From Vulcanimicrobiota bacterium (GTDB taxonomy: Bacteria; Vulcanimicrobiota; Vulcanimicrobiia; Vulcanimicrobiales; Vulcanimicrobiaceae): a DNA stretch of 43,426 nt. Positions 1 through 43,426 of this stretch are shown piece after piece. The notes under the pieces are model-generated. The model searched no databases. It was not told the DNA's origin and was given only the letters and a program-made list of their open reading frames with translations. Every line of letters starts with the position of its first letter. Position 1 is the first letter of the stretch. A program made the position numbers and the translations under genes. The stretch covers positions 1-43,426 of the forward strand of contig JAQBPK010000216.1 of assembly GCA_028287565.1 (NCBI GenBank), in the 5' to 3' direction.

Positions 1-407
1 TACCGCGCGAACAGGCCGACACCGAAGGGCGGGCGCTGCTGGAGCGCGTCGGATTGCCGGAAAAGGCCGGCGCGTATCCCGCCGAGCTCTCCGGCGGACA
101 GCAGCAGCGCGTCGCGATCGCGCGAGCTCTCGCGATGCAGCCCAAGGTGCTGCTGTTCGACGAGCCGACCAGCGCGCTCGATCCCGAGATGATCAAAGAA
201 GTGCTCGACGTCATGAAAGCGCTCGCGCACACCGGACTCACGATGGTCGTCGTCACCCACGAGATGGGGTTCGCGCGCGAGGTCGGCGACCGCGTCGTGT
301 TCATGGACGGCGGGCGCATCGTCGAACAAGCCTCGCCGGAGCAGTTCTTCTCCGCGCCGGCGAACCCGCGCGCACAGCTCTTTCTCTCGAAGATCCTCGC
401 CCACTGA
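1..407 (+). CDS. Amino-acid ABC transporter ATP-binding protein (GlnQ/HisP type), 5' end missing
   Basis: This is the C-terminal part of a cytoplasmic ABC ATPase that powers uptake of a polar amino acid. The frame is open from position 3 at the window edge, so the true start and the Walker A loop lie upstream of the window. Visible motifs, in order, are the ABC signature LSGGQQQR, Walker B with the catalytic Glu ([11 protein letters not shown]) and the H-loop His ([10 protein letters not shown]). The tail after the H-loop ([10 protein letters not shown], then a short C-terminal segment) matches GlnQ/GltL-type subunits and lacks the regulatory domain of MalK-type ATPases. The binding protein and two permeases follow on the same strand, so this is the first visible gene of a four-gene importer operon. 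Substrate is not readable from the ATPase. Confidence 0.95.
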
Positions 408-440
408 CCCCGTGGTCATACGCCCATCCACCAACCGTGT

Positions 441-463
441 CACCCTGAGCCTGTCGAAGGGTG
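441..463. repeat. Short inverted repeat (REP-like hairpin) between ATPase and binding-protein genes
   Basis: The arms CACCCT and AGGGTG form a 6-bp stem around an 11-base loop, in the 67-bp gap just before the binding-protein start. The element resembles short extragenic palindromes found scattered in many high-GC genomes. I see only one copy in this window. It could tune the ratio of ATPase to binding protein by stabilising or ending the transcript, which is inference. Confidence 0.5.
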
Positions 464-474
464 AGAGGTAAATC

Positions 475-1359
475 ATGAAGCTCAGCCTCAGCCGTCCCGC
501 CGTTCTCACCGCGCTCATCGCCCTTGCCGGCGCGCTGGTACTCGCTCCCGCGCTGCCGTCGCGCGCAGCCGACGACAACTCCGTCGACGCGATCAAGAAG
601 CGCGGCACGATCAAGATCGGCGTCAAGTACGACGCGCCGCCGTTCGGGTCGCTCAACCCGCAGACGAATCAGGTGTCCGGCTTCGACGTCGACATCGCGC
701 GCGCGATCGCGAAGAAAGTCCTCGGCTCCGCCGACAAGGTGGAGCTCGTGCAGGTGAAGTCCGACAACCGCATCCCGCTCGTGCAGAACGGCGACATCGA
801 CGCGTTCGTCGCGACCGCGACGATCACGCCGGCGCGCATGAAGACGATCGACTTCTCGAACGTGTACTACCGCGCCGGGCAGTCGCTGCTGGTCAAGAAA
901 GGCTCGCCGGTCAAGAGCTACAAGGACCTCGACGGCAAAGGCGTGTGCTCGGTGCAAGGATCGACGCCGGAGCAGACGATTCGCCGGCTCGTCCCCAAAG
1001 CGAACGTCGTCACGTTCGAGACGTATCCCGAATGTCTCACCGCGCTGCGCGGCGGGCGCGTCGACGCGGTGACGACCGACAACGTGATCCTCGGCGGCTA
1101 CGAGGCGCAGGATCCGAACAACCTCGATCTGGTGGGCGGCCTTTTCACGTTCGAGCCGTACGGTATCGGGATTCGCAAGGGCAACGCGTCGCTCGCGAAG
1201 GCGATCAACGACACGCTGGCCGATCTCAAGAAGAGCGGCGAGTACGCAAAGCTGCACCAGCAGTGGCTCAAGAAAGCCGTGCCGGGCGACTACGACAAGT
1301 GGTACGGCATGCCGGCGGCGACCGCGGCGGAGCAGTTCGCGAACCAGAAGCCCGGCTAA
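475..1359 (+). CDS. Amino-acid ABC transporter substrate-binding protein
   Basis: This is an exported solute-binding protein (SBP_bac_3 family, 294 aa) that captures an amino acid outside the cytoplasmic membrane for the adjoining permeases. Residues 1 to about 32 form a signal peptide: a positive start, a hydrophobic stretch and a cleavage region SRAAD. The mature part opens with the family segment GTIKIGVKYDAPPFG (about 44-58), followed by DVDIARAIAKKV. It also has the usual FSNVYYRAGQSLLV and GVCSVQGSTPE segments. Its length and layout resemble the glutamate/aspartate group (GltI/GluB), but the ligand is not proven. The ATG follows a GAGAGG Shine-Dalgarno-like stretch at 463-468. The first permease begins 3 bp after its stop. 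Confidence 0.93.
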   Translation: MKLSLSRPAVLTALIALAGALVLAPALPSRAADDNSVDAIKKRGTIKIGVKYDAPPFGSLNPQTNQVSGFDVDIARAIAKKVLGSADKVELVQVKSDNRIPLVQNGDIDAFVATATITPARMKTIDFSNVYYRAGQSLLVKKGSPVKSYKDLDGKGVCSVQGSTPEQTIRRLVPKANVVTFETYPECLTALRGGRVDAVTTDNVILGGYEAQDPNNLDLVGGLFTFEPYGIGIRKGNASLAKAINDTLADLKKSGEYAKLHQQWLKKAVPGDYDKWYGMPAATAAEQFANQKPG

Positions 1360-1362
1360 GCC

Positions 1363-2007
1363 ATGGACTGGTCGGTCCTGCCCGAGAACGCGGGGCTTCT
1401 CGCGCAGGGCCTGCTGATCACGCTCGAAGTGTCGGCGCTCGCGCTGGTGCTCGCGCTCGCGCTCGGCGTGATCGTCGCGACGCTGCGCGTCGCGCCGTCG
1501 GCCGCGCTGCGCCGCGCCGGCACCGCGTACGTCGAAGTGCTGCGCAACATCCCGTTGCTGGTGCAGCTGTTCTTCTTGTTCTTCGCGCTGCCCAGCATCG
1601 GCATCCGGCTCGACGCGTTCGTGTGCGGCGTGCTCGCGCTGGGCGTCTACACGTCCGCGTTCGTCGCCGAAGCGATCCGCAGCGGGATCGCCGGCGTGCC
1701 CAAGGGCCAGCTCGAAGCGGCGCTTTCCGGCGGGATGAGCTATGCGACCGCGATGCGGCTCGTCGTGCTGCCGCAAGCGATCGCCAAGACGATCCCGCCG
1801 CTCGGCAACACCGCGCTGAACCTCATCAAGAACTCGTCGCTGGTGAGCACCGTGTCGGTGCTCGACGTGCTCGGCACCGCGAACCTGCTCGGGGCGCGCT
1901 CGTTCCAGTACGTGCCGATGTTCGCGGGCGCGGCGATCTGCTATTTGATCCTGACGCTGCCGACGGCATTCGCCGTGAACCAGCTCGAGAAGCGGTACGC
2001 GCGCTGA
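1363..2007 (+). CDS. Amino-acid ABC transporter permease 1 (HisM/GltJ type)
   Basis: This 214-aa integral inner-membrane permease carries one BPD_transp_1 domain. Hydrophobic segments lie near residues 14-40, 63-78, 86-105 and at the C-terminus. The cytoplasmic EAA loop that docks with the ATPase is seen at about 117-139 (LEAALSGGMSYATAMRLVVL). The segment RNIPLLVQLFFLFF is typical of His/Glu/Gln permeases. It starts 3 bp after the binding-protein stop and its TGA shares the ATGA tetranucleotide with the second permease, so the two membrane subunits should be made in equal amounts as a heterodimer. Confidence 0.94.
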   Translation: MDWSVLPENAGLLAQGLLITLEVSALALVLALALGVIVATLRVAPSAALRRAGTAYVEVLRNIPLLVQLFFLFFALPSIGIRLDAFVCGVLALGVYTSAFVAEAIRSGIAGVPKGQLEAALSGGMSYATAMRLVVLPQAIAKTIPPLGNTALNLIKNSSLVSTVSVLDVLGTANLLGARSFQYVPMFAGAAICYLILTLPTAFAVNQLEKRYAR

Positions 2008-2660
2008 TGGACCTCGGCTGGCTGTTCAACCGCGGCACGCTCACGTTCATCGCGGGCGGCCTCGGCGTTACGCTCGCGCTCGCGGCGATCTCGATCGCGA
2101 TCTCGTTCGTCGTCGGTGTTTTACTGGCGCTTGCGCGGCTCTCGCACCTTCGGCCGCTGAGCATCGTCGCGACCATCTACATTGAAGGAATGCGCGCGCT
2201 GCCGGTGCTGCTCGTCATCTTCTTCGCCTATTTCGCGCTGCCGCGGATCATCGGCGTGAAGCTCGATCCGTTCACCGCCGGTGCGATCGCGCTATCGGCG
2301 TTCACCGCCGCGCTCGTCGCGGAGATCGTGCGCGCGGGGATTCTTGCCGTGCCGAAGGGCTTGATCGAAGCGGCGCAGTCGCAAGGTCTCTCGGGCGCGC
2401 AGATCATGCGCATCGTCACGCTGCCGATCGCGGTGCGGCAGATGATGCCCGCGCTCGTTGCGCAATTCGTCACGCTGCTCAAGGACACGTCGCTCACCGC
2501 CGTCATCGGCATCCTGGAGCTCACCCGTCGCGGCCAGATCGTGTTCGCGCAGCCGCCGTTCCAGCCGATCCCGGTGTTCGCGCTGATCGCGCTGATCTAT
2601 TTCACGGCGAACTACGGCCTCGGCCAACTCGGCCGCCGCCTGGAAACGCGGACCTTCTAA
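2007..2660 (+). CDS. Amino-acid ABC transporter permease 2 (HisQ/GltK type)
   Basis: This 217-aa inner-membrane permease is the second half of the permease heterodimer. The start is the ATG in the ATGA overlap with the preceding stop; an open frame extends far upstream, but only as a shadow of the two genes before it. The N-terminal half has several membrane segments (for example 12-46), the family segment GMRALPVLLVIFFAYFALP at 61-79, and the EAA loop at about 120-143 (EAAQSQGLSGAQIMRIVTLP). It closes the importer operon. Its stop lies 7 bp from the stop of the convergent small gene at 2668. Confidence 0.94.
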   Translation: MDLGWLFNRGTLTFIAGGLGVTLALAAISIAISFVVGVLLALARLSHLRPLSIVATIYIEGMRALPVLLVIFFAYFALPRIIGVKLDPFTAGAIALSAFTAALVAEIVRAGILAVPKGLIEAAQSQGLSGAQIMRIVTLPIAVRQMMPALVAQFVTLLKDTSLTAVIGILELTRRGQIVFAQPPFQPIPVFALIALIYFTANYGLGQLGRRLETRTF

Positions 2661-2667
2661 TTCCCCG

Positions 2668-2865
2668 TCAGCCCCGGCGAATGAGGTCCTTGAGGTCCTC
2701 GTCCATCTGATCGCGCGAGACGCTGCGCAGCGCTGCCTTCTTCGGGCGGGGCGTGCGAACGGGCGGCGTCCACGTGACGCCGCGCCGGCGCAACGCCGAT
2801 GCGAGAACCAGCGCGACGATGATCGCGAGAACGAGGAGCGGCACCACCGTCACGACGTACTGCAT
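2668..2865 (-). CDS. Small single-pass membrane protein, unknown function
   Basis: This predicted 65-aa protein has one hydrophobic helix (VVPLLVLAIIVALVLASAL, about 7-25), then RRR and a polar, basic tail ending in an acidic stretch (DQMDEDLKDLIRRG). Under the positive-inside rule the tail would be cytoplasmic. The composition fits a real small membrane protein better than a shadow reading frame, but I recognise no family. It is convergent with the importer operon and lies downstream of the MATE gene on the same strand, so it may be co-transcribed with it. Confidence 0.6.
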   Translation of the reverse strand: MQYVVTVVPLLVLAIIVALVLASALRRRGVTWTPPVRTPRPKKAALRSVSRDQMDEDLKDLIRRG

Positions 2866-2898
2866 GGCGCCATCTTAGCATAACGGCGCCGCACGCGT

Positions 2899-4350
2899 TC
2901 ACGCGCCCGCGGCCGACCGCGGCTTCCCCCGGAACCACGAGCCGGTGGCGACGGCGAGCGTGACGAGCACGCCGTACGTGAGCATCCCCAAACCGAGCGC
3001 CACGAACAAACCCTGCGGCGAGCCCGTCGCGCGCAGCGCAAGCCAGCCGCCGCCGATCGCGATCAGCATGCGCAAGAATCCCGCCAGCAGCGGCCAGCCG
3101 AGCCGGCCGGCGCCTTGCGAAGCGAAATACAGCGCAAGCCCGAGGCCGAAGAACCCGTAGAACGGACCGACCGCGCGCAGATACGCGCTGCCCGCGGCGA
3201 GCATGCCGGGATCGGTGCCGAAGAGCGAGAGCCACGCCCGCGGTTGCAGCGCAGCGGTAATGCCGATCGCTTCCGTCATCGCGAAGGCGATGCCGCCGCC
3301 GATGAACGCGATGCGCAGCGCGCGCTGCCGCTGTCCGGCGCCGATGTTCGTGCCGACAAGCGCGACGAGCGGCGCGCCCAGTCCGAACACGAGCGGGATC
3401 AGCAGATACTCCAAACGCGCGCCGGTGCCGTACCCCGCGACGCCCGCCGGCCCCGCGACCGTTGCGACGAGCGCCGTGGTGATGCCGATCGTCGCGTTCG
3501 TCTGCACGGACGACACGATCGCCACCGCACCGGCGCCGAGGATGTCACCGAAGAGCCGCCGCCGCAAAGCGCTCGCGCGCAGCCGCACGATACTGCGTCC
3601 CGACAGCACGTAGTACGCCATCGCCGCCGCACCGGCCGCGAACGAGATCACCATCGCGACGCCGCCGCCCGCGATGCCGAGCGCGGGAACGGGTCCGTAG
3701 CCAAAGATCAGCAGCGGCGAGAGCGGGACGAGGATCAGCGCGCTGCCGCAGACGACGAGCGCCGGAAAAAGCATGTTGCCCGTGCCGCGCACCGTGCTCG
3801 CGAGCGCGTTCATGATCCACAGCAGCAGATTACCGGCGAACACGACGTTCGAATAGCGCAGCGCCGCGTCGAGCGAGGCGCCGCGCCCGCCGAGCGCGCG
3901 GTACAGCTCGGGTCCGAACGCGAGCACGAGCACCGACGCTGCGATTCCTAACGCGGCGTTCACAATGAGCGCATGAACCACGAGCGCGTCCGCGTCGGCG
4001 GTGCGCCGCGAGCCGAGCCCGCGCGCGATCGCGGAGGATATCGCGCCGCCGAGCGAGCCGGCGGAGATCATCTGCATCAGCATCACGCCGGGGAACACGA
4101 GCGCCATCCCGGCCAGCGCGTCGGTGCCGAGCCGCGACACCCAGAACGTCTCGATCAGCCCGGTGCTGGCCTGCGCGAGCATCACCACGACGTTGGGCCA
4201 CGCCATCGTGAGCAAGAGCGGCACGATCGGCGCGTACAGCAGCGCGCTCGTGCGCGGGTCGAGCCGCGTGGGTGCTGCGGGAACCGCCTCCGGGACGGCG
4301 GCCGGGATCGTGCGTGCCACTGCCGCCATCATAGGCACAGTAACTTGCAT
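2899..4350 (-). CDS. MATE family efflux transporter
   Basis: This 483-aa polytopic membrane protein of the multidrug and toxin extrusion (MatE) family exports organic cations or drugs by exchange with H+ or Na+. About twelve hydrophobic segments fall in two similar halves. The first half carries the MATE-type segment WPNVVVMLAQASTGLIETFW followed by VSRLGTDALAGMALVFP. The second half has a matching PAGVAGYGTGARLEYLLIPL segment. I chose the ATG at 4350; a GTG at 4362 and ATGs at 4332 and 4329 are also possible. The start choice matters because a perfect 13-bp palindrome at 4345-4357 covers the 4350 ATG. If that palindrome is an operator, the real start may be one of the downstream ATGs. Confidence 0.92.
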   Translation of the reverse strand: MQVTVPMMAAVARTIPAAVPEAVPAAPTRLDPRTSALLYAPIVPLLLTMAWPNVVVMLAQASTGLIETFWVSRLGTDALAGMALVFPGVMLMQMISAGSLGGAISSAIARGLGSRRTADADALVVHALIVNAALGIAASVLVLAFGPELYRALGGRGASLDAALRYSNVVFAGNLLLWIMNALASTVRGTGNMLFPALVVCGSALILVPLSPLLIFGYGPVPALGIAGGGVAMVISFAAGAAAMAYYVLSGRSIVRLRASALRRRLFGDILGAGAVAIVSSVQTNATIGITTALVATVAGPAGVAGYGTGARLEYLLIPLVFGLGAPLVALVGTNIGAGQRQRALRIAFIGGGIAFAMTEAIGITAALQPRAWLSLFGTDPGMLAAGSAYLRAVGPFYGFFGLGLALYFASQGAGRLGWPLLAGFLRMLIAIGGGWLALRATGSPQGLFVALGLGMLTYGVLVTLAVATGSWFRGKPRSAAGA

Positions 4351-4357
4351 AATGCAA
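4345..4357. promoter_or_regulatory. Perfect 6-1-6 palindrome over the MATE start, possible operator
   Basis: TTGCAT and ATGCAA are exact inverted arms separated by one A. The 13 bp are AT-rich in a GC-rich neighbourhood and sit between the divergent MATE and GH5-like genes. Dyads of this size are typical of MarR/HxlR-type repressor sites, and drug exporters are commonly under such control. No regulator gene is adjacent, so the assignment is inference. Confidence 0.4.
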
Positions 4358-4468
4358 CCCACTTGGCCGACATGCGCGGCTCAGCGGCCGTCCAGGGCCT
4401 TCCAACGGCGGGGACGCCGCGCGGGCCACCGAAACGCCCGCAGGATCGAGCAGCCGGGACTTCAGAGC

Positions 4469-5755
4469 GTGCGTTTTTCGGTGGGAATCAACTACTGGCC
4501 GCGGCGCAGCGCGATGGCGATGTGGCGGCGGTTCGACGCGGGCGAGGTTCGCGAGGACTTCGCGCGGATCGCGGGCCTCGGGCTCGACACGGTGCGCTTC
4601 TTTCTGCGGTGGGACGACTTCCAGCCGAGCGCCGACGCGGTGGATGCGGTGATGCTCGGCCGGCTCGAAACCGTTGCCGACATTGCCGCCGAAACTGGAC
4701 TGCAGACGATGCCGGTGCTGTTCTGCGGGCACATGTGCGGCGTCAACTGGCTTCCGTCGTGGGCGGTCGATTCGAAGCGTCCGCGGGGGCGGTATCGCAC
4801 GATCACCGGCGAGCGCGAGATGCCGTACGGAGCCGGCAACATCTACGCCGGCACGCTGCTCGAAGCGCAGCTCCTCCTCGCTCGCGCGGTCGGGACGCGC
4901 TTGCGCGCGCATCCCGCGGTGAAGGCGTGGGACATCGGCCATCAGTTCAGCAACGTGCGCGAGCCGGCGCACGGCAAGATATCGACCGGCGACCACGGCG
5001 CCGCATCGGCGGCCGAGCCCGAAGTGGCACAGTGGAGCCGCCGCCTCACCGATGCGCTGCACGAAACGTCGTCGATCGGCGTCACGGCGGGCACGCACGC
5101 CGGCGATCTCACGCACGACCGTGACATTCGCCTGGGATCGCTGTGCGCGCCGTTCGCGTTCGCGTCGATGCAGGGCAGCAGCATCATCACCGCCTTCGCA
5201 CGCAGCCGGCTCGATCCCGAAGCCGTGCCGTTTCTCGCGATGCTCGCGGCGGGGCTTTCACACAAGCCGGTGCTGTTCACGGGATTCGGGAACCCAACGT
5301 GCCCGCCGGAGAAGTTCTCAGCGTTCGAACGCTTTCCACAGCCGGGCGAGAATCCGGATCTCGTCATCTCGCCCGACGACACCGCGTTCGCGACGTATCC
5401 GTGTCTCACCGAATCCGAGAACGCGGCGTACTGCACCAACGTCCTCGAACGGCTGCACGCCGACGGCCGGCTCGGCGCGAACTGGTGGTGCTGGGCCGAC
5501 TACGCCGAGGAGCTGCTCGCTGAGCCGCCGTTCGACCGCGCGCCGCACGAGATGACGTTCGGGATCGTTCGCAGCGACGGCACGGAGAAGCCGGTCGCCG
5601 CGGCGCTATCCGCCTTCGCGCGCGAGCAGCGCACGGTGAAGGAGCCGCACGACATGCCGATGATCTCCAGCACGTACTACTACCGTACGCTGCCCAAGAG
5701 CACGCAGACGCTGTACGACGGTTTTCTCGGCTTCGTGCGCGAACGGCGCGGCTGA
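4469..5755 (+). CDS. GH5-like TIM-barrel protein, probably without the usual catalytic glutamates
   Basis: This 428-aa protein resembles cellulase-family (GH5/clan A) glycoside hydrolases. The opening [11 protein letters not shown] (3-13) and the following [14 protein letters not shown] (40-53) are typical of the first barrel strands. In such enzymes the acid/base Glu lies in a W-D-x-G-N-E motif; here the matching stretch is [10 protein letters not shown] (154-163), with HQ where NE is expected. The nucleophile is normally in an x-E-F-G segment after KPV; here it is [12 protein letters not shown], with Gly272 in the Glu position. No signal peptide is evident from the GTG start. I chose that GTG because the first conserved strand begins right after it, although the frame stays open upstream. 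The gene is coupled to the RraA-like gene by ATGA overlap. Confidence 0.75.
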
Positions 5756-6231
5756 TGGATTTCACGACGGCCGACCTGATCGACGCGCACGGCGCGGCAC
5801 TGCAGAGCTGCGAGGTGCAGTTCCGCCAGTTCGGCGGCCACGGCCGCTTCGACGGCCTGATTCGCACCGTCCGCACGCTCGAGGACAACGCGCTGATCCG
5901 CGAGGTGCTCTCCGCGCCCGGTGACGGCGCCGTGCTGGTGGTCGAGGGCGGCGGTTCGCTGCGCTGCGCGCTGGTCGGCGACATGATCGCCGCGCTGGCC
6001 GAGAAGAACGGCTGGTCGGGGCTCGTGATCTTCGCGGCGGTGCGCGACACGCTCGCGCTGCGCGAGATCGGCGTCGGCATCAAAGCGCTGGGCTCGAACC
6101 CGCGCAAGAGCAGCAAGACCGGCGCGGGCAGCGTCGACGTGCCGGTAACGTTCGGCGGCGTGGAGTTCCGCCCGGGCGAGTGGCTGTACAGCGACGAGGA
6201 CGGCATCGTGGTCAGCGAACGCCGGCTGTAA
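5755..6231 (+). CDS. RraA-like protein (RNase E inhibitor / aldolase superfamily)
   Basis: This 158-aa protein is of the RraA/DlpA-like (formerly 'MenG') family: trimeric cytoplasmic proteins that either bind RNase E or act as divalent-metal 4-hydroxy-4-methyl-2-oxoglutarate/oxaloacetate aldolases. Family segments seen are TADLIDAHG near the start, [21 protein letters not shown] at about 63-83 (the glycine-rich active-site region) and [17 protein letters not shown] at about 88-104, whose R-D pair binds substrate and metal in the aldolases. The C-terminal [18 protein letters not shown] is also typical. It overlaps the preceding GH5-like gene (ATGA), which would fit a metabolic rather than RNA-related role, but nothing in the sequence decides between them. 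Confidence 0.88.
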
Positions 6232-6269
6232 ACGCAATCGCGAAGACGTGCGCCGGGGGCCCCGCGGCG

Positions 6270-6860
6270 TTACCGCGTGGCACCCGCCAGCGAGCCGCGC
6301 ACGAGCCGGCGCACGTCCTTCACGTTCAGCGTCGCGAACGTGAACGATGGGCAAACCTCCGGCGCGCGGCTGTCGACCAGCGTGATCCCGGTGCCCCACG
6401 CCGGCATCAGCGGAAGGTTCGACGACGAGTACACGCCGGCGAAACCGGGCGGCGGCGTCGCGACGTACGACGGTATGTCGCCCGTCACTGGCTGGAGCGC
6501 CGTTCCGATCTCGAAGTGCGGCGTCTGCGTTGCCGGATCGGTCTGTCCCACGTAGAGCGCCAGAAACGATCCCGGTATCTCCCCGGCGGTCACCGTGATG
6601 TACATCGTGCCGGCGTAGTTTGACGGAATCGTGTTAGCCCCAGGCGACGGGAAGAGCAGCCGCGCGGCGTCGACGCAGCCAGGCGCGCGCGTGGGATTCG
6701 GATTGGGCTCGGGCGTCGGCGGATCGGTCGTCTGCGGAATAGGACACGTCGTCGTGTCGGTGTCGATGCAGACACTCTGATCGCCCAGCCAGTTGATGCC
6801 GCAGCCGGAACACGCGAACGACGATGCCATGAGCGCACTGAAGAGGATCCATCGGATCAT
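6270..6860 (-). CDS. Secreted, probably lipid-anchored protein of unknown function
   Basis: This 196-aa precursor has a short hydrophobic N-terminus (IRWILFSALMASSFACSGC). Cys17 follows S-F-A and Cys20 follows C-S-G, so either could be a lipidated cysteine. A Cys- and Thr/Pro-rich spacer follows (TTDPPTPEPNPNPTRAPG, about 44-61), then a compact beta-rich domain (LLFPSPGANTIPSNYAGT ... GSFLALYVGQTDP). Four or more cysteines in the spacer region could form disulfides. I do not recognise the family. It is convergent with the RraA-like gene (38 bp between stops); a GC-rich inverted repeat at about 6250-6268 lies between the two stops. Confidence 0.7.
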   Translation of the reverse strand: MIRWILFSALMASSFACSGCGINWLGDQSVCIDTDTTTCPIPQTTDPPTPEPNPNPTRAPGCVDAARLLFPSPGANTIPSNYAGTMYITVTAGEIPGSFLALYVGQTDPATQTPHFEIGTALQPVTGDIPSYVATPPPGFAGVYSSSNLPLMPAWGTGITLVDSRAPEVCPSFTFATLNVKDVRRLVRGSLAGATR

Positions 6861-6987
6861 GATGACCTCCGCGCTTGAACGACGAATCAGTTACGGTACG
6901 ACGTTAGCTAGCCCGGCTGGTAACGCTCTTCCGGCACGCTGAGATTTCGCAAAGATACGGCGTTCAGCAATTATGCCAGCACGGCGA

Positions 6988-7410
6988 TCACATTCGCTTG
7001 TTGATCGTGCCGCGACAGCCTGGAACACCGCACGTGCAGCGCTTGCGGTCGGAGTGCAAGCTCGACACGTAGTCGATCGTGATCTCTTCGCCGCGCCGGA
7101 TATCGCGCAGTGCGAGCACGAGCAAGCGCCCATGTACGGTTTGCATGAAGCTGTTCGGCCGGCACGAGTGGTTGATGTAGTGCGTGCCGTTGCCGCCGCG
7201 CGAGCCGTCGATGCTCCAGCGGTGATCGAGGCCGCTGATGCGCAGAACGCGCCGGTGCCCGCGCCGTTCGGCCTCCGCGTTGGTGATCTTCTCGCCGGTG
7301 TACTCGGCGATCTTCCGCCGGCGTTTGAACGGAACCGTTGCGAAACAGCCCTTGCCGTGGATGGCTGATTTGGCCACGGCGAGCCCGGGTGCGAGATTCA
7401 TCGCGGGCAT
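6988..7410 (-). CDS. SET domain protein-lysine methyltransferase
   Basis: This compact 140-aa SET-domain protein would transfer a methyl group from S-adenosylmethionine to a lysine side chain of a protein target. Seen in order: GKGCFATVPFKR (19-30, the G-x-G SAM-binding entry), GTHYINHSCRPNS (75-87, containing the hallmark NHSCxPN), EEITIDYV (108-115, with the catalytic Tyr) and a post-SET zinc cluster CTCGVPGC (125-132). All core residues are present, so it should be active. It is near minimal SET length with no extra domain. The ATG at 7410 has GAGG 5 bases upstream; a second ATG three codons later is possible. It is transcribed divergently from the UGA-containing gene at 7443, with only 32 bp between starts. 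Confidence 0.9.
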   Translation of the reverse strand: MPAMNLAPGLAVAKSAIHGKGCFATVPFKRRRKIAEYTGEKITNAEAERRGHRRVLRISGLDHRWSIDGSRGGNGTHYINHSCRPNSFMQTVHGRLLVLALRDIRRGEEITIDYVSSLHSDRKRCTCGVPGCRGTINKRM

Positions 7411-7442
7411 GCCGGCCTCGCGCGGCGAAACGCTGGCGACGT

Positions 7443-7856
7443 ATGAAGAACGAAGTCGTCATCGGCGGTATCACGGTCGGCGGACAGCCGTCGCAAGCCG
7501 AGCTCGCGTCCGGCCGGTTTCAGAACGTCGTCAATATCCGCCGGCCGGAGGAGCATGGCAACATCACGGCCGATGCGCTTGCAGGAAGCGACGTCCGCTA
7601 CGCCTCCGTGCCGTTCACGAGCGACACGGTCACTGAAGCAGACATCGACCGGATTCGCGACGCCGTCGCCGCGAGTGAAGGCGCGGTGCTCATTCATTGA
7701 GCAGGCGGAACGCGCGCCGCGGTCGCGGCGGGAATCGTCAGCGCGGAGCGAGACGGCACGGGCGCGCCGGGAGCGCTCGCAGCGATCGCTGACGCGGGAT
7801 TCGACATCGAAGACTCGCCGTATCCGGAGTTCATCCGCCGGTATTTCGCCGGCTGA
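7443..7856 (+). CDS. DUF442-like phosphatase-fold protein with in-frame TGA at the catalytic cysteine (candidate selenoprotein)
   Basis: From the ATG at 7443 the frame encodes 85 residues, a TGA at 7698-7700, and 51 more residues to a TGA at 7854-7856 (137 aa if the first TGA is read). The N-terminal part has family segments GGITVGGQPSQAELASG and VVNIRRPEE of the DUF442 / beta-lactamase-hydrolase-like branch of the tyrosine-phosphatase/rhodanese world. The active loop in that family is H-C-x-x-G-x-R. Here it reads VLIH-[TGA]-AGGTRAAVAAG, so the TGA replaces exactly the nucleophilic Cys. The frame after the TGA stays in register with the family and ends in DAGFDIEDSPYPEFIRRYF. A hairpin follows at 7715-7730. 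Either this is a selenocysteine enzyme, or a one-base TGC/TGT-to-TGA nonsense change or assembly error. Confidence 0.6.
7715..7730 (+). promoter_or_regulatory. Hairpin downstream of the in-frame TGA, candidate bacterial SECIS
   Basis: CGCCGC and GCGGCG form a perfect 6-bp stem closing a GGUC loop. The GGU of the loop begins 21 nt after the TGA. In the known E. coli fdhF element the conserved GGU sits in the apical loop about 19 nt after the UGA, within an AGGUCU loop, and is read by SelB. Opening the last pair here gives a CGGUCG loop. GC-rich DNA makes hairpins easily, so this alone is weak; its position and loop bases raise its value. Confidence 0.45.
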
Positions 7857-7872
7857 TCACCATTCGGCCTCG

Positions 7873-10614
7873 CTACGCCGCTACGAAATGTGCGAGGTAC
7901 GGCGCTGTTCGACTCGCGCGCACGTTTGCGACCGTCTCCGGCGGGCCCGCTGCGACGATGCGGCCGCCCTCGTCGCTCGCGCCCGGGCCGATATCGATCA
8001 CCCAGTCGCTTTCGGCTGCGACGTGCATGTCGTGCTCGATCGTGATCACGGTGTTGCCCGAATCGACCAGCCCGTGCAGTTGCGCCATCAGCTTCTCGAC
8101 GTCCGCGGGATGCAGTCCGGTCGTCGGCTCATCGAGCACGTAGAGCGTGTCGCCGCGCTGCGTGCGCTGCAGCTCGGTGGCGAGCTTGATCCGCTGCGCC
8201 TCGCCGCCGGAGAGCTCGGTCGCAGGCTGCCCCAGCCGCAAGTAGCCGAGCCCGACCTCGCGCAAAACGCGCAGCGAGCGGCACACGTGCGCCTCGTCCG
8301 CGAAGAAATCCCACGCGGCGTCCACCGTCAGATCCAGCACGTCGGCGATGGTCTTGCCGCGGTACGTGATCTTGAGCGTCTCGGGGTTGTAGCGCGCGCC
8401 GTGACAGGCCGGACACGGCGCGTAGACACTGGGAAGAAACAGCAGCTCGACCATCACGAACCCTTCGCCCTCGCACGTCGGGCAGCGGCCCTTCGCGACG
8501 TTGAACGAGAAGCGTCCCGCATCGAAACGGCGCGCGCGCGCCTGTTTCGTCGCGGCGAACAGCTTGCGCACGGAATCGAACAGGCCCGTGTACGTGGCGA
8601 GGTTCGAGCGCGGCGTGCGCCCGATCGGCTTTTGATCCACCGTCACCAGGCGCTTCACGCGCTCCATACCGCCGGCGATGCGGCCGCCGGTCGGAATCGC
8701 GGGCGCACGTTCGAGCTCGTCGCGGTCGTCGTCGTCCGGCGCCGTCGCGGTGCCAAGGTGCGTCGCGACCAGCTCGACCAGGGCCTGGCTCACCAAGCTC
8801 GATTTCCCCGAGCCCGAAACGCCGGTGACCGTCGTGAACGCGCCGAGCGGAAACGCGACGTCGAGCTCGTGCACGTTGTTGCGCGTTACACCCTCCAGCC
8901 GCAGCCAATCGTGCAACGTGCGCGGCGCTCGCCGCGGTACGGCGCCGTCACGGCCCGCGCTACTGCCGCCGCTACGCGCGGTTCCGATGCCATTGTCTGC
9001 GCTGCGGCTGCCGCTACCGCTGCTATTGCGGGCGCTACTGCCGTTGTCAGTCCCGGTGCCGCTGTCGAATAGATAACGCCGCGTCACCGACGCGTCGACC
9101 CGTTGCAGTCCGTCCGGTGGACCGCTGTACACCACGTGCCCGCCGTGCCGGCCCGCGGCGGGTCCGACGTCGACGATCCAGTCCGCGTGACGGATCACGT
9201 CGATCTCGTGCTCCACCACGAACAGCGAGTTTCCCGACGCCTTGAGCTGATCGAGCGCCCGCAAGAGCGCCTCGGTATCCACCGGATGCAGTCCCGCGGA
9301 CGGCTCATCGAGCACGTACACCACGCCGAACAGATTCGACCGCACCTGCGTCGCAAGGCGCAACCGCTGCAGCTCGCCGGGCGATAGCGTCGGCGTGCTG
9401 CGCTCGATCGTCAGGTACCCGAGCCCCAGATCGAGCAGAACCGAGAGCCGCCCGACGAGATCCGCCGCGATGCGCTGCACGACGATCGCCTTTTCCGGAT
9501 GCTCCGCCGCGAACTTCTTCAAGCCGGCTGCGTCCGGCTGCGAATACGGCTGGAACATCGCGATCAGCCGCGTGAGCGGCACGCGCGCCATCTCCGCGAA
9601 GTCCAGCCCGGCGAATTTGACCGAGAGCGACTCGCGGCGCAATCGTTTGCCGTAACACAGCGGGCAGTCACTGCTCACCATGAATTGCGCGGCGCGCTTC
9701 TTCATCAGCGGGCTCTGTGTGGTGGCGAACGTCTGCAGCACGTGGCGCCGCGCGCTGGTGAACGTCCCCTGGTAGCTGGGCTCTTCCTTGCGCTTGAGCG
9801 CGCGGCGCGTCTCGGCGGGCGTGTAGCCCGCGTACACCGGCACCGTCGGCTGCTCGTCGGTGAACAGCAGCCAGTCGCGGTCTTTCTTGGGCAGCTCGCG
9901 CCAAGGGCGGTCGACGTCGTAGCCGAGCGTGACCGCGATGTCGCGCAGGTTTTGACCGTGCCACGCGGTCGGCCACGCGGCGATCGCGCGCTCGCGAATG
10001 GTGAGCGACGGATCCGGCACGGCCGAGCGCTCCGTCACCTCATAGACGCGGCCCAGACCATGACACCGCGGACACGCGCCGGCAGGCGTGTTGGGCGAGA
10101 ACGCCTCGGCGTCGAGATGCTGCTGCTTGGGCGGATAGTCGCCGGCGCGAGAGTACAGCATGCGCAGCAGGTTGGAGAGCGTCGTCACGCTGCCGACCGA
10201 CGACCGCGTCGTCGGCGTTCCGCGCTGCTGCTGCAGCGCAACGGCAGGCGGCAGTCCATCGATCTCGTCCACCTCGGGCACGGCCATCTGGTGGAAAAGC
10301 CGCCGCGCGTACGGCGAAACCGACTCGAGATACCGCCGCTGCGCCTCCGCGTAGAGCGTGCTGAACGCAAGCGACGACTTGCCGGAGCCCGAGACGCCGG
10401 TGAACACGACCAGCGCCTCGCGCGGGATGTCGACGTCGACGTTCTGGAGATTGTGCTCGCGCGCACCGCGCACGCGAACGAAGCCCGTACGCTGCCGATC
10501 GGCGAGGCTCTCGGATTCGGAACCGAATGTTCGCGTACGTTTCGCGAGCGGTTGCGTCGTGCTGATGCCTAGCGAGTTTCCCGCGGACCGCCGTTCCGAA
10601 CCGCGCGCAAGCAA
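7873..10614 (-). CDS. UvrA-like ATPase (UvrA2 type, without the UvrB-binding domain)
   Basis: This tandem ABC ATPase of the UvrA family (up to 913 aa) binds damaged or drug-modified DNA. The first ATP site has [12 protein letters not shown] and the signature [11 protein letters not shown] (Pro for the second Gly); the second has [12 protein letters not shown] and [21 protein letters not shown] zinc module (spacing about 19-20) and one CPRC pair are present. Between [11 protein letters not shown] and [13 protein letters not shown] there are only about 80 residues, so the roughly 100-residue UvrB-binding domain of true UvrA is absent. This is the mark of UvrA2-type proteins linked to tolerance of DNA-binding antibiotics. 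A Ser/Gly/Asn-rich linker of about 40 residues joins the two halves. The start is uncertain: the TTG at 10614 gives a 45-residue unstructured lead, and the conserved part begins at [12 protein letters not shown]. Confidence 0.9.
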
Positions 10615-10688
10615 GGCAGCGCGCCGTCGCCGTCAAACTGCCGCCGAATGGCACCGGGCTGATTGATTCGGACTGTGCTTCGCCAAGT

Positions 10689-11030
10689 TCAGAACGCCGG
10701 AACGGCATCACGTCGGATTGGATCGTGCTTGCCCGGTCTGAGACCGCCGGCCGAAACGAGATCCACGCGTCGCCCGAGAATCCCCGCAAGGCGCTCCTCG
10801 ACGTCCATAAGGTCGATTGTCCCAAAGCCGGTCGCGTAGTCGATTTCGACGAGGATATCGACATCGCTCATGGGCGTGTCGTCGCCACGTGCAACCGATC
10901 CGAAGACCCCGGCGTGTACGATCCCGCGCTGCCGCAAAGCGGTCTCCTCGTCGCGGAGGATTGCCAGCACGCGCGCTAGCGTCAGTCCTCCCTTCGGGTT
11001 TTTCGGCGAGATATCCATATCGGCAAGCAT
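10689..11030 (-). CDS. MNT-type nucleotidyltransferase
   Basis: This 113-aa minimal nucleotidyltransferase (MNT, Pol-beta fold) has the motif G-S-x10-D-x-D, seen as GSVARG at 44-49 and DVD at 56-58, which bind nucleotide and metal. The following VEERLAGILGRRVDLVSAGGL and the C-terminal IRRDAV are typical of the family. Many MNT proteins are antitoxins that AMPylate a HEPN RNase partner; no HEPN gene lies on either side here, so this one is an orphan or acts elsewhere. The ATG at 11030 has AGG 7 bases upstream (AGGTTCTGAT then ATG). Upstream in-frame codons to 11096 have no comparable support. Confidence 0.85.
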   Translation of the reverse strand: MLADMDISPKNPKGGLTLARVLAILRDEETALRQRGIVHAGVFGSVARGDDTPMSDVDILVEIDYATGFGTIDLMDVEERLAGILGRRVDLVSAGGLRPGKHDPIRRDAVPAF

Positions 11031-11168
11031 ATCAGAACCTACCGCGCGGCCCCCGCCATGATGTCCGCTTAGGGGACGTGGCTGGAGGCAAACCAACCAG
11101 CGCTCAACCGCCGAAGCCGGCCATGAGGCGGCGAATCGTGTAGTGGGGATTGCGGCTACGCCCTAGGA

Positions 11169-12191
11169 ATGCTCAATAAGCGCCAGAACCCCGCGGCGAT
11201 GAGCGGGGCGGAGTCGTCGCAGGACCTCAGGCCTTTTGCCCTCCCTGCGATCGAGGCGCTGCGTGGCGCACGCAACGTTCTGCTCGCCGGAGCGGGCGGG
11301 GGCTACGACGTCCTCGCCGCACTCCCGATCTACTTCGCGCTGAAAAGCGCCGGCAAGCGCGTGCACTTGGCCAACCTATCCTTCGCCGATCTCCGCGCGA
11401 CGGACGCGGCCTGCATCGGCGGAACGCTGTTCCGAGTCGATGCCGACACGACGGCGAGCGTCGCGTACGTCCCCGAGCTTCACGTTGCGCGCTGGCTCGC
11501 GCGCATCCACGGCGATGGCACTCCGATCTACGCGATCGAGCGCAGCGGCGTGCAGCCCACGACGGGCGCATACGCCTCGCTAATGCAGGCGGTCGGGGAC
11601 GTTGACTCGCTGGTACTCGTCGACGGCGGCACCGACATCCTCATGCGCGGCGATGAGGTCGGGCTTGGAACGCCGGAGGAAGACATCGCGAGCCTCGCCG
11701 CCGCGGCGGCGCTAAGCGGCGTCGAGCGCAAGATCGTCGCGTGCATCGGCTTCGGCATCGATGCGTTTCACGGCGTCTGCCACGCCAACGTACTTGCATC
11801 GATCGCGGCCTTAGCAGCCGAAGGCGCGTTCCTCGGCGCCTGGAGTCTCACACCGGGCATGCCGGAGGTCGACGCGTATCTCGACGCGGTCGATTACGTC
11901 TCGCGCGCCGTGCCGGCTGCCGCAAGCATCGTAAACACGTCGATCGCATCGGCCATTCGGGGCCGGTTCGGCGACCATCACGCGACAGCGCGCACGGCGG
12001 AGAGCGAGCTCTTTATCAACCCGCTCATGGCGATGTACTGGACGTTCGACTTGCCGGCCGTCGCGCGCCGCAACCTCTACATCGACCGCGTGCGCACCAC
12101 GCGAACGTACCGCGAGCTGACGCTGGGGATCGAACGATTTCGCGCCGAGACGCAGGACCGTACCGGCGCGTGGACGCCGCTGCCGTTCTAG
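11169..12191 (+). CDS. DUF1152 family protein
   Basis: This 340-aa cytoplasmic protein belongs to the DUF1152 family. The N-terminal Rossmann-like start NVLLAGAGGGYDVLAALPIYFAL (residues about 36-58) is the family's most conserved segment. LVLVDGGTDILMRGDEVGLGTPEEDIAS (about 155-182) and the VVACIGFG-like segment (KIVACIGFGIDAFHGV) are further marks. No reaction is established for the family; the Gly-rich loop suggests nucleotide or dinucleotide binding. AGGA touches the ATG at 11169; the next ATG at 11199 is an alternative start with no better signal. A decayed copy of its last third of codons lies about 400 bp downstream (12526-12613). Confidence 0.85.
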   Translation: MLNKRQNPAAMSGAESSQDLRPFALPAIEALRGARNVLLAGAGGGYDVLAALPIYFALKSAGKRVHLANLSFADLRATDAACIGGTLFRVDADTTASVAYVPELHVARWLARIHGDGTPIYAIERSGVQPTTGAYASLMQAVGDVDSLVLVDGGTDILMRGDEVGLGTPEEDIASLAAAAALSGVERKIVACIGFGIDAFHGVCHANVLASIAALAAEGAFLGAWSLTPGMPEVDAYLDAVDYVSRAVPAAASIVNTSIASAIRGRFGDHHATARTAESELFINPLMAMYWTFDLPAVARRNLYIDRVRTTRTYRELTLGIERFRAETQDRTGAWTPLPF

Positions 12192-12525
12192 TGCGCGCCG
12201 CAGCTTCGCCGCGGGGCTCTCATCAGGACCGCCGTGCAACAATGACATCTGGTTCGGAACGGGCATCGGATGTTCTTCCTCAGCACACAGCATCGGAACA
12301 GCATGGCCGATGACTATGGCACGAAGCCTAGTCGAGCATAAACGTCAAGCGTCTCCAGAGCTCCCGGCTTTAGTTTTACTATCGACTGGGGGGCCGCCGA
12401 GGTAACAGAGTCCGCGATCAAGTTGCGCAGCGGGATTGATTTGTCAAAATGCCCCACCAACAAGAAGCCTATAACCTTCACTGGTCTGCCTGCTTCGGCC
12501 GCCATTTGCACTTGATCGCCCTCAC
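12192..12525. other. Non-coding gap with one doubtful minus-strand frame
   Basis: I see no convincing gene here. A minus-strand frame open from about 12625 down to a stop at 12314 would encode VKVIGFLLVGHFDKSIPL and similar protein-like stretches. However, it has no clear Shine-Dalgarno start and its 5' part overlaps the DUF1152 remnant, so it may be antisense to decayed sequence. If real, it would be a truncated fragment of about 75 residues of unknown family. Confidence 0.4.
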
Positions 12526-12613
12526 TGTACACGGAGCACTGACCGCTCGTGATCGAACGGTTCGCGCCCACGCAAGACCGCGCGTCGCGTGGACACCGAT
12601 GCCGTTTAGTGCG
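12526..12613 (+). pseudogene. Decayed duplicate of the 3' end of the DUF1152 gene
   Basis: Bases 12551-12613 match 12128-12195 (the last codons and stop of the DUF1152 gene) at most positions, with about five single- or double-base gaps. Weaker similarity runs back to about 12526 (source about 12106). The shared signs are IERF and TQDR codons, the WTP-PLPF ending, and the stop context TAGTGCG. The gaps break the frame, so this is a remnant. It marks a past tandem duplication or a replacement event that left the present 12196-12525 stretch between the two copies. Confidence 0.65.
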
Positions 12614-12658
12614 GTGCTGTCTCACGGTTGGGGTGGCGTGGCTGGCAACGGTAATGAA

Positions 12659-12676
12659 CTGCGCCCTACGGCGCAG
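12659..12676. repeat. 7-bp-stem hairpin over the stop codon of the ADP-ribosyltransferase-like gene
   Basis: CTGCGCC and GGCGCAG pair perfectly around a CTAC loop; the loop and stem include the gene's stop codon at 12666-12668. There is no T-run on the downstream (minus-strand) side, so it is not a classic intrinsic terminator, but it could mark the transcript end or the island border. Confidence 0.4.
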
Positions 12677-13250
12677 TCATCTCCCGAACTCGGAAGACCG
12701 CCTTGATGCACGTTGGATCGCAAACCGCGATCTGGATGTGCGTCTTCGCGAAGAATTCCGAGCCGGGATATGCTGGCCCGCCTTCGCCCACAAACACCCC
12801 TTTGACGCTCTGGATGGCGCCAATGTCCTTGCTGCCGGCAGCAAGAGTGTGCACTCGCTTAATCACGGCGCAGTCCAAATACTGCTTCCGCTGCGTCGCG
12901 TCGTTTTTGGGAAGCGGAGCGCCGGACTTCACGAACTCCTTGTTAAGAAGGTTGTGGGCGACCCGCACTAGATCGATGCTGGTCTTTGTCGTAAGGTCCA
13001 GGCAGGCGCCGAGATCGATGACAGCGCCAACGACGAAGGGGTGCTTGATCTTAGACCCCTTTCGCTTCATCTGTTCGTTAGCGAACTCCAGGCCACAAGC
13101 CCAGTTGTTCTCCCAAAAATAAATGCCGGGTCCCAGCCAGTCATAGTCATTGTCGCTCTGCTTGAAGTCCTCGCCATTCAATAGGCGCTTACCGATACTC
13201 AGGTCGCAGCCGTGATAGCCAAGGATGAACGACGACGAAAGGCGATGCAC
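12666..13250 (-). CDS. ADP-ribosyltransferase-like protein (PARP/DUF3990-like), putative toxin
   Basis: This 194-aa protein has the ordered motifs of the PARP-like ADP-ribosyltransferase fold: GYHGCD at 11-16 (NAD-binding His13), DWLGPGIYFWE at 37-47 (Tyr44) and a late FFAKTHIQIAVCDPTCIK segment at 166-183, whose Gln173 sits where the third catalytic residue is expected, giving an H-Y-Q pattern. Family members are usually small stand-alone proteins, often in mobile or toxin-antitoxin loci. Base composition is clearly lower in GC than its surroundings (53% over 13081-13200), pointing to recent transfer. The GTG at 13250 has GGGGCGG just before it and follows the stop of the small gene at 13263 by 12 bp, so the two form an operon. 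NAD-dependent toxicity and the modified target are inference. Confidence 0.7.
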   Translation of the reverse strand: MHRLSSSFILGYHGCDLSIGKRLLNGEDFKQSDNDYDWLGPGIYFWENNWACGLEFANEQMKRKGSKIKHPFVVGAVIDLGACLDLTTKTSIDLVRVAHNLLNKEFVKSGAPLPKNDATQRKQYLDCAVIKRVHTLAAGSKDIGAIQSVKGVFVGEGGPAYPGSEFFAKTHIQIAVCDPTCIKAVFRVREMTAP

Positions 13251-13262
13251 CCGCCCCGAGAT

Positions 13263-13454
13263 CTAGCGGCTGTAGTTCTTGGTAAGACGCCCCGACTTCG
13301 TGATGAAGCCTTCCTTCAGAAGTGTGGCTCGCGCTGCCCGTTTGGACTTGAGCGAGCGCAGACCGGCTTCTTTGGCGGCTTTCTTAAACTTTCGAAGCAA
13401 GTCGGGATCGTCCAAACTGAATCGGCTTGTCATCGTCGATCTGGCTTTGCCCAT
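13263..13454 (-). CDS. Small basic protein upstream of the ADP-ribosyltransferase-like gene, candidate antitoxin
   Basis: This 63-aa, Lys/Arg-rich predicted helical protein begins MGKARSTMTSRFSLDDPDLL and continues with FKKAAKEAGLRSLKSKRAAR and EGFITKSGRLTKNYSR. The last segment reads like a conserved C-terminal motif of a small family, but I cannot name it. It lies 12 bp upstream of the ADP-ribosyltransferase-like gene in the same direction, the normal order for antitoxin then toxin. The ATG at 13454 is preceded by GGGGGC and AAGAAGGA; the internal ATG at 13433 has no such signal. Function as antitoxin or immunity partner is inferred from position and size only. Confidence 0.6.
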   Translation of the reverse strand: MGKARSTMTSRFSLDDPDLLRKFKKAAKEAGLRSLKSKRAARATLLKEGFITKSGRLTKNYSR

Positions 13455-13689
13455 GTCCTTCTTGCCCCCTTCTCAGCGCGCTCGTCGTATGACCCTAACA
13501 CCCTTTTCGGCTTCGCCGTAGCAATTCACGCGCAGTCGGGGCCACGGCGAGCCCCTGAAGGAGAGTGTGCCCATGTATGCGGGGCAGCAGGCGTCGGGGC
13601 GGAAGATTTTCGTCTTCCCTGGCAGGTCCGCCAAGGCAGGCCCGTCTAGCGAGCGGTTCAAGTTCGGCGAATTTCGTGAATCAACAGCC

Positions 13690-14064
13690 TCAATGCGGCA
13701 TCTCATTGTCGTCCAGGCCGAAGTAATGGCCGAGCTCGTGGATCACGGTCTCGCGCACTTCGTGAACGGCTTCTTCGCGCGTGCTCGCGACGCGGTTGAT
13801 CGGGCCGCGGAATATCGCGATCTCGTCGGGCAGGTACGGCGTGTCATCGTGGCTACGCTCGGTGAGCGCGACGCCGCGGTAGATGCCGAGCAGCTCCGAG
13901 TCGCCGTCCGGGTCGTCGTCTAGGCTGTCGAGGTCTTCATCGGAAGGTTCCTCCTCAACGGCGATCACGACGTTCTTCACCATGTCCCCGAACCGTTTCG
14001 GAAGCGAGTCCAGCGCTTCGCTCACGACGCGCTCGAACTCCGCGCGCGACAACCCGCTCCCCAT
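13690..14064 (-). CDS. Zincin-like metallopeptidase family protein
   Basis: This 124-aa protein of the small bacterial zincin_1 family (often annotated 'metallopeptidase family protein') carries the zinc site HELGHYFGLDD at 109-119: two His and a Glu in HExxH, with the third ligand an Asp six to seven residues later. A conserved DEIAIFRGPINR segment (80-91) and a run of acidic residues at 37-56 precede it. There is no signal peptide, so it should be cytoplasmic. No substrate is known for the family. The ATG at 14064 is preceded by TAGAG; the start lies in the short AT-rich region shared with the divergent RND gene. Confidence 0.87.
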   Translation of the reverse strand: MGSGLSRAEFERVVSEALDSLPKRFGDMVKNVVIAVEEEPSDEDLDSLDDDPDGDSELLGIYRGVALTERSHDDTPYLPDEIAIFRGPINRVASTREEAVHEVRETVIHELGHYFGLDDNEMPH

Positions 14065-14070
14065 CTCTAT

Positions 14071-14086
14071 TAGAATTATAGAATTA
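14071..14086. repeat. Exact tandem direct repeat TAGAATTA x2 in the divergent promoter region
   Basis: Two TAGAATTA units lie head to tail in a 63-bp gap between the divergent metallopeptidase and RND genes. The 16 bp are almost pure AT within 70% GC DNA. They supply -10-like TATAGAAT/TAGAAT sequences, and may be a regulator site or simply the melting region of the promoters. Confidence 0.45.
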
Positions 14087-14127
14087 GGTCACGAAACCTG
14101 CCCGCCCCCTCCGCCGTAACAACGGGC

Positions 14128-17100
14128 ATGTGGTTGACGCGCTTTGCTGTCCGGCAGCCGACGATCGTCACGCTCTTCTTCCTGGCCATCGCGCTGTTCG
14201 GGGCCATCGGCTATTTGTCGATGGGCAAGAACATCGTGCCCAACATCAACATCCCGATCGTGACGGTGTCGGCGAGCTATCCGGGGGCGAGCGCCGGCGA
14301 GATCGAGCGGCTTGTCGTGCGCCCGATCGAGGACCAGGTCCAGTCGATCCGCCACCTCGACAAGGTCAACGCCACCGCGGTCGACGGCGGCACCACCATC
14401 ATCGCGCAGTTCAAGCTCGGCACCGACGTCGACGTCGCCGCGAACGACGTCACGCAGGCGGTGAACGCCGCGCGCTCCACGCTTCCGTCCGACCTCGATC
14501 CGCCGGTGATCGGCAAGGTCGACGTGGCCGCTCAGCCGATCGTCGTCGAAGCGATTACGTCGAAGAGCCTGCGGCCCGCCGAGCTGTCGAATCTCGTCGT
14601 GAACGAGATCGAGCCCGCGCTCAAAGGCGTCAAGGGCGTCGGCAGCGTGCAAGTCGCCGGCGACTACCCGCGCCAGTTCTACGTCGAGCCCGATCCCGGC
14701 AAGCTGCTCGCGATGCACATGACGATGCTCGACGTCAACAATGCGGTGTCGCAAGGCAACGTCAGCATGCCGGGCGGCCGCCTCGACCAGCCGGCGCGCG
14801 AGGCGACGATCGGCGTGCGCGCGGACATCACGAGCGCCACGCAGCTCGCGGAATTGCCGCTGACGTCACCGGGCGTCTCGATGAGCCAGGCGCGCGTCGG
14901 CGACGTCGCCCGCATCGTCGACGGCTACGCCGACCACCGCCTCATCTCGACCGTCGGCAACCGCGACTCCGTGCTCGTGTACGTCGCGCGCGATTCCGAC
15001 AGCGACACCGTGAACACCACGAAGGCGATCCGCGGCGCGTTCAAAGATCTCGGTAGAAAATATCCCGCGCTGGCGTTCCAGGAAGTGGGCTCCGACAACG
15101 AGTTCACGATGCAGTCCATCAACGGCGTGCTGCAAAATCTCGGCGAAGGAATCGTGCTCACTGCCATCGTGCTGCTGCTGTTTCTGCACGTATGGCGCAG
15201 CGCGGTCGTCGTGCTCATCGCCATCCCGGCGTCGCTGCTGGCGACGTTCTTCCTCGTGTGGATGCTCGGCTTCACCATCGACGTGCTCTCGCTCATGGGC
15301 CTCTCGCTGACGATCGGAATTCTCGTCGACGACTCGATCGTGGTCATCGAGAACATCACCCGGCACCGCGAGCTGGGCAAGAACGCCGAGGACGCGGCGA
15401 TCGCGGGACGCTCGGAGATCGGCGGTGCCGCGGTCGCGATCACGCTGGTCGACGTCGTCGTGTTCGCGCCGATCGCGTTCATGTCGGGGATCATCGGTCA
15501 GTACATGAAAGAGTTCGGCCTGGTCATCGTCTGCGCGACGCTGTTCTCGCTGCTCGTGTCGTTCACGCTCACGCCGCTGCTCGCCGCGAAGTGGGCGCTC
15601 GTGCACCGGCCGCGCCCCGTGTCGAACCGCAATCCGCTCGGCCGCGTGATCGGCGCGTTCCTGCGCTGGTTCGAGTGGGTCAAAGTCGGTTATCACGATT
15701 ACTGGCTGATGCGCGCGCTGAAGCGTCCGGCGCTCGTGTTCTTCGGTTCGTTCGCGCTCGTTATCGGCGCGATCGGCCTGCTGTTCGTGCCGTTAGCCGG
15801 CGGGCCGACGGTGATTCCCGGCGAGTTCCAGCCGTACACGGAGTGGGGCCTCGCGGTCGTGACCGTGCAATATCCGGCCGGCACGCCGATCGGCGTAACG
15901 ACGGCTTCCGTGCAGCGGCTCACCCGCGAGTTCGAGAAGATGCGGGGCGTGCGCTCCGTCTCGGCCACGGTGGGGCGCGGAAGCAACGGGTTCAGCGACG
16001 TCATCGGCGGCCACATGGCGCAGCTGCGCGTGCATCTGCACGACGACCAGCGGCACGAGGAGCACAACATCGTCGCCGCGGCCGAACGGCTCGGCTACCT
16101 GGCGCCGGGCGCGCACCTGAGCGCGGTCGGCGCGCAGAACGCGGGCTCGCCGCCGATCACGTACACCGTCAACGGCCCGCCGCAAGAGCGCGACGCGTTC
16201 GCCGCCAAGCTCGCCGCGTTCATCGCGAAGAACCCCGCGGCGCAAGACGTCGAGACCAGCAACAGCATTGCCGGACCGCGGCTCGAGATTCGGATCGACC
16301 GTGGAAGAGCCGCGCAGCTCGGCGTGTCGCCGCAGGACGTGGCGAGCACCGGACGCGCCGCCGTCGGCGGCATCATCTCGACCAAAGTTCGCATGCCGGA
16401 AGGTTTGGTCTACACGATCCTGAGGCTGCCGCAGCCGCAGCGCGGCGATCTGCGCGCGCTCCAGAACTTGCAGGTGCGCACCGCCGAGGGCGGCCTCGTG
16501 CCGATGTCGAGCGTCGCGTCGTTCACGTGGACCGAGGAGCCGCCGCTGATCGAGCGGCAGGACCGCCATCGCATCGTTCGCGTCTACGCGAACTCCGCGA
16601 ACGGCGCGCCGATCGGCCTCGTCACGCAGAAAGTCGACGAACGGATCGCGACGCCGGGATTCGTCCCGGCGGGCGTCACGGTCTCGACGTCGAGCGACAG
16701 CGACGCCGGCCTGTTCGGCGACGCGATCGCGAAGCTCGGGCTCGCGCTGCTCACGTCGTTCCTGCTGATCTACATGCTGCTCGTCGTGCTGTACCGCGCA
16801 TACCTCGCGCCGCTCGTCATCATGTTCAGCGTGCCGGTCGCGATCGTCGGAGCGTTCGGGATACTCGCGATCTGCAACGCGCTCCACGCGGTGTTCCCCG
16901 ACGTGCGCTTCTTGCAAGGCCAGTCGCTGAACCTGTTCTCCATGCTCGGGCTCGTCATGCTGGTCGGGCTCGTCGCGAAGAACGGCATCCTGCTCGTCGA
17001 CTACGCCAATACGCTGCGCGCCAAGGGCATGCCGCTGGTGGAGGCAATCCGCGAGTCCGCGACGATCCGCTTCCGGCCGATCGTCATGACGACGCTGGCG

Positions 17101-17349
17101 ATGATCGCCGGCATGATGCCGCTCGCGCTCGGCATCACCGAAGGCGCCGAGTTCCGCAAGTCGATGGGCACGGTGATCATCGGCGGCCTCACGAGCTCGC
17201 TGTTCCTCACGCTGTTCCTCGTGCCGGTCGTGTACGTGTGGATCATGGGACGCGTCGACCGCGCGGCGCAACGGCGCCTCGCGCGTAAGCTGCTCACGCT
17301 CGATGACGAGGAGCCGTCGCAGGCTAGTAGCCCCCTCGCGCCGGCGTAG
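14128..17349 (+). CDS. RND family efflux transporter (HAE1/AcrB-like inner-membrane pump)
   Basis: This 1073-aa proton-driven inner-membrane pump of the AcrB/MdtB superfamily has two repeated halves, each one membrane helix, a large periplasmic domain and five more helices. Seen are the N-terminal FAVRQPTIVTLFFLAI, the helix-4 proton relay GILVDDSIVVIENI with paired Asp, and in the second half GLVAKNGILLVDYAN with the relay Lys, all intact. The length is normal for the family. No membrane-fusion or outer-membrane partner gene is adjacent, so it is an orphan pump that must share partners or act differently. Its 3' end overlaps the convergent lipid desaturase gene by 26 bp. Substrate is not readable. 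Confidence 0.94.
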   Translation: MWLTRFAVRQPTIVTLFFLAIALFGAIGYLSMGKNIVPNINIPIVTVSASYPGASAGEIERLVVRPIEDQVQSIRHLDKVNATAVDGGTTIIAQFKLGTDVDVAANDVTQAVNAARSTLPSDLDPPVIGKVDVAAQPIVVEAITSKSLRPAELSNLVVNEIEPALKGVKGVGSVQVAGDYPRQFYVEPDPGKLLAMHMTMLDVNNAVSQGNVSMPGGRLDQPAREATIGVRADITSATQLAELPLTSPGVSMSQARVGDVARIVDGYADHRLISTVGNRDSVLVYVARDSDSDTVNTTKAIRGAFKDLGRKYPALAFQEVGSDNEFTMQSINGVLQNLGEGIVLTAIVLLLFLHVWRSAVVVLIAIPASLLATFFLVWMLGFTIDVLSLMGLSLTIGILVDDSIVVIENITRHRELGKNAEDAAIAGRSEIGGAAVAITLVDVVVFAPIAFMSGIIGQYMKEFGLVIVCATLFSLLVSFTLTPLLAAKWALVHRPRPVSNRNPLGRVIGAFLRWFEWVKVGYHDYWLMRALKRPALVFFGSFALVIGAIGLLFVPLAGGPTVIPGEFQPYTEWGLAVVTVQYPAGTPIGVTTASVQRLTREFEKMRGVRSVSATVGRGSNGFSDVIGGHMAQLRVHLHDDQRHEEHNIVAAAERLGYLAPGAHLSAVGAQNAGSPPITYTVNGPPQERDAFAAKLAAFIAKNPAAQDVETSNSIAGPRLEIRIDRGRAAQLGVSPQDVASTGRAAVGGIISTKVRMPEGLVYTILRLPQPQRGDLRALQNLQVRTAEGGLVPMSSVASFTWTEEPPLIERQDRHRIVRVYANSANGAPIGLVTQKVDERIATPGFVPAGVTVSTSSDSDAGLFGDAIAKLGLALLTSFLLIYMLLVVLYRAYLAPLVIMFSVPVAIVGAFGILAICNALHAVFPDVRFLQGQSLNLFSMLGLVMLVGLVAKNGILLVDYANTLRAKGMPLVEAIRESATIRFRPIVMTTLAMIAGMMPLALGITEGAEFRKSMGTVIIGGLTSSLFLTLFLVPVVYVWIMGRVDRAAQRRLARKLLTLDDEEPSQASSPLAPA

Positions 17350-17893
17350 CGCGCTGCACGGTCGCGCCGCACTGCACGAACAACCACTCCAGCCCGCGCC
17401 AGAACATGATCCGGTCGAGCACTGGGTTCAGGAAGTTCGTGATCGTGCAGAACCGGCTCGCGTAGGGGCGCTTGTGGTGCTGCGCGTGGTGCGCCGTCGA
17501 CTGCAAGATCCCGAGCCGCTGCAGCGTCGCGACCCAGCGCGGCGGGTTCGCGCTGTGCGCCCACAGATGAACCTGGTTCGCCTGCGACGCGAACGCCACG
17601 ATCAGGTACGCTTCCCACGCGTGCACGCCGCACAGCGCCATCACGCACGCGGCGACCGACGCCAGCACGATGCAGACGCGATTCGTCGCCCAGTAGTCGC
17701 CGGCGCGAATCAAACCCGGTTTACGATGGTGCTCGATGTTGTCGCGCACGATGTACTGATCGAGCAGCTTCGAGCGCCCGGGCGCGGTCCACGTGTCCTC
17801 GGCCCAGTGGAGCACGCCGGACAACAGATCGACGACGAGCAGGCATTCGACGGCGTAGGCGATGTCGAGCACGACGGTTGGAAGGGCGTTCAC
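17324..17893 (-). CDS. CarF/TMEM189-type lipid desaturase (plasmanylethanolamine desaturase family)
   Basis: This 189-aa membrane protein of the lipid desaturase family (PF10520) includes Myxococcus CarF and animal TMEM189/PEDS1, which introduce the vinyl-ether bond of plasmalogens. The spread of histidines that holds the di-iron centre is present: H29 in VLHWAEDTW, H55-H56 in NIEHHRKPG, H109 and H113 in QVHLWAHS, and H135-H136 and H139-H140 in STAHHAQHHKRPY. Membrane segments lie around 6-28 and 71-103. The GTG start has GAGG 7 bases before it. It is convergent with, and overlaps, the RND pump gene. By homology the product should act on ether phospholipids, but no alkylglycerol-phosphate synthase gene is in the window, so the actual substrate is open. 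Confidence 0.85.
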   Translation of the reverse strand: MNALPTVVLDIAYAVECLLVVDLLSGVLHWAEDTWTAPGRSKLLDQYIVRDNIEHHRKPGLIRAGDYWATNRVCIVLASVAACVMALCGVHAWEAYLIVAFASQANQVHLWAHSANPPRWVATLQRLGILQSTAHHAQHHKRPYASRFCTITNFLNPVLDRIMFWRGLEWLFVQCGATVQRATPARGGY

Positions 17894-18028
17894 CGAAAAA
17901 CCTCACGGAAAGTGCGATGCACCCACTGTAGGCCGGCGCGCGCCGCAGAACGTCCGTAGAACTACGGAACCCGCTCGAAAGGACTGCGCACGGCCCGCGG
18001 AGGAGCCGCGCGGCATGAGAGATCGTAT

Positions 18029-19144
18029 ATGAGCCGCGTACGCGTGCTGGTCGGCACCCGCAAGGGTGCGTTCGTGCTTGAGTCGGACGGCAAGCGGCAG
18101 CAGTGGGACGTGAGCGGGCCGCATTTCGGAGGTTGGGAAATCTACCATCTCAAGGGATCGCTTGCGGATCCCAACCGCCTGTACGCGGCCCAGAGCTCGA
18201 GCTGGTTCGGGCAAATAATCCAGCGTTCCGAGGACGGCGGCAAGACGTGGTCGCCGGTCGGCAACAAGTTCGCGTACGACGGCGTTCCCGGCACGCACCA
18301 GTGGTACGACGGCACGCCGCACCCGTGGGAGTTCGAGCGCGTGTGGCATCTCGAACCGTCGCTCACCGATCCCGACACCGTGTACGCGGGCGTCGAGGAC
18401 GCAGCACTGTTCAAGACCACGGACGGCGGGCAGAACTGGCACGAGCTCTCCGGCCTGCGCGAGCACGGAACGGGCTCGTCATGGTCGCCCGGCGCGGGCG
18501 GAATGTGCTTGCACACGATCATCCTCGATCCGAGCAACGACACGCGCATCTTCGTCGCCATCTCGGCAGCGGGTGCGTTCCGCTCGGACGACGCCGGCGT
18601 TTCATGGATGCCGATCAACAAAGGGCTGCGTTCCGAGCAGCTCCCCGACCAAGACGCGGAGGTGGGGCACTGCGTGCACCGCATCGCGATGCACCCGTCG
18701 CGGCCGCAGACGCTGTTCATGCAGAAGCACTGGGACGTTTTGCGCACCGACGACGCGGGCGACTCGTGGCGCGAGATCAGCGGCAACTTGCCGAGCGACT
18801 TCGGCTTCCCGATCGACGTGCACGCGCACGAGCCCGACACCGTGTACGTCATCCCGATCAAGAGCGACTCCGAGCATTTCGTGCCCGACGCGAAGCTGCG
18901 CGTCTACCGCAGCCGCGGCGGCGGCGACGAGTGGGAAGCGCTCACCCAAGGCCTGCCGCAAAGCGACTGCTACGTGAACGTGCTGCGCGACGCGATGGCC
19001 GTCGACTCGCTCGACTCGTGCGGGATCTATTTCGGCACGACCGGCGGCCAGGTGTACGCATCGGCAGATGCGGGCGACAGCTGGGCGCCGATCGTGCGCG
19101 ACCTTCCCGGCGTGCTGTCGGTGGAAGTCCAGACGCTGCCATGA
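18029..19144 (+). CDS. Beta-propeller (BNR/sialidase-like repeat) protein
   Basis: This 371-aa cytoplasmic-looking protein (no signal peptide) is built of sialidase/VPS10-type propeller blades. Asp-box-like repeats are visible as [34 protein letters not shown] and SADAGDSW, roughly every 40-70 residues. The N-terminal [12 protein letters not shown] and [12 protein letters not shown] are typical of bacterial proteins annotated 'exo-alpha-sialidase' or 'WD40/YVTN/BNR-like'. The true sialidase Arg triad and FRIP motif are not seen, so glycosidase activity is doubtful. It is coupled by ATGA overlap to a MoaD/ThiS-like gene, which suggests a shared role in sulfur-carrier or ubiquitin-like chemistry. 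Confidence 0.85.
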
Positions 19145-19437
19145 TCCGCGTCGTGCTGCCGGCGCATCTGCGCACGCTGACGCGCGCGGGCGGCGAGGTG
19201 AGCGTGGAAGTCGAGGGCCGGCCCACGCAGCGCTCGGTCCTCGACGCGCTCGAAGCGCTTTATCCCGTGCTGCGCGGAACGATCCGCGACCACGTCACGC
19301 AGAAGCGCCGCCCGTTCGTGCGGTTCTTCGCGTGCGAGCGCGACCTCTCGCACGAGCTGCCCGACGCACCGCTCCCGGACCCGGTCGCGACCGGCGCCGA
19401 GCCGCTGCTCGTGGTCGGAGCGATGGCGGGCGGTTAG
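19141..19437 (+). CDS. MoaD/ThiS-like ubiquitin-fold sulfur-carrier protein
   Basis: This 98-aa protein of the MoaD/ThiS family has a beta-grasp fold and a C-terminal Gly-Gly that is adenylated and thiocarboxylated in family members. It opens [13 protein letters not shown], has [15 protein letters not shown] (about 34-48) and ends VVGAMAGG with the diglycine exactly at the C-terminus. It starts in the ATGA overlap with the propeller gene. No moaE, thiG or ThiF-like E1 gene is in the window, so the partner that charges it is unknown. Directly after its TAG the same reading frame encodes a second, diverged copy of the tail (ending ASLAGG, then TAG at 19477-19479). Confidence 0.85.
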
Positions 19438-19479
19438 CTCACGCCGCTGTTCGTTATCGCGTCGCTGGCCGGCGGTTAG
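19402..19479 (+). repeat. Tandem imperfect duplication of the MoaD/ThiS tail and stop
   Basis: Units 19402-19437 and 19444-19479 are each 36 nt, begin CCGCTG and end GGCGGTTAG, and differ at about ten positions. Both encode PL-x-V-x-x-x-x-AGG-stop in the same frame, separated by the first TAG and two codons (Leu, Thr). The second unit is untranslated unless the TAG is read through. Confidence 0.7.
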
Positions 19480-19480
19480 G

Positions 19481-20770
19481 TCAAGGAGACGACGGCGAAC
19501 CGCCGGCGATCGCGTCCGCGCACGCCGCGGCGCGCTCGAGCAGCAGCGTGCGCTCGCGCGCGTTGCGCGTGAGCGACGCGGCGCGCTCGAACTCCGCGCG
19601 CGCTTCGGCGAAGCGCTCCAGCTTCGCGAGAAAGTCGCCGCGCACGCTCGGCAGCAGGTGGTACGCCGCGAGCGACGGCTCGGACGTGAGCGTGTCGACG
19701 ACCTCCAGCCCTGCAGCCGGCCCGAACGCCATCGCGAGCGCGACGGCACGGTTTAACTCGACGACCGGCGACGGCGCGAGTTGCGCGAGCGCGTCGTACA
19801 GCGCCGCGATGCCCGCCCAATCCGTCTCTTCGAACGTGCGCGCTCGCGCGTGGCACGCCGCGATCGCCGCCTGCAGCGCGTACGGGCCGAGCGCGCCGCC
19901 GATCTTCTCCGCGCGTTCCAGCGCCGCGAAACCGCGGCGGATGAGCATGCGGTCCCAGCGCGCGCGGTCTTGATCCGATAAGCGGACCGGTTCGCCCGAC
20001 GGTCCCATGCGCGCGCGCGTTCGCGACGCCTGGATTTCCATCAGCGCGACGAGGCCGTGCACCTCGGGCTCGCCGGCAACCAGTTCGGCGAGGATACGGC
20101 CCAGGCGCAGCGCGTCTTCGCACAGCGCCGGCCGCATCCAGTCGTCGCCGGCCGTTGCCGAGTAGCCCTCGTTGAACACGAGATAGATGACCTCGAGCAC
20201 CGCCGACAAGCGCGCGGCGAGCTCGTTGCGGCGCGGAACTTCGAACGGTACGCGCGCTTCGGCCAGCGTGCGTTTCGCCCGCACGATGCGCTGCGCGACG
20301 GTCGGCTCCGGAACGAGGAACGCGCGCGCGATCTCATCGGTCGTCAGACCGCCGAGCAGCCGCAGCGTGAGCGCGACGCGCGCGTCCATCGAAAGCACCG
20401 GATGGCACGCGACGAACACCAGCCGCAGCAGATCGTCGCCGATGTCGTCGTCGATCGCGGCGTCGATTTGCGCTGCTGCGAGCTCGTGCTCGCGCTCGAT
20501 GTCGTGCGCGAGCTCTTCGTGCTTGCGCTCGAGCCGTTTGCCGCGGCGCAGCGCGTCGATCGCGCGGTGCTTCGCGGTGGCCATCAGCCAGGCGCCCGGA
20601 TTGTCCGGGATGCCCGACTGCGGCCACCGCTCCAGCGCCGCGACCAGCGCGTCCTGCGCGAGCTCCTCCGCAAGGCCGACGTCGCGCACGATGCGCGCGA
20701 GGCCCGCGATCAGCTTGGCCGACTCGATCCGCCAGACCGCATCGATCGCGCGATGCGCATCGGACGCCAT
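19481..20770 (-). CDS. ECF sigma factor, ECF42 type with long C-terminal extension
   Basis: This 429-aa RNA polymerase sigma factor has region 2 near the N-terminus (AEELAQDALVAALERWP, then NPGAWLMATAKHRAIDALRR) and region 4 at about 150-190 (RLLGGLTTDEIARAFLVPE, VAQRIVRAKRTL). A C-terminal extension of more than 200 residues, TPR-like in pattern, carries the conserved VLEVIYLVFNEGYSA. This is the ECF42 layout, in which the C-terminal domain replaces an anti-sigma factor. The partner gene, a DGPF protein, lies 21 bp upstream in the same operon, as in other ECF42 systems. Start chosen at ATG 20770; a GTG at 20773 directly precedes it. Confidence 0.92.
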   Translation of the reverse strand: MASDAHRAIDAVWRIESAKLIAGLARIVRDVGLAEELAQDALVAALERWPQSGIPDNPGAWLMATAKHRAIDALRRGKRLERKHEELAHDIEREHELAAAQIDAAIDDDIGDDLLRLVFVACHPVLSMDARVALTLRLLGGLTTDEIARAFLVPEPTVAQRIVRAKRTLAEARVPFEVPRRNELAARLSAVLEVIYLVFNEGYSATAGDDWMRPALCEDALRLGRILAELVAGEPEVHGLVALMEIQASRTRARMGPSGEPVRLSDQDRARWDRMLIRRGFAALERAEKIGGALGPYALQAAIAACHARARTFEETDWAGIAALYDALAQLAPSPVVELNRAVALAMAFGPAAGLEVVDTLTSEPSLAAYHLLPSVRGDFLAKLERFAEARAEFERAASLTRNARERTLLLERAAACADAIAGGSPSSP

Positions 20771-20791
20771 CACACCAACCGGCGAACGCGC

Positions 20792-21223
20792 CTACTGCTG
20801 GTCCGCGATGTTCTTGCGCAGGCGCTCTTCGGCGTCGCGCAGCTCGGGCGTGAGCTGGTCGCCGAAATCCTCGGCCTCGAACACCTGGCGAATCTCGAGC
20901 ACGGCGTCCTGGCCCTCACCGAACGGCGCCGGGCAGCGACGCGCCCATGCGATCGCCTCGTCCTTGGACTTCACCTGGATGAGCCAGAAGCCCGCGACCA
21001 GCTCCTTCGTCTCGGTGAACGGGCCGTCGATCACGCTGGTCTTGCCGCCGGAGAACCGCACGCGCGCGCCTTTCGAGCTCGGCTGAAGTCCCTCGCCGGC
21101 GAGCATGACGCCCGCCTTGACCATCTCTTCGTTGAACTTCCCCATCGCTTCGAGCAGCTCGGTGCTCGGTGGGATGCCCGCTTCGCTGTCCTGGTTGGCT
21201 TTCACGATCATCATGAACCGCAT
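20792..21223 (-). CDS. YCII/DGPF-domain protein, ECF42 partner
   Basis: This 143-aa cytoplasmic protein of the YCII-related (DGPF) family has the name motif DGPF at 66-69, within VIDGPFTETKELVAGFWLI. The N-terminus MRFMMIVKANQDSEAG is typical. DGPF proteins are encoded next to ECF42 sigma factors and are their usual targets; the reaction is not established. I chose ATG 21223 because AGAAGGAG lies 6 bases before it and runs into the ATG at 21229. An ECF42-type promoter is visible upstream (21297-21326), so the pair is probably autoregulated. Confidence 0.92.
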   Translation of the reverse strand: MRFMMIVKANQDSEAGIPPSTELLEAMGKFNEEMVKAGVMLAGEGLQPSSKGARVRFSGGKTSVIDGPFTETKELVAGFWLIQVKSKDEAIAWARRCPAPFGEGQDAVLEIRQVFEAEDFGDQLTPELRDAEERLRKNIADQQ

Positions 21224-21296
21224 CGTCATCTCTCCTTCTGCTTCGGTAGCGGGCTTCCGGGCCGTCTGAGCCGGCGGTGAGCCCCCGTTCTACCGT

Positions 21297-21326
21297 GACG
21301 ACGACCGGCGCTGGGCGAAATCGACA
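21297..21326 (-). promoter_or_regulatory. Putative ECF42-type promoter of the DGPF-sigma operon
   Basis: Read on the minus strand, TGTCGA (21326-21321) is followed after 17 bases by CGTC (21303-21300, then GTC). This matches the TGTCGA -35 and CG(A/T)C -10 consensus I recall for ECF42 sigma factors, at a normal spacing. It leaves a leader of roughly 70 nt before the DGPF start. Confidence 0.65.
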
Positions 21327-21332
21327 CGCGGC

Positions 21333-22751
21333 TCAAAAAGATTTTCGCGGGCCGGAACGCGCCGCCGGTGCGGGCGTCGGGTCCGTGAACAGCGGCGCGT
21401 TCGGCGAGCACCCGTCCGGGCTGCCGACGGGCGGCGTGTACGGCTGCGGCGGCGTCTGGCTCGCCCCGACCTCGAGCGGGTACCACGAGCCGCCGTCGGT
21501 CATCGTGACCGTCGTCGACATCCCGCTGGAACGCGCGGGCAGTTGATACGTCGTGATCCAGTACGGCTGCGACAGGCGCACGCAGCCGATCTCCTTGAGC
21601 TGGCCGTCGACGATGAACGTGCTGCGCACCGGTCCGCCGAGCGGCTTTTCGTAGAGATAGACGAGCGACGGCACGTCGGTGGGGTTGTTCAGCGCGAACG
21701 TGATCGTGTGCACGACGCCGTAGTCGCCATAGTCGCGCCCCGTGTCGGTGGGATCCAGATTGCGCGGCGTCGGCGTCTTCCCGCCGTATTGCACCGCGAC
21801 GTCGGGTCCGCCGGCCGTGTACGATCCCGCGAGCGCGCCGAAGGCGGTGAGGTCGAACACGCCGTGCCGCCGGTGTCCGTCGAACGGCACGCGCGGACCG
21901 CCCAGGTACGTCTCGGGCCGGCTGCCGGCCGGTGCCGATACGACCGACATGGTGACGGGACCGCCGTTCAGCACGTGCGCGTCGACTGCGCCCGCGACGA
22001 CTTCCGCCTGCAACAGCAGGCCGTGCCGGACGATGAACGGTTTGCCCGGCGCGACTTCGACCACGACGCCTTCGTTCGCCCGTTCGAACCGCAACAGGTC
22101 GCGCGACACGACGTGGCCTACGTTCATCACGTCGAGTTCCGGGCCGGCCCCGGAGCCGATGAGGTGCACGCGCGAGCGCACCGCGGCGGTCAGGATGACG
22201 TCGAGATTGCGCGGCAGGCCGATCGCCGAGTGATAGTAGTACAGCCGCGCCGCGCGGCCGATGCCGACGTCGCCGCGGAACACCAGCCCGTCGGTTTGCA
22301 GATACTCGGGATCGTCGCTGAGGAACAGCACGCTCGGCGCCGCTTGCCGCACGTCGACGCTGTTGAGCGTCACGGTCGTCACGCTCTGCACCGAAGCGCT
22401 CGCGCTATCGCCTTCGATCGTCACCGTCACGTTGACCGCCGCGCGCGAACCGGACGCGAGCGGAAATAGCGGCCAGGGCACGATCGGCCCGAAGCGCAGT
22501 GCCGAGCCGGGCCGAAGCGTCGGCCGGATCTCGCGGTCCAGCGCCGCGCGAATCTGCGCGTCGAGAACGTCCGCATCGGTTACGGGCGAGCCGGTGACGT
22601 CGAGCGATATGTTGGCGGGGATCACGCCGGCCGCCGGCAACGGCGCCGCGGGCGACGGGAACGGTGAGGGCGTCTCGACCGGCTGCGCCACGGCGGCGCG
22701 TCCGGCCAAAATAAAAACGATCGCGAGGATCGTGATAAGTCGTTTGCTCAC
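21333..22751 (-). CDS. Large secreted protein of unknown function
   Basis: This 472-aa exported protein has a signal peptide at about 1-22 (KRLITILAIVFILAGRAAVAQ, cut after AVA), then a Pro-rich linker (ETPSPFPSPAAPLPA). The rest is beta-rich with few charged helices: FLSDDPEYLQTDGLVFRGDV, ARLYYYHSAIGLPRNLDV and ARSSGMSTTVTMTDGGSWYPL are characteristic stretches. Cysteines are rare (two near the C-terminus). I do not recognise a family. The GTG at 22751 has AGGGA 4 bases upstream. It ends just upstream of the ECF42 promoter region, on the same strand. Confidence 0.75.
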   Translation of the reverse strand: MSKRLITILAIVFILAGRAAVAQPVETPSPFPSPAAPLPAAGVIPANISLDVTGSPVTDADVLDAQIRAALDREIRPTLRPGSALRFGPIVPWPLFPLASGSRAAVNVTVTIEGDSASASVQSVTTVTLNSVDVRQAAPSVLFLSDDPEYLQTDGLVFRGDVGIGRAARLYYYHSAIGLPRNLDVILTAAVRSRVHLIGSGAGPELDVMNVGHVVSRDLLRFERANEGVVVEVAPGKPFIVRHGLLLQAEVVAGAVDAHVLNGGPVTMSVVSAPAGSRPETYLGGPRVPFDGHRRHGVFDLTAFGALAGSYTAGGPDVAVQYGGKTPTPRNLDPTDTGRDYGDYGVVHTITFALNNPTDVPSLVYLYEKPLGGPVRSTFIVDGQLKEIGCVRLSQPYWITTYQLPARSSGMSTTVTMTDGGSWYPLEVGASQTPPQPYTPPVGSPDGCSPNAPLFTDPTPAPAARSGPRKSF

Positions 22752-22893
22752 TAGTCCCTGTGGTGCGGCGCGGAGCGGCGAAGACCGTGCCGTTCTCCGC
22801 TGAACGACGCCGCCCCAAGCGAGCGTCAGGCGCGCAAACGAACCGGCCCCGCCGCGCGTGCGACGGAGCCGGTACGATCAGGGAAGCGGTGCG

Positions 22894-23175
22894 TTAGCGG
22901 CGGTCGCGATCGCCGTGTTGCTTATGGTGCTTGGGGCCGTGGCGCTTCGGGTTATTGCCGTGCCAGCCGTTGTTCGCGAGCCGGTTGTGCCACGCGCCGT
23001 GGCTCCAGTAACCGTTCGCGCCGTACGGGTTCGGAGCTTGGTGGACGTGGTGCCCGCGGTTGGCATGATCGTCCTGATCGGCGCTCGCCGGCGAAGCGGT
23101 CGCGAGCACCGAGGCCGAGCTGGATACTGCGAAGATCAAGGCCGCGAACAACGCGACCGGGATTCGTTTGAGCAT
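22894..23175 (-). CDS. Small histidine-rich exported protein
   Basis: This 93-aa precursor has a signal peptide (KRIPVALFAALIFAVSSSAS, cleavage near ASA-D at about 30-32) and a mature part rich in His, Asn, Gly and Trp: DDHANRGHHVHQAPNP, NGYWSHGAWHNRLANNGW and a basic tail GPKHHKQHGDRDRR. The His content suggests metal binding (Ni, Cu or Zn) in the periplasm or cell surface, which is inference. The ATG at 23175 has GGAG 8 bases upstream; the frame is open further upstream but without a better start. Confidence 0.65.
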   Translation of the reverse strand: MLKRIPVALFAALIFAVSSSASVLATASPASADQDDHANRGHHVHQAPNPYGANGYWSHGAWHNRLANNGWHGNNPKRHGPKHHKQHGDRDRR

Positions 23176-23290
23176 GATGGATCTCCAAATGATGACGTAA
23201 CGCCGGCCCTTTGGCCGACGGACCGGCAACGTCAGCGGCCCGGCTTTCGTTTGCCGAGGGGCAAGCTAGGGTGCGCCGAACCCGGGTGGG

Positions 23291-24625
23291 ATGGCGACCG
23301 ATTCGTTACGGGCTCCGGCGCCGCGCCCGCCGGGCAGCGCCGGGCTTCCGGGCCTTGGCGAAACGCTCGAGTTCACGCGCGATCCGTTCGGGTTCGTTCA
23401 GAAACGACGGGCGCGCTACGGGCGCGTGTTTCGCACGAACCTGCTCGGGCGGATGACCGCGGTGCTGACCGGACCGGAGCAGCTCGAAGCGTTCTACGAC
23501 ACCGGCAACGTCGTGCGTGACGGCGCCAACCCGGCGAACGTGCAGACGCTGTTCGGCGGCGCCGGCGTGATCAACAACCTCGACGGTGCGCCGCATGCGG
23601 CGCGCAAGCTCGCCGTGAGCGCCGCGCTTTCGCGCGATGCGATCGAGTCGTACATGCCGGTGATGACGCGCTTCGTCGACGCGGCGTTCGCGCGCTGGGC
23701 GCAGGCCGGCGAGATCGGTTGGAACGACGAGCTCAAACGTCTCGCGATCGAGACGCTCGGCGCCGTCTTCACCAGCGCGGAACCCGGACCGGATCTGGCG
23801 GCGCTCGTGAAACGGTGCGAGCTGATCGGGTTTGCGTTCACGGCGCTTCCGATCCCTATTCCGGGAACGACGTACAGCAACGGCATCCGCGCAAAGAACG
23901 AATCGCTCGCGTACTACCGCCAAGTCGTGCGCGCGCACCGCGAAGGGTCCTATGACGACGGGCTCGCGCGCCTCCTTGCTGCGCGCGGTCCGGATGGTGC
24001 GGCGCTCTCCGATGCGGAGGCCGCGGGCGAGCTGCACCACCTTTTTCTCGCCGGGTTCATCGTGTTCGCGCAATTCGTCGGCACCATCGTCTACCTCACG
24101 GCACATCCCGGCGTGCGGGAACACCTTGCGCGCGAGACGGCGGCGCTGCCCGCCGCTCCGTCAGCCGGCGAGCTCGCCGCGAGCTCGTATCTCGTGCAGG
24201 TCGTCGATGAGGTGCGCCGCCTGACGCCGATCGTGCCGATCGTGTTCGGGAAAGCGCGGCGCGCTTTTGTGGTCGACGGCTTCGAGATTCCGGCGGGCTG
24301 GGGCGTCGCGGCCGCGGTGTGGTCCAACGACCGCGAGGCGACGACGTATTCCGATCCGGAGAGCTTCGATCCCGACCGCTTCGGGGCGCGCGCGGAGAAT
24401 GCCGCGCACCCGTACGCGTACTCGCCGCAAGGCGCGGGGCCGCCGGACGGCCACAAGTGCCCGGGCTTGGATCTGACCGCGATCTTCATGGCGCTGTTCG
24501 CTGCGCGGCTCGTTCGCGGCTACACGTGGGTGCTGCCGGAGCAGAATCTCACGCCGAACTGGGCGCAGCTCCCGCCGGCGCCGAAAGACGGGCTGCGCGC
24601 CGTGGTTCGACCGCTGCGGAGCTAA
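23291..24625 (+). CDS. Cytochrome P450, unusual active-site helix
   Basis: This 444-aa haem-thiolate protein has the K-helix ExxR at 307-310 (EVRR) and the cysteine ligand Cys390 in PQGAGPPDGHKCPG, a stretched form of the usual FxxGxxxCxG. The I-helix segment at about 251-265 reads LFLAGFIVFAQF and lacks the acid-alcohol (E/D-T) pair that most P450 monooxygenases use to activate O2. This, with the QGxG-x-GHxCPG haem loop, recalls fatty-acid peroxygenases of the CYP152 group, though their Arg-Pro pair is also not seen. No ferredoxin or reductase gene is adjacent, which would fit a peroxide-using enzyme. It is convergent with the cyclase-family gene (4 bp apart). Confidence 0.88.
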   Translation: MATDSLRAPAPRPPGSAGLPGLGETLEFTRDPFGFVQKRRARYGRVFRTNLLGRMTAVLTGPEQLEAFYDTGNVVRDGANPANVQTLFGGAGVINNLDGAPHAARKLAVSAALSRDAIESYMPVMTRFVDAAFARWAQAGEIGWNDELKRLAIETLGAVFTSAEPGPDLAALVKRCELIGFAFTALPIPIPGTTYSNGIRAKNESLAYYRQVVRAHREGSYDDGLARLLAARGPDGAALSDAEAAGELHHLFLAGFIVFAQFVGTIVYLTAHPGVREHLARETAALPAAPSAGELAASSYLVQVVDEVRRLTPIVPIVFGKARRAFVVDGFEIPAGWGVAAAVWSNDREATTYSDPESFDPDRFGARAENAAHPYAYSPQGAGPPDGHKCPGLDLTAIFMALFAARLVRGYTWVLPEQNLTPNWAQLPPAPKDGLRAVVRPLRS

Positions 24626-24629
24626 CGGC

Positions 24630-25619
24630 TCAGACGGTCGCGATCGGCGTAACCGGCGAGCCGACGTGCTTGCGCAAGCGCAGCGGCGGCGCGGTCAAGA
24701 AATAGCGCGTGCGGCCGTTCGCGTGCAGCCAATCCGCGAGCTCGGTGAGATACCACATCTCGCCGAGGTTGATGCCGAGCTTGAAGAGGCACAGCTCGTG
24801 CAGCGGCAAGTACGGCGTTCCATCGCCACCGGGCTTGGGCGGATAGAGCTCCACGGCGACGTTGTCCGCGACGATCGCGGCGATGCCGCTGTCGGCAACC
24901 CATTGCAACAGCTTCGGATCGCTCGAATCAAGGCCCGCGCTGGAGCCGTGCACGACCGCTTTCTCGGGCACGCCTTGCATGTCGGCGATCAGCTGCGTCC
25001 AACCCGTGCGCAGCGTGAGGACGTCGCCCGGTTCGACGACCACGTTTTGCTCGCGCATCACGTCTTGCAGCATCGCGTGGTCGACTGCGATCTTCGCGTC
25101 GCCGAATTTCCGGCGCAAGTCCACCATGATGCCGCGGCCTTGGAGACCGAGCGTCGCCATTCCGTCCACGTCGGGACCCGGATAGCAGCCGTTGTAGTAC
25201 ACGACCTCGGCCTCGCCGTCGCCGTTCGCATCGAACTGCGATCCCACGTGGCCGAGCGCGTCCCATTGCGTCGAGTACTGCGTCCACAGCGTGACGAGGT
25301 CGTCGTTGACCACGCCGGTCGCGCCCGCGCGCTGGCGCGAGAACGGAAAGTCGTTGGCGAGAAACTCCGTCCGCTCGACGATCTTGCGCTCCGGCGGATG
25401 GCGGAACGGGAAGACGACGTTCCCGCCCGGATAGTCGAGCGGCAGGCTCAGACAGAACCGCTGTCCCGTCCGGATCTCCGCGGCGGCGCGAACGACGCGC
25501 TCGGACGTGAGCTCGTTGAGACGGCCGAGGCGGTCGTCCGTACCGTAGTCGCCCCAGTTGGAACCGGGCGGGCGTTGTTTCGTCACGCCCTCGATTCTAC
25601 TGTGCTCGTCATGCGTCAC
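24630..25619 (-). CDS. Cyclase-family metal hydrolase (kynurenine formamidase-like)
   Basis: This protein of up to 329 aa belongs to the cyclase/arylformamidase family (PF04199), metal-dependent hydrolases opening amide or lactone bonds. The N-terminal RPPGSNWGDYGTDDRLGRLN is typical of the subgroup. The metal motif usually written H-x-G-T-H-x-D is degenerate here: TQWDALGHVGSQFD (about 117-130) keeps D and H. Further conserved segments are GRGIMVDLRR and GDVLTLRTGW. Start uncertain: GTG at 25619 or GTG at 25586. Substrate unknown; it closes a minus-strand run of genes beginning at 28939. Confidence 0.85.
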   Translation of the reverse strand: MTHDEHSRIEGVTKQRPPGSNWGDYGTDDRLGRLNELTSERVVRAAAEIRTGQRFCLSLPLDYPGGNVVFPFRHPPERKIVERTEFLANDFPFSRQRAGATGVVNDDLVTLWTQYSTQWDALGHVGSQFDANGDGEAEVVYYNGCYPGPDVDGMATLGLQGRGIMVDLRRKFGDAKIAVDHAMLQDVMREQNVVVEPGDVLTLRTGWTQLIADMQGVPEKAVVHGSSAGLDSSDPKLLQWVADSGIAAIVADNVAVELYPPKPGGDGTPYLPLHELCLFKLGINLGEMWYLTELADWLHANGRTRYFLTAPPLRLRKHVGSPVTPIATV

Positions 25620-25670
25620 CCCGCCGGCGAGAGCGCCGGCGCGGTGCGTGCATGGCCTGCGTGCGGGCGC

Positions 25671-25808
25671 CTAGGCGGCGATTTGTTGAAGCGCGGCTGC
25701 GGGCTCAGCGGCGTGTTGCGCCGTGTGCGTGCTCACCGGGGCAATGAGCCATACGACCACAAGGCCTGCGAAAGCCGTGAATGCCGCGATCACCTCGACG
25801 TGTGCCAT
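25671..25808 (-). CDS. Possible 45-aa single-pass membrane peptide
   Basis: A short frame encodes a hydrophobic helix (VIAAFTAFAGLVVVWLIAP, about 6-24) with an Ala-rich tail. AGAGG lies 12 bases before the ATG, further than ideal. It sits in an otherwise gene-free 295-bp gap between two minus-strand genes and could be co-transcribed with them. I recognise no family and rate it as plausible only. Confidence 0.4.
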   Translation of the reverse strand: MAHVEVIAAFTAFAGLVVVWLIAPVSTHTAQHAAEPAAALQQIAA

Positions 25809-25914
25809 GCCGTCAGCATACCTCTGGCCGTACCTGGGGTCATTGGCGATTCGTCGAACCTTGGCGGACCGCGGTGGGCCCAGTGTCGCAAGCCGCCGTG
25901 GCGATTTCGGCTTC

Positions 25915-26508
25915 TCAGCGGCCGTGCAAGCCGCCGATCTGCGGCACGTAGCCTGCGGCGATCGCATCGACGGACGCCGGCGGCGTGAGCACGTGCGCGT
26001 CGCCGCGCGCCGGGCGCGTGCGCTCGTCGACGTAACCGGATTCCGCTGTCCACCGCCGCAGGCGGTCCGACAAGACGACGTGCGCCGCGCCGTCGATGTC
26101 GACGAACGCGCCGGCGGGGACGTCGCGCCATGCCATCGCGCGCAGCCGCTTGCGGCGTCCGTCGAGCCGTTCGCCGTGCAGGCGCGCGTCGATCGCGTCG
26201 GCGCCTGTCGCGCCGAGCGCGGCACGGTACCGCAGATAGTCGGCACGGCGGCACAGCGCGCACGGCCGGTGTCCCGCGGCCAGCGCCACCGCCTCATCGT
26301 GGAAGAACAGCGCCGTCCACCGCCCGGGCGCCCACTTCGGCGCAACCCAGCCCTTGAACTCGAGCGCGCAAATGATCCAGCGCTTGCCGTTCCACGGACG
26401 AACGACGTCGTGCTCGCGGTGCAGGCAGCCGCGATTCCCCATCCAGCGGCCGCGCAGTGCGGACGCGACGATCTCGCCGTACGGCGTGACGCGATTGCGC
26501 TCGGGCAT
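25915..26508 (-). CDS. Conserved protein with Cys/His (zinc-like) motifs, unknown function
   Basis: This 197-aa soluble protein opens MPERNRVTPYGEIVASALRG, then MGNRGCLHREHD, APGRWTALFFHDEAVALAAG and GHRPCALCRRADYLRYR. The CLHxxH and CxxC groups look like one zinc site. I have the impression of a widespread uncharacterised family with the same opening, but can give no function. Start chosen at the ATG where this conserved pattern begins; the frame is open upstream into the end of the large membrane protein gene, with 25 bp between that gene's stop and this start. Confidence 0.7.
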   Translation of the reverse strand: MPERNRVTPYGEIVASALRGRWMGNRGCLHREHDVVRPWNGKRWIICALEFKGWVAPKWAPGRWTALFFHDEAVALAAGHRPCALCRRADYLRYRAALGATGADAIDARLHGERLDGRRKRLRAMAWRDVPAGAFVDIDGAAHVVLSDRLRRWTAESGYVDERTRPARGDAHVLTPPASVDAIAAGYVPQIGGLHGR

Positions 26509-26533
26509 CGCAGCCGCTACGCGACTCCGCGCT

Positions 26534-28939
26534 TCACGGCACTTGCCGAACCGGCCGCGACGCTTGCTGTCGCAAAGACGGCCGCGGCGAAAGCGCATCC
26601 GGCGCCGGCGTGACGCGGCCCAGCACGGCGTAGAAGAGCGCCGTCGCAATCACGATCTCAACCGCGCTCGCGACGCTGTCCGAACGCAGAAACCACGCGG
26701 GCAGCGAGCACGCGATCGCCCAGATGCCGACGCGAAGCCCCTTGCGCAGCCCCGGTTCGCCCGCGAGCTCGTCGTTGCACGCGGCGAACGCGAACGCCGG
26801 CATGACGAGCGACGCCACGATGACCGCGACGAAGCCCGCGGCCTCGAGCACGATGAACGGCGTGTGCAGCTCGCGCAAGTGCCGCATCTCCGACGGCAGC
26901 AGCAGCAGCACTTCGATGGCCACGAACGCGAGCGCGAGCGGCAGCGCGGCGAAGCCGCGTTCGCGCGGCGTCGTGACGACGTCCCCGTCGTCGCGCGCCG
27001 GCGCAGCCGCGCTATCGCGCCGGCGTATCAGCCCGTACGTCGACCAGGCGAGAATGAAGCCGACCGGCACGAGAACCACCACGCCGGCGAGCACCGCATA
27101 GCAGCACATCACGAGGCGCGCGAACTGCGAACGTTCCAATCCCATCGCAGCCGGATCGGGACGGACGCCCGCGAGGAGCAACAGGCCGAACGCGAGCGGG
27201 CACAACGGCGCCAGCGAGCGCAGGAATTCTGCGGTGAGCGGCAGCGGTGATAGCGGATCGGCGAACGCCGTGCCGGCGTGCTCGGGGATCGTTGCCCAGA
27301 CGCCGAACGGCACGAGCGACACCGGGACCGCGACCGCTATCGCGAACGCGACGGTGGCGAGCGTGAACGCGCGGCGCGCACCGCCGCGGCCGGGGATCGT
27401 CCACCAGTCGAGCGCGAGCAGCATCGCGACGACGCCCGCGGCGAGCGCGCTGCCGACGAGCGCGGGATAGACGACGGGCATACGGGCGACGTCGCCGGCG
27501 ACATATCCCGCGGCGACGATCGCGACGAATCCGAGCGCCGCAACGCGAACCGCGTCCGCGGCATCGGACACGAGCATTCCGGCGACCGAATGCGCGCGCG
27601 CCGCGAGGTGCGCGAGGCTCGAGGCCAGGACCGCCAGGACCAGTCCGATGAGCGCCGGCGCGAACAACAGGTTGACCAGCGCCGGCGGCAGCGCGCGCAG
27701 CGCGGGTACGATCATGACGATCTCGCCGTCAACGTCGGGCTGCGCCGAGATGCACGCGTCGAACACGTCCGCGGCGACCGCAACGGCGATCAGCCGGCGC
27801 GCGACGGTCGCGAAGCGCGCGTTCCGCCCGCGCGAGAGCACGAGGTACGCGAACATCGGCACGGCGAGCACGAAGCCGTGGAAGAACGCGAGAAAGCGCG
27901 CCGCGACGTGCGGCGCGAACGCGAACACCGGCAGGTTCAGCGCGCGCCGAAGCGCGTTCAGCGAGGAGAACGGCGCGAACGCGAGCGACACCGCGACGTG
28001 CGTGCGGGCGTCCGAGAACGGCCGCTGCCACACATATGCCGCGTCTTCCGCTCGCAGCGGGGCCGGGTCGCGCGCGACGACACGATAGTCGTCCACGTGC
28101 AGGCGCAGCACGTCGTACGACCACGGCCGCGCGTCCGCTCGCCGATCCGCGCCGCCGCTGCCCGCAACGCGGATTTTCGGTCCCGTGAAGGCGTTTGCGA
28201 TCTCGACGTCGCCGGCGAACGCCGGCAGATCGTCGAGCCCCAGCGGCTGGTATCCGGAATCGGCGTAGACCGTGACCGTGTCGCCGGCGGCGTAGAACCG
28301 CGGGCGCGCGCCGGTGAAGAACCCGGCGATCGGGTCACGGTTGAACCGCGGCATGCCGAACACGTCGTCGACGAACGCGGGAAGCTCGATCCGGCCGGCC
28401 CGCAGCGCGACGACAGCCGGATCGCGGCGCGGGAGCTGCACGGCGAACGCCGCGGCGGCCTCGCGCTGCCGAACGTCCAGCGCCAGCGAACGGCCGTTTC
28501 GGGATTGCGGCGAAGCCGGATCCGCGCGCTCTCCCATCGTCCCGTGACGGTGTGCGGCGGCAGCGGGCGCCGGCGGGTTGTCGACGCGGACCTCCGCGGT
28601 ATGCGCCCGTCGCGAAGCGGCGTACCACAGCGTCGTGCGAGCGACGACCACGTTGCGGCCGTCGTCGAGCGAGGTGCTCTCGAAGCGCACGTCACGCCCG
28701 TTCCACGGAACGTACGCCGACGCGGCGCGGCGTCCGTTGACGCTCAGCTCGATCAAGGAAAACGGAGCGGCCTCGACGACGAACGTCGCGGCATCCTGAT
28801 GCGCGGCCGGTTTGACGATCCCGCCCGCGAGATGCAGGCGCGCGTAGCCGGGATCGCGCCATGAGGCGAGGACGAAAATCACTGCGCCCGCTAGCAGCGC
28901 GATGACAGCGATGCGTGTTCCTGCGGACGGTGCCGCCAC
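26534..28939 (-). CDS. 801-aa polytopic membrane protein with extracytoplasmic N-terminal region, unknown function
   Basis: One N-terminal membrane helix (IAVIALLAGAVIFVLASW, about 10-27) is followed by roughly 300 residues of soluble, beta-rich sequence (for example IELSVNGRRAASAYVPWNGR and GYQPLGLDDLPAFAGDVEIA). Then come about ten hydrophobic segments from about 330 to 760 and a short basic tail. The layout suggests an exported sensor or carbohydrate-binding-like domain joined to a membrane bundle. I recognise no family or catalytic motif. It starts with a GTG with a weak ribosome site and heads a minus-strand run that continues to 24630. Confidence 0.75.
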   Translation of the reverse strand: MAAPSAGTRIAVIALLAGAVIFVLASWRDPGYARLHLAGGIVKPAAHQDAATFVVEAAPFSLIELSVNGRRAASAYVPWNGRDVRFESTSLDDGRNVVVARTTLWYAASRRAHTAEVRVDNPPAPAAAAHRHGTMGERADPASPQSRNGRSLALDVRQREAAAAFAVQLPRRDPAVVALRAGRIELPAFVDDVFGMPRFNRDPIAGFFTGARPRFYAAGDTVTVYADSGYQPLGLDDLPAFAGDVEIANAFTGPKIRVAGSGGADRRADARPWSYDVLRLHVDDYRVVARDPAPLRAEDAAYVWQRPFSDARTHVAVSLAFAPFSSLNALRRALNLPVFAFAPHVAARFLAFFHGFVLAVPMFAYLVLSRGRNARFATVARRLIAVAVAADVFDACISAQPDVDGEIVMIVPALRALPPALVNLLFAPALIGLVLAVLASSLAHLAARAHSVAGMLVSDAADAVRVAALGFVAIVAAGYVAGDVARMPVVYPALVGSALAAGVVAMLLALDWWTIPGRGGARRAFTLATVAFAIAVAVPVSLVPFGVWATIPEHAGTAFADPLSPLPLTAEFLRSLAPLCPLAFGLLLLAGVRPDPAAMGLERSQFARLVMCCYAVLAGVVVLVPVGFILAWSTYGLIRRRDSAAAPARDDGDVVTTPRERGFAALPLALAFVAIEVLLLLPSEMRHLRELHTPFIVLEAAGFVAVIVASLVMPAFAFAACNDELAGEPGLRKGLRVGIWAIACSLPAWFLRSDSVASAVEIVIATALFYAVLGRVTPAPDALSPRPSLRQQASRPVRQVP

Positions 28940-29180
28940 TTAAGGACCGATCAGCAGTACCATGCCGAAGCGGCCTTCACTCCCTGGGCCGCAAGCCCTG
29001 CGTATGGCCGTTTTGTGCGGGGGTCGAGCAGGTGCAACGTTGCGGCTTCGCACACTTCTGGAAGCCATTTCCCCCGGCGCGTGGAACCACGCCCACCCCC
29101 GCCCCGACCGCAACGCCCTTCTGAATGAAAGAAACGACGGCCGAGATCGCACACCGCACGCACCGACTTCTCCGGCACCG
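28940..29180. other. Intergenic region between divergent genes
   Basis: These 241 bp separate the 801-aa membrane protein gene (minus) and the GH-like lipoprotein gene (plus), so promoters for both should lie here. I see no clear -10/-35 pair, riboswitch fold or repeat. Confidence 0.5.
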
Positions 29181-30068
29181 ATGAGGCGCTCAGACGCGCT
29201 CGCCGGGCTCGCGCTGGTTCCGCTCGCCGCGCTGTCGGCGTGTGCGCCCACCTCGAGCTCCAGCGTGACGGCCAACGGCTCGTCGCTTTTTCCCACCGCG
29301 TTCGGCAGCCAGATCTATCCGTCGGACGATCTCGCAAAGACCATGCCGCTCCTCGCAGCCTGCGGCAGCAAGCTCGTTCGCATCAACGTCAACAACGGCG
29401 ATTTTAAATATTTCGACGCGCTGTTCGCCGCGGCGACGAAGTACGGCATGCGGGTGATCGCGATCTCGGAGTATGCCGACCAACCGGTCGATCTGAACGC
29501 CTATGTGGCGGACGCGGTAGCGTTTCAGAAGCGGTATGCGGCGCTCAATCCGATCTGGGAGCTGTGGAACGAGCCGAACCTCGAGCACTATTGGGGCGCG
29601 AAGCCCGACCTCGACGCCTATGCGAAGCTCGCGATCGCCACGGCTTCCGCGCTGCGCGGAGCAGGTGCGCGCGAGATCCTCTCGGGCGGCACGAGCGGCA
29701 TCGACTTGAACTGGATTTACGGCTTGCGCATTCGCGGCGTGTTCGACGCCGTCACGGGCTGCGCGGTCCATTTCTACAAGAAGCCCAACCTGAACGAATA
29801 TCTGCAAGCCGGGAGCTTGCTGCCGCGCGGCGTCCCGATCTACACCACCGAAGCGTGCCTCTCCGATTGGGACGGCCCGGCCCCGTTCTTTCGCGACCTC
29901 TGGAACATCCATCGCTACTTGGGGCTGCCGGCGATGGTGTGGTGCGAGTTCCGCGACGGCACCGCCGGAACGATGCCGCCGTACACCAACCCGCAGGGGC
30001 TCGTGACCGTGGGCTATGACCCCAAAGCGACGTACGTCGTCGCGCAGCAAGTGGTGACCGGCACCTGA
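29181..30068 (+). CDS. GH39/GH5-like (clan A) glycoside hydrolase, probable lipoprotein
   Basis: This 295-aa exported protein has a signal sequence ending in a lipobox-like LSAC with Cys21. The TIM-barrel features are intact: KLVRINVNNGD (64-74), the acid/base Glu131 in WELWNEPN and a second Glu224 in PIYTTEACLSD at the position expected of the nucleophile. The sequence resembles clan A enzymes that cut beta-linked sugars. Its short length fits a single barrel without carbohydrate-binding modules. The ATG at 29181 was chosen because the signal peptide starts there; the frame is open further upstream. Its TGA abuts the stop of the convergent reductase gene with no spacer. Exact substrate unknown. 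Confidence 0.8.
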   Translation: MRRSDALAGLALVPLAALSACAPTSSSSVTANGSSLFPTAFGSQIYPSDDLAKTMPLLAACGSKLVRINVNNGDFKYFDALFAAATKYGMRVIAISEYADQPVDLNAYVADAVAFQKRYAALNPIWELWNEPNLEHYWGAKPDLDAYAKLAIATASALRGAGAREILSGGTSGIDLNWIYGLRIRGVFDAVTGCAVHFYKKPNLNEYLQAGSLLPRGVPIYTTEACLSDWDGPAPFFRDLWNIHRYLGLPAMVWCEFRDGTAGTMPPYTNPQGLVTVGYDPKATYVVAQQVVTGT

Positions 30069-31064
30069 TCAGAGCCCGCTCGGCGCGTTCGCGACCAGCG
30101 AGTCGTTGAGGAAGCTCGCGCACGCGTAGACCGAGTCGATGTGCGGCGTCGGCGTGCCGGTGAGCCGGCCGAGCTCGACGACGGCGCCGACGAGCGCCTC
30201 GATCTCGAGCGGCCGGCCTGCCTCGACGTCCTGCAGCATCGACGTCTTGTGCTCGCCAACGGCTTCGGCGCCCGCGATGCGCTTCTCGATGGTGTGCCGG
30301 AACGTGATGCCGAGCTTCTCGCCGATCTGCTGCGCTTCGGCCATCATCGCGGCGGCGAGCTCGCGCGTCTTCGGGTTGCGGCAGATTCCGGCGAGCGTGC
30401 CGCGCGTCAGCGCGCTGATCGGGTTGAACGACAGGTTGCCCCACAGCTTCAGCCAGATCTCCGCGCGGATGTCGTCGAGCACGAACGACTTGAACCCCGC
30501 CCGCACGAGCGTTTGCGACAGCGCTTCGACGCGCTCGCTGTGCGAGCCGTCGAGCTCGCCCACCGAGAACCGGTTGCCTTCGACCACATGCACGACGCCC
30601 GGCGCCGTCACCTCGCCCGCCGGATACACGATGCAGCCCACGATGCGCTCGCGCTCGATGTTGCGGTCGATGGAGCCGTCGGGATCGACCGCGGCAATGG
30701 TGCGGCCTTCGTACGGGCCGCCGCTGCGGTAGAAGTACCACCACGGCACGCCGTTCTGCACCGTCATCACCATCGTGCTCGGTCCGAACAGCTGCCGCAA
30801 ATCGGGCAGGATCGACGGAATGTAATGCGCCTTGACGGCGAGGATCACGAGATCTTGCTCGCCGGGCTCGGCGAAGCTGTCGGTGACCGCGACGTTGCGC
30901 GCGACCTGCGTCTCGCCGTCGCGCTCCACGCGCAAGCCGTCGGTGCGGATCGCGTCCGCGTGCCGGCGGTTCTTTTCGATGAAGGTCACGGTTTCGCCGG
31001 CTTGGGCAAGGCCGGCTCCGAGCATGCCGCCGATGGCGCCGGCGCCCACGATGCAGATGCGCAC
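30069..31064 (-). CDS. 2-dehydropantoate 2-reductase family protein (ApbA/PanE-like)
   Basis: This 331-aa NADPH-dependent reductase of the ketopantoate reductase family has the dinucleotide loop VGAGAIGGMLGAG directly after the start, the conserved Lys in LAVKAHY, VQNGVPWWYF, and the C-terminal domain segment WLKLWGNLSFNPISAL with the active Lys/Asn. Its length and the extra PWWYF region resemble the group of paralogues used in degradation rather than strict panE, so a role in pantothenate synthesis is not certain. The start is a GTG at 31064 next to the Rossmann strand; 8 bp separate it from the stop of the FAH-family gene upstream, making a two-gene operon of likely shared pathway. Confidence 0.88.
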   Translation of the reverse strand: MRICIVGAGAIGGMLGAGLAQAGETVTFIEKNRRHADAIRTDGLRVERDGETQVARNVAVTDSFAEPGEQDLVILAVKAHYIPSILPDLRQLFGPSTMVMTVQNGVPWWYFYRSGGPYEGRTIAAVDPDGSIDRNIERERIVGCIVYPAGEVTAPGVVHVVEGNRFSVGELDGSHSERVEALSQTLVRAGFKSFVLDDIRAEIWLKLWGNLSFNPISALTRGTLAGICRNPKTRELAAAMMAEAQQIGEKLGITFRHTIEKRIAGAEAVGEHKTSMLQDVEAGRPLEIEALVGAVVELGRLTGTPTPHIDSVYACASFLNDSLVANAPSGL

Positions 31065-31072
31065 GCCGGCCG

Positions 31073-31858
31073 CTACTCGAAACGGTTCCGCAGCGTGCCG
31101 ATGCCGTCGATCGCGATCTCGATCGTGCTGCCGGGCTTCATCTTGCCCGCCCCGATCGACGTCCCGCACGCGATGACGTCGCCGGGCATCAGCGTCATGT
31201 CGCGCGAGAGCGCGCTCACCAGGCGCGCCGGTTTCATCAGCATGTCGCTCGCCGGATAGTTCTGGCGCTCCTCACCGTCGAGTACGGCCCGGATCGTGAG
31301 CGTGTCGGGATCGAGCCCGGTCGTGACGACGGGCCCGAAGACGCCGAACGTGTCGAAGCTCTTGGCGCGCGTCCACTGCGCGAACGACGGGTCGGCGTTG
31401 AGCAGATCGAACGCGGTGACGTCGTTGACGCAGGTGTAGCCGAAGATGTAGCCGTTCGCCTGCGTTTCGTCGACGCCGGTGCAGCGCTTGCCGATGACGA
31501 TGCCGAGCTCGCCCTCGAAGATTACCCGCCCATCGTAGAAGGCCGGCTTGCGGATCGTCTCACCGCTCGCGATGAACGCACTGCTGGCTTTGATGAGAAA
31601 GAGCGGAGTGTCCGGGATGGCGAGTCCCATCTTCTGGCCCATCGCGCCGAAGTTGTTCCAGAGACAGATCATCTTGGTGGGCTCGGTGGGCGGCAGCAGC
31701 GTGACGTCGCCGAGCGCGAACGTCTCACCGGCCGGTGCGGGCGCACCGAACATGTCGCCTTCGAAGCGCGTGACGACGTCGCCGTCGAGCGTGCCGAACG
31801 CGGCTTCGCCGCCGTGCTCGAAACGAAGCCAGTGCTTCGTGCCAACCTGCAAATTCAC
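31073..31858 (-). CDS. Fumarylacetoacetate hydrolase (FAH) family protein
   Basis: This 261-aa cytoplasmic enzyme of the FAH family comprises Mg/Mn-dependent hydrolases, decarboxylases or isomerases of 2-oxo acids. Metal ligands are seen in VIFEGELGIVIGKR (E-x-E) and VNDVTAFD. The C-terminal MTLMPGDVIACGTSIGAG is the usual family ending with a loop over the active site. Its partner gene is a ketopantoate-reductase-like enzyme 8 bp downstream, so both probably handle a branched or aromatic 2-oxo acid. No regulator is seen nearby. Confidence 0.92.
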   Translation of the reverse strand: MNLQVGTKHWLRFEHGGEAAFGTLDGDVVTRFEGDMFGAPAPAGETFALGDVTLLPPTEPTKMICLWNNFGAMGQKMGLAIPDTPLFLIKASSAFIASGETIRKPAFYDGRVIFEGELGIVIGKRCTGVDETQANGYIFGYTCVNDVTAFDLLNADPSFAQWTRAKSFDTFGVFGPVVTTGLDPDTLTIRAVLDGEERQNYPASDMLMKPARLVSALSRDMTLMPGDVIACGTSIGAGKMKPGSTIEIAIDGIGTLRNRFE

Positions 31859-31924
31859 AGATACCGCCTCCCGCGATGTGTTGAAGGCGGAGCTTCGTAC
31901 GGCTGCGGACGGTTCCTTGCGATG

Positions 31925-32518
31925 TTAGCTCGGGCTGATCGTTCCGTCAGCGGGCCACTTCGTGTCGCCGACGCGCTTCAGGTTCATCTCGAACACGCGC
32001 ACCGGCGCTTGGCCGGGCACGATCCGGTCGCCGACCTCGCGCCACGTTCCGTTGCCGATCGTCGCCGTGTAGCGGATCGTCATCGCGGGTCCCGCGGGCA
32101 CCTGCCAGATGTAACCGTCCGGCGTTATCGTCAGCGGGAAGTCGCCCGCGTATCCCAGCGCGTACGAGTGCAGCAGATATGCTTGTTTGTCGGGCTGGTA
32201 CGAGATGATGCCCAGCGCGTTGAACGACACGTTGCCGTCCGCATCGTAGCCGCGCCCTTCGATCACCTTCACCGATCCGTCCAGGAACGGCCCGATGCGC
32301 TCGGTCTGCGTGACGTCGTGCCGCTGTCCCGATGCGAGGATCGTCCACGCGGGACCGCGCCACACGCCGTCCATGTACGACAGACGGGCCAGCGCTTCGC
32401 GCTCGGCCGAAAGCAGCGCCGCGGTGTCGAGCCGTCCTTGCGCCGACGCGCCCGAAGTTGTGAGCGAGATCGCAGCCACGGCCAAGGCCGCAAGGGTCGT
32501 GCGAACGGGTCCGAGCAT
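31925..32518 (-). CDS. Secreted lipocalin-like (DUF1579-type) protein
   Basis: This 197-aa precursor has a signal peptide (TTLAALAVAAISLTTSGASA, cut after ASA-Q). The mature part has the SYMDGVWRGPAW motif and repeating beta strands (RHDVTQTERIGPFLDGS, GYDADGNVSFNALGIISY) that fit DUF1579/THAP4-like beta-barrels, some of which bind haem or small ligands. No haem-binding His is clearly positioned, so ligand and role are open. It is divergent from the small basic exported protein at 32664. Confidence 0.75.
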   Translation of the reverse strand: MLGPVRTTLAALAVAAISLTTSGASAQGRLDTAALLSAEREALARLSYMDGVWRGPAWTILASGQRHDVTQTERIGPFLDGSVKVIEGRGYDADGNVSFNALGIISYQPDKQAYLLHSYALGYAGDFPLTITPDGYIWQVPAGPAMTIRYTATIGNGTWREVGDRIVPGQAPVRVFEMNLKRVGDTKWPADGTISPS

Positions 32519-32663
32519 GCTACGTCGCCTCCACGGTCGGGTTTTTCGCGTTTATCCGCGCTCGCGGCGCGAGTTTCAGCCGCCGGCGTATGCTTGCGTG
32601 GTTGGACGGCCAGGCATGCCGGTCCGTTATCGGATCGTCTTTTTGGGTACGGTCTCGTACGCT

Positions 32664-32888
32664 ATGAAAAAGATGCTGACGGCGGCGGCCCTGGCCGCAA
32701 CGATGACTTTCGGGGCGGTGGCGCCGGCGCTGGCTGACGGCGCGGCGAGCACGCGGAACATCATCATCGGCGGCGCGGCTGCCGCGGTGCTGATCACCAA
32801 CTACAACCACAAGGTGCGCCAGAAGCGGGCCGAGGAGCGCGCGGCGGCTGCACGCCGGCAGGCGTATTACCGCCGGCACCACCGCTAG
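32664..32888 (+). CDS. Small exported basic protein
   Basis: This 74-aa protein has a clear signal peptide (KKMLTAAALAATMTFGAVAP, ending ALA-DGA). A hydrophobic segment IIIGGAAAAVLITNYN at about 33-48 and a strongly basic tail rich in Arg, Ala and Tyr (RQAYYRRHHR) follow. If the second hydrophobic stretch is a membrane helix, the tail would face the cytoplasm. Unknown function; the gene is short but has a complete signal and a strong terminator just after it. Confidence 0.7.
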   Translation: MKKMLTAAALAATMTFGAVAPALADGAASTRNIIIGGAAAAVLITNYNHKVRQKRAEERAAAARRQAYYRRHHR

Positions 32889-32913
32889 AGCCGGCTATCC
32901 GGCGTGACGCGCG

Positions 32914-32946
32914 AAAGACGCTCCTGAGGGAGCGTCTTTTTGTTTT
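32914..32946 (+). terminator. Strong intrinsic terminator
   Basis: An 11-bp perfect stem (AAAGACGCTCC with GGAGCGTCTTT) and TGAG loop are followed by a T-rich run. It ends the small basic protein transcript and, because the stem begins with three A on the left, may also work for the convergent dienelactone hydrolase gene, whose stop lies at 32959. Confidence 0.9.
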
Positions 32947-32958
32947 TGCTCGCAGCCG

Positions 32959-33855
32959 CTATGCGCGCAGGTACTTGTTGAACCAGTCCAGCGTGCGCTG
33001 CCACGCAAGCTTTGCCGCCGCTTCGTCGTAGCGCGGCGTCGTGTCGTTGTGGAAGCCGTGGTTCGTCTTCGGATAGATGTAGCCGGCGTGCGGGATCTTC
33101 GCGGCCGTCAGCGCCGTGTCGTACTCGGGCCACGTCGATGCGAGACGCGTGTCGAGCTCGGCATGGTGCGCGAGCACCGCGGCCTTGATCTTCGGGACGT
33201 CGGCCATTGCGGGCGGTTGGCCGTAGAACGGAACCGCCGCGGACAGATCCGGCATGCGCACCGCGAGCGTGTTCGCGACGCCGCCGCCGAAGCAGAATCC
33301 CACGACACCGAGCTTGCCGGAGCTTTCGGGACGCGCTTTCAGCCACGTCGCGGCGGCGATGAAGTCCTCGGTCATCTTCTCACGATCCACTTTGGCGAAC
33401 AGCTCGCCGCCTTTTTCGTCGTTACCCGGGTAGCCGCCGACCGACGTGAGCCCGTCCGGAGCAAACGCCATGAAGCTCGCCGTTCCCAAACGGCGCGCGA
33501 CGTCTTCGATGTACGGGTTCAGACCGCGGTTCTCGTGAATGACGAGCACCGCGGGGACCGTCGCCATCGCAGTCGCGCTCGCCGGCCGCACGAGATAGCC
33601 CCGGATCGAGCCGTTGCCTTGCGGCGACGGCACCGTCGCGTACTCGGTGCGAATCCGCTTGTCGTCTTTGGGAACCTGCTGCGCCCACGCGTAGTTCGGC
33701 TTGAGCATCGCCAGCAGTCCCGCGGCAGTGAGCCCGCCTACCGCGAATTTCGCCGCCCGGTCCAAGAACGCGCGGCGGTCGATCTCGCCGTGAACGTACA
33801 AATGAAAAAGATCGAGCAGCTCTTGGGGAAAGTCCGACGCTTTCTTGCGTTCCAT
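32959..33855 (-). CDS. Tat-exported dienelactone hydrolase family protein
   Basis: This 298-aa alpha/beta hydrolase of the DLH family has a twin-arginine signal at about 26-58 ([16 protein letters not shown] then a hydrophobic stretch and AWAQ), so it should be folded before export. The catalytic triad is present: Cys188 in GFCFGGG, Asp235 in HHAELDTR and His266 in [11 protein letters not shown] enzymes open dienelactones or related lactones and esters. The N-terminal [16 protein letters not shown] is a common module in exported DLH proteins. Start ATG 33855 has GAGG 6 bases upstream; ATG 33867 is an alternative. Confidence 0.9.
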
Positions 33856-33949
33856 TGCGTACCTCATACCTTTGCGGGCAGTGACGTTTCGTTGACGCCC
33901 GCCGGTGGCCTGGCAGACCTGCCGCGCGCGTGTGTCGCGAGCACGAGCG

Positions 33950-34750
33950 TCATCGCGCTGATCCGCTTCGCGGCGGTGCGTCGTACGGGTTCGCACCGCC
34001 CGTTTGCGCAAGCCAGGAGGCGAACGTCGGACCGAGCGGTTCGGCCTGGTCGTTGACCGCACCGCGGTTGGCGACCGCACGAAACGCACCAACCGGCAAC
34101 GGCAATTGCACGAGCGGTTTGTTGCGATGTGTCGCGCGCGCCCACTGGGTGAAGAGCTCGCGGCCGCTGCGGGTCTCCGGTCCGGCGACGTCGCGCGCGA
34201 CGCCCAGCGGCTCGCCCAACGCGTGGACCGCCAACCGGTCCGCGCACGCGTGCACGTCGATCGGCTGAAATGCGGCACCCGGCGGCAGGATCGCCAGCGG
34301 CAGCTTCGCGATCGTACCGAAGACATGCGACAAGTAGGCATGGAACTGTGCCGCGCGCTGAATCGTGTACGGTACGCCGCTGCGCACGAGGAGCTGTTCG
34401 GCGTCGAACTTCGCTCGGTAGTACGGAACGTGACGTCCGTTGCGGTCGACGTTGATGATGCTGACGTACACCACGTGCGCCCCCGTCCGGCGAGCCGCCT
34501 CCACGACGTTGCTCATGTAAAGCACTTCCGTGCCCGCGTCGAGAGCCGGCGAGGACGCCGTATGGACGACGGCATCGACGCCGTCGAGCGCGCGGACGGC
34601 CTGCTCCGCCACGGAGAGATCGGCGCCGCGTGCGCCGTCCGCGCCGCCACGCCTCACGATGCCGACCGCCTCGGCGCCGCGATGGACGAGCGCTTCGTTT
34701 ACCGCACGGCCGAGGTAGCCCGCCGCACCGGTGACTGCAATCCTCTTCAC
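33950..34750 (-). CDS. NAD(P)-binding epimerase/NmrA-like protein (SDR superfamily)
   Basis: This 266-aa atypical short-chain dehydrogenase has the Rossmann loop [12 protein letters not shown] (6-17), [11 protein letters not shown] (about 61-71) and [20 protein letters not shown] followed by [10 protein letters not shown], where the YxxxK catalytic pair is in YYRAKFDAE. The C-terminal half ([24 protein letters not shown]) matches NAD-dependent epimerase or NmrA-type proteins that sense or reduce NAD(P) and quinone-like compounds. The short spacing to the DLH gene on the same strand (94 bp) permits but does not prove co-transcription. Confidence 0.85.
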
Positions 34751-34891
34751 CCCACTCTAGACGCGCGCGAAGCCGAAAGAGTGACATAACGGCTGCCGGA
34801 ACGGACAGCGCACATTTTCAGTGTTTCTTAACGTCCGTGCGACTCAATGGATGAAAGCTCCGTCTCCGAGACGCCCTTTGAAAGGACGCCG

Positions 34892-35656
34892 ATGATTTCG
34901 TCTACTCTGAAACGGCTTGCGGCACTTGCAGCGATCGCCGTTTTGCCGATGGCTTGTGCTCCGGGTGCAGGCGGCGTCATGCCATCGTCATCGCCGGGCG
35001 GCACGCGCGGTACTGAATCGGGCGGCCCGGCCGGCGGCGGCGGCGGGGGCGCAACCGGCGGCGGCGGCGCAGTCGGCGGCGGTGGCGGCGCAACGGGCGG
35101 TGGCGGAGGCGGCGGTGGTGCCGCGACGTGTCAGCCGTTGCCGGGCACCTGCGTTCTGAACGCGACAATGGCTCTGCCGGCGCGCTTCGGATCGCTCACG
35201 GCACAGATCCGCTTCGAGCGCAGCCCGGCCCGCATGGCGGTTACCGGTACGATCGTGCCCGGCGGATTCGGGCCCAGCTCGTACTTCGCGATCTTGGTCG
35301 ATACGCCGCCGGGAACGGCTCCGGTCGGGTACGCGGCGCGCGGCGTCATCGATCCGTCGACGAGGACCGTCACCCTCGAGACGCTTCCCGGCGACGGCCT
35401 GTTCTCGCAAACGCCGAACGCCGCGCCCGTGGATCCCCGATTCAATCTGACGTTCTTCGCGCCCGGGTGGTCGTTCATATCCGACCCGACTCCGCCGTCG
35501 CCCGAGGTACTCGCATTGTTCGCGGCGGTCAAGTCGGGATCGTCCGTGCGGATCGCGGCACTCGGCGTGCCCGGTCAGACCTGCCCGTGTCCGGCTCCGG
35601 GGCCTGTCGTCCCGGCCGTGCTGCAGTTCGACTTGCCACCGGCCAATCTGAAGTAG
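34892..35656 (+). CDS. Secreted glycine-rich protein, probable lipoprotein-like anchor
   Basis: This 254-aa precursor has the signal sequence LKRLAALAAIAVLPMACAPG, in which Cys may be lipidated, although Pro at -3 makes the lipobox atypical. Then comes a linker of about 40 Gly/Ala/Thr residues in GGGG-A-T/V blocks and a beta-rich domain (GSLTAQIRFERSPARMAVTG, SYFAILVDTPPGTAPVG, FNLTFFAPGWSFISD) with paired cysteines near both ends (CQPLPGTC and TCPCP). Start ATG 34892 was chosen for its AAAGGA signal 7 bases upstream; upstream ATGs lack one. I recognise no family. An inverted repeat follows at 35663-35690. Confidence 0.7.
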   Translation: MISSTLKRLAALAAIAVLPMACAPGAGGVMPSSSPGGTRGTESGGPAGGGGGGATGGGGAVGGGGGATGGGGGGGGAATCQPLPGTCVLNATMALPARFGSLTAQIRFERSPARMAVTGTIVPGGFGPSSYFAILVDTPPGTAPVGYAARGVIDPSTRTVTLETLPGDGLFSQTPNAAPVDPRFNLTFFAPGWSFISDPTPPSPEVLALFAAVKSGSSVRIAALGVPGQTCPCPAPGPVVPAVLQFDLPPANLK

Positions 35657-35662
35657 CGCTGG

Positions 35663-35690
35663 GCTCGCGACGATTGCGGTCGTCGCGAGC
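35663..35690 (+). terminator. Terminator-like 11-bp hairpin without T-run
   Basis: GCTCGCGACGA and TCGTCGCGAGC are perfect inverted arms around a TTGCGG loop, 7 bp after the Gly-rich protein stop. The missing T-run means it may act as a pausing or RNA-stability element, or with Rho, rather than as a classical terminator. Confidence 0.6.
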
Positions 35691-35735
35691 TCGCATGCGC
35701 GAGGGCCCCGCGGCGCGGACGGGAAGCTGCGCACG

Positions 35736-36710
35736 ATGCATGTTGTCGAAGCGACCTCGTTCGGTGATCCGTCGGTGCTCGCGTGGCGCGAACGCGATGA
35801 GCCGGTTCCCGGTTCGGGCGAAGTCGCGGTCCGTGTCACGCAGACCGGCGTGAACTTCGCGGACGTCCAAGCGCGCCGCGGCGCCTATCACGGCGGCCAG
35901 CAGCCGCCATTCGTGCCCGGGCTCGACTGCGCCGGCACGATCGTCGCGCTCGGCGACGGCGTCGAGGGACTGAGCTTGGGGCAGCGCGTCGCGGCGTTTC
36001 CTCCGAGCGGGTCGTATGCCGAGGTGATCGTCGCGCCCGCAATGACCGTATACGCGCTCGACGCGGCGATCTCCGATGACGATGCAGCTTCGATTCTGAT
36101 GCTGGTCACCGCGTACAACGTGCTCACGCTTGCCGGCCGCCTCGCAAAGGGCGAGACCGTGCTGGTGCACGCGGCGGCGGGCGGCGTCGGCTCGACGGCG
36201 GTGCAGATCGCGCGCGCGCTCGGCGCCGGGAGGATCTTCGCTACGGCCGGCAACGAGGCGAAGTGCGCGATCGCGCGCGGCGCCGGTGCGGACCTCGCGA
36301 TCGACTACCGCCGCGAGGATTTTGCGCGCCTCGTGCTCGACGCGACGGACGGCCGCGGCGTCGATCTGATTCTCGACTCGGTCGCGGGCGACGTCTTTAC
36401 CGCGGGGCTGACCGCGCTCGCTCCGTTCGGGCGTATCGTCGCGTTCGGAAACGCATCCGGCACGCCCGGCACCGTGCGCACGAACGAGCTGCACCCGAGC
36501 AACCGCGCCGTCATCGGCTACAGCTCGGGGTCATACCGCAAGCTGCGTCCCGAAGGATTGCGGCCCGCGGCCGAGGCGTCGCTCCGGCTCGTCGCCGAGG
36601 ACAAAGTGCATGTGATCGTCGGCGCGCGGTTTGCGCTGCGCGACGCGGCCGAAGCGCACCGGCTCGTCGAGTCGCGTGACGGCCACGGCAAGGTGCTGCT
36701 GACGCCGTAA
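35736..36710 (+). CDS. NADPH:quinone oxidoreductase-like zinc-free MDR family protein
   Basis: This 324-aa medium-chain dehydrogenase/reductase of the quinone-reductase branch has the typical GVNFADVQARRGAY (38-51), PFVPGLDCAGTIVALG and the NADPH loop AAAGGVGSTAVQIARALGA. Cys/His zinc ligands of alcohol dehydrogenases are absent, as in QOR enzymes. It reduces quinones or enoyl/enone compounds with NADPH. It starts the operon that continues to the window end; its TAA overlaps the permease ATG (TAATG), so a link with the transported compound is likely. Confidence 0.9.
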   Translation: MHVVEATSFGDPSVLAWRERDEPVPGSGEVAVRVTQTGVNFADVQARRGAYHGGQQPPFVPGLDCAGTIVALGDGVEGLSLGQRVAAFPPSGSYAEVIVAPAMTVYALDAAISDDDAASILMLVTAYNVLTLAGRLAKGETVLVHAAAGGVGSTAVQIARALGAGRIFATAGNEAKCAIARGAGADLAIDYRREDFARLVLDATDGRGVDLILDSVAGDVFTAGLTALAPFGRIVAFGNASGTPGTVRTNELHPSNRAVIGYSSGSYRKLRPEGLRPAAEASLRLVAEDKVHVIVGARFALRDAAEAHRLVESRDGHGKVLLTP

Positions 36711-38389
36711 TGCGGGTCGATCTCTCGCGCGTGCTGTTCGCGCTGGCCGCGCTGGCGCTCGTGGTCATGGTCGTGCTGCCGTTGGGTTGGCTCGTGGTGA
36801 CGAGCGTGAGCGGCGCGCACGGGTTCACGCTGGAAAACTACGTCACGCTGTTCACCGACGCGACGATGATCCGCCCGTTCATCATCACGCTCGGGAGCTC
36901 GGCCGCCGTCGCGATCGCGTGCGTGCTCGTCGCGGTGCCGATGGGCTGGTGCGTTGCGCGCACCGACATGCCGCTGCGGCGGCTGGTGCGCATCTTGGTG
37001 ATGGCGTCGCTCGTCACACCGCCGTTCCTCGGCGCGATCGCGTGGGAGCTGCTCGCCGCGCCGAACACCGGCTTCCTCAACCAGGTCGCGCGCGCGGCGT
37101 TCCACCTCGACCGCTCGGTGCACCCGTTCAACGTCTACTCCGTCGCGGGGCTGACGTTCGTGAACTTCCTCTACACGTTTCCGTACGCGTTCGTGTTCGT
37201 CGCGAACGCGCTGGAGCGCATCCCTGCCGATCTGGAAGACGCGTCCGCGATCCTCGGCGCGCACCCCGCGCAGACGGCGTGGCGCGTGACGCTGCCGCTG
37301 ATTCTGCCCGCGATCCTCGCCGGCGCGCTCATCGCTTTTTTGCAGTCGATGACCGTGTTCGGTTCGGCCGCGGTGCTCACGCTGCCGGCCGGATTTCACA
37401 CGATGACCACGCGCATCTGGAGCCTGTTCCAGTTTCCACCGAAGCCCGCATTGGCCGCCGCCGCGTCGATGCCGATGCTCCTGCTCACGTTCGCGCTGCT
37501 GCGCGCCCAGCAGCTCGTGCTCGGCCGAAAAGGCTACGCGCTCGTCGGCGGCAAGGGCGCGCGGCGCACGATCGCGCGCCTGGGCGCATGGAAGTGGGCC
37601 GCGCTCGCGTTCTGCGGGCTCGTGCTGCTCAACGCGATCGTGCTGCCGTACGGAGCGCTGCTCGACGCCGCCTTCGTGAAGATCGCGCCGGCGGTGCCGA
37701 CGTTCACCAACCTCACCCTCGCGCACGTGAACTTCGTCTTCTTCCAGCTCGACGCGACGCCGGTCGCGCTCCGCAACACGATGGTCCTCGCGCTCGGTGC
37801 CGCGACGATCGCGACGGCGCTGGCGCTCGTGGTGGGATATCTCGTCGCCCGGCGCGCCGTGCCGGGGTGGAACGTGCTCGGCTTCCTGGCGAACGCGCCC
37901 ATCGCAATCCCGAGCATCGTGCTCGGCGTCGGCCTCTTTCTCGCGTACACGAGGCCGCCGCTGCTGCTGTTCGGAACGCTGTGGATCATGCTGATCGCGT
38001 TCGTCACGATCGAGTTTCCGGCAGCGTACCAGCAGCTCACGGCCGTCGCGTCGTCGATCCACCCGGAGCTGGAAGAGGCTGCGCGGCTGCTCGGCGCGAC
38101 GCCGCTGCGCGTATTGCGCGACGTCACCGCGCCGCTCATGCGCAGCGGCATCGTGGCCGCATGGTGCTTCGTGTTCATCGGTGCGATCCGCGAGATCTCC
38201 GCGGCGATCTTGCTGTTCACCGCGCCGACGCGAACGATCGCCGTGGTGATCTACGACCTCAACGAATCGGGCGACACGGGCAGCATCGCGGTGCTGGGCC
38301 TGCTCTTGATGGTCGTGACGTTCGCGGTGCTCGCGCTCGCCAACCGCGTTCCGGTCATCACGACCGCCGCCGAGGAGTACCGCGCGTGA
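36710..38389 (+). CDS. ABC transporter permease, two fused membrane domains (FbpB type)
   Basis: This 559-aa inner-membrane protein has two BPD_transp_1 halves of about 270 residues, each with about six membrane helices. EAA-type loops appear as LEDASAILGAHPAQTAWRVT in the first half and LEEAARLLGATPLRVLRDVT in the second, where the ATPase docks. Fused permeases of this size are the rule for the FbpB/ThiP group (iron, thiamine, phosphonate, organic acids). Its binding protein and ATPase lie two to three genes downstream, with a dehydrogenase gene in between. It ends in a 4-bp overlap (GTGA) with that dehydrogenase. Confidence 0.93.
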   Translation: MRVDLSRVLFALAALALVVMVVLPLGWLVVTSVSGAHGFTLENYVTLFTDATMIRPFIITLGSSAAVAIACVLVAVPMGWCVARTDMPLRRLVRILVMASLVTPPFLGAIAWELLAAPNTGFLNQVARAAFHLDRSVHPFNVYSVAGLTFVNFLYTFPYAFVFVANALERIPADLEDASAILGAHPAQTAWRVTLPLILPAILAGALIAFLQSMTVFGSAAVLTLPAGFHTMTTRIWSLFQFPPKPALAAAASMPMLLLTFALLRAQQLVLGRKGYALVGGKGARRTIARLGAWKWAALAFCGLVLLNAIVLPYGALLDAAFVKIAPAVPTFTNLTLAHVNFVFFQLDATPVALRNTMVLALGAATIATALALVVGYLVARRAVPGWNVLGFLANAPIAIPSIVLGVGLFLAYTRPPLLLFGTLWIMLIAFVTIEFPAAYQQLTAVASSIHPELEEAARLLGATPLRVLRDVTAPLMRSGIVAAWCFVFIGAIREISAAILLFTAPTRTIAVVIYDLNESGDTGSIAVLGLLLMVVTFAVLALANRVPVITTAAEEYRA

Positions 38390-39492
38390 GCGGGGGCCTG
38401 CAGCTCGGCGTGCTGCTCGGTGACGACATCGGCCTCGAGGTCGTGCCCGAGGCCGTCAAAGTAGTTGATGCGGCTGCGCGAGCAACCGGACTGGCGATCG
38501 TGTGGACCGAGCTGCCGATCGGGCGGCGCACGCTCGACGACCTCGGAACCACGCTGCCCGACGGCACGCTCGAGCGCCTCGACGCGCTCGACGGCTGGAT
38601 CCTCGGGCCGATCGGGCACCGCGAGTATCCAAAGATCCCCGGCGCGGTCAACCCGCACCCGATTCTGCGCAAGCACTTCGACTTGTTCGCGAACATCCGG
38701 CCTGCGAAATCATATCCCACGCTGCCCAGCGTGCACCAGAACGTCGATCTCGTGATCGTGCGCGAGAACAACGAAGGCTTTCAGCCCGACCGCAACGTCG
38801 TTGCCGGCTCGGGCGAGTTCAGGCCGACGAACGACGTGACGATATCCGTTCGTGTCATCACGCGCGCCGGCTCGTCCAAAGTGGCGCGCGCGGCGTTCGA
38901 GCTCGCGCGCACGCGCCGCAAGCAGCTTGCCGTCATTCACAAGGACACCGTGTTCAAGCTGGGCTGCGGCATGTTCGCCGAGGAATGCCGCGCGCTCGCC
39001 GCCGAGTACCCCGACGTCGCGTACGAGGAGATCATCGTCGACACGTTCGCGATGCGTTTGGTGATGAAGCCGCAAGCGTACGACGTGATCGTGACGACCA
39101 ACATGTTCGGCGACATCCTCAGCGACGAAGCCGCCGGGCTGGTCGGCGGGCTCGGGATGGCGCCGGCGCTGTCGGCCGGACCGCGCCACGCGATGGCACA
39201 GGCGACGCACGGTTCGGCGCCGGACATCGCGGGCCGTAACATCGCCAACCCGTACGCGATGATAATGTCGGCGCAAATGCTGCTCGGCTGGCTCGGCCGC
39301 ACGAAGTCCGAACCGCGCGCAACGGCCGCGGCGCGCGCGATCGAGCGCGCGGTCGACGCCACGATCGCGGCCCGCGACGCACTGACACCCGACCTCGGCG
39401 GCACGGCAACAACGGTTGCGATGGGCGATGCGATCGCAGCGCGCGTATGTGGCGGCGCTGCCGCACGCGCGAGCGGCGGCGACGCGGGCTAA
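38386..39492 (+). CDS. Beta-decarboxylating dehydrogenase (isopropylmalate/isocitrate/tartrate dehydrogenase family)
   Basis: This 368-aa NAD(P)-dependent enzyme oxidises and decarboxylates a 2-hydroxy acid with a 3-carboxyl group. Motifs: GDDIGLEVVPEAVKVV near the start, FDLFANIRPAKSY, IVRENNEGFQPDRN, catalytic Lys in VIHKDTVFKLGCG, metal Asp residues in NMFGDILSDEAAGLVGG, and HGSAPDIAGRNIANP with the NAD-binding tail. The substrate-specific loop (NNEGFQPDRN) fits neither classical LeuB nor Icd well, so tartrate, homoisocitrate or a related acid is possible. The GTG start lies in the GTGA overlap with the permease stop, placing a catabolic enzyme between transporter genes. Confidence 0.9.
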   Translation: MSGGLQLGVLLGDDIGLEVVPEAVKVVDAAARATGLAIVWTELPIGRRTLDDLGTTLPDGTLERLDALDGWILGPIGHREYPKIPGAVNPHPILRKHFDLFANIRPAKSYPTLPSVHQNVDLVIVRENNEGFQPDRNVVAGSGEFRPTNDVTISVRVITRAGSSKVARAAFELARTRRKQLAVIHKDTVFKLGCGMFAEECRALAAEYPDVAYEEIIVDTFAMRLVMKPQAYDVIVTTNMFGDILSDEAAGLVGGLGMAPALSAGPRHAMAQATHGSAPDIAGRNIANPYAMIMSAQMLLGWLGRTKSEPRATAAARAIERAVDATIAARDALTPDLGGTATTVAMGDAIAARVCGGAAARASGGDAG

Positions 39493-39502
39493 CGCCGTGG
39501 CA

Positions 39503-40510
39503 ATGCTCGAACTGCGGAATGTCGTCAAACGCTTCGGCGGCGTGCCGGTCGTCGACGGCGTCGACCTGATGATTCCCGACGGCGCGTTCGTCGCGCTGCT
39601 CGGACCGTCGGGCTGCGGCAAGACGACGCTGCTGCGGCTCATCGCGGGGTTCCTCTCGCCCGACGCCGGCGAGATCTCCGTCGGCGGCAAACGGCTGTCC
39701 GCGCCCGGCGCGGTCGTTCCGCCCGAGCGGCGCCGGATGTCGATGATCTTCCAGAGCTACGCGCTGTGGCCGCACATGACGGTCGAGCAGAACGTCGCGT
39801 ACGGATTGCGCCTGCGCCGGCTGCCGCGCGACGAGATCGCGCGCCGCGTCGCGACGATCTGCGCGGCAGTGCAGCTCGACACGCTGATGCAGCGCTATCC
39901 CGGCGAGCTCTCCGGCGGCCAGCAGCAGCGCGTCGCGCTCGCGCGCTCGCTCGTCGTGGAACCGCAAACGCTGCTGCTCGACGAACCGCTCTCGAACCTC
40001 GACGCGAACTTGCGCGAGGAGATGCGTTTCGAGATCCGCCGCCTGCACGACGAGTTCCGCTACACCACCGTGTACGTCACGCACGACCAAGGCGAGGCGA
40101 TGGCGACCGCCGATCTGATCGTCGTGCTGCGCGGCGGGCGCATCGAGCAAACGGGCACGCCCGAGGATATCTACGGCCGGCCGCGGTCGGAGTTCGTCGC
40201 GCGCTTCGTGGGCGGCGCGAACGTGCTGCCGGGGCGTTTCGCCGGCCTGGACGCACCGTTCTCGATCCGGCTCGAAGATGTCGCATTGCTCAGCGCGGCG
40301 CCGGCTGCCGGCATCGCGCCGATCGAAGGCACCGTCGTGCGGCGCGTCTTTCTCGGGAGCGCGCGCGACTATGTCGTCGAAGCAGGCGGCGAGGTGGTGC
40401 GCATCACGACGCCGCCGCAGATCGATGTCCAGCCCGGCGAGCGCGTCTGGCTGGGCTTCCCGCCCGAACGCTGTCATCGTCTCGAACCCACCGCGTCTGG
40501 AGGAGAATAA
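39503..40510 (+). CDS. ABC transporter ATP-binding protein (FbpC/PotA type)
   Basis: This 335-aa cytoplasmic ATPase has Walker A GPSGCGKTTLL, a Q-loop in IFQSYALWPH, the signature [11 protein letters not shown], Walker B LLLDEPLSNLD and the H-loop THDQ. The C-terminal region (GTPEDIYGRPRSEFVARFVGG, then a TOBE-like domain) is typical of the FbpC/CysA/PotA class. The start is ATG 39503, 10 bp after the dehydrogenase stop; a GTG at 39497 is possible. It ends 1 bp before the binding-protein GTG. It powers the fused permease encoded upstream. Confidence 0.93.
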   Translation: MLELRNVVKRFGGVPVVDGVDLMIPDGAFVALLGPSGCGKTTLLRLIAGFLSPDAGEISVGGKRLSAPGAVVPPERRRMSMIFQSYALWPHMTVEQNVAYGLRLRRLPRDEIARRVATICAAVQLDTLMQRYPGELSGGQQQRVALARSLVVEPQTLLLDEPLSNLDANLREEMRFEIRRLHDEFRYTTVYVTHDQGEAMATADLIVVLRGGRIEQTGTPEDIYGRPRSEFVARFVGGANVLPGRFAGLDAPFSIRLEDVALLSAAPAAGIAPIEGTVVRRVFLGSARDYVVEAGGEVVRITTPPQIDVQPGERVWLGFPPERCHRLEPTASGGE

Positions 40511-40511
40511 C

Positions 40512-41558
40512 GTGCTTTCGAAATTGCTTCGGCTTGCCTGCCGCGCGGCCGCGGTCGCGATGGCTCTCGCGATGCTCGCGCCCGTCCCCGTCTCGCCGGC
40601 GTCGTTCGTCGTGCCCGATGTCGCCAAGGCGAAAGCCGAAGGCCTGGTCGTGTTCTACACCTCCGTGGACGTGAGCGTCGCCGAACGGCTCGCGCGCGAC
40701 TTCCAGTCGAAGTACGGGATCAAGGTGCAGGTCGAACGGACCGGCAGCGAGCGCGTGTTCCAGCGCATCGGCCAGGAGATGGGCAGCAACCTGCACGTCG
40801 CCGACGTCGTGAACACGTCGGATGCGGCAAACTTCCTAGTCTGGAAGAACAGCGGCTGGCTCGCGAACGTCCGGATGGAAGAGATCGAACGCTACTGGCC
40901 GCCGCAGTTCCGCGACCGCGACGACACGTTCGCCACGTGGCGCGCGACGCTCTCGCCGATCGCGTACAACTCGTCGCTGGTGAAGCAGACGGAGGCGCCG
41001 TCGACTTGGGCCGACCTGCTGCAGCCGCGCTGGAAGAGCCGGCTCGTCAAAGCGCATCCCGCATACAGTGGGAGCGAGATGACCGCGAACTACGAGCTGA
41101 TGAAAGCGTTCGGCTGGAATTATCTGCAGAAGCTCGGCGACCAAAAGGTGATGCAAGTGCAGTCGTCCACCGAGCCGCCGAAAGTGCTCAGCCGCGGAGA
41201 ACAGCCGGTGATGGCGGGCGGCAACGAGTACGTCGTCTTCCAATTGCAGGCGCAAGGCAGTCCGCTCGTGCTGGTGTATCCGCCCGAGGGAACGCCGTTC
41301 GAGACGTCGCCTGCCGCGATCTTCAAAGACGCGCCGCATCCCAACGCGGCGCGGCTGTTCTACCAGTACCTCTTCAGCAAAGACACGCAGCAGATGCTGG
41401 TCGACTTCGGCGGCCTGCGCTCGGTGCGCGCGGGCCTCAAGGAGCCGGCGAACCGCATACCGATCACGCGGATCCGGTTGTTCCACGACGATCCGCAGGG
41501 CGTGCTCAAGACGAGCGACGAGATGAAGACCAAATATGCGCAGTACTTCGGAACCTGA
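40512..41558 (+). CDS. ABC transporter substrate-binding protein (FbpA-like fold)
   Basis: This 348-aa exported binding protein has a signal peptide at about 1-32 (LLRLACRAAAVAMALAMLAP, then PASF). The mature part has LVVFYTSVDVSVAERLARDF (about 46-65), DVVNTSDAANFLVWKNSGWL and LVYPPEGTPFETSPAAIFKD, the family ending of FbpA/phosphonate-type proteins. The paired tyrosines that bind Fe3+ in FbpA are not in evidence near NYELMKAFGWNY, so iron is not the likely ligand; an organic acid fits the neighbours. GTG start with perfect AGGAG 7 bases upstream, the best ribosome site in the operon. It overlaps the next gene by 23 bp. Confidence 0.92.
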   Translation: MLSKLLRLACRAAAVAMALAMLAPVPVSPASFVVPDVAKAKAEGLVVFYTSVDVSVAERLARDFQSKYGIKVQVERTGSERVFQRIGQEMGSNLHVADVVNTSDAANFLVWKNSGWLANVRMEEIERYWPPQFRDRDDTFATWRATLSPIAYNSSLVKQTEAPSTWADLLQPRWKSRLVKAHPAYSGSEMTANYELMKAFGWNYLQKLGDQKVMQVQSSTEPPKVLSRGEQPVMAGGNEYVVFQLQAQGSPLVLVYPPEGTPFETSPAAIFKDAPHPNAARLFYQYLFSKDTQQMLVDFGGLRSVRAGLKEPANRIPITRIRLFHDDPQGVLKTSDEMKTKYAQYFGT

Positions 41559-42912
41559 TTCAGCGACCGGCGTCGCGGGCGAGTTCGCTGCACGGCTCGG
41601 TGAGCTCGCGCGGACCCCGCTGTCGCCGCCGATCGCGCACGAGGCAAAACGCGCGCTCGCGAACGTGCTCGGCTTGGCAATCGGAGCCGCGCACCATCCC
41701 GGCGTGGACGCGATCGTCGCCACCGCGCGCGTGCTCGGCGGCCCGGCGACCGCACCGGTTCTCGGCCGCGGCGAACGGGCGGACGCGCACTTCGCGGCGC
41801 TCGCCGCCGGCTTTGCCGCGCACGTCGACGATTTCGACGACACGCATCTCGCGACGGTGATCCATCCGGGCGCCGCGTGCATGGCGGTGCTTGTCGCGCT
41901 CGCGGAAGAGACGAAGCCGAGCGGCACGACGGCCTTGACGGCGTTCGCGCTGGGCTGCGAAGCGCAACTGCGCCTCGGCGTGGCGATCTCGCCGGAGCAC
42001 TACGACCGCGGCTGGCACATTACGGGAACATGCGGCGTCGCGGGCGCAGCCGTTACCGCAGCGCTGCTCCTCGGCTTCGACGACGCGGCCCTTGCGCGCG
42101 CGGTGCGGCTGTCGATGACGATGCCGCTCGGCCACCGCGACGCGTTCGGCACAATGACGAAGGCGTTCCATCCCGGCAAAGCCGCGGCGAACGGCATCCT
42201 GGCCGCGCGCCTCGCCGCAGAGAACGCCGACGCACCGTCGGGTATTCTGGAAGATCCGCGCGGCTTCGCGGCCGCGCTGTCGACGCGCTTCGATCCCGCG
42301 CAGATGCTCGACGATCTCGGAACGCGCTGGGAGCTCGCGCAGAACACCTACAAGCCGTATCCGTGCGGCATCGTCGCGCACCCGTCGATCGACGCGGCGC
42401 TAGCGCTTCGCGAGCGGATCGACGTCAACGCGATCGAATCGCTGCGAGCGCACTGTCATGCGCTGGTCCCGGAACTGATGGGAAACCCCGATCCGCAGGA
42501 CGGTCTCGAAGCACGGTTCAGCGCGATCCACGGCATCGCGGTCGCATTGCGCGACGGCCGCGCCGGTTTGCCGCAATACGAACCGGAACGCGTGCGACGC
42601 GCCGACGTACGCGAGCTGCGCGCCAAAACGACGCTCGTGCCAAGCCCCGATGTCGCGCGCGACGCAGCGCGACTCGAAGCGCGCCTGCACGACGGAACGA
42701 CCGTGGAGGAGCAGGTCGCACATGCGCGCGGAAGCACAGCCCGCCCATTGACGGACGCGGAGCTCTTCGCGAAAGTCCGGCTCTTGATCGAACCGCAGCT
42801 CGGCGCACGCTCCGGACAGCGGCTGATCGAAGCGATGCTCGCAATCGACGAAGCGAGATCGATCGACACCATCATCGCGCCGGCGGTCCCGGAGGCGAGC
42901 ACGCATGTCTAG
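41536..42912 (+). CDS. MmgE/PrpD family protein
   Basis: This 458-aa cytoplasmic enzyme of the MmgE/PrpD family (2-methylcitrate dehydratase, cis-aconitate decarboxylase, iminodisuccinate epimerase relatives) works without a metal cofactor. Conserved segments: FAAHVDDFDDTHLATVIHPG (about 95-114; Asp and His in the active pocket), GYDRGWH-like YDRGWHITGTCG, KAFHPGKAAANGILAARLA, and KPYPCGIVAHPSIDAAL (the substrate-binding Lys-Pro-Tyr-Pro-Cys-Gly). These suggest an intact enzyme that hydrates, dehydrates or decarboxylates a tricarboxylate. A second MmgE/PrpD gene follows with 8 bp overlap. Confidence 0.92.
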   Translation: MRSTSEPDSATGVAGEFAARLGELARTPLSPPIAHEAKRALANVLGLAIGAAHHPGVDAIVATARVLGGPATAPVLGRGERADAHFAALAAGFAAHVDDFDDTHLATVIHPGAACMAVLVALAEETKPSGTTALTAFALGCEAQLRLGVAISPEHYDRGWHITGTCGVAGAAVTAALLLGFDDAALARAVRLSMTMPLGHRDAFGTMTKAFHPGKAAANGILAARLAAENADAPSGILEDPRGFAAALSTRFDPAQMLDDLGTRWELAQNTYKPYPCGIVAHPSIDAALALRERIDVNAIESLRAHCHALVPELMGNPDPQDGLEARFSAIHGIAVALRDGRAGLPQYEPERVRRADVRELRAKTTLVPSPDVARDAARLEARLHDGTTVEEQVAHARGSTARPLTDAELFAKVRLLIEPQLGARSGQRLIEAMLAIDEARSIDTIIAPAVPEASTHV

Positions 42913-43426
42913 CGCCGCACCGGCCACCGGCGCGTCCGAAGCGCTAGCACGGCTTATCGCAGGCACGCACACGGGAGCGGCGTTCGAGTCGGCCCTCCAG
43001 GCAGCACGCGCACGGCTCGTCACGGCGCAAACCGCACCATGTACGCCGAACGATATTTCGGATCTGGCATCGCGCGCTCTGACGTCGTACGGAACGGCGT
43101 TCCGCCACGCATTCGTGACGGCAACGAACCTCGCCGCAACGCCCGGCGCGGCGATCATCGCTGCAGCGATCGTGTCGGCGGAGCTTGCCGAACGCGGCGA
43201 AACGGACGTCGTCGAAGGGATCGCCATCGGACGCGAAGTCGCCGCTCGCCTCGAACGCGCGCTGACACTCGACGGGCCCTGGGACGCCGTCGCGGTCGTC
43301 GCCGGAATCGCCGCAGCGGCAGCGGCCGCGCGCGCTGCGGCACTCGACGCGGAGGCAGCGCGCAACGCGATCGGCCTCGCCGCGACGCAAGCCGCCGGGC
43401 TCGGCGTCACGGACGGGACGCCGGCT
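42905..43426 (+). CDS. Second MmgE/PrpD-like protein, 3' end missing
   Basis: The frame is open from ATG 42905 to the window edge (174 codons, no stop), and starts inside the preceding gene (8-bp overlap). The translation is helical, Ala-rich and includes VTATNLAATPGAAIIAAAIV, AERGETDVVEGIAIGREVAARL and ARNAIGLAATQAAGLGV, which match the first domain of MmgE/PrpD proteins (compare GYxxx / AAxxxGLAATQAxG). The N-terminal active-site H-D-D segment is not seen; the protein may be a divergent subunit or partner of the preceding one. Rest of the gene lies outside. Confidence 0.75.
   Translation, partial: MSSAAPATGASEALARLIAGTHTGAAFESALQAARARLVTAQTAPCTPNDISDLASRALTSYGTAFRHAFVTATNLAATPGAAIIAAAIVSAELAERGETDVVEGIAIGREVAARLERALTLDGPWDAVAVVAGIAAAAAAARAAALDAEAARNAIGLAATQAAGLGVTDGTPA

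Follow-up and report, generated by a model that had tools for sequence, protein, structure and literature searches.

A predicted selenocysteine at the catalytic position of a DUF442 protein from Eremiobacterota, with a probable role in sulfur transfer

The window, by which we mean the whole 43,426-nucleotide stretch of DNA that was analysed, contains a gene of the DUF442 (BLH-type) family with an in-frame UGA at codon 86, where other members have the catalytic cysteine. From comparative sequence evidence we consider it almost certain that this codon is decoded as selenocysteine (Sec), with the reservation that there is no evidence for Sec at the protein level. We propose that the 137-aa product is an enzyme that uses its Sec to transfer sulfur, or possibly selenium, in the manner of a rhodanese, and put the probability of this whole explanation at roughly two in three; incorporation and activity are both inferred. 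A preliminary description of this DNA had named the gene as a candidate selenoprotein, and this is supported by a TGA shared among 16 species, a conserved downstream frame, a covarying SECIS element and the presence of selA, selB and tRNA-Sec.

The predicted coding sequence occupies positions 7443 to 7856 of the forward strand. The frame that begins with the ATG at 7443 contains only one internal TGA (7698-7700, codon 86) and ends at a TGA at 7854-7856. The internal TGA takes the place of Cys in the motif VLIH-C-AGGTR, and it is assigned as U86 from the TGA/Cys column in the homologues. Alignment with 17 homologues places the active-site loop, H85-U86-A-G-G-T90-R91, at 7695-7715. The MKNE start of the DUF442 protein is kept in relatives. 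The read-through protein matched PF04273 (BLH_phosphatase, DUF442) with 27.3 bits, slightly more than the gathering score (26.1), and the match extends across the TGA. The preliminary description had placed this TGA at the Cys of an H-C-x-x-G-x-R loop and had reported family similarity on both sides of it; its coordinates and sequence check out. The gene stands by itself; its neighbours, a SET-domain gene (6988-7410) on one side and a UvrA-like gene (7873-10614) on the other, are both on the reverse strand. The SET-domain neighbour is small (140 aa, PF00856) and divergent to the selenoprotein gene.

Homologues were searched for in 60 relatives and then in 149 genomes of the phylum, giving 21 close homologues. 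TGA stands at the position of codon 86 in 16 species from two families (G000, G004, G007, G008, G010, G013, G015, G017, G032, G037, G038, G039, G040, G102, G129 and G130), and TGC or TGT stands in the same column in the other five (G023, G024, G025, G030 and G090). Alignment of 17 proteins showed that H85, C/U86, T90 and R91 are invariant and that conservation reaches a C-terminal F-x-x-x-YF. In 12 pairs, dN/dS was 0.07-0.43 downstream of the TGA compared with 0.15-0.52 upstream; judged by these ratios, purifying selection acts in the same way on both parts of the frame. The tree of Sec and Cys forms requires at least two changes of state. One Cys form, G024, which has GACC at the hairpin loop positions, sits within a Sec clade, and its sequence is consistent with a Sec-to-Cys reversion accompanied by loss of the signal. 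A scan of named genomes that used only Cys-type patterns found no Sec forms, its matches in Streptomyces being partial; it returned close homologues of the same family under the name Candidatus Eremiobacterota, which places the window's organism there. A search of a plasmid collection gave no match. There is also a second, decayed copy of the gene in G004 (L020, G004:C164:9462-9752) that keeps the TGA but is interrupted by an in-frame TAG, and neither its downstream frame nor its SECIS survives.

Downstream of the TGA is a hairpin that we interpret from covariation as the upper stem of a bacterial SECIS element (7715-7730). It consists of six base pairs (7715-7720 with 7725-7730) around a GGUC loop (7721-7724), starts 14 nt past the TGA and has its loop 20 nt past it. 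Published constraints on the bSECIS are a loop of 3-9 nt, a stem of 4-16 bp, a spacing of 16-37 nt, an MFE <= -7.5 and a G in the first two loop positions (PMC13188914 Fig. 2A). The window hairpin meets all of them (4 nt, 6 bp, 20 nt, GGUC), with an energy of -10.8 kcal/mol for the hairpin alone. By itself this is unconvincing because the window DNA is so GC-rich. Of the window's 870 TGA triplets, 94 (11%) are followed at SECIS spacing by a G[G/U] loop on a stem of 6 bp or more, and the 48-nt fold was no more stable than shuffled sequences (z -0.39). We therefore rejected the hairpin as stand-alone evidence; the preliminary description was right about its 6 bp, its GGUC loop and its start 14 nt after the TGA, and it does not hold that these features are diagnostic on their own. 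The specific combination of a 6-bp stem and a GGTC tetraloop accompanies only one of the 870 triplets, namely that at 7698-7700. An Rfam scan of the window gave no hits.

The case for Sec is instead carried by the comparative data, that is, by the 16 TGA and five Cys forms, the covariation of the hairpin and the Sec machinery of the same genome. Past the TGA, the 16 Sec-form sequences can be aligned with no gaps, the GGUC loop is invariant among them and 97.9% of the cells in the stem are paired. Compensatory changes with both sides altered occur in four of the six stem pairs, including three U-A replacements in G015 and in sequences of the G017/G013/G130 type. The covariation score was 0.444, compared with 0.225 +/- 0.032 after shuffling, and none of 500 shuffles scored as high; the signal collapsed in slid controls, and RNAalifold recovered the same stem unaided. 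The codons GCG and GTC, which cover the loop and closing pair, are free of synonymous change in the 16 species, whereas most codons around them do vary in this way. The corresponding positions of the five Cys homologues are paired in 76.7% of cells, with no significant covariation, and the loop positions read GACC, AGUC, AGUC, GGUG (with the closing pair broken) and CACC. None of these five keeps an unbroken stem together with the GGUC loop. When the window's own genome was searched with a SECIS model, the window site was the sole strong match (67.4 bits) and the next match was partial (28.2 bits); other selenoproteins were not found by this search.

The window belongs to a metagenome-assembled genome (MAG; G000) of 4.8 Mb in 399 contigs that is 83.7% complete. 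This MAG contains selA (500.7 bits) adjoining selB (289.8 bits, over the cut-off) on contig C288, and a tRNA-Sec on C119 (73.2 bits) to which ARAGORN assigned the anticodon tca (UCA). We did not find selD in this incomplete MAG. The best match, at 85.9 bits, was below the cut-off and ThiL-like, and was rejected as a SelD. Of 41 genomes searched, 38 have a selD that exceeds the cut-off, in many cases with an in-frame TGA, so an assembly gap is the simplest explanation for the lack of a match here, though it has not been shown. Of the sel genes that the preliminary description named as a check, all but selD were found. All 16 Sec-form genomes contain selA and the Cys-form genome G090 lacks it, while the other Cys-form genomes do carry it, so that the presence of selA is consistent with the Sec form without being strictly correlated with it.

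We considered whether the TGA could have an origin other than Sec decoding. In an ordinary Cys gene, a nonsense mutation or an error of assembly at one base would be enough to turn TGC or TGT into TGA, and one decayed extra copy, with a TAG and a lost downstream frame, does exist in G004. This explanation, which the preliminary description said must be excluded, is excluded in practice because 16 genomes, each assembled separately, share the TGA; the two families involved, the conserved frame, the covarying hairpin and dN/dS well below 1 also speak against it, and we give it almost no credence. Three of the four refuting conditions set by the preliminary description (a misread Cys codon, missing sel genes and degraded downstream frames in relatives) were open to sequence analysis, and each of the three fails. 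It is also very improbable that the UGA is read by a suppressor tRNA or under a general reassignment of UGA, or that the functional product is truncated. Recoding is known to compete with termination in E. coli, and an 85-aa by-product cannot be excluded here, but UGA also terminates the gene in the window, in G007 and in G008, the internal TGA falls exactly at the Cys nucleophile, a tRNA-Sec(UCA), SelA and SelB are present and the hairpin loop fits the SECIS model.

An AlphaFold2 model of the protein had a pLDDT of 96.3 and a pTM of 0.91. Foldseek comparison of this model with the PDB returned proteins of the DSP/PTP fold; the DUF442 protein 3gxh_B had the highest TM among the matches listed (0.80), with TpbA, DUSP23 and SIW14 close behind and 2f46 at 0.72. 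The matches thus include genuine phosphatases, TpbA and DUSP23. By sequence, the closest solved structures are the DUF442 protein 3gxg/3gxh (E 1e-9 for 3gxg, the best) and NMA1982 (2f46, E 4.7e-7), which, unlike the window protein, are Cys proteins and whose phosphatase activity is only putative. The protein did not reach the curated sulfurtransferase cut-offs of TIGR01244 (34.4 bits against 85.85) or of NF040641, the Blh family (38.9 bits against 625), and both models were matched by all 17 homologues at E < 0.001.

The characterised proteins most like this one are Blh of the BigR operon and the DUF442 domain of the SQR of C. pinatubonensis (CpSQR). They share with it the domain, the DSP-like fold and a six-residue C-x4-R loop that ends in GTR (CRTGTR in CpSQR, UAGGTR here), and the Arg of this loop is essential in both (PMC5823870, PMC8533005). 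Sulfurtransferase activity has been measured for the DUF442 domain of Blh (PMC5823870), and sulfur transfer by CpSQR requires the loop Arg (PMC8533005). The window protein differs in having Sec rather than Cys as the nucleophile and in standing alone at 137 aa without an ETHE1 or SQR partner domain. Given the loop shared with CRTGTR, the activity of Blh and an unconserved D60, the candidate general acid, we favour a rhodanese-like mechanism over a phosphatase mechanism. Sulfurtransferase-type chemistry, taken by itself, is the somewhat better bet, and it is inferred from family and loop only, activity not having been shown experimentally. In the proposed mechanism, SelB and tRNA-Sec would decode UGA 86 under the direction of the hairpin at 7715-7730, and Sec would be the nucleophile of the UAGGTR loop in the full-length product. 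The selenolate would attack a sulfane-sulfur donor such as thiosulfate, GSSH or polysulfide, with the donor anion bound by R91 and by the amides of the loop. This would give a Sec-Se-S(H) intermediate, which would hand its sulfur to a thiol or cyanide acceptor.

Two other activities are conceivable for a selenoprotein of this fold. A Sec-dependent DSP-like phosphatase would suit the structural likeness to TpbA, DUSP23, SIW14 and the "putative phosphatase (DUF442)" 3gxh, as well as the name of PF04273, whose gathering score is passed. PTPs and DSPs carry the signature loop HC-x5-R. The loop H-U-A-G-G-T-R is C-x4-R in all homologues, one residue shorter, and does not meet this signature, and the position of D60 is occupied by D, E, A, Q, L or R among the aligned homologues. 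To our knowledge, moreover, the reactions of known Sec enzymes belong to redox or chalcogen chemistry. Since the loop is not HC-x5-R and there is no conserved general-acid Asp, the "phosphatase-like" label of the preliminary description is doubtful and is better replaced by DUF442, probably sulfurtransferase. The characterised DUF442 domains being sulfurtransferases (PMC5823870, PMC8533005), we regard a phosphatase as unlikely. A thiol-redox or peroxide-reducing enzyme that cycles through Sec-SeOH and a selenenylsulfide is also a minor possibility. Uncharacterised selenoproteins are mostly thought to be redox enzymes (PMC13188914). However, a resolving Cys beside the Sec (UxxC or CxxU) is lacking, and the 17-sequence alignment has no invariant Cys at any other position. 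Sec is easily oxidised and reduced, which leaves such an activity possible on this fold, and we rate it low.

No neighbours of the Sec-DUF442 gene are conserved between genera, and we rejected the neighbourhood as a clue to function. In genus g28 (G037, G038 and G039; L118, L117 and L119), trx-selA-selB is found about 3 kb upstream of the gene, with an ABC-transporter ATPase gene and an RNase D-like gene in between where these were called. This location is a weak hint of a link to selenium metabolism. Because of it, and because some species have the Sec form and others the Cys form, we also considered that the enzyme handles selenium itself, as a perselenide-forming carrier that feeds selenophosphate synthetase or detoxifies reactive selenium and sulfur. 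This is speculative and has only a small chance of being correct; if the carrier role were true, a selenoprotein would help to supply its own element. In genus g6 (G015 and G102), the Sec-DUF442 gene is directly preceded by a response-regulator gene (L122:5322-6467, L129:1271-2509) that abuts its start or overlaps it, which suggests that the two form an operon.

The preliminary description had stated that Sec-containing members of this fold were, to its author's knowledge, undescribed. An inventory from May 2026, which covers 119 families and subfamilies of prokaryotic selenoproteins, indeed has no DUF442, BLH or DSP/PTP-fold entry (PMC13188914 Table 1). The nearest chemistry in this inventory is that of the rhodanese-fold selenoproteins (PF00581; forms 1, 2, 3, 4 and 5, with motifs UxxS, UxxG, CxU and UxxxxU), in particular the forms with UxxG (PMC13188914). 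As proposed for the window protein, Sec replaces the sulfur-carrying Cys of a rhodanese-type loop in these proteins, which are themselves only predicted, and UxxG also fits UAGG. The window protein belongs to another fold and Pfam family and is not homologous to them by the tests run, with no match to PF00581 at E up to 1. Earlier selenoprotein lists and deep-Sep mention no phosphatase, and we found no literature linking DUF442 to selenocysteine, or selenoproteins to Eremiobacterota, our coverage of the literature and RefSeq being incomplete. As far as the searched literature shows, no selenoprotein with the DSP/PTP-like DUF442 fold, and none from Eremiobacterota, has been reported before. The window protein adds a well-supported family to the approximately 119 known in prokaryotes and, if the proposed chemistry is correct, places Sec in sulfane-sulfur chemistry on a non-rhodanese fold. 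The natural Sec and Cys orthologues make the question of why selenium is used in a sulfur carrier testable. Annotation of genomes of this kind will probably miss the Sec-DUF442 gene or record it wrongly as a truncated protein of 85 aa.

Other genes with in-frame TGA codons were observed in these genomes. As further support for Sec decoding, the window's own genome has several genes for the alpha subunit of formate dehydrogenase (FdhA) with one in-frame TGA each (L156, L158 and L159 on C127, C124 and C211 of G000); two of them read ARIUHS, with GGTC about 18 nt past the UGA in each. Many relatives in the Eremiobacterota have a SelD with a predicted Sec at the catalytic position (GU-x-x-K; L075, L077-L082, L085 and L086); in several of these Sec-SelD genes there is, further downstream, a hairpin whose loop is of the GGUC or AGUC type.
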